Source: a virus. Taken from it: a stretch of DNA of 40,222 nucleotides. The notes beneath the pieces were generated by a model. That model saw only the letters and a list, made by a program, of their open reading frames with translations. It did no database searches and had not been told where the DNA came from. Each line of letters starts with the position of its first letter. The stretch's first letter is position 1. Position numbers and translations under genes: made by a program. This document shows positions 1 to 40,222 of this stretch, piece by piece. The stretch covers positions 1 to 40,222 of IMG/VR virus record IMGVR_UViG_3300025137_000086. One strand, 5' to 3'.

Positions 1-131
1 TGTTTACTAAAGAAGTTTATATTGGTGATACTAAGTTTGATAAATGGACAACAAAAAAACAAACAACATCAAGCATTGATGTAACTAATAAAAATGATGT
101 AGCTGTCAAAGTTTTACAATATTACAAATAA
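1..131 (+). CDS. C-terminal part of an unknown protein (continues from 40027-40222)
   Basis: An open frame runs from base 3 to a TAA at 129-131 and gives 42 residues ending VKVLQYYK. Base 40222 (A) plus bases 1-2 (TG) complete an in-frame Met codon, so this is the rest of the gene starting at 40027. The joined protein would be 108 residues. It is hydrophilic, with many Lys and Thr, and has no membrane segment. I do not recognise a family. It ends the tail-fibre gene group, directly before the small lysis-region genes. Confidence 0.7.
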   Translation, partial: FTKEVYIGDTKFDKWTTKKQTTSSIDVTNKNDVAVKVLQYYK

Positions 132-152
132 AATTAACAAAGGAAAAATAAA

Positions 153-254
153 ATGAAAACAAAGATTAAAGAATATTTAGAATATGCAATCTGGGTCAAA
201 GTACCTATGTTTGTAGTTGTAATAGCAATAATCCTGTCTGCAATAGTGTTCTAA
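153..254 (+). CDS. Small single-span membrane protein, 33 aa
   Basis: ATG at 153 follows an AAGGA-type ribosome site (139-144). The stop TAA at 252-254 overlaps the next ATG (254). The product has a charged N-terminus of about 16 residues, then one hydrophobic span (VPMFVVVIAIILSAIVF) reaching the C-terminus. Size, topology and position just upstream of holin-like genes suggest a lysis accessory or a tiny pinholin-like protein, but no family is recognised. The tight junction favours it being translated. Confidence 0.55.
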   Translation: MKTKIKEYLEYAIWVKVPMFVVVIAIILSAIVF

Positions 255-460
255 TGAAAGACGTTAACGAGTTAAATCTCGAAATCGAGCGTATCCACGC
301 CGATATTAAACTCATAGAACAATCCATTTCAACAATTCAGACCAACCATTTATTTCACATTCAGCGTGATATTGACCGTATCAATAAAGTATTATGGGCT
401 ATTGGCTTTGGTGTCTTCACACAATTTATAATCGTAATAAGAGACTTTGTAATAACGTGA
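254..460 (+). CDS. Coiled-coil plus one-TM protein, holin or haemolysin XhlA-like
   Basis: A 68-residue protein. Residues 1-45 are charged and predicted helical or coiled coil (MKDVNELNLEIERIHADIKL onwards). A hydrophobic span follows at about 47-63 (LWAIGFGVFTQFIIVI). This N-terminal amphipathic helix plus C-terminal membrane anchor is the layout of XhlA-type phage lysis proteins. It overlaps the upstream stop and the downstream GTG, so it sits in a coupled lysis operon. The family call rests on layout only; a spanin-like or other membrane role is possible. Confidence 0.55.
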   Translation: MKDVNELNLEIERIHADIKLIEQSISTIQTNHLFHIQRDIDRINKVLWAIGFGVFTQFIIVIRDFVIT

Positions 461-837
461 TATTTGACATAGTGAAGCTTGCTGTTGGGGCAGGAACTCA
501 CATCATGGGTAACAGACAAAAACGTAAAATGTTTGAGTCTGATGCTGCATTAAAACATTCTGAAGCGATGGCTAAAGGTGAAATTGAGTACCAAGCAACA
601 GTAAGAAATTCTAATGACCAAGGATTTAAAGATGAGTTCGTTCTTATTCTGGTATCACTACCAATACTTGTTTTGATTTGGAGCGTCTTTAGTGACGACC
701 CAGATATGAAATCCAAGCTCGACACTTTCTTCGAACAATTTAAAAATCTTCCGTATTGGTATCAAGGATTATTTCTTGGAATATGCGGTTCGATATATGG
801 TTTGCGAGGAATTGATTTATTAAAAGGTAAGAAATAA
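457..837 (+). CDS. Putative holin, two to three membrane segments
   Basis: GTG at 457 is chosen because it overlaps the previous TGA (458-460), the coupling used throughout this operon. ATG at 505 is an alternative. From the GTG the protein is 126 residues: a weak hydrophobic N-terminus, a charged stretch (NRQKRKMFESDAALKHSEAM), one strong membrane segment (FVLILVSLPILVLIWSVF), and a second near the C-terminus (YWYQGLFLGICGSIYGL) ending in LLKGKK. This resembles the three-TM holin group known from gene transfer agents and marine phages. It would form inner-membrane lesions that release the lysozyme or amidase. The assignment is by pattern, not by search. Confidence 0.6.
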   Translation: MIFDIVKLAVGAGTHIMGNRQKRKMFESDAALKHSEAMAKGEIEYQATVRNSNDQGFKDEFVLILVSLPILVLIWSVFSDDPDMKSKLDTFFEQFKNLPYWYQGLFLGICGSIYGLRGIDLLKGKK

Positions 838-1049
838 TGTGGTTTGTAATAACTGTTATGCTTACATTCACAAATGGAGAGCAAGCATCAAGAGAATATA
901 AAGCAAAAACATTTTCTGACACATGGACGTGCCATGAATACATAGGCAATTTTAAAGTTGAACTAATAACCCCACACTTAGAAGCATATGCACCTGAATT
1001 AAGGGGCTTTGAGTTCTATTGTGAAAGTCGTCATGGGACAGAAGTGTGA
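837..1049 (+). CDS. Small exported or membrane-associated hypothetical protein, 70 aa
   Basis: ATG at 837 overlaps the previous stop (TAATG). The N-terminus (MWFVITVMLTFTNG) is short and hydrophobic, like a weak signal sequence. The rest is soluble and carries two cysteines (in WTCHEY and FYCESR) that could form a disulfide in the periplasm. There is no lipobox, so an outer spanin is not supported. Function unknown; its position suggests a late or lysis-region accessory. Confidence 0.55.
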   Translation: MWFVITVMLTFTNGEQASREYKAKTFSDTWTCHEYIGNFKVELITPHLEAYAPELRGFEFYCESRHGTEV

Positions 1050-1420
1050 AGATTTCAGATGAAACAGCAATCGCTATGCCAGTACGAAATCTTATTTCAA
1101 TCATTGGCGCTGTTGCTGTAGGTGTATGGTTTGCATTCGGTGTTATCGAAAGATTAAATTCTATTGAGACTGAGCTACAACTAATTCAAAAAGATTTAGA
1201 AGCTGCTAACGAGTTTATTGAAGGTGTACCTAAAGGGGACATGGTGTCTCCACAGATACAAGAACTATTTATGCTTGTTGAATACATTTCAAAAAACCAA
1301 GACAAGCTTAAAGAGCAAATGGAAATAGAAATTCCAGCAATATCCAAGAACGACATGATAATTCAATTTCATGAATCACGAATTATAGATTTAGAGGAGA
1401 AATTAAATGGGACTCATTGA
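1046..1420 (+). CDS. Membrane-anchored coiled-coil protein, possible inner-spanin analogue
   Basis: GTG at 1046 overlaps the upstream TGA (GTGA). The 124-residue product has one membrane span at about residues 17-33 (SIIGAVAVGVWFAFGVI), then a long charged helical region with heptad character (about 36-57 and 85-122). An N-terminal anchor followed by a periplasmic coiled coil is the layout of inner spanins. However, no outer-spanin lipoprotein is visible next to it, so the role is inferred. Similar anchored coiled-coil proteins are common near lysis genes of marine podoviruses. Confidence 0.55.
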   Translation: MKISDETAIAMPVRNLISIIGAVAVGVWFAFGVIERLNSIETELQLIQKDLEAANEFIEGVPKGDMVSPQIQELFMLVEYISKNQDKLKEQMEIEIPAISKNDMIIQFHESRIIDLEEKLNGTH

Positions 1421-1634
1421 ATCCGTCATCATACTTAGTCTTTATATCTATGATGGTGGCAATAAAAATATTGAAGGGTGGTATCACCAAGAAAGCCTGG
1501 GGGAATGCCTAGAAGGCAAACGAACTGCTGAAAGAAATTCAGGCAATTCAGTTCAGTACACGTGTACTTTAGAAGATTGCGAAATGTCTATAGACGTAAC
1601 AGGGGTCAAACATTGTGAGAGGATTATACAATAG
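1407..1634 (+). CDS. Cysteine-containing small hypothetical protein, 75 aa
   Basis: ATG at 1407 is preceded by a good ribosome site (GAGGAG, 1396-1401) inside the end of the previous gene, with a 14-nt overlap. The N-terminus (MGLIESVIILSLYIYDGG) is hydrophobic. The remainder has four cysteines (GECLEG, YTCTLEDCEM, KHCERI), suggesting a disulfide-bonded periplasmic domain. No family recognised. It lies between the coiled-coil protein and the terminase pair and probably belongs to the same late lysis group. Confidence 0.55.
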   Translation: MGLIESVIILSLYIYDGGNKNIEGWYHQESLGECLEGKRTAERNSGNSVQYTCTLEDCEMSIDVTGVKHCERIIQ

Positions 1635-1843
1635 TGGAAGAAAAAGAAACGATAGCGTCAATAATTGACCAACTACCCATCTTGTTAGTGCAACAAGCTT
1701 ATAAAAAATTAAAAAGTGGTGATGACCTTACTGCTTCAGAGATGAAAGTGTGTCTTGAAGTCTGTAAAACTTACAGTTCAGAAGACATAATTAAAAAGGC
1801 CGACAACATATTAGAAGATGTGCCTTTTGATATAGATGAATAA
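1634..1843 (+). CDS. Putative small terminase subunit (DNA maturase A-like)
   Basis: GTG at 1634 overlaps the preceding TAG. The 69-residue, acidic, all-helical protein contains a KSGDDLTASEMKVCLEVCKTY stretch resembling the DNA-recognition helices of small maturases. It lies two short genes upstream of the large terminase, where T7 gp18 sits relative to gp19. T7 gp18 is 89 residues, so this one is short. The small subunit would bind phage DNA and hold the motor at the concatemer. Position is the main argument. Confidence 0.5.
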   Translation: MEEKETIASIIDQLPILLVQQAYKKLKSGDDLTASEMKVCLEVCKTYSSEDIIKKADNILEDVPFDIDE

Positions 1844-2003
1844 TACAATTGAAGTTCAAGCAGGTGAGACCGATAGAATTATTGTGGATGGTACTAAGGT
1901 CACTGTTGATACCGGTAATGATTATTTAGATTTCTTATTTGTCTTCGGTGGCATCTTGCTACTTTATGCAGGCAAGAAAGCTATAGATAAATTTCTTAAA
2001 TGA
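1836..2003 (+). CDS. Small membrane protein, 55 aa, between terminase subunits
   Basis: ATG at 1836 lies inside the end of the previous gene, and the stop TGA (2001-2003) overlaps the terminase ATG at 2000. The first 30 residues are polar and probably beta (MNNTIEVQAGETDRIIVDGT). One membrane span follows (YLDFLFVFGGILLLYAG), then a basic tail (KKAIDKFLK). Function unknown; it could be a holin or lysis accessory. Both junctions are ATGA-type overlaps, which strongly supports translation. Confidence 0.6.
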   Translation: MNNTIEVQAGETDRIIVDGTKVTVDTGNDYLDFLFVFGGILLLYAGKKAIDKFLK

Positions 2004-3637
2004 ATAAGATAAAAAACTTTAAAAACTTTTTGTATTTATGTTGGAAGCATCTGAACTTACCAGACCCAACACCAATACAATACGATATAGCAGACTATCT
2101 GCAGGCCAAAGATAAACGATTAGTTATTCAAGCGTTCAGAGGTGTCGGTAAAAGTTGGATTACATCTGCTTTTGTCTGTCATCAACTATTATTAAACCCA
2201 CAAAGAAATATCTTAGTGGTATCAGCTTCTAAAACTAGAGCTGATGACTTTAGTACATTCACCCAAAGACTAATTGGTGAAATGCCAATGCTCGAACATC
2301 TAAAACCTAGAGATAACCAAAGACATTCAAAAATTAGTTTTGATGTTGCACCAGCACTCGCTTCTCACGCACCAAGTGTGAAATCAATGGGAGTAACTGG
2401 ACAATTAACCGGCTCACGTGCTGATTTAATCATTGCAGATGACGTTGAGAGTGCCAATAACTCACAAACGCAGCTAATGAGAGACAGATTAAGTGAAACA
2501 GTAAAAGAATTTGATGCTATTATTAAGCCTACGGTCGGTCGAATCATATTCCTAGGGACACCACAGACAGAAATGTCTTTGTATAACTCCTTAGAAGAAC
2601 GTGGATATCAAACACGTGTATGGCCAGCGTTATATCCTACCCAAACACAACTAACAGGTTATGGAAATAAACTGGCAAAAGTTATTGCTGACGAAAAAAC
2701 TTCAGAAGGTAAACCGACTGACCCAGATAGGTTTAACGAAGTTGATTTGATGGAACGTCTAAGTTCGTATGGGCGCAGTGGTTTCAATTTGCAATTCATG
2801 TTGGATACAACATTGAGTGATGCAAACAGATACCCGCTCAAACTAAACGACCTCATTATAGTTTCAGGTTGCGCTTCATGGAAAGAAGCACCTGCAAAAA
2901 TACAATGGGCTTCCGGACAAGACCAAATTACAGCGATTAGCTCAGACACACCAAATGTGGGTCTTAAGGGAGACTACTTCACCTCTTATTTATATATGAG
3001 TGATGAATTTGCGCCTTGGGAGGGAACAGTTATGTCAATTGACCCTTCTGGGCGTGGAGAAGATAGAACAGGTTATGCAGTTATAAAGATGTTGCATGGT
3101 ATTTTATATCTAACAGCTATTGGCGCACTTGAAGGTGGCTATAGTGAAGAGACATTAGAAGAACTATCGCACATAGCAAAACGCCAAAATGTTAATTACG
3201 TTGTTATTGAGAGTAACTTTGGGGATGGCATGGCAACACAATTGTTAAAACCGGTGATGTCTAAAATACATCCATGTGAAATAGAAGAAGTAAGACACAG
3301 TATTCAAAAAGAGAAACGTATTATTGATACCTTAGAGCCCATTATGAATACGCATAGGCTCGTAGTTGACCATGATATTATTAAAAAGGACTTTGAATTA
3401 CCACCTGACCACCAATTGTTTAGACAAATGACACGTCTTACGAGAGATAAAGGTGCACTTAGACACGATGACCAGATAGATGCGCTGTCTATAGCTGCAA
3501 ATTATTGGGTAGAACGCATGGATAGAGACCAAGTTCTTGCATTCGACCAACACAAAGAAGAATTATTAGACCTAGAACTAGATAGATTTATGGAGACGGC
3601 TATTGGTCGTGCCCCAGAAGGAGACAGATTTATATGA
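2000..3637 (+). CDS. terL: Terminase large subunit (DNA maturase B, T7 gp19-like)
   Basis: ATP-driven DNA packaging motor and concatemer-cutting nuclease, 545 aa (T7 gp19 is 586). Walker A is AFRGVGKSW (residues 45-53, K51). Walker B is LIIADDVES (143-151). A coupling motif GTPQ follows at 186-189. The RNase H-fold nuclease begins at MSIDPSGRGEDRTGYAV (D348), with IESNFGDG (E404) and the C-terminal acidic motif RHDDQIDALS (D490, D491, D494). All catalytic positions are present. The gene overlaps the upstream small gene and the downstream lysozyme by 4 nt, marking the end of the late operon. Confidence 0.95.
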   Translation: MNKIKNFKNFLYLCWKHLNLPDPTPIQYDIADYLQAKDKRLVIQAFRGVGKSWITSAFVCHQLLLNPQRNILVVSASKTRADDFSTFTQRLIGEMPMLEHLKPRDNQRHSKISFDVAPALASHAPSVKSMGVTGQLTGSRADLIIADDVESANNSQTQLMRDRLSETVKEFDAIIKPTVGRIIFLGTPQTEMSLYNSLEERGYQTRVWPALYPTQTQLTGYGNKLAKVIADEKTSEGKPTDPDRFNEVDLMERLSSYGRSGFNLQFMLDTTLSDANRYPLKLNDLIIVSGCASWKEAPAKIQWASGQDQITAISSDTPNVGLKGDYFTSYLYMSDEFAPWEGTVMSIDPSGRGEDRTGYAVIKMLHGILYLTAIGALEGGYSEETLEELSHIAKRQNVNYVVIESNFGDGMATQLLKPVMSKIHPCEIEEVRHSIQKEKRIIDTLEPIMNTHRLVVDHDIIKKDFELPPDHQLFRQMTRLTRDKGALRHDDQIDALSIAANYWVERMDRDQVLAFDQHKEELLDLELDRFMETAIGRAPEGDRFI

Positions 3638-4050
3638 CCTATGAAGATATTAAAGAGAGCATCAAGCTACATGAAGGGTATCGTTTAGAAACATACTACT
3701 GCACCGAAAATCATTTAACTGGTGGTTACGGTCACAAAATGTTGGATGGAGAAAGTATCCCATCTGATGAAGCTGGTTGGTCAAAGTTATTTGATAAGGA
3801 CTTTAAGATAGCTCTTAAGGGTGCTCAGGGACTCATAGAAGAGAACATGGTTAGTCCTAAAGCATTCGGTATCTTAATAGAAATGGTTTACCAATTAGGC
3901 GTGTATGGAGTTTCTAAATTTAAAAAAATGTTAATAGCTTTGGACTCCAAAGACTATCAAACAGCAAGTATTGAAATGTTAGATAGTAAGTGGGCAAAGC
4001 AAACACCGAATAGGGCAGAGGATTTATCTTCAAGGATGCGCAATATTTAG
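3634..4050 (+). CDS. T4-type lysozyme endolysin (GH24)
   Basis: A 138-residue muramidase that would cleave peptidoglycan at lysis. The start of KLHEGYRLETYYCTENHLTG aligns with the T4 lysozyme active site: E14 matches T4 E11 and T29 matches T26. The residue matching D20 is C23. A Cys at that position is tolerated in T4 lysozyme mutants, so activity is expected. The C-terminal half has the helical GH24 pattern ending WAKQTPNRAEDLSSRMR. ATG at 3634 overlaps the terminase stop (ATGA). No signal or membrane anchor is visible, so export would depend on the upstream holin candidates. A second lysis enzyme, the amidase, is at 13214. Confidence 0.9.
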   Translation: MTYEDIKESIKLHEGYRLETYYCTENHLTGGYGHKMLDGESIPSDEAGWSKLFDKDFKIALKGAQGLIEENMVSPKAFGILIEMVYQLGVYGVSKFKKMLIALDSKDYQTASIEMLDSKWAKQTPNRAEDLSSRMRNI

Positions 4051-4417
4051 TACAAAAATATGAGGGGATATATCGTATGTACTAGGCGTTTTTTCCCCCT
4101 TGCGGGGGTGTCTGCGCGCGTGGGAAAATTGTTGCAAGGCCTATAGTACGCGCGATTTTTCCGTATAATAGCAAGCGATTGTATATCCGTAGGCAGGGCG
4201 CATTTAAAATATTTTCATGTGTGTGTGCTATAGGGTCTATTTTTTTTACGGTGGTGATTAAAGTTCCCATATTAGATATATCCAAGCTTCAACCCTAGCT
4301 ATTACTATAGCTTATACCTCCACCACCTTCCCCTTAATTATACATATATAATGTATAGCTATATCTCCTATCTCCTACCTCCTGCCTATCACCTCTATAA
4401 TTAAATGTAATTGGTAG
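4051..4417. other. Non-coding region, probable genome end or terminal-repeat zone
   Basis: No convincing gene is seen. It contains a GC hairpin (CCCCC 4095-4099 and GGGGG 4104-4108), two CGCGCG patches (about 4115-4120 and 4150-4156) unusual for this AT-rich genome, an AT palindrome (TATACAT 4339-4345 with ATGTATA 4351-4357) and a C/T-rich tract of repeated CTCCTA-like units (about 4305-4397). It lies between the last late gene (lysozyme) and the first early promoter, which is where T7-like genomes have their terminal direct repeat and packaging site. The exact end cannot be placed from sequence alone. Confidence 0.5.
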
Positions 4418-4446
4418 TTGACTTGTTATCCGTTAGCGGGTATAAT
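4418..4446 (+). promoter_or_regulatory. Early host sigma70 promoter
   Basis: A -35 box TTGACT (4418-4423), exactly 17 bp, then a perfect -10 box TATAAT (4441-4446). This is the best sigma70-type match noticed in the window. It points into the early genes, in the position of the T7 early A promoters. Transcription would begin around 4453 and enter a hairpin-rich leader. Confidence 0.85.
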
Positions 4447-4831
4447 ACGCGTATCAGGTTTAAAATTGTTTATTGATTCGGACTTGATGGGATTATTTAC
4501 TGGCGTTCACCTCCCAAAGCATAACAGACACCAGACAAGCGGGAGCGCAAAGATATCTATTAAATCTTGTAACGTGCTCACTCCGCTAGCAGGACGGGCG
4601 GGAGCTTAGCTGCTAGCACTCAAACAAAACTTTATAATGAAGACTTGAAGGGCTGCTGTTTAGTGGGCAAGCATCTGCAACAAGTGTAGTCCTATATATT
4701 GGCTCTTCTAGCCTTCATTAATAAAGCTTTAATTAGTGAAGAGTTGAAGGGCTGGCGGTGGCTCTTCTACCCTTCATTAACAATGAGGGAAAATCAAACA
4801 ATCAAACAAACTAAACAAGAGGAGAATACTT
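4447..4831 (+). promoter_or_regulatory. Early transcript leader with duplicated hairpins
   Basis: A 385-nt untranslated leader between the early promoter and the gene at 4832. It holds a stem GCTAGCA (4585-4591) with TGCTAGC (4611-4617). Two related hairpins follow: unit 1 TAATGAAG (4635-4642) with CTTCATTA (4713-4720), and unit 2 TAGTGAAG (4734-4741) with CTTCATTA (4772-4779). Both carry TTGAAGGGCTG after the 5' arm and GGCTCTTCTA before the 3' arm. The leader ends in an A-rich stretch (AATCAAACAAAC at 4800-4811) and a strong AGAGGAG ribosome site. Confidence 0.55.
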
Positions 4832-5356
4832 ATGGGCACTAGATGCAATATAAGAATAACCTACGGCGATACCAATATTTGGATATATCGCCACTGGGAC
4901 GGCTACCTATCTCAAACGGGTAAGGACGTAAACGACAAGCTTCAAAACTCACGTAAAAAAAACTACAGCATGGGGGATAAAGAAGAAGCGCAAAGAGTTA
5001 ATATAGTAAATTTTATTAATTCTTTTTTACTAGACAACCGTTACGAACTAACAACAAGCCAACATGGTGACATTGAATTTTTATATCATATTAAATTCAG
5101 TAGAGACGGCTTAGTTGATGCAATAGCATTAAAACAAAGACCAGAAGGCGCAAGCTATAAAGACGACTTGTCTGTTGAATACTTCTACCCCTGGGCGGAA
5201 GGACAAACAAGCTTCTATAATCCATTTGAATTTACTTTTTACGAAGTAGTTGAGAAGGATATCGAAGCAACTGAAAATAGAATTAAGCAATTAAAAAAAG
5301 AAAATAGATTGACTGATTATAAGTCTTTGCAATTTAAAAAGGCGGTGGCTCAATGA
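4832..5356 (+). CDS. Early hypothetical protein, 174 aa
   Basis: The first gene after the host promoter, with an AGAGGAG ribosome site 8 nt upstream. The soluble protein begins MGTRCNIRITYGDTNIWIYR and includes RHWDGYLSQTG. Similar N-termini (MGTR-N-I with YRHWDGY) occur in uncharacterised phage proteins, but I know no function. The C-terminus (DIEATENRIKQLKKENR) is a charged helix, perhaps a coiled coil. As the first early gene it is a candidate for host takeover or anti-defence, by position only. Confidence 0.75.
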   Translation: MGTRCNIRITYGDTNIWIYRHWDGYLSQTGKDVNDKLQNSRKKNYSMGDKEEAQRVNIVNFINSFLLDNRYELTTSQHGDIEFLYHIKFSRDGLVDAIALKQRPEGASYKDDLSVEYFYPWAEGQTSFYNPFEFTFYEVVEKDIEATENRIKQLKKENRLTDYKSLQFKKAVAQ

Positions 5357-5652
5357 TTGACTTTATTATATTCGGCATCATTGACAACGCTGTAATGATT
5401 ATCGGAGCAATGACAGGTTTAGAGCTTGAACGCTTTCTTCCTAAACGCTTTCAACATGGCCTCGGCGCAGTAGTCGGGGCGGGTCTAGGAAATACTTTAA
5501 GCGATTTCCTCGGCGGTGTTGGTGCGGGTAACTTGCCCCTAGCGTTTGGAACTGCGGGCGGTTGCATCATTGGCTTACTGTTCATACCAGTTCTATTTTT
5601 TTCAATCAGACTATGGGGGACTTATGGATTTCATAGACAAACACAAAAATAG
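5353..5652 (+). CDS. Glycine-rich membrane protein, 99 aa
   Basis: ATG at 5353 overlaps the previous stop (ATGA). There are hydrophobic segments at about 3-22 (DFIIFGIIDNAVMIIGAMTG), 36-60 (GLGAVVGAGLGNTLSDFLGG plus flank) and 64-90 (FGTAGGCIIGLLFIPVLFF). The middle one has small-residue GxxxG spacing typical of packed membrane helices. A basic patch (FLPKRFQHG) separates the first two. It is likely an inner-membrane early protein; function unknown. Membrane-altering or superinfection-exclusion roles would fit but are speculative. Confidence 0.65.
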   Translation: MIDFIIFGIIDNAVMIIGAMTGLELERFLPKRFQHGLGAVVGAGLGNTLSDFLGGVGAGNLPLAFGTAGGCIIGLLFIPVLFFSIRLWGTYGFHRQTQK

Positions 5653-5782
5653 AATAAGGGAAAGCGCATTGCGTAACCCGTTGAAGGCTTACTTTTTAGG
5701 AGGCTTTCAAACTTTACCGAGCAAACAGAAAAAACAAGTGTTTGCGTATTTGCAAGCGGTAAGGACTAAAAGAAATAATTAA
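5624..5782 (+). CDS. Small basic hypothetical protein, 52 aa
   Basis: ATG at 5624 is chosen because a GGGGGA ribosome site lies just upstream (5615-5620). The frame is open further upstream but inside the previous gene. The product (MDFIDKHKNRIRESALRNPL...) is basic and helical, with many Lys and Arg. It overlaps the preceding gene by 29 nt in another frame. Function unknown. The hairpin-linker array starts immediately after its stop. Confidence 0.5.
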   Translation: MDFIDKHKNRIRESALRNPLKAYFLGGFQTLPSKQKKQVFAYLQAVRTKRNN

Positions 5783-6160
5783 ATGAAACAGAGGGGGGCA
5801 CGTGTTGCCCTTCTCGGCTTCGTTTAACTACGAAGAGTGAATTGAAAAAAGGTATATTTGAACCCTCTTCAATTTACTAGACGGCAAAAAAGGCGAGCGT
5901 GGAATGTGAAACGCTACAGAGTGATAACTTTGAAACACTAGAATAGTACAAAGCCATGCACGCCTTTACTAGACGGCAAACTTTAGGTTCTACATAGGCG
6001 TACATCTTAATACTTATGTTGCTGACTGAGCAGAATACAAATGAAACAGAACAGTCACTAAAGTTAGTCGTTTACTATACGACAAATGCAGACCTAAGTG
6101 CGAGCTGTATAAAACGAAAAAGGTGTTCGCTTGCGTTTGTTGTATTTACTAGACGGCAAT
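5783..6160 (+). ncRNA. Hairpin-linker array, part 1 (four linker copies)
   Basis: No gene is seen, but the stretch is full of stems. They include GAGGGGGGCA (5791-5800) with TGCCCTTCTC (5806-5815), CTTCGT (5818-5823) with ACGAAG (5830-5835), and AATTGAA (5840-5846) with TTCAATT (5868-5874). Linker copies TTTACTAGACGGCAAA lie at 5873, 5965, 6071 (TTTACTATACGACAAA) and 6145 (ending AAT). Between them are closed units: 5889-5902 with 5954-5967 (14 positions, one mismatch, one G-U), AACTTTAG (5979-5986) with CTAAAGTT (6058-6065), and AAATGCAG (6084-6091) with TTGTATTT (6140-6147). The terminal AAA and TTT of neighbouring linkers often close the hairpins. Structured RNA is inferred. Confidence 0.55.
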
Positions 6161-6161
6161 C

Positions 6162-6179
6162 AATCAAACAAACAAGGAG
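6162..6179 (+). repeat. Repeated translation leader, copy 1
   Basis: AATCAAACAAACAAGGAG occurs exactly here and again at 6396-6413; a variant is at 4800-4820. Each copy ends in the ribosome site of the next gene. The A/C-rich unstructured stretch may help ribosome loading. Confidence 0.7.
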
Positions 6180-6185
6180 GTTAAA

Positions 6186-6425
6186 ATGATTTTAGGTAAA
6201 ACAGAAGTCAATAGCAAGGAGTGGCGCGAACGAATAAGCTACGACCGTTTCAAGAATATTAGAAATCTAGCGGAAGACTTTTATCTTGAATATTGGAATA
6301 ACTATTTAACGATTAGCTTGATAGCAGAACATTATGAAATTACTGATGAACTGGCTGAAGAGTTAATAAATTTAGGTAGAGAAACATTTGAAAATAATCA
6401 AACAAACAAGGAGAAAATAATATGA
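6186..6425 (+). CDS. Small early protein with helix-turn-helix-like segment, 79 aa
   Basis: ATG at 6186 has an excellent ribosome site (AAGGAGG, 6174-6180). The acidic helical protein contains NYLTISLIAEHYEITDELAE followed by ELINLGRETFE. This pattern (helix, tight turn, second helix) is found in small cyanophage and marine-phage proteins and resembles a helix-turn-helix. Its last residues (NNQTNKEKII) are encoded by the repeated leader of the next gene, so the C-terminus may be a by-product of that leader. Function unknown. Confidence 0.7.
   Translation: MILGKTEVNSKEWRERISYDRFKNIRNLAEDFYLEYWNNYLTISLIAEHYEITDELAEELINLGRETFENNQTNKEKII
6396..6413 (+). repeat. Repeated translation leader, copy 2
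   Basis: Exact 18-bp copy of 6162-6179, here inside the 3' end of the preceding gene and supplying the ribosome site for the gene at 6422. Confidence 0.7.
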
Positions 6426-6607
6426 TTTATTCGATGAACATAAATATGGACAATCATTATTCCATAGACATTGATGTTGAAGATGGAACTTTTAGCCATC
6501 GACTAATGCTTAAAGGAAAATACAGTTCTAAGGAATATCCACTAGGAACTACTAGAAAGCAAATAGTAGCTAAGTTGGATAAACTTTTTAATACCACTCA
6601 AAATTAA
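6422..6607 (+). CDS. Small early hypothetical protein, 61 aa
   Basis: ATG at 6422 overlaps the previous stop region (AATATGA) and uses AAGGAG at 6408-6413. The product (MIYSMNINMDNHYSIDIDVE...) looks like a small alternating beta-strand protein with a C-terminal helix (RKQIVAKLDKLFN). No family recognised. It sits between the two halves of the hairpin-linker array and is presumably on the same early transcript. Confidence 0.6.
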   Translation: MIYSMNINMDNHYSIDIDVEDGTFSHRLMLKGKYSSKEYPLGTTRKQIVAKLDKLFNTTQN

Positions 6608-6615
6608 ATGTAACC

Positions 6616-6866
6616 AAAGGGGGCATATATAAGTGCCACTTTAAGCATACTAAAGTGCCCCTTTTAGCTACCTTTAAGAATCAGGGCGTTTTATTCTTTC
6701 TAGCCCTTTTTAAATGTAGATAGTGATTTGCTGTTTACTAGACGGCGCGTTTTATATTTTCTAGCGCCTTCTTTACTATACGGCAAATTACGCTTTGTTC
6801 ATGAGCCTCATAAATAGTGTCATGGCTATTTATGGGGTCTGAACCCATGCTTTACTAGACGGCGTA
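6616..6866 (+). ncRNA. Hairpin-linker array, part 2 (three linker copies)
   Basis: Stems: AAAGGGG (6616-6622) with CCCCTTTT (6658-6665), and inner CACTTTA (6637-6643) with TAAAGTG (6651-6657). Two related hairpins follow: AGGGC (6683-6687) with GCCCT (6703-6707), then T-rich sequence, and GGCGC (6744-6748) with GCGCC (6764-6768). They share a nearly identical 15-nt loop starting GTTTTAT and ending TTTCTA. A 12-bp stem CCTCATAAATAG (6806-6817) with CTATTTATGGGG (6826-6837) is enclosed by GTTCA (6797-6801) with TGAAC (6840-6844). Linker copies start at 6734, 6772 and 6851. The first hairpin with its T-tract could act as a weak terminator. Confidence 0.55.
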
Positions 6867-7199
6867 TTAACAGCCATTTTAAAAGTGTGAGTATATTTTT
6901 TTTTAAGCATATTGACTTCGGATTTCAAATTTGCTTAATAGTAATTGAAGAATGTTTTTATTCAAAAGGAGTAAAAGCATTTTGAGCACGAACCAGCACG
7001 TATGATATGAATGATAATCGGTGTTGCGAGGTTCAACAGGTAACACCCAAACTACCTGCTTTAAGGTTCTGCCTTAGACAAATACCTATGGGGTTTTACT
7101 CTGAGCAGCTTGCTCAAAACAAAAGCTGTTTAGATGGAATTAAGCCTTGAGCCGGGAGATGGCTCATATTTGTTTAACAATAAGGAGAACCATAATGCA
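6867..7199 (+). promoter_or_regulatory. Structured non-coding stretch with possible weak promoter
   Basis: No well-supported gene. TTGACT (6912-6917), 18 bp, then TAATAG (6936-6941) after a T-rich stretch is a weak sigma70-like candidate. An AAAAGGAG ribosome site (6964-6971) precedes only a 7-codon frame from TTG 6982. Alternative stems follow: GGTGTT (7020-7025) with AACACC (7042-7047), and CAGGTA (7037-7042) with TACCTG (7053-7058), which cannot coexist. Further stems are TAAGG (7062-7066) with CCTTA (7072-7076), TGAGCA (7102-7107) with TGCTCA (7111-7116), and TGAGCC with GGCTCA near 7147-7165. Confidence 0.4.
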
Positions 7200-7349
7200 A
7201 TGTATCACGTAAGACTTTTTAATTACGATATTCAACTTGAGCGATATACGAGCTGGACAAAATTTGGTTACAAACGCGGTTACTACGAAAGTAACTTGTG
7301 GGAAGTAATTATAGATTTTGGCTGGTGGCGTTTGTTTATAAATAAATAA
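7200..7349 (+). CDS. Small hypothetical protein, 49 aa
   Basis: The frame is open from an ATG at 7134, but ATG at 7200 follows an AAGGAG site (7182-7187), and the 7134 start lies in hairpin sequence, so 7200 is preferred. The 12-nt spacing is somewhat long. The product (MYHVRLFNYDIQLERYTSWT...) is rich in Tyr and Trp, with a hydrophobic C-terminus (WEVIIDFGWWRLFINK) that might associate with membranes. Function unknown. Confidence 0.45.
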   Translation: MYHVRLFNYDIQLERYTSWTKFGYKRGYYESNLWEVIIDFGWWRLFINK

Positions 7350-7420
7350 ATAACTCAGACTTGAAGAACTGCCCGATATAGGGTATAAACCATCAACAGG
7401 CAAAGGAAGGAGATTCTATA

Positions 7421-7585
7421 ATGCCAGATACTTTTAGATATACGTCTGTGAGTGTTTCAAAGAAAGCACACGCAGATTTAACCAAACTACAAAACCAATT
7501 GCATAAGCAACATGGTGTTGAGTTCTCAATTGCGAAAGTGATTGAAAGCTTAGCTGTGAAGGCGGTCAACCATGACCAGCAGTAG
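7421..7585 (+). CDS. Ribbon-helix-helix-like small DNA-binding protein, 54 aa
   Basis: ATG at 7421 has an AAGGAAGGAG ribosome site (7403-7412). The sequence reads as one strand (FRYTSVSVSKK), a helix (AHADLTKLQNQLHKQHG) and a second helix (SIAKVIESLAVKAV). This is the order and length of Arc/MetJ/CopG ribbon-helix-helix repressors. It sits directly upstream of a winged-helix gene and the integrase, so it may regulate early or integrase expression. The fold is inferred from pattern. It is among the shortest genes here but well supported by its ribosome site. Confidence 0.6.
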   Translation: MPDTFRYTSVSVSKKAHADLTKLQNQLHKQHGVEFSIAKVIESLAVKAVNHDQQ

Positions 7586-7730
7586 GAGGAGTAGTCACCA
7601 AGTAGGAAAGATATGGGGTTTTAAAGATAATAAAACAGAACGTAGTTCACCACGTACAATCTTAGGATTGTTTCCTACAAGGAGTAAAACAGAGGAGGGG
7701 AAAAAATGCCAAAAGGAGTCGAAGACTTAA
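7572..7730 (+). CDS. Doubtful 52-aa overlapping ORF
   Basis: ATG at 7572 overlaps the end of the preceding gene, with AAGGCGG upstream (7559-7565). It encodes a Ser/Arg/Lys-rich peptide that runs 25 nt into the next gene. The same stretch contains a stem ACAATC with GATTGT (about 7658-7673). The interval 7586-7705 may instead be an operator-bearing leader. Listed because it fills the gap between two regulators; low confidence. Confidence 0.25.
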   Translation: MTSSRRSSHQVGKIWGFKDNKTERSSPRTILGLFPTRSKTEEGKKCQKESKT

Positions 7731-8428
7731 CTATTGGTAAGTTAGAGTCGTTGCTACATATCACCGATATAATAAGAGGTTTGGATAGCCGTATGGAGAT
7801 GCAAACACTTGCTATATTTTTATATGTGGCACGACACAATAGAAGCGGCGGTATTACAATGGATGAAATTGCAAACGAAATAGGTATTGCACAATCTAGT
7901 TGTAGTCGTGGCGTAATGAAACTTTCTGACGGACTTGTAAATCCACCCAGAGAAGTTTTAGATAGAGCTGCAAAAAGAGGAAAGCCACCAACACGTGAGG
8001 CGTTAAAACCTAAGTTTGGTATTGGACTTCTTTATACTCAAGACGACCCATACGAACGAAGACGTAAGATTGTTTTTCTTTCACCAATGGGCGAACGTAT
8101 TGCCAACAAGTTAACGGACTATACTGTTGCATCTTATCCAATGTCTGCTGATGAACGCAAAGCGCGTGTGCGAGACATGAAAGATGGCAAAGAAGTTCAT
8201 AAGCAAAGACGTGTAATGGAATACGAAGAAAAGTTTATGAGTGAAAATCTGCAGCGCCTTGAAGAACTTCAGGCCAATTTTAAAGACCAGATGGAAAGTG
8301 TTAAAAGGGAACTTGCTAATCGCCAACGCGATAGTGAGCTGACTTTTACAGAGCTTCGGAAACGCAATTTGTTATCTTCAGGCTATATGCAAGAAGGCGC
8401 AAATGTGAACACAAAGAAGAAAAGATAA
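7706..8428 (+). CDS. MarR-like winged-helix regulator with coiled-coil tail
   Basis: 240 aa, with a strong AGGAGGGG ribosome site. Residues about 30-75 (QTLAIFLYVARHNRSGGITM then DEIANEIGIAQSSCSRGVMKL) form a MarR-like helix-turn-helix. DPYERRRKIVFLSPMGERIAN (about 113-133) matches the beta-wing and following helix (usual consensus D.R...V.LT..G). Residues about 165-225 are strongly charged and helical, likely a coiled coil for oligomers. It is probably a DNA-binding transcription factor, and its place 36 bp upstream of the integrase start suggests control of lysogeny. The ligand-binding features of classical MarR are not evident. Confidence 0.75.
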   Translation: MPKGVEDLTIGKLESLLHITDIIRGLDSRMEMQTLAIFLYVARHNRSGGITMDEIANEIGIAQSSCSRGVMKLSDGLVNPPREVLDRAAKRGKPPTREALKPKFGIGLLYTQDDPYERRRKIVFLSPMGERIANKLTDYTVASYPMSADERKARVRDMKDGKEVHKQRRVMEYEEKFMSENLQRLEELQANFKDQMESVKRELANRQRDSELTFTELRKRNLLSSGYMQEGANVNTKKKR

Positions 8429-8464
8429 ATGCAACTAACAAACTACAGAGAGGAGGTGAAGATA

Positions 8465-9448
8465 ATGAGTAATGAAAAACTTAATCAATATAGCAATCAA
8501 GAAGTGATGCCGTTGAATATCCCAAAAGGAGATGAAGGCGGGTTTGCTGACAGAAGACTATCTGCAATACAAAAGAAGTTACGAGCAGACGGTTGGAATG
8601 TCGCGCAAGCAAAATACGCGAAGATGATTGTTGCGTTGTTTAACGATGTGTTGGTTACGGAAGTAACGACTAGACATATAGATGCGTTAAAGGAAGACTT
8701 ACTAGCAAGAGGTCGGACTGTCGCAACAGTCAATCGTTATTTTTCAGCATTAAGTAAAATGCTAAAATACGCATTGAACCGACCGAATGAATATGGACTT
8801 AAAAATATTCCATACATTCCTTGGGGCAAAGAAGACAACGGAAGAGTTAGATGGGTTTCCATTAAAGAAGAAAGAGAAATGGTTAGGATGATGACAAGAC
8901 GTAATAAAGTCGAATACCTAAACTTCTTTTTATTCCTAATGGATACTGGTCTAAGAAAAGGTGAAGCTTGTAAGCTTACAACTGCTGACGTGCAGTTCGA
9001 TGAAGTACAAAAAGTGAAATACATTCTAGTGCTAGATACTAAGAATGGAACTAACAGAAGTGTACCTTTGTCAAACAGAGCACGTGCAATAATAGAAGCA
9101 CTTGTAGAAGGACAAGACGCATCAACTGCAATATTCCGACATAACTATTGGACATTGCAGAACCAATGGGAAGACATGAGAGAAATCATGGGTCTCGAAG
9201 AGGACAAGGAGTTTACACTCCATTGCCTGAGACACACGTTTGCATCTCGGTTAGCCCAAGCAGGGAAGCCTTTACATTTAATTGGTTTATTAATGGGGCA
9301 TAAGACTTTAGCAATGACGAAGCGCTACAGTCATTTAGCACCACAACATACCTTTAATGTACTAGACGTCCTGAACAATGACAGGCCAGAGCAACTTCTT
9401 ATAGAAGATGCAAAAAGCCAAAGCGATAAAATATCCCACATCGGATAG
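8465..9448 (+). CDS. int: Tyrosine recombinase, phage integrase
   Basis: Site-specific recombinase for integration and excision, 327 aa from ATG 8465. This start is chosen because AGGAGGT (8451-8457) lies 7 nt upstream; an ATG at 8429 in the same frame has no such site. The N-terminal SAM-like core-binding domain covers about residues 30-115. The catalytic set is complete: R164 (DTGLRKGEA), K193 (DTKNGTNRSV), H253 and R256 (LHCLRHTFASRL), H279 (LMGHKT) and Y288 (TKRYSHLAP). Marine podoviruses such as P-SSP7 and several pelagiphages also carry integrase just upstream of RNA polymerase, with attP downstream of int. That matches the palindrome found here. Confidence 0.95.
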   Translation: MSNEKLNQYSNQEVMPLNIPKGDEGGFADRRLSAIQKKLRADGWNVAQAKYAKMIVALFNDVLVTEVTTRHIDALKEDLLARGRTVATVNRYFSALSKMLKYALNRPNEYGLKNIPYIPWGKEDNGRVRWVSIKEEREMVRMMTRRNKVEYLNFFLFLMDTGLRKGEACKLTTADVQFDEVQKVKYILVLDTKNGTNRSVPLSNRARAIIEALVEGQDASTAIFRHNYWTLQNQWEDMREIMGLEEDKEFTLHCLRHTFASRLAQAGKPLHLIGLLMGHKTLAMTKRYSHLAPQHTFNVLDVLNNDRPEQLLIEDAKSQSDKISHIG

Positions 9449-9659
9449 CATTATACTTTATGCAATCGCTTGGCATTGTTACAAAATAAGAGAGTGAGAA
9501 AAGTTGTTGAGAAACGTAAGCTTTTTGAATTACGACACCGCCGTTTCTTCATTTTGCCAACGGATTACAAATCGGCGAAACAGAAGAATGCGGTGTTGGT
9601 ATTTTCAAGCATAGCACTTTGCTAGTTACACGTGAAACAATAAACTTCTCTCACTCTCT
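9417..9659. other. Compound palindrome after int, candidate attP or RNA control element
   Basis: Two inverted repeats. The first spans the int stop: GCCAAAGCGAT (9417-9427) with ATCGCTTGGC (9465-9474), one bulge. The second is larger. Its outer arms 9489-9505 (AGAGAGTGAGAAAAGTT) and 9643-9659 match at 16 of 17 positions. Inside are ACACCGC (9535-9541) with GCGGTGT (9590-9596), TTCTTC (9545-9550) with GAAGAA (9583-9588), and TTTTGCC (9552-9558) with GGCGAAA (9574-9580). The apex, 9559-9573, contains the small palindrome GATT-ACA-AATC. Read on the minus strand the apex resembles a Thr(UGU) anticodon arm. No gene fits in 9449-9693. Confidence 0.55.
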
Positions 9660-9693
9660 CTAATTTTAATTTTAAATTAAGGAGAGTAAACTT

Positions 9694-12141
9694 ATGGCTA
9701 AGATATTTGAAAGCCTACCGACATACCAAGATGAATACGCGCACGAACGCGAAATGAAAGAGCTTGGCAAGAACCGCACATCAAAAAGACGAACATCTCA
9801 TATCCAAAGAGAAGAGGAGTCCGTCACATCCTATGGCAAGGTTATGGTCGCTCAGACCATCGTACCCCTTGCTCATTCCATTAATGATTTTCTTAACACG
9901 ATAGCGGAGAAAACTGAAGGTCGGCCAGAGATTGCCTACCTGAGATTATGTGAAGTACAAGAACCAGAAATTTGTGCCTTAATCACAGCGAAGCACGTCA
10001 TTAATACAGTCACCCAACAAAAGCCCTTTACAGGAAGCTGCATAGCTCTTGGAGGAAAGATTGAAACTCAGGTACAGCTAAAAAACTTCCAAAAGCTCAA
10101 TCCAGAGCTTTACGAGGCGGTAAAGACTGACCTTGATAAGAGAAGCTGGCATTATGCCTATAAAAGGAGGAAATTACGTGAAAGCGCAAAGCGAGGTCTA
10201 GTAGAATGGACTGAGTGGAGCAAAACAGAGAAACTTCACGTAGGTATCCGCCTAGTTGAGCTTATGGCTATCAGCACAGGTCTAATTGAAATCGGTCACG
10301 ATGTTATTAAGAAGAAGAAAACTAAGGTCATAAGGCAGACCCAAAAGACTGCTGAATGGATTAGTAAACGTAATAACTTTAATGATTTATTAAATCCTGA
10401 ATATCTGCCTTGCGTGATGAAACCTAAGGAATGGACAGGAGTAGACGGCGGAGCATACTGGACATCTGAAATGCCTCCATTAGACCTCGTTAAACAGAAG
10501 AATAAGAGGTTTAAACAGGAGCTTGAGAACTTCCAGATGCCAGAGGTCTATAATGCGGTAAATGCTATGCAGAACACCCCATTTAAGATTAATACATTTG
10601 TTTTAGATGTTATGAACCACGCTTGGGATAATGGTCACGATTGGGGTGAAATGCCTTCTTCATATCTGAAGGACTTACCAAACAAACCACACGACATTGA
10701 TACTAATGCAGAGTCTCGCAAAGAATACAAAAAGCAGGCCAGCATAATTCATACTGAAAACAATCGAACCAAGTCCAAGAGGATTTTATTTTCTAAAATT
10801 CTACACTCAGGGCAAAAGTTCCGGGGATATGATAAAATATATTATCCGCTACAGTTGGATTTCCGTAGCCGAGTATATTGTGTTCCAGCATTCTTGAATT
10901 ATCAATCTATAGGTGGAGCTAAAGCTCTCCTAGAGTTTGCTAACGGCAAGCCAATCACCACCGAAAACAAAGGTGCTTTCTGGCTAGGCGTTCATGGTGC
11001 TAACACTTGGGGAGAGGATAAGGTATCTCTCGCTGACAGAAATCAATGGGTTCTCGATAATGAGGATTGGATTATAGAATGTGGTAAAGACCCTATTGCT
11101 AATTTGCAATGGAATGACGCAGATAGTCCTTATCAGTTCTTGGCCTTTTGTAATGAATGGAAACTATGGAGAGAACAGGGTGAAGGATTTATTTCTCACA
11201 TTCCTGTTGCTGTTGATGGTAGCTGTAACGGCTTACAACTTTACTCATTAATGCTTAAAGATGAAATTGCGGGAAAACTTGTAAACTTAACTGTTACAGA
11301 TACACCACAAGACATCTACCAAGTAATTGCTGATAATGTAAATGAGCGATTGAGACAAGATGCAACAGATGGCAAAGCTTATGCGCAAGCATGGCTGAAC
11401 TATAAGGTCAAAAGGTCTACAACTAAGCGTAGCATTATGACTATCTGTTATGGAAGCACCCGCTACAGTTGCACCGATTTTGTAAGAGAAGATTTACAAA
11501 AGCGTAAAGACAAAGGCGAACCACATCCATTTACTAATGATGAACTGAAACCATCAGTTTATTTAGCTGGTCTTATTTGGGATAGCATTGGTGATAACCT
11601 GAAGTCCGCCCGGGAGGGAATGGATTTCTTACAAGCTATCGCACGTGTTGTTTGTAAAGACCAACTGCCGATACATTGGATAAATCCTGTAGGCTTTCCT
11701 ATCTGGCAATCATACCCAGAAGTAAGGTCAATGAGAGTTAAGGCAATGTTGATGGGAGAGGTGATAAAGCCTCGAGTTAATACAGAGCTGGACACTACAG
11801 ACCGCAGAAGAATGGTAAATGGAGTTGCTGCAAACTTTGTTCACTCATTAGATGCAGCTTGTATGATGGTGACTGTTAATCTTGCACAAGCAAAAGGAAT
11901 ACAAAACTTTTGTAATGTGCACGACAGCTTCGGCACTACAGCAGCAGACGTTCAAGTTCTTAATGAAACTTTACGTGATGCTTTTGTTAAAGTGTTTACA
12001 GAAAATGATGTGCTTGCAGATTTTAAAGATGGCATATCAAGACTTGTACCTGAGAAGCACAGAGACAAACTACCTGAGCTTCCACGCAAAGGTAAATTAG
12101 ACATCGAGTTGTTAAGACAGAGTGAATTTTTCTTTGCTTAA
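9694..12141 (+). CDS. Single-subunit DNA-directed RNA polymerase, T7 type
   Basis: Phage transcriptase, 815 aa (T7 gp1 is 883), with an AAGGAGAG ribosome site. The conserved blocks are present: LDFRSRVYCVP (389-398), catalytic AVDGSCNGLQ (D508, matching T7 D537), TTKRSIMTICYGS (K578 and Y586, matching K631 and Y639), ANFVHSLDAACMM (713-725), and VHDSFGT (H743, D744, matching H811 and D812). The C-terminus ends EFFFA, like the T7 FAFA foot that reaches the active site. It would be made early from the host promoter at 4418 and then transcribe the rest of the genome. Its specificity loop should recognise this phage's own promoters. Confidence 0.97.
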   Translation: MAKIFESLPTYQDEYAHEREMKELGKNRTSKRRTSHIQREEESVTSYGKVMVAQTIVPLAHSINDFLNTIAEKTEGRPEIAYLRLCEVQEPEICALITAKHVINTVTQQKPFTGSCIALGGKIETQVQLKNFQKLNPELYEAVKTDLDKRSWHYAYKRRKLRESAKRGLVEWTEWSKTEKLHVGIRLVELMAISTGLIEIGHDVIKKKKTKVIRQTQKTAEWISKRNNFNDLLNPEYLPCVMKPKEWTGVDGGAYWTSEMPPLDLVKQKNKRFKQELENFQMPEVYNAVNAMQNTPFKINTFVLDVMNHAWDNGHDWGEMPSSYLKDLPNKPHDIDTNAESRKEYKKQASIIHTENNRTKSKRILFSKILHSGQKFRGYDKIYYPLQLDFRSRVYCVPAFLNYQSIGGAKALLEFANGKPITTENKGAFWLGVHGANTWGEDKVSLADRNQWVLDNEDWIIECGKDPIANLQWNDADSPYQFLAFCNEWKLWREQGEGFISHIPVAVDGSCNGLQLYSLMLKDEIAGKLVNLTVTDTPQDIYQVIADNVNERLRQDATDGKAYAQAWLNYKVKRSTTKRSIMTICYGSTRYSCTDFVREDLQKRKDKGEPHPFTNDELKPSVYLAGLIWDSIGDNLKSAREGMDFLQAIARVVCKDQLPIHWINPVGFPIWQSYPEVRSMRVKAMLMGEVIKPRVNTELDTTDRRRMVNGVAANFVHSLDAACMMVTVNLAQAKGIQNFCNVHDSFGTTAADVQVLNETLRDAFVKVFTENDVLADFKDGISRLVPEKHRDKLPELPRKGKLDIELLRQSEFFFA

Positions 12142-12229
12142 AAGTGCTATCCGATAAAGGATACATAAGTGCCCTTATATGAACGTAAAACATTTTGCGT
12201 TCTAACTTTAATATAAGGAGAATAATAAC
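12142..12229 (+). promoter_or_regulatory. Structured leader of the ssb gene
   Basis: Contains TATCC (12148-12152) with GGATA (12159-12163), then CCTTATAT (12173-12180) with ATATAAGG (12211-12218) enclosing GAACG (12181-12185) with CGTTC (12198-12202). The last arm includes the first four bases of the AAGGAG ribosome site (12215-12220), so the folded form would partly hide it. A phage promoter may also lie here; none is recognisable. Confidence 0.45.
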
Positions 12230-12841
12230 TTGAAGAATAACTACACGAAAATTGTATCAGGTGTTGGCGTTAGTCAATACGCTTGGCTGACACAGCCTGA
12301 TACAAGGTTTGACGAAGTTGGACATTTTAAAACAAATCTAATTTTGTCAGGAGAAGAAGCTGATACACTTAAAGGTGCTATCAATGAAGAACTTACTAAA
12401 AGCATTGCTCTTGCTAAAGAGAAAGCTAAAGGTAAGAATTTAAAAACTGCACCTACCCCGTTTGAAGACGAAGTGGATGATAATGGAGAGCCTACGGGTT
12501 CTACGATTTTTAAATTTAAAACTAAAGCTCAAATCACAACCAGAGACGGGAAGATAATTCCTAACAAGGTTGCAATCTTTGACTCAAAGGGAAACCCGAT
12601 GGTCGATTGCAATGTTTGGTCTGGAAGTGAGATGAAAGTAAGTGCAGAACTCGTTCCATATTTTACTGCAATGGTTGGGGCTGGCGTGTCAATGAGACTA
12701 CGAGCAGTTCAAATAACCAAATTAGTAGAAGGAGGAGCAGGCAATGCCAAAGGATACGGCTTTAACGAAGAAGAAGGCTACCAGCAATCCATATCTGAAA
12801 CGCCAGCAGATGAGGAGAGCCAGCAAGCCTTTGACTTCTAA
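12230..12841 (+). CDS. Single-stranded DNA-binding protein, T7 gp2.5-like
   Basis: 203 aa (T7 gp2.5 is 232), starting at TTG 12230 with AAGGAG 9 nt upstream and no better start. The body is an OB-fold-like protein with the sequence pattern of T7-type SSBs (YAWLTQPDTRFDEVGHFKTN near the N-terminus, typical of this family in marine podoviruses). The tail is strongly acidic and ends ADEESQQAFDF, with a terminal Phe. That matches the gp2.5 tail that binds DNA polymerase and primase-helicase. It coats ssDNA in replication and recombination. The 3' end overlaps the endonuclease gene by 98 nt. Confidence 0.88.
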   Translation: MKNNYTKIVSGVGVSQYAWLTQPDTRFDEVGHFKTNLILSGEEADTLKGAINEELTKSIALAKEKAKGKNLKTAPTPFEDEVDDNGEPTGSTIFKFKTKAQITTRDGKIIPNKVAIFDSKGNPMVDCNVWSGSEMKVSAELVPYFTAMVGAGVSMRLRAVQITKLVEGGAGNAKGYGFNEEEGYQQSISETPADEESQQAFDF

Positions 12842-13217
12842 CGAAGTCGGCCTGCGGTATGGATTTCGTTCTGGTTTAGAAGAACGAATAGCTAACGAGT
12901 TAAAGACAGAGAGTGTGGAGTTTGAATTTGAAGAGACTAAGTTGAAATATACTAAGCCTTTAAAAATTCATACTTACACTCCTGACTTTTACCTACCCAA
13001 ACAAAAACTTTTCATAGAAACAAAAGGATTGTTCACAAGTGCTGACCGTCAAAAGATGCGCTTGGTAAAAGAACAACATCCTGATTTAGACATCCGTTTC
13101 ATATTCAGCAACGCAAAGGCACGCATCAGTAAAAAGTCTAAGACTACTTACGCGATGTGGTGTGACAAATATAAGTTTCCTTTTGCTGACAAACATCTTC
13201 CCCAGGAGTGGTTATGA
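12744..13217 (+). CDS. Endonuclease I, Holliday junction resolvase (T7 gp3-like)
   Basis: 157 aa. ATG 12744 is supported by AGGAGG at 12730-12735, even though it lies 98 nt inside ssb. ATG 12810 is the alternative and would remove only the basic N-terminal extension. The catalytic residues match T7: E46 (FRSGLEERIA, T7 E20), E61 (T7 E35), D81 (TYTPDF, T7 D55), and E92 and K94 (IETKG, T7 E65 and K67). It resolves branched DNA and degrades host DNA. The C-terminus FADKHLPQEWL closely follows the T7 form. Confidence 0.93.
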   Translation: MPKDTALTKKKATSNPYLKRQQMRRASKPLTSNEVGLRYGFRSGLEERIANELKTESVEFEFEETKLKYTKPLKIHTYTPDFYLPKQKLFIETKGLFTSADRQKMRLVKEQHPDLDIRFIFSNAKARISKKSKTTYAMWCDKYKFPFADKHLPQEWL

Positions 13218-13645
13218 GTAATAAAAGATTGAGCACAGAATTTATTGTGGTTCACTCTTCTCAGACTATTCCCGAGGAAGATTTATCAGCTAAAGATGTT
13301 GATGTAATTCATCGTAAAGATGGATTGTTAAATATTGGCTATCACAAAATTATTAGACGTGATGGCACAATTGAAAACGGAAGAGATATTGATACCTGCG
13401 GCATCCATGTGGATGCTAAAGGAGATGTTTCAAATCAGAATTCTATTGGAATTTGTCTTATAGGCGGCAAGTCTCCTAAAGGAGAACTTGATTGTAATTA
13501 TACACTAGCCCAATTCAATGCCCTTGTTGGTCTTTTAGTGGAATTACAAGCCATTTATGATAAAGTCAAAGTCATTAGTCACAGAGATGTGGCTGATACA
13601 TCTTGCCCTAATTTTGAAATTTCAACTTTAGGACAGTTTGTTTGA
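13214..13645 (+). CDS. N-acetylmuramoyl-L-alanine amidase, T7 lysozyme-like (gp3.5)
   Basis: 143 aa from ATG 13214, which has AGGAG 6 nt upstream and overlaps the endonuclease stop; GTG 13208 is less likely. The zinc ligands are conserved: H14 (VVHSS), H123 (SHRDV) and C131 (SCPNF), with Y43 (NIGYH). The position of T7 K128 is Thr (T129), as in catalytic peptidoglycan-recognition proteins. In T7 this protein both cuts peptidoglycan and inhibits phage RNA polymerase. The second role is likely given the genomic context but unproved. With the GH24 lysozyme at 3634, this phage has two wall enzymes. Confidence 0.92.
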   Translation: MSNKRLSTEFIVVHSSQTIPEEDLSAKDVDVIHRKDGLLNIGYHKIIRRDGTIENGRDIDTCGIHVDAKGDVSNQNSIGICLIGGKSPKGELDCNYTLAQFNALVGLLVELQAIYDKVKVISHRDVADTSCPNFEISTLGQFV

Positions 13646-13648
13646 TTG

Positions 13649-13700
13649 GAGCTCAAGAGACACAACTTCGGTTGGCCACTCTTGGGCTCTTTCAATTTCT
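13649..13700 (+). terminator. Hairpin with UUCG loop after the amidase gene
   Basis: GAGCTCAAGAG (13649-13659) pairs with CTCTTGGGCTC (13679-13689), with one G-U. It encloses CAAC-UUCG-GUUG, a very stable tetraloop (loop 13667-13670). A short T-rich stretch follows (TTTCAATTT from 13690). It could be an intrinsic terminator or an RNase III processing hairpin; the T-tract is interrupted, so termination may be partial. Confidence 0.6.
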
Positions 13701-13735
13701 AGCCAAAATATTCCAGCCAAAAAATTTAATCAATT

Positions 13736-15316
13736 ATGACAGAAAGCAATTTTCTATATCACACAAACTGTGACTCTTGCGGAAGCAAGGACAATGTCGC
13801 GGTGTATGACGATGGACATACGTTTTGCTTTGGATGTCAAAATATAACTCGGGAGAATGAAGTGAATACACCTACACAAACAAACAAAACAACAGATTTA
13901 ATACCAAGTGATGTCAATGAGATTGCATCACGTAAGATAGATTTCAATACAGTACAAAAATTTAACTACGGCACAGGCGACTACTTCGGTAGAGCTTGCC
14001 AAGTAGCAAACTACTATAACTCTGATAGGGAGTTGGTTGCACAAAAGCTACGTTATCCTTCCAAAGAATTTCAATGGTTGGGTGACGTAAAGCAAGCGAC
14101 ACTATTCGGACAGCACCTTTGGGGAAGCAAAGGCAAGATGGTTGTTATAACTGAAGGAGAGATTGATGCATTGAGTGTATCAAAACTTTGGAATAACAAA
14201 TTTCCTGTTGTGTCAATTAAGACAGGAGCTGCGGGTGCAAAAAAAGATATTTCAAAAGAATTAGAATGGCTTGAGAATTTTGACAGCGTTGTCTTGTGTT
14301 TCGACCAAGATGATGCAGGCAAAAAGGCGGCAGCAGAGTGTGCTAGATTGTTCTCCCCTAACAAGGCTAAAATATGTACGCTGCCGCTTAAAGATGCAAA
14401 CGAGATGATAGTTGCAGGTAAGTATAAAGAACTTACAGACTGCATCTGGTCAGCTAAACCATACCGACCGGATGGTATAGTTTGTGGAACAGATATTTGG
14501 GACACAATAAATAAAGAAGATGAATACGTCTCTGTGGACTACCCATTCCCAGCACTTAATATTAAAACACATGGCTTACGTAAAGGTGAGCTAGTTACAA
14601 TTACAGCAGGTTCAGGTGTAGGTAAGAGTTCATTCTGCCGACACATAGCTCTGCATTTATTACAAAAAGATTTTAAAGTTGGATACATAGCCCTAGAGGA
14701 AAGTATCAAACGAACCTCACTCGGCATTATGGGAGTGAGTTTACAAAAACCACTACACTTAACAAGAGAGGGAGTAAAAGAAGATGAACTTCGAGATACC
14801 TACGATGCAACTGTGGGTAATGGCAATTTTTATTTGTATAATCATTTTGGTTCTACTGTTGCCGATAATCTTATCGCAAAAATTAGATACATGGCCAAGG
14901 CGTGTGCTTGTGATTACATTATTCTTGACCACCTTCACATGGCTCTTAGTAGTCTTGGTGATGAACACACTAACGATGAACGTAAACTTATTGATTATAC
15001 CGTATCCGTTTTACGTACATTAGTTGAAGAAACAGGTATTGGATTAATTTTAGTTTCTCATTTACGTAGAAGTGAAGGAGACAAAGGTTGGGAAGATGGA
15101 AAGAGCGTAACTATGAATGCTCTTAGAGGTTCAGCATCTATTGGTCAGTTATCAGATTTAATCATTTCTATGAACCGCGACTTACAAGCAGAGGACAACA
15201 CCACAATTGTAACTATTTTAAAAAATAGATTTAGTGGTGAAACAGGTCACGCGTGCAATCTCAATTTTGATTTAGAGACAGGTTGTCTTGCTGAAATAAT
15301 TCACGATGATTTTTAA
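13736..15316 (+). CDS. Primase-helicase, T7 gp4-like
   Basis: A bifunctional replication protein, 526 aa (T7 gp4A is 566). The N-terminal zinc domain has CDSC (C12, C15) and CFGC (C31, C34), and reads almost like T7 in DDGHTFCFGC. The Toprim primase has VITEGEIDALS (E140) and CFDQDDAGK (D190, D192). The RecA-like DnaB helicase has Walker A AGSGVGKSS (291-299), Walker B IILDHLHM (395-402) and SHLRR (H442). The acidic C-terminus (EIIHDDF) ends in Phe, like the T7 tail that contacts the polymerase. No clear Shine-Dalgarno precedes ATG 13736. Confidence 0.95.
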   Translation: MTESNFLYHTNCDSCGSKDNVAVYDDGHTFCFGCQNITRENEVNTPTQTNKTTDLIPSDVNEIASRKIDFNTVQKFNYGTGDYFGRACQVANYYNSDRELVAQKLRYPSKEFQWLGDVKQATLFGQHLWGSKGKMVVITEGEIDALSVSKLWNNKFPVVSIKTGAAGAKKDISKELEWLENFDSVVLCFDQDDAGKKAAAECARLFSPNKAKICTLPLKDANEMIVAGKYKELTDCIWSAKPYRPDGIVCGTDIWDTINKEDEYVSVDYPFPALNIKTHGLRKGELVTITAGSGVGKSSFCRHIALHLLQKDFKVGYIALEESIKRTSLGIMGVSLQKPLHLTREGVKEDELRDTYDATVGNGNFYLYNHFGSTVADNLIAKIRYMAKACACDYIILDHLHMALSSLGDEHTNDERKLIDYTVSVLRTLVEETGIGLILVSHLRRSEGDKGWEDGKSVTMNALRGSASIGQLSDLIISMNRDLQAEDNTTIVTILKNRFSGETGHACNLNFDLETGCLAEIIHDDF

Positions 15317-15518
15317 TTTAGAAATTGAACACGCTGAATGGACTACATTAGTTATGGATGCTATTGCGCAAGCAGAGCGAAACCCAACCAAAGAAATTTA
15401 TATTCACGTAGCTACAGATGAAGCTTACGAAATTATTGATGAGGCAGTTTATGCACTTATCACAAATGGCAATGAAGCCGCTTGGCGCATTGTCTTACAA
15501 CAACACACTTTACATTAG
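15306..15518 (+). CDS. Small acidic hypothetical protein, 70 aa
   Basis: ATG 15306 overlaps the end of the primase-helicase gene by 11 nt. The protein (MIFNLEIEHAEWTTLVMDAI...) is mostly helical, acidic and soluble. No motif or family is recognised. Its place between helicase and polymerase suggests a replication accessory, by position only. Confidence 0.55.
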   Translation: MIFNLEIEHAEWTTLVMDAIAQAERNPTKEIYIHVATDEAYEIIDEAVYALITNGNEAAWRIVLQQHTLH

Positions 15519-15525
15519 GAGAAAT

Positions 15526-15858
15526 ATGAAAAAAGTAAAATTACCAGACGCTATAGATGTGTCTTACCACACCTTAAAAGTGGTGCTTTTAGAGCCAGAC
15601 ATTGCTCTTGAGGTGGGCGACCAACAAGGAAGCTACGCAGCAAGAGAGCAAAAAATATATCTGGATAGAAGTATTATTGAAGAGGGAGGCGATAGAGCTC
15701 TTAGTCTTTTGCTCCACGAGGTAGGCCATGCGCTGTATTACATATTTAATCTTAAGGATAGAGAAGAAGAGCCAACAGTAGACAGCTTTGCTAACGGCTA
15801 CACAGAAGTATTTAAAAGAAACCCTAAACTATTGAATTGGATAACTCAGCAAGTATGA
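15526..15858 (+). CDS. HExxH metalloprotease-like protein, 110 aa
   Basis: ATG 15526 has an AGGAGAAAT ribosome site; an open frame further upstream is ignored. The motif LLLHEVGHALYY (HEVGH at residues 64-68) is a zinc-protease signature in a helix, followed by EEEPTVDSFANGYTEVF. There an acidic residue could be the third zinc ligand. Small proteins of this type occur in many phages and resemble stand-alone ImmA/SprT-like minimal peptidases. Substrate unknown; cleavage of a repressor or host regulator is possible. It ends by overlapping the polymerase start (ATGA). Confidence 0.7.
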   Translation: MKKVKLPDAIDVSYHTLKVVLLEPDIALEVGDQQGSYAAREQKIYLDRSIIEEGGDRALSLLLHEVGHALYYIFNLKDREEEPTVDSFANGYTEVFKRNPKLLNWITQQV

Positions 15859-17582
15859 GATTAGTATTCGATATTGAAACTGATGGGTTATTAGAGGAGG
15901 TCAGCAAGGTTCATTGTATTATTATAAAGAACCTCGATACAAATGAGGTTATCAATTTAAAATTAAACAAAGCAATGGAACTGCTGGCCGCCGCAGATGA
16001 AATTATTGGTCACAATATTATTGGCTTTGACATCCCTGTATTGAAAAAACTTTATGGGTTTAGAACTGATGCAAAAATATTTGATACCATAGTTGCAGCA
16101 CGTTTATTTTATCCTGACATAAGAGATAGAGATTTCCGTAAACAAGACTTTCCTAAAAAATTAATTGGTCGTCATAGCTTAGAAGCATGGGGACATCGTA
16201 TTGGTAACTACAAAGGACAGATAGTTACTGATTGGAAAGTGTTTACTGCAGAGATGCTAGAGTATTGCGTCCAAGATGTAGAAGTAACAGCTACACTTTA
16301 CAACATACTTACCCAAACAAAACAACCTGATGCTCTTAACTTAGAACACGAGGTTGCACAAATTATACATCGACAAGAACAGCATGGTTTTTCTTTTGAT
16401 AAAGAAGCTGCTGAAAAATTATTTACAACTTTAAATACAAGACGTTTAGAACTTGAAGAAGAGTTGCAAAATATTTTCCCACCACTTGTTGAGAAAACTC
16501 CATTCACACCAAAAGTAAATAATAAGACTAGGGGCTATGTTAAAGGTAAAACAATTTACAAAGAAAAAACTGTAACCTTTAATCCATCTAGTCGTATGCA
16601 CATTGCACAGAGACTAAAAGATAAATACAATTGGCAACCTGCAGAATACACACCTGATGGAAAACCAAAAGTTGATGAAACAGTTTTAGAAAAACTAAAA
16701 TATCCTGAGGCAAAAATTTTAAGTGAACATTTCTTAGTTGAAAAACGTATTGCACAATTAGCAGTCGGAGCGCAAGCTTGGTTAAAACAAGAGAAGGGTG
16801 GTCGTATTTATGGTAATTGTAATACTAATTCTACAGTTACAGGACGTGCCTCTCATACACATCCAAACTTAGGACAAGTACCAAGCATCCATAAAACTTA
16901 TGGCAAGGAGTGCCGTCAATTATTTAGAGCTACTCCAGGGAAAAAGCTGGTTGGTATTGATATATCAGGCTTAGAGGTTCGTATGCTAGCGCACTACTTA
17001 GCTAAATATGACAAAGGAGATTACACAGATGTTGTCTTAAATGGTGACATCCACACCAATACTCAAGAACTGGCTGGTCTTGAAAGCCGAGACATAGCTA
17101 AAAGATTTTACTACTGCTTCCTTTATGGTGGTGGTGTTAAGAAAATTGCACAGGTTACAGGTAAGAAAGTTGGAGAAGCTTCTAAAATCAAAACAAGATT
17201 TTTAAACAATTTACCTGCACTTAATAAACTTATTACAGACGTACAAAGAGCTTCCACAAGAGGTCACATAGTTGGACTAGATGGACGACACGTAAAAGTA
17301 CGCTCACAACATTCAGCACTCAATACATTACTTCAATCAAGTGGAGCAATTGTATGTAAGCAATGGCTCATAGAATTTGACAAACTAATTAAAAAATTAA
17401 AAGACGTGCAACAGGTCGTATGGGTTCACGATGAAATCCAAGTTGAATGTGATGAAGCTGATGCAGAAGTAGTTGGACAATTAGCAGTTGATGCAATTGA
17501 AAGTACCGGCGCACATTTTAATTTACGCATACCACTAACAGGTGAATTTAAAGTTGGCGAGAGTTGGGCTGACACACATTGA
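15855..17582 (+). CDS. Family A DNA polymerase with 3'-5' exonuclease, T7 gp5-like
   Basis: The replicative polymerase, 575 aa from ATG 15855 (chosen for the ATGA overlap; an upstream TTG at 15837 is unneeded). T7 gp5 is 704 aa, so this is a compact form. The exonuclease has FDIETDG (D6, E8), GHNIIGFD (D59) and YCVQDVEVT (D141). The polymerase has motif A GIDISGLEVRMLAH (D369), motif B RDIAKRFYYCFLYGGG (about 412-427) and motif C WVHDEIQVE (D526, E527). Whether a thioredoxin-binding loop exists needs alignment. It works with the primase-helicase and SSB upstream. Confidence 0.96.
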   Translation: MRLVFDIETDGLLEEVSKVHCIIIKNLDTNEVINLKLNKAMELLAAADEIIGHNIIGFDIPVLKKLYGFRTDAKIFDTIVAARLFYPDIRDRDFRKQDFPKKLIGRHSLEAWGHRIGNYKGQIVTDWKVFTAEMLEYCVQDVEVTATLYNILTQTKQPDALNLEHEVAQIIHRQEQHGFSFDKEAAEKLFTTLNTRRLELEEELQNIFPPLVEKTPFTPKVNNKTRGYVKGKTIYKEKTVTFNPSSRMHIAQRLKDKYNWQPAEYTPDGKPKVDETVLEKLKYPEAKILSEHFLVEKRIAQLAVGAQAWLKQEKGGRIYGNCNTNSTVTGRASHTHPNLGQVPSIHKTYGKECRQLFRATPGKKLVGIDISGLEVRMLAHYLAKYDKGDYTDVVLNGDIHTNTQELAGLESRDIAKRFYYCFLYGGGVKKIAQVTGKKVGEASKIKTRFLNNLPALNKLITDVQRASTRGHIVGLDGRHVKVRSQHSALNTLLQSSGAIVCKQWLIEFDKLIKKLKDVQQVVWVHDEIQVECDEADAEVVGQLAVDAIESTGAHFNLRIPLTGEFKVGESWADTH

Positions 17583-17974
17583 AGAATTCTAAATTTGACT
17601 TGGACTTGGCTTATGGTCAAGACCGAGAGCAACGTGTTGCAGCTATCTTTGATACCGACAAGTTTAAGGTCGAAGTAAAGACCGAAAGAGATTGGTGGTA
17701 CAGGTCAGGTAACATCGCAATAGAAGTTGAAAGCTATGGTAAGCCATCTGGCATATCAGTAACTGAAGCTGACTATTGGGTACACATTCTTGCTGATGGT
17801 AAGAAAGATTATTGTCGATTGATATTTGATACCGACACCATTCGCAACCTAGCAAAAAATTATAATCACACAATGAAAAATGTAGGTGATGGCAAAAGGT
17901 CAAAAGTTATTTTGATTCCTCTTGCTGAACTTTTTCACAAATCAAACTTAACCAAAGGAGAAACTAAAAAATGA
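17579..17974 (+). CDS. Putative PD-(D/E)XK nuclease-like protein, 131 aa
   Basis: TTG 17579 overlaps the polymerase stop (TTGA); no closer ATG preserves the conserved part. The segment KFKVEVKTERDWWYRSGNIA followed by IEVESYGKPSGIS contains E-x-K (VEVKTE) after an acidic N-terminal stretch. That is the arrangement of PD-(D/E)XK nucleases. Similar proteins sit beside DNA polymerase in many marine podoviruses and are usually unnamed. The nuclease role is inferred from the motif and the neighbours (polymerase before, exonuclease after). Confidence 0.6.
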   Translation: MKNSKFDLDLAYGQDREQRVAAIFDTDKFKVEVKTERDWWYRSGNIAIEVESYGKPSGISVTEADYWVHILADGKKDYCRLIFDTDTIRNLAKNYNHTMKNVGDGKRSKVILIPLAELFHKSNLTKGETKK

Positions 17975-18714
17975 GAACACTATTAATTGATGGTGATATT
18001 CTTATTTACAAAATTGCTACCAAAAATGAAATACCTACTCATTGGGGAGATGGGTTATGGACGTTGCATTGCGATGAAAATATTTGTAAAGCAGAAGTCG
18101 ATAAACAAATACAAGAGCTACAAGAAAATTTAAAAGCAGATAAATATATTATTGCTCTAACTGATAAATCAAACTTCCGTAAAGACATCTTACCCAGCTA
18201 CAAAGACAACAGAAAAGCAAAGCGTAAGCCTATGCTGCTACCCACACTAAGACAGTATTGTTTAGATAATTATGAAGCAGTTGTTATGGATGGGCTTGAG
18301 GCTGATGATGTACTTGGTATCTTATCAACTGAACCTTCTAACGAAGAAAAGATTATCGTTTCAATAGACAAAGACCTCTACCAAATACCCGGAAAGATTT
18401 CTAAAGATGGCATGACAATAGATGAAGTGTCACCTGAAGAAGCAGACTATTGGCACATGATGCAGACCTTGTGTGGTGATGCCACAGATGGATATTCTGG
18501 TTGCCCTAAAGTTGGAGTGAAGACAGCTCAAAAGATTTTAGGAGACCGAGCTAATGTCCCCCTCTTAGACCTATGGACGCGCGCTTTGGATGCCTACAAA
18601 AAAGTTGGTTATTCAATAGATGAAGCACTAGCCCAAGCAAGGGTTGCAAGAATTTTAAGACATAACGATTACGACAGAGAAACAGGAGGTATCAAACTAT
18701 GGCGGATAGCGTAA
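17971..18714 (+). CDS. 5'-3' exonuclease, flap-nuclease family (T7 gp6-like)
   Basis: 247 aa, ATG 17971 with AAAGGAG upstream, overlapping the previous stop by 4 nt. FEN-type acidic clusters are visible: LLIDGDILIY (D7, D9), GLEADDVLGI (about 108-117), VSIDKDLYQIPG (about 130-141) and CGDATDGYSGCPKVGVKTA (about 168-186), the helix-3-turn-helix DNA clamp. It removes RNA primers and degrades host DNA to recycle nucleotides. Confidence 0.92.
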   Translation: MRTLLIDGDILIYKIATKNEIPTHWGDGLWTLHCDENICKAEVDKQIQELQENLKADKYIIALTDKSNFRKDILPSYKDNRKAKRKPMLLPTLRQYCLDNYEAVVMDGLEADDVLGILSTEPSNEEKIIVSIDKDLYQIPGKISKDGMTIDEVSPEEADYWHMMQTLCGDATDGYSGCPKVGVKTAQKILGDRANVPLLDLWTRALDAYKKVGYSIDEALAQARVARILRHNDYDRETGGIKLWRIA

Positions 18715-18959
18715 AGAAACCGGCTCATTATTTTAGATACAAAATAGAACCCATTACTTTCATTATGCAGAACAATGTTCCGTATGCTGAAGCAAATGCC
18801 ATTAAGTATTTAATGAGATGGCGATATAAGCACCACGATAAAGATGGTCAAATACAAGACTTACTTAAAGCAAAACAATACATAGATTTGCTTATAGAAA
18901 AAGAAACTCAAGAGGACGATAAGCAACTTAGCTTTCGCTTTGGTGACAAAGATGAATAA
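18699..18959 (+). CDS. DUF3310 protein, nucleotide-kinase-like (T7 gp1.7 type)
   Basis: 86 aa. The segments KPAHYFRYKIEPITFI, ANAIKYLMRWRYKHHDKDG and DLLKAKQYIDLLIE follow the DUF3310 pattern. This family includes T7 gp1.7, an unusual nucleotide kinase. It overlaps the exonuclease gene by 16 nt and the ribonucleotide reductase start, placing it in a nucleotide-supply unit. Kinase activity is known for T7 gp1.7 only; here it is inferred. Confidence 0.8.
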   Translation: MADSVKKPAHYFRYKIEPITFIMQNNVPYAEANAIKYLMRWRYKHHDKDGQIQDLLKAKQYIDLLIEKETQEDDKQLSFRFGDKDE

Positions 18960-20886
18960 TAGCTTACCTACCTCATACCAACAATACATTCACACCTCTC
19001 GATACGCTAGGTTCGTTGATGAACTAGGACGCAGAGAAACATGGAACGAAACAGTTACAAGATACTTTGATTTTATGGAAACACATTTACAGAAAAACCA
19101 TAACTTTAAATTACCTAAAGATTTACGTTCCGAGTTAGAAGGGGCGGTGCTGTCTTTACGCATTATGCCTTCGATGCGAGCTTTGATGACTGCAGGAGCA
19201 GCTTTGGAGAGAGACAATACCGCAGGATATAATTGCAGTTACATTCCAATTGATGATGTACGTAGCTTTGATGAAGTTATGTATATTCTTTTGTGTGGTA
19301 CAGGTGTTGGTTTCTCAGTTGAAAGAAACAATATTGAAAAACTACCTGTCATTGCAGAAGAGTTTAATGAAAGTGACACTGTTATTGTAGTTCAAGATAG
19401 TAAAGCTGGATGGGCTAGAGCATTTAAAGAATTACTTGCTATGTTATATGGTGGTGAAATTCCAAAGATAGATGTTACTCGTATTAGACCAGCAGGCGCA
19501 CGTTTAAAAACTATGGGAGGCAGAGCTAGTGGAGCACAGCCACTTATAAACCTATTCGATTTTGCAGTTGATATGTTTAAGAAAGCTGCAGGTAGAAAAC
19601 TTGATGCTATTGAAGCACACGACTTAGTTTGTAAAGTTGGTGAAGTTGTAGTTGTTGGAGGAGTGAGGCGTTCAGCTTTAATATCTCTTAGCAGCATACA
19701 AGATGACCAAATGAGAAAAGCAAAGTCAGGTCAATGGTGGCTTGAGAATGGTCAAAGAGCATTAGCTAATAATTCAGGTTGTTACACCCGCACACCAGAT
19801 ATAGGACTATTTATGTCTGAATGGAAATCTCTATATGACAGTAAGTCAGGAGAGCGTGGCATCTTTAATAGACTAGCAGCAAAGAATAAAGCTGCAGAAA
19901 ATGAAAGACGTGACACTAATTTTGAATTTGGAACTAATCCTTGTTGTGAAATTATCTTGCGACCATATCAATTCTGCAACCTGACTGAGGTAGTTATCAG
20001 AGCAACAGATAGTATGAAGGAGATTAAAGATAAAGTCAGACTTGCTACCATCTTAGGTACATTTCAATCCACACTTACAGATTTAAAATATCTACGTAAA
20101 ATATGGAGAGATAATACTGAAGCTGAAAGACTACTTGGTGTTTCACTTACAGGTATTATGGATAATGAACTTACAAGCAATCCTACCAAAGAACGCTTAC
20201 AAGAAATGCGCGCTGTGGCAGTAGATGCAAACAAAGTTCTAGCAAAAAAACTGAAGATTAATCAATCAGCAGCAATCACGTGTGTCAAACCATCTGGTAC
20301 AGTAAGTCAATTAGTTGATAGTGCCTCTGGTATTCACTCAAGACATAGTGATTATTATGTACGAACCGTACGAGGCGATGCCAAAGACCCATTAACAAAG
20401 TTCTTAATTGATAAAGGTATTCCGCATGAACCAGATGTGACTAGACCAAGTGATGTCATGGTGTTTTCGTTTCCAATTAAATCCCCTGATAAATCAATAA
20501 CGCGTAATGATATGTCTGCTATTGAGCAGCTTGATTTGTGGTTGATGTATCAGCGTCATTGGTGTGAACATAAACCTTCTGTTACTATTAGTGTTCGAGA
20601 GAATGAATGGTTAAAAGTTGGTTCTTGGGTTTATGATAACTTTGATGAAGTTGCAGGTATAAGTTTCTTGCCTCTTGTTGAACACAGCTACAAACAAGCA
20701 CCTTACCAAGACATAGATAAAGAAGAGTATCTTAAATTAAATAAGGCTATGCCTACTAATATTGATTTTATAGACCTTCAAAACTATGAAAGTGATGATA
20801 ATACCACCGGCTCTCAAGAATTAGCGTGTGTCGGTAATGTGTGTGAACTTGTTGATACAACAAAAGTACCCGTCTTAGAAGAATAA
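18952..20886 (+). CDS. Ribonucleotide reductase, class II (adenosylcobalamin-dependent, monomeric)
   Basis: Makes deoxyribonucleotides for phage replication. 644 aa from ATG 18952, preferred to TTG 18940. The pattern follows the Lactobacillus leichmannii monomeric enzyme (739 aa): C95 (GYNCSY) and C342 (QFCNL) as the reducible pair; N329, C331 and E333 (TNPCCEI) as the radical-site triad; and a C-terminal redox pair C626 and C631 (CVGNVC). The C331 to C342 and C626 to C631 spacings equal those of the known enzyme (408/419 and 731/736). It requires host B12, which many marine alphaproteobacteria must import. The last codons overlap a 25-bp repeat shared with the tail-fibre upstream region. Confidence 0.94.
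   Translation: MNNSLPTSYQQYIHTSRYARFVDELGRRETWNETVTRYFDFMETHLQKNHNFKLPKDLRSELEGAVLSLRIMPSMRALMTAGAALERDNTAGYNCSYIPIDDVRSFDEVMYILLCGTGVGFSVERNNIEKLPVIAEEFNESDTVIVVQDSKAGWARAFKELLAMLYGGEIPKIDVTRIRPAGARLKTMGGRASGAQPLINLFDFAVDMFKKAAGRKLDAIEAHDLVCKVGEVVVVGGVRRSALISLSSIQDDQMRKAKSGQWWLENGQRALANNSGCYTRTPDIGLFMSEWKSLYDSKSGERGIFNRLAAKNKAAENERRDTNFEFGTNPCCEIILRPYQFCNLTEVVIRATDSMKEIKDKVRLATILGTFQSTLTDLKYLRKIWRDNTEAERLLGVSLTGIMDNELTSNPTKERLQEMRAVAVDANKVLAKKLKINQSAAITCVKPSGTVSQLVDSASGIHSRHSDYYVRTVRGDAKDPLTKFLIDKGIPHEPDVTRPSDVMVFSFPIKSPDKSITRNDMSAIEQLDLWLMYQRHWCEHKPSVTISVRENEWLKVGSWVYDNFDEVAGISFLPLVEHSYKQAPYQDIDKEEYLKLNKAMPTNIDFIDLQNYESDDNTTGSQELACVGNVCELVDTTKVPVLEE
20861..20885 (+). repeat. 25-bp exact repeat, copy 1, candidate phage promoter
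   Basis: CAAAAGTACCCGTC followed by TTAGAAGAATA is identical to 35231-35255, and the flanking bases differ. Here it covers the last codons of the reductase, directly upstream of the virion genes. Its length fits a T7-type promoter (about 23 bp). Confidence 0.6.
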
Positions 20887-20889
20887 GCT

Positions 20890-21084
20890 ATGGAAAATGA
20901 TAACGATTTAGTCTTACCAAAGACAGTTACAGAACTTCTTGAACTGCTGAATGAATTATGGCCTGAAAAAACGCCTGACCTTGACCATCAACCCAAGGAA
21001 ATATATTTCGCGGCAGGTCAACGAGACGTAGTTAAATTCTTAAATTACTTAAAAGAACGTGCTGATAAGGAGGCCATTTTATAA
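20890..21084 (+). CDS. Small acidic hypothetical protein, 64 aa
   Basis: ATG 20890 lies 3 nt after the reductase stop. The protein (MENDNDLVLPKTVTELLELL...) is helical and acidic, with a KEIYFAAGQRDVVKFLNYLK segment typical of a small conserved protein found before the head genes in marine T7-like phages. Function unknown. It ends with the ribosome site (AAGGAGG) of the next gene. Confidence 0.65.
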   Translation: MENDNDLVLPKTVTELLELLNELWPEKTPDLDHQPKEIYFAAGQRDVVKFLNYLKERADKEAIL

Positions 21085-21296
21085 TGTGTATAGGCGGAAT
21101 GAAAACAAGTAGACCAACAGTCTACAAGAGACCCAATCCGCAAGACATTTATTATAATGGCAACATCTATGACCCAAAACCTGAAGAGGAAGAGGTAGAA
21201 CAGAATCCAGAAACAGCCACTACTGAGAGTAGTACAATTACATCAAACCCATCAAACCCAATGCATTCGTCCACTGCAGGACTAATGATTTATTAA
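21084..21296 (+). CDS. MCIGG-type small virion-region protein, 70 aa
   Basis: ATG 21084 overlaps the previous stop, with AAGGAGG (21067-21073) upstream. The product starts MCIGGMKTSRPTVYKRPNPQ and is otherwise low complexity (Glu, Thr, Ser, Pro, Asn), so probably disordered. It is the first of three neighbouring genes with an MC(I/M)GG N-terminus. T7 gp6.7, a small ejected virion protein in the corresponding position, also begins Met-Cys. A minor head or ejection protein is the best guess. Confidence 0.6.
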   Translation: MCIGGMKTSRPTVYKRPNPQDIYYNGNIYDPKPEEEEVEQNPETATTESSTITSNPSNPMHSSTAGLMIY

Positions 21297-21308
21297 GGAG
21301 AAAACAAT

Positions 21309-21545
21309 ATGTGTATAGGCGGAAAACCCGACCCAGCTCCAGCTCCAGAACCAATTCCACAACCGGTAATTAACCCATCACCAATAGGTAGTGCTTTAGC
21401 TCCGGAACTAGCAATTGGCGATGAAGCAATGGATGAAGACGCTAAGAAAAAGTACAAGCGAAAAAAAGGTACAACAGGATTAAACACTTCACTAACTTCT
21501 GGTCTTAACATACCAGCTACATCCAGTGGGATTAACGTAGCATAA
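21309..21545 (+). CDS. MCIGG-type protein, T7 gp6.7/gp7.3-like, 78 aa
   Basis: AAGGAG upstream. The first 15 nt (ATGTGTATAGGCGGA) are identical to those of the gene at 21084. It has a Pro/Ala-rich middle (PDPAPAPEPIPQPVINPSPI), then DAKKKYKRKKGTTGLNTSLT and an ending SSGINVA. The basic linker and Ser/Gly/Ile-Asn ending recall the C-terminus of T7 gp7.3 (SSGGGINI). gp7.3 is a virion protein needed for assembly or adsorption and is ejected into the cell. Assigned by resemblance and position before the portal. Confidence 0.6.
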   Translation: MCIGGKPDPAPAPEPIPQPVINPSPIGSALAPELAIGDEAMDEDAKKKYKRKKGTTGLNTSLTSGLNIPATSSGINVA

Positions 21546-21826
21546 TGTGTATGGGAGGCGGAGGCGGAGGCGGCTTCGGTGGAGGTGGTGCTGGTGGTGG
21601 CGGAGGCTACGGCGGCGGTTATGGCTCAGGTATTGAAGGTATCGGCGGCTCAGGTGGTAGCGATTCCGGCTTACAAAACCCCGTAGGTGGAATTACAACA
21701 CCAACTGTCAGTGAGACTGTTGACCAAAGTAGCTCACAATTCTTAGGTTCTACTCCCGGTTTCAGTGAAGATGCAATGACAGTTCTTGCTAATAAAAAGG
21801 GCAAGTCACAACTCTACATAAAATAA
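21545..21826 (+). CDS. Glycine-rich MCMGG protein, 93 aa
   Basis: ATG 21545 overlaps the preceding stop (TAATG). It starts MCMGGGGGGGFGGGGAGG, with about 45 residues that are mostly Gly, then a Ser/Thr-rich linker and a conserved-looking end (FSEDAMTVLANKKGKSQLYI). The gene is followed directly by the portal. The third and most extreme member of the MC-GG set; probably a flexible minor virion protein. The Gly tract has unusually GC-rich codons for this genome. Confidence 0.6.
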   Translation: MCMGGGGGGGFGGGGAGGGGGYGGGYGSGIEGIGGSGGSDSGLQNPVGGITTPTVSETVDQSSSQFLGSTPGFSEDAMTVLANKKGKSQLYIK

Positions 21827-21829
21827 TTA

Positions 21830-23422
21830 ATGTTAATAGATGATAGTAAAACAAAACAACATACCGCTAAAGAAAGATATGAGACATTAAAAGAAAAACG
21901 AATTCAATACTTAGATAGAGCCAGAATATGTTCTGAGCTTACTATTCCTGCCTTAATACCCGAAGAGGGTTTCAATCATACATCCGAGCTCTACACTCCA
22001 TTTCAATCTGTTGGTGCACGCGGTGTTAATAACCTAGCTTCCAAACTCCTATTATTATTACTTCCCCCTAACTCCCCCTTCTTTCGCTTAAGCATTAGCG
22101 GTAAAGCTAAACAAGAATTAGAAGAAAATAGAGAGTTACAATCTGAAGTTGAAAAGTCACTACAAAGAATTGAAAAGGAAGTTCAAAATAAAATAGAAGA
22201 AAAGGCAATGCGTGTTTCTGTGTTTACAGCACTTAAGCATTTAATTGTTGGTGGCAATGTTCTGACATACTTACCCAAAGAAACAAGTATGAAAGTTTTT
22301 CCGCTTACACAATATGTTTGTACGCGTGATAGTTCTGATGAATTATTAGAAATAGTTATTAAAGAAATTATTACACCACTTAGCCTTGATGCTGACATTA
22401 GGGAGCAAGTTATAAGTGACGCTGATTACAAAGATGACGAAGAGTGTGAATTATATACACACATCTACAAACTAGATTCAGACAAATTTTATATTTGCCA
22501 AGAAGTAAAAGGTATCAAAATACCGAAGAGTATTGGTACATTTACAAAAGATAATATGCCTTACCAATGTTTACGCATGGTACGTGTTGAAGGTGAAGAT
22601 TATGGAAGAGGATATGTTGAAGAATTCTTAGGTGATTTAAAATCTTTAGAAGGTTTATCACAAGCGCTCGTAGAAAGTGCAGCAGCGTCTAGTAAAGTTG
22701 TCTTTATGATTAGACCAAACTCTGTAACTAAGAAAAGAGATTTAGCTCTTACCCGTAATGGTGACATCATTACAGGTTCAAAAGATGATGTATCAGTCTT
22801 ACAAACAGATAAACAGTATGACTTAAGAGTAGTGCAAGAAAGCATAAGAGTTCTTGAAGAAAGAATGTCATTTGCATTTCTACTACACACAGCAATACAA
22901 CGTGATGCCGAACGTGTCACAGCTCAAGAAATTAGATACATGGCAGAGCAACTAGAGACTTCAATGGGAGGTATTTATTCCCTGTTGTCTGTTGAATTCC
23001 AACTGCCATTAGTAAAACTATTGATGAAGAGGATGTCTCAATCAAAAGAGATACCTTCTTTACCAAAGGGGTCTGTAAAGCCAACGATTATAACAGGCAT
23101 AGAAGCCTTAGGTCGTGGCAATGACTTACAGAAATTAAGAGAGTTCATAGGTGAATTTGTAGCTTTAGCGCAAGTTAATCCAGACATCATTCAAACTCTT
23201 AACCCAAGTGATTTAATAAAACGAATTGCAACAGGATTAGGAATTGAAACAGATGGATTGATTAAGTCGCAAGAAGAATTGCAAGCTGAACAGATGGCTC
23301 AACAAGAACAAATGATGCAAGACCAGATGATGAATGCAGCTCAAGATACAGTTGCTAAGTCTGTGCCGGGTGTCGCTAACAATATAACCAAAGGAATGAT
23401 GAATAATGGTAGAACAAGTTGA
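21830..23422 (+). CDS. Portal protein, head-tail connector (T7 gp8-like)
   Basis: 530 aa (T7 gp8 is 536). It forms the dodecameric ring through which DNA is packaged and ejected. Recognisable features: helical N-terminus KERYETLKEKRIQYLDRARI; ELYTPFQSVGARGVNNLASK with LLPPNSPFFRL, typical of T7-type connectors; DYGRGYVEEFLGDLKSLEGL; and ERVTAQEIRYMAEQLETSMG in the C-terminal helical part. The Gln/Met-rich end (EQMAQQEQMMQDQMM) is a flexible crown. No clear Shine-Dalgarno is present; it may be coupled to the gene before. Confidence 0.94.
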   Translation: MLIDDSKTKQHTAKERYETLKEKRIQYLDRARICSELTIPALIPEEGFNHTSELYTPFQSVGARGVNNLASKLLLLLLPPNSPFFRLSISGKAKQELEENRELQSEVEKSLQRIEKEVQNKIEEKAMRVSVFTALKHLIVGGNVLTYLPKETSMKVFPLTQYVCTRDSSDELLEIVIKEIITPLSLDADIREQVISDADYKDDEECELYTHIYKLDSDKFYICQEVKGIKIPKSIGTFTKDNMPYQCLRMVRVEGEDYGRGYVEEFLGDLKSLEGLSQALVESAAASSKVVFMIRPNSVTKKRDLALTRNGDIITGSKDDVSVLQTDKQYDLRVVQESIRVLEERMSFAFLLHTAIQRDAERVTAQEIRYMAEQLETSMGGIYSLLSVEFQLPLVKLLMKRMSQSKEIPSLPKGSVKPTIITGIEALGRGNDLQKLREFIGEFVALAQVNPDIIQTLNPSDLIKRIATGLGIETDGLIKSQEELQAEQMAQQEQMMQDQMMNAAQDTVAKSVPGVANNITKGMMNNGRTS

Positions 23423-24137
23423 AATAACACAACCTGAAACAACTTCTGACAAACCAGAAGAACAAGTTGTAAGTAAGCCGGAAGGTTTACCAGAAAAATT
23501 TAATTCAGTAGATGACTTAGCTAAGTCGTATGCAGAGTTAGAGAAAAAATTAGGAGAGCCTAAGGCTGACGAAACTCCTGAACCAAAACAAGAAGACGTA
23601 AAACAAGACAATGATTTGGAAATTGCAAATAAGGCTGCTGAAAGTGCTGGGCTTAATGTGCAAAACCTACAATCTGAGTTTGATAACTCTGGTGAACTAA
23701 AACCAGAAAGTTATGAAGCTTTAGATAAAGCTGGTATTCCCAAAGAGTACGTAGACCAATTTATAGCTGGGCAACTAGCTATGCGTGACAATCTAGTTAG
23801 TGATGTTAAAGGCATTGCTGGTGGTAATGATGCTTACGGGAATATGATGCAATGGGCTTCAGACAATTTATCTGATGCAGAGAAAAATGCTTACAACAAT
23901 TCAGTTAACAATACTGACATCGAAGGTATCAAGTTGGCTGTTAACGGTCTCAAAGCACGTTACGAAGCTTCCAATGGAGTAGACCCTACACTTACGACAG
24001 GTAAAGCAAGTGCATCAACTGGTGGTGGTTTCCGTTCATGGGCTGAAGTTACTTCTGCTATGGATGACCCAAGATATACAAAAGATGAAGCTTACCAAGC
24101 TGACATCCAACGTAAATTACAAAACTCAAACTTATAA
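23406..24137 (+). CDS. Capsid assembly scaffold protein (T7 gp9-like)
   Basis: 243 aa, overlapping the portal by 17 nt. It is very acidic with a Glu/Pro/Lys-rich N-terminal half, helical in the middle (LPEKFNSVDDLAKSYAELEK). It ends GGGFRSWAEVTSAMDDPRYT and an EAYQADIQRKL helix, the pattern of T7-like scaffold C-termini that dock on capsid subunits. It guides procapsid assembly and leaves before maturation. Confidence 0.88.
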   Translation: MVEQVEITQPETTSDKPEEQVVSKPEGLPEKFNSVDDLAKSYAELEKKLGEPKADETPEPKQEDVKQDNDLEIANKAAESAGLNVQNLQSEFDNSGELKPESYEALDKAGIPKEYVDQFIAGQLAMRDNLVSDVKGIAGGNDAYGNMMQWASDNLSDAEKNAYNNSVNNTDIEGIKLAVNGLKARYEASNGVDPTLTTGKASASTGGGFRSWAEVTSAMDDPRYTKDEAYQADIQRKLQNSNL

Positions 24138-24145
24138 GGAGAACT

Positions 24146-24274
24146 ATGCCTAAAGGATTATATGCAAATATCAATGCAAGACGTAAGGCCGGGACATCAC
24201 GTCCAAAGTCTAAGTCGACAATAAGTAAGAAGTCCTATGCAAATATGAAAAAAGGGTTTCCGAAGAAAAAATAA
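24146..24274 (+). CDS. Very basic 42-aa protein between scaffold and capsid
   Basis: ATG 24146 with AAGGAG 5 nt upstream. The peptide begins MPKGLYANINARRKAGTSRP and ends GFPKKK. It has 14 Lys or Arg and one Glu or Asp at most, and a YANxxxR/K pattern repeated twice (LYANINARR, SYANMKKG). Peptides of this kind recur in marine T7-like phages at this position. It could bind DNA or the capsid interior; function unknown. Confidence 0.7.
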   Translation: MPKGLYANINARRKAGTSRPKSKSTISKKSYANMKKGFPKKK

Positions 24275-24284
24275 ATACTATGCG

Positions 24285-24357
24285 TGCCCATTGAGAGACT
24301 CAAACTCCCGACCTAGGCATTACAAATGCCTTGCTCTATCAACTGAGCTAAATGGGC
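24285..24357 (-). tRNA. tRNA-Thr (UGU anticodon)
   Basis: A full 73-nt cloverleaf on the minus strand. The acceptor GCCCATT/AATGGGC has 7 perfect pairs. The D stem is GCTC/GAGC. The anticodon arm AGGCA-TTTGTAA-TGCCT gives UGU (Thr). The 5-nt variable loop is AGGTC and the T arm GGGAG-TTTGAGT-CTCTC (one G-U). The discriminator is A73. CCA is not encoded. The usual G19-C56 tertiary pair appears as A19-U56 (D loop AGTTGATA, T loop TTTGAGT), a matched change. It lies opposite to all protein genes, so it needs its own promoter; a weak candidate is TTGCAC, 17 bp, TAAAAA (minus strand, 24398-24370). Confidence 0.85.
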
Positions 24358-24527
24358 TTACGCACAAGATTTTTACTACAAGAATAATAGTTGTGCAACC
24401 TTAAATAGGTGGCAACTGCTGAAACATAATTAAGCAAATGCTTGACCCTCTGCGGAGGATAATCCTGACTACGAGCTAAACTATGTGGATGCTTTCTTAA
24501 AACAACAACTAACCAAGGAGAATAAAA
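24358..24527 (+). promoter_or_regulatory. Capsid gene leader with hairpins
   Basis: No gene. Visible stems are GCACAA (24362-24367) with TTGTGC (24391-24396), AAGCA with TGCTT near 24433-24444, and two overlapping alternatives around 24449-24468 (CCTC with GAGG, AGGAT with ATCCT). A strong AAGGAG precedes the capsid ATG. In T7 the capsid gene has its own strong promoter; one may lie here but cannot be named by consensus. Confidence 0.4.
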
Positions 24528-25505
24528 ATGTCAAACGCGACACCAATAAGTGTGGGTCGAGTCAATGCCTCCGGTGCTGAAGATGCGTTGTTTCTGAAAG
24601 TTTTCGCAGGAGAAGTTATGACTTCTTTTGAAAGAGCTTCAGTTACAGCAGGTGCTGAGACTGTGAGAACAATCTCAAATGGTAAGTCCGCTACCTTCCC
24701 CGTAATGGGAAGAACAGTGGCAGCTTATCACACCCCCGGCGCTGAAATACTGGGTAACGACATAAACCACAACGAAAAAGTCATTACTGTTAATGACCTT
24801 TTAATTAGCTCTGTGTTCTTATCGAACATTGAAGAAGCTAAGAACCACTATGATGTAAGAGGTGCTTACACATCTGAAATAGGACGCGCACTAGCGTTCC
24901 AGAAGGATAAGCATATCTTGCAAACAATAGGTCAAGCTACATTAGCTGCGACAAACGTAACAGGCGGAGACGCTGGTACTGTATTAACTAATACAGGTAT
25001 CGCTTCTGGTACTGCTGCGACTGCTGCTAATGCAATGATTGACTCATTGTTTGACGCTGCATCAAATCTTGATTCTCACTACGTACCTAAAGAAGGTCGT
25101 AAGTGTTTCTTGAGACTAGAAGAATACTACAAGCTAGCCAATGCTACTAACGCTGTGAATGTTGATTTCAGTGGTGGTGCAAATGGTGGGGTGGCTGATG
25201 GTAAAGTACTCAAAGTTGCTGGGATTGAATTAATTCCAACTCCACACTTTGTTGCTTCTAACATCACTTCAGGCCAACCTGATGCGGGTACTTCAGCTTC
25301 TGTGGCAAATCCACAAGCTGTAAACCTTAGCAACTTTGTTGCTCTTGTATGTCATCCTTCTGCTGCAGGTACTGTTAAGTTAATGGATTTAGCAGTCGAG
25401 TCAGAATACGACATAAGAAGACAAGGTACGCTAATGGTAGCGAAATACGCCCAAGGACACGGCGTGCTTCGTCCAGAAGCTGCTATAGGAATTAAGGAAG
25501 CTTAA
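24528..25505 (+). CDS. Major capsid protein (T7 gp10-like)
   Basis: 325 aa (T7 gp10A is 344). It builds the icosahedral shell. Features: ALFLKVFAGEVMTSFERASV near the N-terminus, SATFPVMGRTVAAYHTPGAE, DVRGAYTSEIGRALAFQKDK, and a C-terminal EYDIRRQGTLMVAKYAQGHG stretch ending RPEAAIGIKEA. All are characteristic of the HK97-fold capsids of T7-like marine phages. It is flanked by a structured leader and a strong terminator, suggesting separate high-level transcription. Confidence 0.95.
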   Translation: MSNATPISVGRVNASGAEDALFLKVFAGEVMTSFERASVTAGAETVRTISNGKSATFPVMGRTVAAYHTPGAEILGNDINHNEKVITVNDLLISSVFLSNIEEAKNHYDVRGAYTSEIGRALAFQKDKHILQTIGQATLAATNVTGGDAGTVLTNTGIASGTAATAANAMIDSLFDAASNLDSHYVPKEGRKCFLRLEEYYKLANATNAVNVDFSGGANGGVADGKVLKVAGIELIPTPHFVASNITSGQPDAGTSASVANPQAVNLSNFVALVCHPSAAGTVKLMDLAVESEYDIRRQGTLMVAKYAQGHGVLRPEAAIGIKEA

Positions 25506-25512
25506 TTCTAAC

Positions 25513-25545
25513 AGAGGGGGAGGTTAATTCCTCCCTCTCTTTTTT
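25513..25545 (+). terminator. Intrinsic terminator after the capsid gene
   Basis: An 11-bp stem: 25513-25523 (AGAGGGGGAGG) pairs with 25530-25540, with one G-U, loop TTAATT. A T run follows (25540-25545). It is in the position of T7 T-phi, directly after the capsid gene, and is the clearest terminator in the window. Confidence 0.9.
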
Positions 25546-25553
25546 ATATTATT

Positions 25554-26156
25554 ATGGCAACACAAATCACACCAACCTCAGAGTTACAAGCAGTAAACAT
25601 TATGTTGAGTGTTATAGGAGAAGCTCCTATCAATACTCTTGAAGGTGATGCAACTGTCGATGTATCTATCGCTAAAAATCTTTTGAATGAAAGTTCTATG
25701 TCTGTGCAATCAATGGGCTGGAATTTTAACTCACACTACAACTTCGTAGTGACAATTGATGACACTAGCAAAATACCATTACCTGTTAACTGCGTTCAAG
25801 CTGATGCCTCAGCCGCTAACCGCAATCGTAATTACGTAATACGTGATGGCTTTTTATACGATATGGATAATCACACAGATATATTTACAACTGCACCAAA
25901 TATTGATGTAGTTCTCGTTCAACAATTTGAACATCTCCCAGAATATGCAAGACGCTATATTACAGTCAAAGCAAGTAGACGCTTTGCAGCGCGTGTTGTT
26001 GGAGACACTGAATTGGCTAGCCTTGTAGGCAAGGATGAGCAAGAAGCATACATCAGTTTTCAGCAAGCTGACAGCCGTTCAGCAGACGCTAATATATTGG
26101 AAGGGGATGCCAACACTTATTCGATAATTAATAGACCACCCAGAAGGACTTATTAA
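25554..26156 (+). CDS. Tail tubular protein A (T7 gp11-like)
   Basis: 200 aa (T7 gp11 is 196). It joins the connector to the nozzle. The N-terminus TSELQAVNIMLSVIGEAPIN and the QSMGWNFNSH motif are typical of the family. YARRYITVKASRRFAARVVG follows near residues 125-145. ATG 25554 is only 8 nt after the terminator T run and has no recognisable ribosome site. The stop overlaps the next ATG (TAATG). Confidence 0.92.
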   Translation: MATQITPTSELQAVNIMLSVIGEAPINTLEGDATVDVSIAKNLLNESSMSVQSMGWNFNSHYNFVVTIDDTSKIPLPVNCVQADASAANRNRNYVIRDGFLYDMDNHTDIFTTAPNIDVVLVQQFEHLPEYARRYITVKASRRFAARVVGDTELASLVGKDEQEAYISFQQADSRSADANILEGDANTYSIINRPPRRTY

Positions 26157-28648
26157 TGCCTGTTGTATCTCAAACCATTCCTAACTTTTTAAATGGAATG
26201 AGTGAGCAAACTCCAACACAAAGAGGTATTAATCAGGGTACAGACCAGATTAATTTTCAGAATAATATTGTGGAAGGTTTAACTAAAAGACCTCCGCTAG
26301 AATTTGTGAAAACTTTAGATGCAACTAACACATATCCAAACACTATTAAGTTTTGGAATATTAATCGTGATGCTACATCGCGTTTTATCGTTACGTTTTA
26401 TCACCAAGGTATAAAAGTATATGACCTTGATGGTAACTCATATCCTGTAAGTGCACCTGATGGACTTTCATATTTAGCTTCAACTAATCCAAGAGAAGAT
26501 TTTAACTGCGTTAGTGTTGCTGACTTTACATTTATTGCTAACAAAGCAATTTTACCTATTGCTGATACCAGCACAAGTGCTGCTAAAGTAGAAGAGTTTT
26601 TAATTAATGTAGCAAAGTCTCAATATGGAATTGAATATAGAGTAACGCTTAAGCATCCGAGTATGCCTCAGGAACTTGCAGTTGTCTTTCAAATGCCTTC
26701 AGGTAATGATGCCACTACCGATAGTGCATTTCGTGATACAAACAAAATTAAAGATATTTTATTAAATGGTACTTCTAGTGAATTTTGGAATGCAGGTGCA
26801 TCACAAATAGGATTTAAAACTGTACGTACTGACACCAATGCAACTCTATCAACCACTCAAGGCCTCGCTAACTATTCAGGCATCACTAACTATTTTACTT
26901 TTGAAAGTTTTAACTCAGTTATTTATGGCAAGCCTACAGATAATAACGCAGCCTACACAGTAGATACTGCAGATGGTCAAGGTAACTTGGCTATGTATGT
27001 AGTCAGAGATGAAATACAAACATTTAGTCGTCTACCGTATTACGGCAAGACTGGTGTTAAGGTTAAAGTTACAGGCGATGAAGGTGATGAACTAACAGAT
27101 TATTTTGTATCGTTTCAAGGTAATGGTGTTTGGTCTGAAACTATCGCTCCAGGGGTTTCGGTAGGATTAGATAATTCTAAAATGCCTCATGCCTTAGTGA
27201 ATAACAACAACGGTACATTTACATTTAAACAACTAGATTTTAGAGACCGCATTTGTGGTGATTTAACAACAAACCCTAATCCATCATTTGTAGGTCAACC
27301 TATACAGAATTTAACATTTTATAAAAATAGACTTGGTCTATTAGCAGGAGAGAACCTAATTTTCACAGAGAATGGTGGGTTCTTTAATTTCTTTTCTACT
27401 ACTGTTACTCAAGTTTTAGATACTGACCCAATTGATATTGCGGCCTCAGGTACTCAAGTTAACACTTTGAAAAACTCTGTAGCATTTAACGAAACACTAT
27501 TGTTATTTTCTGACACACAACAATTTAAGTTAGATACTGCGGGAGACACTATTACACCAACAACTGCAATTTTAAATGCAGTGTCAACCTTTGAACACGA
27601 TGACCAAGTTCAACCTGTTGCTGCTGGGCGTTTTGCATACTTTGCACAACCACGTAACAATAATACAGCTATCAGAGAATACTATTCAGATGATGACACA
27701 TTAACCAATGATGGCATTGATGTCACAGTTTCTGTTCAAACATTGATACCTAAGGGTGCTTTTCAAATTATTAGTAACAACATTGAAGATACATTGTTTG
27801 TACTATGTCACGATGACAATGACAGCCAAGTTGCACCGTACAATACAAGTTCAAATGTTGCTCCTGTAAATGCAGATACAATTTTCGTTTATAAATATTT
27901 CTTTGATAAGGGAGAGAAGGTACAAACAGCGTGGTCTAAATGGGAATTTGAGGGTGTTAAAATATTAGGCGCAGTTAGTTTAGAGTCATACTTGTATGTT
28001 CTAGCTGCAGAAGGTCAGACTACAAAATTATGTAGAATTGATTTACAGAATTTAAAAGAGTCGACATTAGATTTTAAAGTTTATGTAGATTTAAAAGCAA
28101 ATGTGACAGGCACATATAGTGCAGGTACAGGCCTCACAACATTTACATCACCTTATGGTGCTAAAGCAAATTTAATTGCTGTAGAAAGAGACACAGGTAT
28201 TAACCATACTGCAACAAATACAAGTGGTTCTACTTATACAGTTGCAGGCAATACTCCAAACTTATTTATAGGCGTTCCATACACCTCCACTTACATTCTA
28301 TCACCACAATATGTACGTGAAGATACGGGAAGAGGACGACTAGCAATTAGTTCTGGGCGTTATCAGATAAGAACTATTACATTTGATTTTAATAATACTG
28401 GTTACTTTAGAGTAGCAACAGTACCTGAAAACAGGCCAGCAGGTATTTCACAAATGACAGGTTATGTTATTGGGCAATCACAATCTCAAGTAGGAGCTCC
28501 AGCAATCTTGACAGGCCAACTGCGTGTGCCGATAGCAGCGCGTAATACAGATTTTACCTGCACAATTATAAGTGACAGTCATTTGCCAGTGCAAATTTCT
28601 CAAGCAGAAGTTGAAGGTTTCTATCACAGAAGGTCAAGACGTATTTAA
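26156..28648 (+). CDS. Tail tubular protein B, nozzle (T7 gp12-like)
   Basis: 830 aa (T7 gp12 is 794). It forms the tail nozzle where the fibres attach. The N-terminus has the family form (SQTIPNFLNGMSEQTPTQRG and VEGLTKRPPLEFV). The mid part has LTFYKNRLGLLAGENLIFTE and FFNFFSTTVTQVLDTDPIDI, also characteristic. The C-terminus AEVEGFYHRRSRRI ends the beta-rich body. Translationally coupled on both sides. Confidence 0.93.
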   Translation: MPVVSQTIPNFLNGMSEQTPTQRGINQGTDQINFQNNIVEGLTKRPPLEFVKTLDATNTYPNTIKFWNINRDATSRFIVTFYHQGIKVYDLDGNSYPVSAPDGLSYLASTNPREDFNCVSVADFTFIANKAILPIADTSTSAAKVEEFLINVAKSQYGIEYRVTLKHPSMPQELAVVFQMPSGNDATTDSAFRDTNKIKDILLNGTSSEFWNAGASQIGFKTVRTDTNATLSTTQGLANYSGITNYFTFESFNSVIYGKPTDNNAAYTVDTADGQGNLAMYVVRDEIQTFSRLPYYGKTGVKVKVTGDEGDELTDYFVSFQGNGVWSETIAPGVSVGLDNSKMPHALVNNNNGTFTFKQLDFRDRICGDLTTNPNPSFVGQPIQNLTFYKNRLGLLAGENLIFTENGGFFNFFSTTVTQVLDTDPIDIAASGTQVNTLKNSVAFNETLLLFSDTQQFKLDTAGDTITPTTAILNAVSTFEHDDQVQPVAAGRFAYFAQPRNNNTAIREYYSDDDTLTNDGIDVTVSVQTLIPKGAFQIISNNIEDTLFVLCHDDNDSQVAPYNTSSNVAPVNADTIFVYKYFFDKGEKVQTAWSKWEFEGVKILGAVSLESYLYVLAAEGQTTKLCRIDLQNLKESTLDFKVYVDLKANVTGTYSAGTGLTTFTSPYGAKANLIAVERDTGINHTATNTSGSTYTVAGNTPNLFIGVPYTSTYILSPQYVREDTGRGRLAISSGRYQIRTITFDFNNTGYFRVATVPENRPAGISQMTGYVIGQSQSQVGAPAILTGQLRVPIAARNTDFTCTIISDSHLPVQISQAEVEGFYHRRSRRI

Positions 28649-29121
28649 TGGAGAAACCTTTTGTTAGGGAGGCTGAACTTAAAGATATTTTAGTTTTATC
28701 TAAGACAATGCGAAAGCAAGACAGACAAGAAATAAAGGCTTCAGATAATGTAAGCCCATTAGAAGCATTGGTCATACCATTTACTGTTAAAGGCGCTCGT
28801 AATTATACAATTATGGGAGTTGGTGATGAAGGCGTGATTGGAATGTTTGGATGCGTACCAATATCAGACCCTGAGTTTGGTTGTGCTTGGTTATTATCAA
28901 GTGAAGTTTTATTAAAACATAGAAAAGAATTTATTAAACAAAATCCATATTGGATAGCAAAGATGGGTAAGGGCTATAAGTACCTTTACAACTTTGTAGA
29001 TAAAAGAAATTGGGTTTCATTGAAGTGGTTACAACGACTTAACTTTGAACCTAAAGAAGAATTTCCAGAATACGGATATGGAAAAATACCATTTTTATTA
29101 ATGATTAAGGAGATGACATAA
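28648..29121 (+). CDS. GNAT-like internal protein (T7 gp13-like)
   Basis: 157 aa (T7 gp13 is 138). It has the layout of a shortened acetyltransferase fold: an N-terminal strand and helix (VREAELKDILVLSKTM), GVIGMFGCVPISDPEFGCAW, and the end KWLQRLNFEPKEEFPEYGYG then PFLLMIKE. The typical acetyl-CoA loop is not clear, so activity is doubtful. In T7, gp13 aids assembly of the internal virion core. It lies in the same place, before the gp14-like gene. Confidence 0.75.
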   Translation: MEKPFVREAELKDILVLSKTMRKQDRQEIKASDNVSPLEALVIPFTVKGARNYTIMGVGDEGVIGMFGCVPISDPEFGCAWLLSSEVLLKHRKEFIKQNPYWIAKMGKGYKYLYNFVDKRNWVSLKWLQRLNFEPKEEFPEYGYGKIPFLLMIKEMT

Positions 29122-29621
29122 TGTGTGGAGTTGACCCGGTTACATTAGCAATCGGAGCTTTAAAGGTTGGGACTGCTGTTTCAGGATGGCAAGAGCAACG
29201 ACAACAAGCCTCTAATCAAGCTTATGCAGATTATAAAACAAGAGCTAACGCTGACCAAGCGTATCTCAATGATTTATCTAAGATTGAAACTGAAAGAGGA
29301 CAAGCAGCTAGAGAAAAAGGCACAGAAGAGTTTCGTGCAAAATTAAAACGAATGAAAGATTTAGCTAAAGCACAGAATTCAGGCTTTGGAAATGCACTAA
29401 GAGTTGCACAAGATGTCGGTACAGCATTTGATGCGGATTATAATGACATCGCATTTGGTTTTGAAAGCGACATGATTACGTTAAACAATCAACGAACTGA
29501 TGCTTATGCAAATATGTCAAGAATTTATAACAATATAGCTCCTGTCTATATGCCAAACTCTACAGACTTAGCTCTTCGAGTTGGTAATGCAGCAGTTGAT
29601 ACTTATGGGACAGTTGGATAA
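29121..29621 (+). CDS. Internal virion protein B (T7 gp14-like)
   Basis: 166 aa (T7 gp14 is 196). It starts MCGVDPVTLAIGALKVGTAV: Met-Cys and a short hydrophobic segment as in T7 gp14. A long Ala/Gln-rich helical region follows (QEQRQQASNQAYADYKTRAN and onward). It would be ejected first and form a pore in the host outer membrane. Good ribosome site (AAGGAG). Order gp13-, gp14-, gp15-, gp16-like is preserved. Confidence 0.85.
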   Translation: MCGVDPVTLAIGALKVGTAVSGWQEQRQQASNQAYADYKTRANADQAYLNDLSKIETERGQAAREKGTEEFRAKLKRMKDLAKAQNSGFGNALRVAQDVGTAFDADYNDIAFGFESDMITLNNQRTDAYANMSRIYNNIAPVYMPNSTDLALRVGNAAVDTYGTVG

Positions 29622-31465
29622 TGGCTTACAAATCAAAAGTTACTAATAAATATATGGGCTCTAGTTTTGCTGGACGAGTTAATCCTGGGAATGAGAACTC
29701 ACTTACACAACTAGTAAAAACTTTAAGAGAAACTGACAGAGCTGTTAGTAATGCTGTTCCAAAATATAAAGAGAAGCAAATAGAAAAAGCTGAAGAGCAT
29801 TTAGAATATTTAAAAACTACAATGTCTCCTGAAGATTTAAATGCACACATCTTAGAAGGCAACGACCCAATACTATCTAACAAATGGGCTACCTCAGTTG
29901 TGGAAGGTAATGTAGGACGTTTTCAAGCGGGTGAAGCTATCGCTAAAATTAGAGCAGGCATGGGTGACTATGATTATGAAAAACAAACCTTAAGAGAATT
30001 TTATGCACCACAAATACCAGATATGTCTTCTAAAAGTTCAGCATACAAGAATGGTTTTTCGGTAGCGTTTAACAATTGGTCTACAGGTGAGTATATGAAA
30101 GATGCAGACATGAGAGGTAAAAAAGCTGAAGAGAAAAAAGTTAATAATGTTGTTAAGTTTATGGATAACACCGTTACTGATATGGATGATTATTGGGAAA
30201 CTTTAAATTCATTCAACTCACAACTTCCAAATACTGCTGGTCAGGAAAATAAATATATGACCAATGACCAATTAAATAATGCTGCATTACAACACGCAAA
30301 GTTTCTTGTTCAAAGCGCAACTTCGGTAGAACATTTTGATAAGGCTATGACTATCTTAAACAGTGACAGAGGTGTTGGTAAAAATGGTCAACAACTTGGT
30401 TCACTTATAGGCACAAAAAGAGAAGACATAGGACAACTAGTGTCAGCTATAAGTGCTGAACGATATAGATTTGAAGACAGAGAAATTAAAAAACAGGATT
30501 ATCAAGACCAAGAAGATATTAAAAATCTATTTGTTCAAGCTTTTGTTGATACAGACCTAAACGATGATGAAGCTCTGAATAAACTTAGAAAACAAATACA
30601 AATAATAGACCCAGCTTCTGTAGCAACTTTTGACAGGCTTAATGATTTAGAAAGAGATGCGATGGCTGGAGAGGGTGCTAAATCTGCTTTCCTTCTTTCT
30701 ATTGCTAGAGGTGATTACAATGATGATATAGGCAAAATGATAAAAGATTTTGAAGCAGGTCAATACCCAAGAAGTATGCTTAACCAAACATTAAGCGTTT
30801 GGGGAGATTCACATAGAAGAAGTCAAACAGGTGAAGACCCAATTTACTTTAATAATAAAACTTACAGTAATGGCACAGATTTAATTAACGCTTCAATTGC
30901 TAAATCATTTACAGGATTAGGAGGACTACTTTCTGAAAACTATAAAGAAGCAGTTCGTAATTCTACATTTTATATTCAATCAAGTATTTTAGAGTTTGAA
31001 GCTGAAGGCGACAAAACAAATAATGACAGAAGAATATTTATGCAAGAACTTGGAGATTATGTAAGTAAAATGTTTGTAGATAAGAATGTTACAGACCCAA
31101 GCTTTGCAGATTTTACTACTGTTCAAGAAGTGAGTGACCTTGATACTAACGCAGTTGTTAGTGGCTTAGAGCAAACATTACCACAATTCGATATGTTTGA
31201 ATTAATAAATACAAACTTAGGAGACATTAATCGTCTCGATGAAGAAGCTGTAGCCAACGCAACTAATCAGATATTACAAGAGCAAGTGTATCCACAAATT
31301 GCGCAAGCAGTTATTGACCAGCTACCAGCAACTGTTGCTGAGAATGCAGAACAGTTTTTCGCCGCAATGCCTGAAATGCAATATAATGATTTAGCTATAG
31401 CAATGGGTCTTACTTATAAACAATTATATGATGCAATGGCTCAATACTTTGTGAGCCAGCAATAA
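29621..31465 (+). CDS. Internal virion protein C (T7 gp15-like)
   Basis: 614 aa (T7 gp15 is 747). A soluble, mainly helical core protein; the N-terminus SFAGRVNPGNENSLTQLVKT resembles marine T7-like gp15 proteins. Acidic helical repeats fill most of the chain. It would form the periplasmic tunnel together with the gp16-like protein. ATG overlaps the previous stop (TAATG), and the next gene overlaps its stop. Confidence 0.82.
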   Translation: MAYKSKVTNKYMGSSFAGRVNPGNENSLTQLVKTLRETDRAVSNAVPKYKEKQIEKAEEHLEYLKTTMSPEDLNAHILEGNDPILSNKWATSVVEGNVGRFQAGEAIAKIRAGMGDYDYEKQTLREFYAPQIPDMSSKSSAYKNGFSVAFNNWSTGEYMKDADMRGKKAEEKKVNNVVKFMDNTVTDMDDYWETLNSFNSQLPNTAGQENKYMTNDQLNNAALQHAKFLVQSATSVEHFDKAMTILNSDRGVGKNGQQLGSLIGTKREDIGQLVSAISAERYRFEDREIKKQDYQDQEDIKNLFVQAFVDTDLNDDEALNKLRKQIQIIDPASVATFDRLNDLERDAMAGEGAKSAFLLSIARGDYNDDIGKMIKDFEAGQYPRSMLNQTLSVWGDSHRRSQTGEDPIYFNNKTYSNGTDLINASIAKSFTGLGGLLSENYKEAVRNSTFYIQSSILEFEAEGDKTNNDRRIFMQELGDYVSKMFVDKNVTDPSFADFTTVQEVSDLDTNAVVSGLEQTLPQFDMFELINTNLGDINRLDEEAVANATNQILQEQVYPQIAQAVIDQLPATVAENAEQFFAAMPEMQYNDLAIAMGLTYKQLYDAMAQYFVSQQ

Positions 31466-34400
31466 TGGTAGATTTCACAATAGGAGCTGAAGAAAGCTTT
31501 GAAAGAAATATAGGTGTTGGTTATATAGGCACTCAAGGGCAAATAGAAAAAGCAAAGTTTAATGAAGACGCCTTAGAAACACTTACCTCACAAGACTTCG
31601 TAAACACTCTTAAAGACTACTATACCTATAGAGACGGAGATGATTTCCAAATTGATGATGATGCCGATGCAATTGATTATTTTTACAATGATAGAACATG
31701 GCGTAATAATAATGTTGTCTCAATGGGAAAAGATTTATCACAAGTTATGGGTGAAGATGACCCTAAACGTTTAGAGCAGTTTGCAAAAATAAATAATGTT
31801 TATCAGAACCTTCCTAGCTTTTGGAATGACCCAAATAGAGACTTTGGTGAATGGCTTATAGATTTTGGAGGAGCATTATTAATAGACCCAGTCAATCTCA
31901 TTGGCTTTGGTGTTGGTGGACAAGCAGCAAAGAAAGCTTACCAACTGGAATTAAAAAAGCGTTTAAAAAATAAAGTTGCAGGAAAAATAAATCAAAAGAT
32001 TTTTGAAAACTCAGCAAAAGCTGCAAACAAAAAAGCTTTCAATGCTGCACTTATAAAAGGTGGCGTGTATGAAGGATTAACTACAGGTGCGATTACAGGA
32101 GCGTCTGACACAATATTACAACACACAGCTATAAACGCAGGTGTGCAAGAAAAATTTGATTTTGGTAGACTAGGAGTAGCTACTGCATTTGGTACAGGCT
32201 TTGGAACTGTATTTGGTGCTGCTTTCTCTGCTGGTAGTTTTAAGTTTGCCTTAAGAGGACAAAAGAAGGCAGGCATTAAAAACTTAGAAGACATTCACAA
32301 TTTTGGATTTGATGAACTAAATGGAACGCGATTGTTTTCTGACTTAACTGAACCCAAATCAAAAGGTCAGCGATACCAAGACAAGTCAGCAGAAGAGATT
32401 GCAAACATTAAAGAATACAACACCATTAAAGCTAAAGGCACAGATGACTACATCAAAAAATTAAGAGAAGTAGCACAAGAACCGGGAGGAAAACCTCCTA
32501 AAGAAAAGTTTAACTACGAGAGATGGGCTGAGGGAGATAAAAACCACACACCTGTTCAAATGATTAAAGTTTTAGCTCGAGAGTTATCTGCAAAGATGGA
32601 TGCAGACATCGAGATGAAAAATTTTCAACAGATAAGAGAAGAAGCTACACTTGTAGGTTTAAATCCAGAAGAGCTTATAAAAAATATTAAAAAGTTTGGA
32701 GACAGTAAAATAGCCGGTGAGATGTTGGCTATGCGTCAACTTATAAAAAAAGAGTCTGATGATATGGTTAAGCTTGCCCGACAAATAGATAATGAACACA
32801 TAACTAGAGTAGAGGTTAAAGAATTTACAAATGAGTTTATGGCTAGGAGAGAAATGATTTCTCAGTTGTTATTTATACAAAAGAGTGCGCAATCAACTTT
32901 AGGTACAGCTCTTGCATCACAGAGACAAATTGTTGATGAAAGTAAGGCAGTACGATTATTAATTGAGCCAGAAGATATAGAAATGGCTAGAAAATTAGAT
33001 GGCAACCCTGAAGACTATATGCGAGCTGTTGCAAAACTTGATGATGACAACCACGTTATTCTTGCATTACAGAATGCAGAAAAAGTTGATAAGTGGGATT
33101 TAGCTGCAGAGTATGTAAACAACAATTTACTTTCTAGCCCGGATACACACATCTTAAACATTGCCTCTGGACTAATGCAAACACAATGGAAGCCATTGGT
33201 TATGTTAGTGCGTGCTGCTTATATGACACCTGTTAATAAGAAAAGAGCACAAGTCATTGCGAATGAAGCTATTGAAACTTATGTGTTTCAATATGTTTAC
33301 ACATTAGAAGGAATTCGTGCTGCATACAAAAGTTTCAGAGCTGGGCGTCCAATCCTAGATAGTCGTTCATTAAAATATGATAGCAACATAAGACAAGGAC
33401 AATTAGATAATTATTTAACTGCTATGGTAAAACTTTTAACGCCAAGCAATGGAATTGGTAGAGCTGGACGTTTCGTTGCAAACATTCCTATCAAATTAAT
33501 TACATCCCCCTTAAGAGTATTATCTGCAGGTGATGAATTTATGAAGTCTATGACTTTTAAAGCTAGAGCTGCAGCGCAAGTTAATTCACGTATTGCTAGG
33601 GAAAATCCTGAAGTCTTTACAAGGTTAGATAATTTCACAACTGCTAGAGGTGCAAAAGACATTCAAGCTTATAAAGAGTTAGCTAGTCGATATATGAAAG
33701 AGTATATGGATGAAACAGGTCAGGCGCGTTCAACAGTTCAATCAAATAAAGCATCTGTCAAATCAGATGTCTTAGCTGACCAAGATAAATTAGAAATCAA
33801 TGACCCATTATTTTATGCAAGAGAAGCTACATACACACAACCTGCTACATCACAAGCGCAAAAAGCTGATGGTACATTTGAAGGTGCTGTAGAAGGCAGA
33901 GTTACTGGTGCAGTTCTTGACTTTACTAATAAGCACAGATGGACACGTGCCATGGGATTACACTTTATTAATACGCCATCAAACTTAATCAGATGGAATT
34001 TTCAACATCTACCCATCTTTGGAAAATACCAATTTCAAATGAAACAAATGCTTAAGAAAAATTCAGATGGTGATTTTATAAATCCTGAAGCTGCTGCAGA
34101 AGCCAATGCAAGAATTACGATGGGTTGGGCTTTATGGGTTGGAGCATTCACTGCCGCTATTTATGGCAAGACAACAGGTGGTGGTTCAAGAGATTACAGA
34201 CAAAATAAAGAAAAAGAAAATTTAACAGGATGGCAACCTTATGCTTATAAAGGGAAAGATGGCCGTTACATTAGTATGAACAGGCTAGACCCATTCTTTA
34301 CACCGTTTGCAATTGCTGCAGACATGGTAGATGCGATGGGTGACTTCTTAGAATACAACGAAGATTTAACACCATACCAAGAGAGTAGAATGACAGAGCT

Positions 34401-35229
34401 TTCTATGGCTGTGATAGCAAGCATGACAAGAAACTTTACATCTAAATTCTATACAAAAGGAATGTTAGAGACCGCAGACTTATTGTTGGGTGATGGCTTA
34501 ATGATGACGCGTGACCCAGAACGAAAGTCAGGAATGTTTTTTGGTAGAACTTTATTTAAGTTCTTACCTTTGTCAGGAATGATGCGTTACAACAACAGAG
34601 TTTTTGATGAATACAATCGTGAGCTTTGGACATTTACAGACCAACTAAAAACATACAACCCATTAGATGACCCAGATGCTGTTATGCCTGAGCGTAATAT
34701 GTTTGGTGAAAAGATTAGCCGTAAGAATGGATGGTTATTTGGATTAGGTGGTCAAACAGGATTATGGTCTTCACCATTTGCTATGACAAACTTTAAGAAT
34801 ACTGCTGTAGCTAAATTCTTTGAAGACAGAGAAGTGGAATACAGACGCCCATCTAAGATAGACAAAAATAGCAAGATTAACTTAAAAAACTTAAGAAATA
34901 CCAAAGGACAAACTGCTTACGATAGATGGATGGAGCTTAAGGAAGAAGTGAAGATTAATTATCAGGGCAAAAAGAGAGGTCTTAAAGATATTGTAGAGTT
35001 TATGGTTATGAATAAGCGAAGTAACTTATACAAAAACTTACCAGCAGGTGTTGTTGAGGGTAAAGACTTTAGGCAAGATGCTTTAGTTAATCTGGTTAGA
35101 CAGTTTGAAAATGCAGCTTATGACTTAATGACGCAAGAATTTCCACAGATAGAAAAAGAAACTATTCGAAGAAATGAGTCAATCCAAAATGCTTCAAGGA
35201 ACGCCCTTGATGCCTTTTTAAACAATTAA
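31465..35229 (+). CDS. Internal virion protein D, DNA ejection motor (T7 gp16-like)
   Basis: 1254 aa (T7 gp16 is 1318). The N-terminus does not look like the lytic transglycosylase domain of T7 gp16. It has acidic sequence followed by hydrophobic and Gly-rich stretches (about 138-160, FGGALLIDPVNLIGFGVGGQ; about 225-265, GVATAFGTGFGTVFGAAFSA). The latter may insert in the inner membrane. The C-terminal half has WNFQHLPIFGKYQFQMKQML and conserved aromatic segments. It is the last of the four core genes and the longest protein here. Confidence 0.85.
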   Translation: MVDFTIGAEESFERNIGVGYIGTQGQIEKAKFNEDALETLTSQDFVNTLKDYYTYRDGDDFQIDDDADAIDYFYNDRTWRNNNVVSMGKDLSQVMGEDDPKRLEQFAKINNVYQNLPSFWNDPNRDFGEWLIDFGGALLIDPVNLIGFGVGGQAAKKAYQLELKKRLKNKVAGKINQKIFENSAKAANKKAFNAALIKGGVYEGLTTGAITGASDTILQHTAINAGVQEKFDFGRLGVATAFGTGFGTVFGAAFSAGSFKFALRGQKKAGIKNLEDIHNFGFDELNGTRLFSDLTEPKSKGQRYQDKSAEEIANIKEYNTIKAKGTDDYIKKLREVAQEPGGKPPKEKFNYERWAEGDKNHTPVQMIKVLARELSAKMDADIEMKNFQQIREEATLVGLNPEELIKNIKKFGDSKIAGEMLAMRQLIKKESDDMVKLARQIDNEHITRVEVKEFTNEFMARREMISQLLFIQKSAQSTLGTALASQRQIVDESKAVRLLIEPEDIEMARKLDGNPEDYMRAVAKLDDDNHVILALQNAEKVDKWDLAAEYVNNNLLSSPDTHILNIASGLMQTQWKPLVMLVRAAYMTPVNKKRAQVIANEAIETYVFQYVYTLEGIRAAYKSFRAGRPILDSRSLKYDSNIRQGQLDNYLTAMVKLLTPSNGIGRAGRFVANIPIKLITSPLRVLSAGDEFMKSMTFKARAAAQVNSRIARENPEVFTRLDNFTTARGAKDIQAYKELASRYMKEYMDETGQARSTVQSNKASVKSDVLADQDKLEINDPLFYAREATYTQPATSQAQKADGTFEGAVEGRVTGAVLDFTNKHRWTRAMGLHFINTPSNLIRWNFQHLPIFGKYQFQMKQMLKKNSDGDFINPEAAAEANARITMGWALWVGAFTAAIYGKTTGGGSRDYRQNKEKENLTGWQPYAYKGKDGRYISMNRLDPFFTPFAIAADMVDAMGDFLEYNEDLTPYQESRMTELSMAVIASMTRNFTSKFYTKGMLETADLLLGDGLMMTRDPERKSGMFFGRTLFKFLPLSGMMRYNNRVFDEYNRELWTFTDQLKTYNPLDDPDAVMPERNMFGEKISRKNGWLFGLGGQTGLWSSPFAMTNFKNTAVAKFFEDREVEYRRPSKIDKNSKINLKNLRNTKGQTAYDRWMELKEEVKINYQGKKRGLKDIVEFMVMNKRSNLYKNLPAGVVEGKDFRQDALVNLVRQFENAAYDLMTQEFPQIEKETIRRNESIQNASRNALDAFLNN

Positions 35230-35230
35230 T

Positions 35231-35255
35231 CAAAAGTACCCGTCTTAGAAGAATA
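35231..35255 (+). repeat. 25-bp exact repeat, copy 2, candidate phage promoter
   Basis: Identical to 20861-20885. Here it lies in the short gap between the gp16-like stop and the tail-fibre ribosome site, free of coding, which argues for a transcription signal. Confidence 0.6.
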
Positions 35256-35275
35256 TTCACAAATAAGGAGATAAA

Positions 35276-38200
35276 ATGGCAAATAGCTTTGTACGTTACA
35301 CAGGTAACGGAAGTACGACCGCATACGCGATACCGTTTAGTTATCGAGTAGCAGGTGACTTAACTGTCACAATTAATGCTAGCGCTACAACTGCTTTTAC
35401 CTTTAATGCTGCCGGGACAACTCTTACATTTAATACAGCTCCCGCAAACGCATCCGCTATTGAGATTAGACGTTCAACCAGTCAAGCTTCAAGACTTACA
35501 GATTATAGCTCTGGTTCAGTGCTTACAGAAAGTGACTTAGATACAGATAGTACCCAAGCATTCTTTATGGGACAGGAAGCGATTGATGATGCTGGAGATA
35601 AAATTAAGATTGATAGTGCAGACTTCCAATGGGACGCAACTAGTAAAAGAATTAAAAATGTAACTGACCCATCGGGGGCACAAGATGTTGCAACCAAAAA
35701 CTATTTAGAAAACACATTTCTTACAACTGCAAATAAAGCAGCGCTCACAACTATTAACGCAAACATTGCTAATATCAATGCAGTAAACTCTAATGCCAGT
35801 AATGTAAATGCTGTATCTGCAAACAATGCAAACGTAACAACTGTAGCTAATAATATTGGCTCAGTTAATACTGTTGCCACAGATATTACTAAAGTTATTG
35901 CTGTAGCTAATGATTTAGCTGAAGCGGTTTCTGAAATTGAAACTGTTGCAGATGACTTAAACGAAACAACTTCTGAAATTGACACTGTTTCTAATAACAT
36001 AGCTGATGTAAATACTGTTGGTGGAATATCTGCTAACGTCAGTACGGTAGCTGGTATAAGTGGGAATGTTACAACTGTTGCTGGTATATCTTCTAATGTT
36101 ACTGCTGTAGCTAACAATTCAACAAACATAAATGCTGTAAATTCAAATTCAACTAATATTAATGCAGTAAATTCTAATAGCTCAAACATTAATACTGTAG
36201 CTGGAAACAATTCAAACATAAATACTGTGGCTGGAATAGACTCAGATGTAACTAGCGTAGCTGGCATATCTTCTGCAGTAACTGCCGTAAATTCAAACTC
36301 TTCAAATATAAATACCGTTTCAGGTAACAACTCCAATGTATCAACTGTCGCTGGCATATCAGGCAACGTATCTACTGTAGCTGGAATAGCTTCAAACGTT
36401 ACTGCTGTAGCTGGTGATGCAACTGATATTGGTGCTGTAGCTGCTAAAGCAACTCAAATAGGATTACTTGGAACTACTGACGCTGTAGCTGACATGAATA
36501 CTCTTGGAACTGCTGATGTCGTTAATGACATGAACGTACTTGGTACTTCAGCTAATGTTACTAACATGGACACCGTTGCTGGAATATCAGGCAATGTAAC
36601 CACTGCTGCGGGTATTTCAGGAAACATTACAACTGTCGCTGGTATATCTTCAGACGTAACTTCTGTTGCTGGTATTTCTAGTACAGTCAGTGCTGTAAAC
36701 TCAAACTCTTCAAACATTAATGCGGTTAATAGTAATAGCTCTAACATAAACACTGTTGCTGCTAATAATTCTAATATAACAACTGTAGCTAATGCAGATA
36801 CAGCCATTAGTTCAGTAGCTGGTAATGCAACTAATATAAATGCAGTTAATAGTAATAGCTCCAATATAAATACAGTAGCTGCAAATGATTCTAATATAAC
36901 AACTGTAGCTAATGCAGATTCAAATGTAACTGCAGTAGCTGGTAATGCTTCTAATATTAATACTGTTGCTGGTGCAATTACTAACGTAAACACCGTAAGC
37001 GGAAACATTGCTAACGTGAATACAGTAGCGAGTAACCTTGCTTCGGTTAATACATTCGGTGAACAGTATCGTATTGGTTCTTCAGACCCCACGACTTCTT
37101 TAGATGAAGGAGATTTATTTTATAATTCAACAAACAATACTTTAAAAGTTTATGACGGGACTGGTTGGACTGCAGGTGTAACTGCGGGCTCAGGTTTCTT
37201 ACCACTAACAGGTGGTGGATTGTCAGGAGCATTAACAACAAACTCAACTGTAGACGGAAGAGACATTGCTACTGATGGAACTAAGTTAGACGGTATCGAA
37301 GCTAGTGCAACTGCTGACCAAACTAATGATGAAATAAAAGCAGCCGTAGAAGCTGCAAGTGATTCAAATACATTCACTGATGCTGACCATACTAAATTAA
37401 ATGCTATTGAAGCTAGTGCAACTGCTGACCAAACAGGAGCAGAAATTAAATCTGCTTATGAAGGTGAAAGTAACACCAATGCTTTTACTGACGCTTTACA
37501 AACTAAATTAAATGGTATTGAGACAAGTGCAACTGCTGACCAAACTAAATCTGATATTGACGCTTTAAATATTGACGCTGACACCTTAGACGGACAACAT
37601 GGCTCATATTATACGGGGTATGCTGATACTGCTGTTAGCAATTTAGTTGATTCATCACCTACTGCTTTAAATACTTTAAATGAATTAGCAGCAGCTCTTG
37701 GAGATGATGCAAACTTTTCAACTACAGTAACCAATAGCATTGCAGCTAAGCTGCCTTTAGCTGGTGGTACTATGACTGGTGCTTTAGATGTGCAAGATGA
37801 AATAACAGCAGACGGAATTACTATGGGAGATGACCAAAAAGTAAAACTTGGTAATGCTAGTGATTTAGAGATTTACCACAATGGTAGCCATTCTTTTATA
37901 TCAAATTCAACAGGCGATTTTAATATAATAAATGATGTAAGCGGTAGCAGTATTTATATACAACCTAAATTAAATGAAAATGCTATTAAATGTGATTATG
38001 ATGGTGCTGTAAGAATCTATCATGATAATACTCAAAAGTTTCAAACAACCACTGCTGGAACATCAGTTTCAGGAAACATAGCTGTTTCTGGAACAGTAGA
38101 CGGCGTAGATATTGCAGCAAGAGACGCAGTACTAACTTCTACAACTACAACTGCAAACTCTGCCAATACAACTGCTAACGCCGCATTACCAAAAGCTGGT

Positions 38201-39022
38201 GGAGCAATGACTGGTGACCTTGCTATGGCTGCCAACGATATTAATGTAAACGATAACGGTAAAGTGCAATTTGGTAATAGCAATGATTTACAAATCTACC
38301 ATGATGGTTCTGATTCTTATATTAAAGATGCTGGAACAGGTTTTATGGTAATTAGTGCAACAGATTTTTTACTTCAAAATGCTGCCAATAGTGCAAACTA
38401 TATGAAAGCATTTAATGGTGCAGCAGTAGAATTATATCATAACGGCAGCAAAAAATTCGAAACAGCATCAGGCGGTGCTACTGTAACTGGAACACTAACT
38501 GCAACAACCCTTACTGGAAACATACAAGGTAACTCGTTAAGTTCTGCACAAGTAACAAATGCTTTAGGCTTTACACCACCAAGTTCTGACAGCAACACAA
38601 CTTATTCTGCTGGTACAGGAATGTCTCTATCAGGAACAACTTTTAATTGTACGATTGATGCTCCTTCCGAAGTTGGACTAGGCAATTTATCTTCTAGTGG
38701 AAATAATTTAAGTGGTAATTTTACTGCTACAGGAAACGTCACAGCGTACTCAGACCAAAGATTAAAGTCAGGTATCAAAACAATCGACAATGCGTTAGAC
38801 AAAGTATCACAAATGCGTGGTGTCACATTTTATAAAGACGGAGAATTTTCTAGTGGTGTTATCGCACAAGAAATGGAGCAAGTTGCACCAGAGTTAGTAA
38901 TGAACGGAGAATATAAATCTGTTGCTTATGGAAATACTGTTGGCTATCTCATTGAAGCAATCAAAGAATTAAAAGCTGAAGTTGCAGACTTAAAATGCAA
39001 AAAAAATTGTGAGTGTGAATAG
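35276..39022 (+). CDS. Tail fibre with decapeptide repeats and S74 chaperone domain
   Basis: 1248 aa; binds the host receptor. Residues 1-145 match the T7 gp17 N-terminal attachment domain (MANSFVRYTGNGSTTAYAIP, SRLTDYSSGSVLTESDLD). About 155-600 are tandem decapeptides, consensus NSSN(I/V)NTVAG with variants, likely a beta-helical or triple-stranded shaft. Three longer repeats with GIEASATADQT follow (about 650-780), then two IYHxGSxS(F/Y)I repeats. The end, from AYSDQRLKSGIKTIDNALDK (about 1157), is an intramolecular chaperone of the S74 family with the Ser-Lys dyad S1159 and K1164. It should cut itself off after trimer folding. AAGGAG ribosome site. Confidence 0.93.
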   Translation: MANSFVRYTGNGSTTAYAIPFSYRVAGDLTVTINASATTAFTFNAAGTTLTFNTAPANASAIEIRRSTSQASRLTDYSSGSVLTESDLDTDSTQAFFMGQEAIDDAGDKIKIDSADFQWDATSKRIKNVTDPSGAQDVATKNYLENTFLTTANKAALTTINANIANINAVNSNASNVNAVSANNANVTTVANNIGSVNTVATDITKVIAVANDLAEAVSEIETVADDLNETTSEIDTVSNNIADVNTVGGISANVSTVAGISGNVTTVAGISSNVTAVANNSTNINAVNSNSTNINAVNSNSSNINTVAGNNSNINTVAGIDSDVTSVAGISSAVTAVNSNSSNINTVSGNNSNVSTVAGISGNVSTVAGIASNVTAVAGDATDIGAVAAKATQIGLLGTTDAVADMNTLGTADVVNDMNVLGTSANVTNMDTVAGISGNVTTAAGISGNITTVAGISSDVTSVAGISSTVSAVNSNSSNINAVNSNSSNINTVAANNSNITTVANADTAISSVAGNATNINAVNSNSSNINTVAANDSNITTVANADSNVTAVAGNASNINTVAGAITNVNTVSGNIANVNTVASNLASVNTFGEQYRIGSSDPTTSLDEGDLFYNSTNNTLKVYDGTGWTAGVTAGSGFLPLTGGGLSGALTTNSTVDGRDIATDGTKLDGIEASATADQTNDEIKAAVEAASDSNTFTDADHTKLNAIEASATADQTGAEIKSAYEGESNTNAFTDALQTKLNGIETSATADQTKSDIDALNIDADTLDGQHGSYYTGYADTAVSNLVDSSPTALNTLNELAAALGDDANFSTTVTNSIAAKLPLAGGTMTGALDVQDEITADGITMGDDQKVKLGNASDLEIYHNGSHSFISNSTGDFNIINDVSGSSIYIQPKLNENAIKCDYDGAVRIYHDNTQKFQTTTAGTSVSGNIAVSGTVDGVDIAARDAVLTSTTTTANSANTTANAALPKAGGAMTGDLAMAANDINVNDNGKVQFGNSNDLQIYHDGSDSYIKDAGTGFMVISATDFLLQNAANSANYMKAFNGAAVELYHNGSKKFETASGGATVTGTLTATTLTGNIQGNSLSSAQVTNALGFTPPSSDSNTTYSAGTGMSLSGTTFNCTIDAPSEVGLGNLSSSGNNLSGNFTATGNVTAYSDQRLKSGIKTIDNALDKVSQMRGVTFYKDGEFSSGVIAQEMEQVAPELVMNGEYKSVAYGNTVGYLIEAIKELKAEVADLKCKKNCECE

Positions 39023-39678
39023 TGACTATTGTAAGCTCAGGGGCAATTTCAATTAATTCTCTTGTTGGAGAATACGGTGGCTCAACCCCACATTCAATGA
39101 ACGAATATTACAAAGGCGGTAGCTTAGTATTAAATCACAGCAACAATGCTAACGTACCTACTAGTGGTACAATACAACTTGATGATTTTTATGGTCAAAG
39201 CAATGCTCAACCTTTTGACGCTAGTATTGCTGGTACTGCTGGTACAGCAAGTTTTGGCGGTAAAGACTTTACCAATACATTTAAAGGGGTAAACAGAATT
39301 AATACAGGTGGTATAAGTGCTGCAGCTTATGGCTCTTGGTCAGATGATGATTTTACTAATCCAAGCAATAGTTCATCTTTTGTAATTCAAACTCTTGAGA
39401 CTACTACTAGTAATGCCTTTAGTGGAGTGTCTGTTAAAATTCAAACAGACGGAGACTTTTCAAGCAGTTCTTCTTTTTCTAATGCTACTGGGTGGCGTTA
39501 TGTAAAATTAGGCACAACCATAATTTTTGATAGTAATGATATGGCTTCAAATGGGGTAACTTATAGTTCAGGTTTTATCACAGGAGCAAACACTACTTTT
39601 CAAATAGCTGCCAGTGCTAATTCACACAGTAATCAGATGCCAAGTTCAGGAACTTTTACTGCAACTTTAAGTAATTAA
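39022..39678 (+). CDS. Tail-associated structural protein, 218 aa
   Basis: GTG 39022 overlaps the fibre stop. The N-terminus (ISINSLVGEYGGSTPHSMNE, then YYKGGSLVL and VPTSGTIQLDDFYG) is a recurring motif of marine-phage tail or baseplate-linked proteins. The remainder is Ser/Thr/Asn-rich beta sequence (SSSFSNATGWRYVKLGTTII). Probably a fibre-associated or receptor-binding accessory; exact role unknown. Confidence 0.65.
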   Translation: MTIVSSGAISINSLVGEYGGSTPHSMNEYYKGGSLVLNHSNNANVPTSGTIQLDDFYGQSNAQPFDASIAGTAGTASFGGKDFTNTFKGVNRINTGGISAAAYGSWSDDDFTNPSNSSSFVIQTLETTTSNAFSGVSVKIQTDGDFSSSSSFSNATGWRYVKLGTTIIFDSNDMASNGVTYSSGFITGANTTFQIAASANSHSNQMPSSGTFTATLSN

Positions 39679-39679
39679 T

Positions 39680-40030
39680 ATGATTTTAGAATATGAAAAA
39701 AAACAAACTATATATGCTGAAAAAGTCTGTGAGCATGTTGTCAATGGCGTAATTGTTTTTGATGATTTAATTAGAACTGATTATATACCAACTAATTTTT
39801 CTGCTACTCCAAAAAATTTTTTTCTAAGAGATAAACATAACGATTGGGATAAAATACGCACCAAGTTTGAAAATAAAATTTTAGATGAATGGTTTGTTGA
39901 GCTTGGTTATGATTCAGCAAAACATTATTTAAATAAAAAAACTAAAACAATAATTGAATTAACTGATGACATAATCGGTTTTACTGCAATTTCGGAACAT
40001 ACAACACATAACACTAGTAAGGAACTATGA
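39680..40030 (+). CDS. Hypothetical protein, 116 aa
   Basis: ATG 39680 lies 1 nt after the previous stop, and the stop overlaps the next ATG (40027). A soluble protein with mixed charge (MILEYEKKQTIYAEKVCEHV...), including DKHNDWDKIRTKFENKILDE. No family recognised. It belongs to the fibre-proximal accessory block, a region that often varies between related phages. Confidence 0.6.
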   Translation: MILEYEKKQTIYAEKVCEHVVNGVIVFDDLIRTDYIPTNFSATPKNFFLRDKHNDWDKIRTKFENKILDEWFVELGYDSAKHYLNKKTKTIIELTDDIIGFTAISEHTTHNTSKEL

Positions 40031-40222
40031 TTAAACAAAAATTTTTTGAATTTTGGAACTGTGACACTTTAGATAATGAAATGCAATTTTCATTTACTAA
40101 TGCAACTAAAAATGGCGATTTTATTTCAAGAACACAACTTATTGAAAGTCCTGACCCTAGATATCATCAAGAGCATGAAACAAATCCTAAGATTTTTAAA
40201 AATTCTATGGCTCATGCTTTTA
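40027..40222 (+). CDS. Unknown protein, N-terminal part, continues at base 1
   Basis: ATG 40027 overlaps the previous TGA (ATGA). 65 full codons are read (MIKQKFFEFWNCDTLDNEMQ...), then one base is left. Joined to bases 1-2 this gives ATG, and the frame continues to the stop at 129-131, for 108 residues. The sequence has aromatic residues (FFEFWNCD) and a YHQEHETNPKIFKNSMAHAF segment. A tail-accessory role is inferred from position. Confidence 0.7.
   Translation, partial: MIKQKFFEFWNCDTLDNEMQFSFTNATKNGDFISRTQLIESPDPRYHQEHETNPKIFKNSMAHAF

Follow-up and report, generated by a model that had tools for sequence, protein, structure and literature searches.

A chain of hairpins with a conserved linker in the early region of a T7-like virus related to pelagiphages

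Described systems and the array in the window

In phage T7, the early mRNA carries RNase III sites, hairpins between early genes that are unchained and lack an invariant joint sequence, and the class II pause/termination signal of the T7 RNA polymerase is short and asymmetric, with T-rich bases after it. Phage and prophage regions contain hammerhead ribozymes of types I, II and III; for instance, three hammerheads flank ardA near marR and integrase genes in Agrobacterium tumefaciens (PMC3088659). The stoperators of Cluster A mycobacteriophages are short asymmetric sites, present in many copies and mostly in one orientation, with variants between related phages (PMC6550527, PMC9283540).

The array described here, from a marine virus record of 40,222 nt (the window, i.e., the whole stretch of DNA analyzed), resembles each of these systems in part. 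Like the T7 RNase III sites, its hairpins are sense-strand elements among the early genes of a T7-like phage and are predicted to be of suitable size; unlike them, they are chained by a common joint sequence, and their cleavage is putative. With the hammerheads it shares the setting of several sense-strand RNA elements and small early genes in a phage with marR and an integrase, but it has no Rfam match, and a core-and-stem scan of the window's early region detected no hammerhead core (CTGANGA...GAAA). Its motif is, as in stoperators, asymmetric, multi-copy, variable between related phages and, by placement counts, in one orientation to transcription, whereas it is confined to the early region and, in the window clade, flanked by hairpins, and a matching repressor was not found in every carrier. 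Many copies have the T-rich 3′ context of the class II pause signal, a putative likeness drawn from placement and context, although the motif is multi-copy and in the window A-rich sequence often comes next. Type III toxin–antitoxin RNA repeats and CRISPR arrays likewise consist of repeated units that share an element; here, however, the units are unrelated in sequence and unequal in length, and a Pfam search of the early ORFs found no toxin or cas gene. An earlier reading of the letters (the sequence-only reading) had set aside both CRISPR and tRNAs, and rightly so: the linker spacings are irregular (92, 106, 74, 589, 38 and 79), the spacers self-pair, and ARAGORN and Rfam find a single tRNA, at about 24284-24357. 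This tRNA gene, a complete tRNA-Thr (tgt), lies on the minus strand (24284-24357), just before the presumed capsid gene. Neither the motif nor hammerheads of pelagiphages turned up in the literature searched, and the hairpin chain and its motif are apparently undescribed so far.

The window displays a T7-like gene order and is a Pelagivirus relative; its coordinate start is permuted. Its single-subunit RNA polymerase (RNAP) shows 66% identity to those of the Pelagibacter phages HTVC031P, HTVC142P and Eistla, and kinship to such phages suggests a SAR11-type host. The array lies between the lysozyme and the integrase and RNAP genes (Table 1). It contains seven copies of TTTACTA(G/T)ACG(G/A)C, all on the + strand and all verified at the starts originally read from the letters; TTTACTAKACGRC has 7 exact matches in the window as against 0.01 expected from dinucleotide shuffles. 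Since 589 bp with two ORFs part linkers 4 and 5, the linkers form two blocks. The unit lengths of 76, 90, 58, 22 and 63 nt first assigned to the array are approximate.

Table 1. Features of the window and of the linker array
Feature	Position	Strand	Remarks
Terminase	2000-3637		
Lysozyme	3634-4050		
Early region			5.6 kb, after lysozyme; contains integrase, RNAP next
Phage-promoter-like AAAGTTCCCATATTAGA	4260..4276	+	left end of early region
Host sigma-70-like promoter, TTGACT-17-TATAAT	4418..4446	+	11/12 consensus match only; upstream of early genes
Hairpin preceding linker 1	5836..5878	+	also in L024
Linker 1, TTTACTAGACGGC	5873..5885	+	exact match
Unit 1 hairpin, AAAGGCG...CGCCTTT	5889..5967	+	unit z = -5.0; arms rank 0.0
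Linker 2, TTTACTAGACGGC	5965..5977	+	
Unit 2 hairpin, closing helix TAGACGGC/GTCGTTTA	5970..6074	+	
Linker 3, TTTACTATACGAC	6071..6083	+	
Unit 3 hairpin, ATACGACAAATGCAG pairs with bases ahead of linker 4	6077..6145	+	
Linker 4, TTTACTAGACGGC	6145..6157	+	immediately 5′ of leader CAATCAATCAAACAAACAAGGAGG, ORF 6186-6425
Two small ORFs between linker blocks	6186-6425, 6422-6607 (6186..6607)	+	
Phage-promoter-like AAAGTGCCCCTTTTAGC	6652..6668	+	85 nt ahead of linker 5 core; same distance in L009, L027
Long hairpin from linkers 5 and 6, outer GTGATTTGCTGT/ACGGCAAATTAC, inner GGCGC/GCGCC	6723..6791	+	
Linker 5, TTTACTAGACGGC	6734..6746	+	
Linker 6, TTTACTATACGGC	6772..6784	+	
Unit 6 hairpin, after conserved CTTTGTTCATG	6797..6844	+	z about -5 in window, L009, L027
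Linker 7, TTTACTAGACGGC then GTATTAACA	6851..6863	+	likewise in L009, L027
Integrase	8429-9448		
RNAP	9694-12141		after integrase

Placement of the motif and of hammerheads among relatives

Conservation of the linkers was confirmed in relatives: the array is kept in L009 (7 copies), L010 (7), L011/L027 (one contig, 6), L030, L024, L341 and L343, and the spacing of the second block is similar among them. Across the whole viral collection an exact 16-mer recurs in 17 contigs, most of the single-copy matches likely being due to chance. At about 80 related RNAP loci, the core ACTAGACGG is found upstream of the RNAP gene in 71 sense copies versus 1 antisense copy, and downstream of it in no sense copy and 1 antisense copy in 649 kb. 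In the cultured phages HTVC109P, HTVC019P, HTVC022P, HTVC201P, HTVC304P, HTVC121P, HTVC168P and Eistla it is always in sense and upstream of the RNAP, and the minus strands of 12 cultured phages and the window hold no exact copy. ACTAGACGG is a lineage-wide signal across several clades, with the extended consensus (G/T)ACTAGACGG(C/T)(G/A) and flanks that are not conserved. T-rich bases follow the motif at positions 13-16; in the window, the next bases are often A-rich. The copies are distributed over 5′ leaders, intergenic gaps and the interior of early genes; they often lie about 30 nt ahead of a start codon, and the last copy of a group is often directly 5′ of an unstructured leader and the ribosome-binding site of an early gene. 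In L153, three ACTAGACGG copies lie inside the integrase gene (- strand, 1958-2764) and a fourth immediately ahead of its start codon. The integrase copies, three in one clade, fall in two reading frames and overwrite conserved residues (LT[ED]RA becoming LTRRC); therefore, the constraint acts on the nucleotides.

Hammerhead-like elements, of types I/III and of type II, are likewise present in the early regions of relatives, 82 in sense and none in antisense. Most are below Rfam cut-offs; one of them, with E 8.5e-6 to Rfam Hammerhead_3, is under Rfam's own cut-off. In HTVC031P and HTVC142P, hammerheads occupy the place where motif-bearing phages have the last copy of the group, 5′ of an early-gene leader. 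Motif number and hammerhead number are negatively correlated (Spearman -0.38, P 0.006, a value not corrected for kinship). Individual genomes have up to four hammerheads, which were seen at 314, 1351, 2076 and 41004 in L052; 8793, 9316 and 10047 in L053; 611, 1111 and 2368 in L055; 994 in L056; 494 and 1277 in L057; and at many IMG/VR loci.

Exchanges are also seen among close relatives of L395 at the junction flanked by a terminator and the RNAP promoter, which is occupied by arrays of ACTAGACGGC, by three copies of ACTTGACGGT or by arrays of (GAGCT)n, or is empty; exchange of this type recurs at a second junction. In L389, the three ACTTGACGGT copies replace the ACTAGACGGC array upstream of the RNAP, and L385 (7858-9898), L378, L382, L391 and L392 have sense-only (GAGCT)n at sites where close relatives carry ACTAGACGGC. 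Apart from the motif, only (GAGCT)n and hammerhead words are similarly enriched among 9-mers of the early sense strand. GGGGCGA is repeated in early leaders of L279 (HTVC134P; 1660-1740 and 3551-3570), perhaps as another repeat class.

Closing helices of the units

The variable, sequence-unrelated units do self-close into stems, as had been surmised from the letters. For this comparison, AGACGGC plus the next bases counted as the 5′ arm, and the stretch preceding the next linker plus TTT counted as the 3′ arm. In 22 units of the window clade, own-arm duplexes have a mean of -11.5 kcal/mol as opposed to about -7.0 for swapped arms, with 0/5000 permutations as good; the ranks in this arm-swap test are 0-0.05 for window units 1, 2 and 3 as well as for the unit of linkers 5-6. 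In a smaller control set, core and extension taken together agree with this (P below 1e-4), the extension alone gives a weaker result (P 0.03), and arms shifted inward likewise pair above chance (P 0.01). The signal was weak in an earlier closing test restricted to AAA/TTT and became strong once AGACGGC was included. Antisense arms pair equally well, as expected, and hence folding alone cannot tell the strand. Relative to shuffles, the fold of block 5785-6165 has z = -5.2 and that of block 6669-6890 z = -6.3, with z = -2.3 for the two ORFs between them.

Folds of relatives read as keeping these pairings with other letters: the unit 2 closing helix is AGACGGC/GCCGTCT in L010, and the linker 5-6 hairpin persists in L009 (arms CGGTTTGCC(T)GT/ACGGCAAATCG), L030 (TGAGCTGT/ACGGCTCA), L010 and L341/L343. 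Between linkers 6 and 7 (6785-6850), a stable hairpin comes after the conserved CTTTGTTCATG, and it stays while its arms vary among relatives. Outside the window clade, the tendency to close is present but weak (mean -4.3 vs -3.1; P 0.0004); the hairpins may thus be a window-clade refinement of a more basic sequence signal.

The further proposal that the linkers are single strands of about 10 nt failed, the predicted accessibility of the motif being 0.39 versus 0.43 with shuffled flanks. Predicted folds place AGACGGC mostly in helices and part neighboring helices by only about 2-3 nt (AC/CU). As the best helices include AGACGGC on one side and the pre-linker bases plus UUU on the other, the array is better described as a hairpin chain hinged at AC(U). 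We rejected an anticodon-stem-like hairpin (5 pairs, 7-nt loop): an upstream complement occurs in 14/38 copies against 5.8 expected, yet it is not copy-specific. Two degenerate pair scans gave listed matches that were mostly chance.

Possible roles of the array

Because the motif is placed early and only in sense, sits at the joint of helices and occupies a niche that in sister phages also holds self-cleaving RNAs, we favor action at the RNA level. Our preferred reading, held with less than even confidence, is that the array may be a sense-strand RNA element that processes, insulates or stabilizes early messages. Each 13-mer would join two helices, with UUU closing one hairpin, AC(U) acting as the hinge and AGACGGC opening the next; transcription would then yield a string of hairpins ahead of and between the small early genes, and a nuclease or RNA-binding factor would read the hinge or the AGACGG helix. 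We infer that the region is transcribed and that recognition acts on the RNA, which would then be cleaved or insulated; processing would put RNA ends at ACUAGACGG. By analogy, the role of the array could parallel that of the self-cleaving hammerheads in sister phages and of the RNase III sites in T7. A stronger version, which we consider possible but rather unlikely, is that the joint is a new RNA signal of T7-like pelagiphages that marks early messages for dedicated cleavage or control and is evolutionarily exchangeable with hammerheads and (GAGCT)n. A signal that lies near or replaces hammerheads in several clades of SAR11 phages points to a layer of early-gene control, which is testable in cultured phages with the motif (HTVC109P, HTVC019P and HTVC022P) or with hammerheads (HTVC031P).

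The main rival to an RNA element, likewise rather unlikely though serious, is a signal in the DNA that would act in one direction to stop or pause early-region transcription. It could consist of stoperator-like sites for a phage protein, or of a pause/termination signal by which the polymerase of the phage itself is kept from extending late transcription into the early genes. The seriousness of this rival stems from the copies within genes (integrase and other early ORFs) as well as in leaders, from the copies around phage promoters and from the motif being no more exposed in predicted RNA folds than expected; the gene-internal and promoter-flanking copies suit an RNA element no better than a DNA-level signal, and given the weak closing stems of other clades the hairpins may be secondary. 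Such a signal would also account for asymmetric sites in many copies with one orientation to transcription, like L5 stoperators (PMC6550527, PMC9283540), for the T-rich bases that follow, for arrays that lie between terminator and RNAP promoter or exactly at a phage promoter start, and for differences in motif class between close relatives. However, a DNA site needs no copy-specific RNA helices, which are present in the window clade, and the motifs of L395 and L385 differ (ACTAGACGGC vs GAGCTGAGC) despite polymerases that are 91% identical. Moreover, the obvious repressor appears to be missing from these two, which carry arrays: the integrase-linked regulator, detected in several cultured carriers as well as in the window, was not found in either. 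This regulator is unsupported as the sole recognizer, and the small early proteins of L395 and L385, considered as candidates, showed no informative domain.

Closed hairpins with unrelated, exchangeable interiors, units that swap positions between L010 and the window and the conserved hairpin after CTTTGTTCATG would also fit a precursor of several structured RNAs, or an RNA decoy for a host nuclease or RNA-binding protein. This we regard as improbable: separate functional RNAs would need conserved interiors, whereas only the last unit has one in relatives, and in many relatives the motif has little structure around it or sits within genes. Still less probable is a shared boundary sequence promoting cassette exchange between phages; the region is very mosaic, and units and flanking modules are swapped at or beside the motif, but neither the strict strand bias nor the two-frame presence inside a conserved integrase is expected of a recombination joint. 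The suggestion from the sequence-only reading that the linkers are promoters of the phage RNA polymerase is very improbable, despite their repetition on one strand and frequent position shortly ahead of start codons, because another sequence found across the genome, AAAGTNCCCNTNNTAGA, suits that function, and ACTAGACGG has no sense copy downstream of the RNAP. Judged by its placement, AAAGTNCCCNTNNTAGA is probably the phage RNA polymerase promoter: in sister phages it precedes the RNAP and SSB genes, occurs in the nrd region, before the tail fiber gene and near the genome end, and in the window it lies at 4260, 20863 and 35233, with a one-mismatch copy at 6652. Many AAAGTNCCCNTNNTAGA sites were also seen in L052-L055 and L057. 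Host Chi, boxA or another host signal was rejected, as GACTAGACGG has 3 matches versus 34 for the reversed control in 60 streamlined genomes of one order, which may not be SAR11.

Other features were noted in the early region of the window. A 54-aa ORF (7421-7585) without a Pfam match resembles, by eye, a small ribbon-helix-helix-type protein. The gap between integrase and RNAP (9449-9693) contains TTACAAA in a stem-like setting, which by eye could belong to an attachment site. At 4635-4783, two copies of an internal-loop hairpin (TARTGAAGASTTGAAGGGCTG...TGGCTCTTCTASCCTTCATTA) lie in the leader of the first early ORF.
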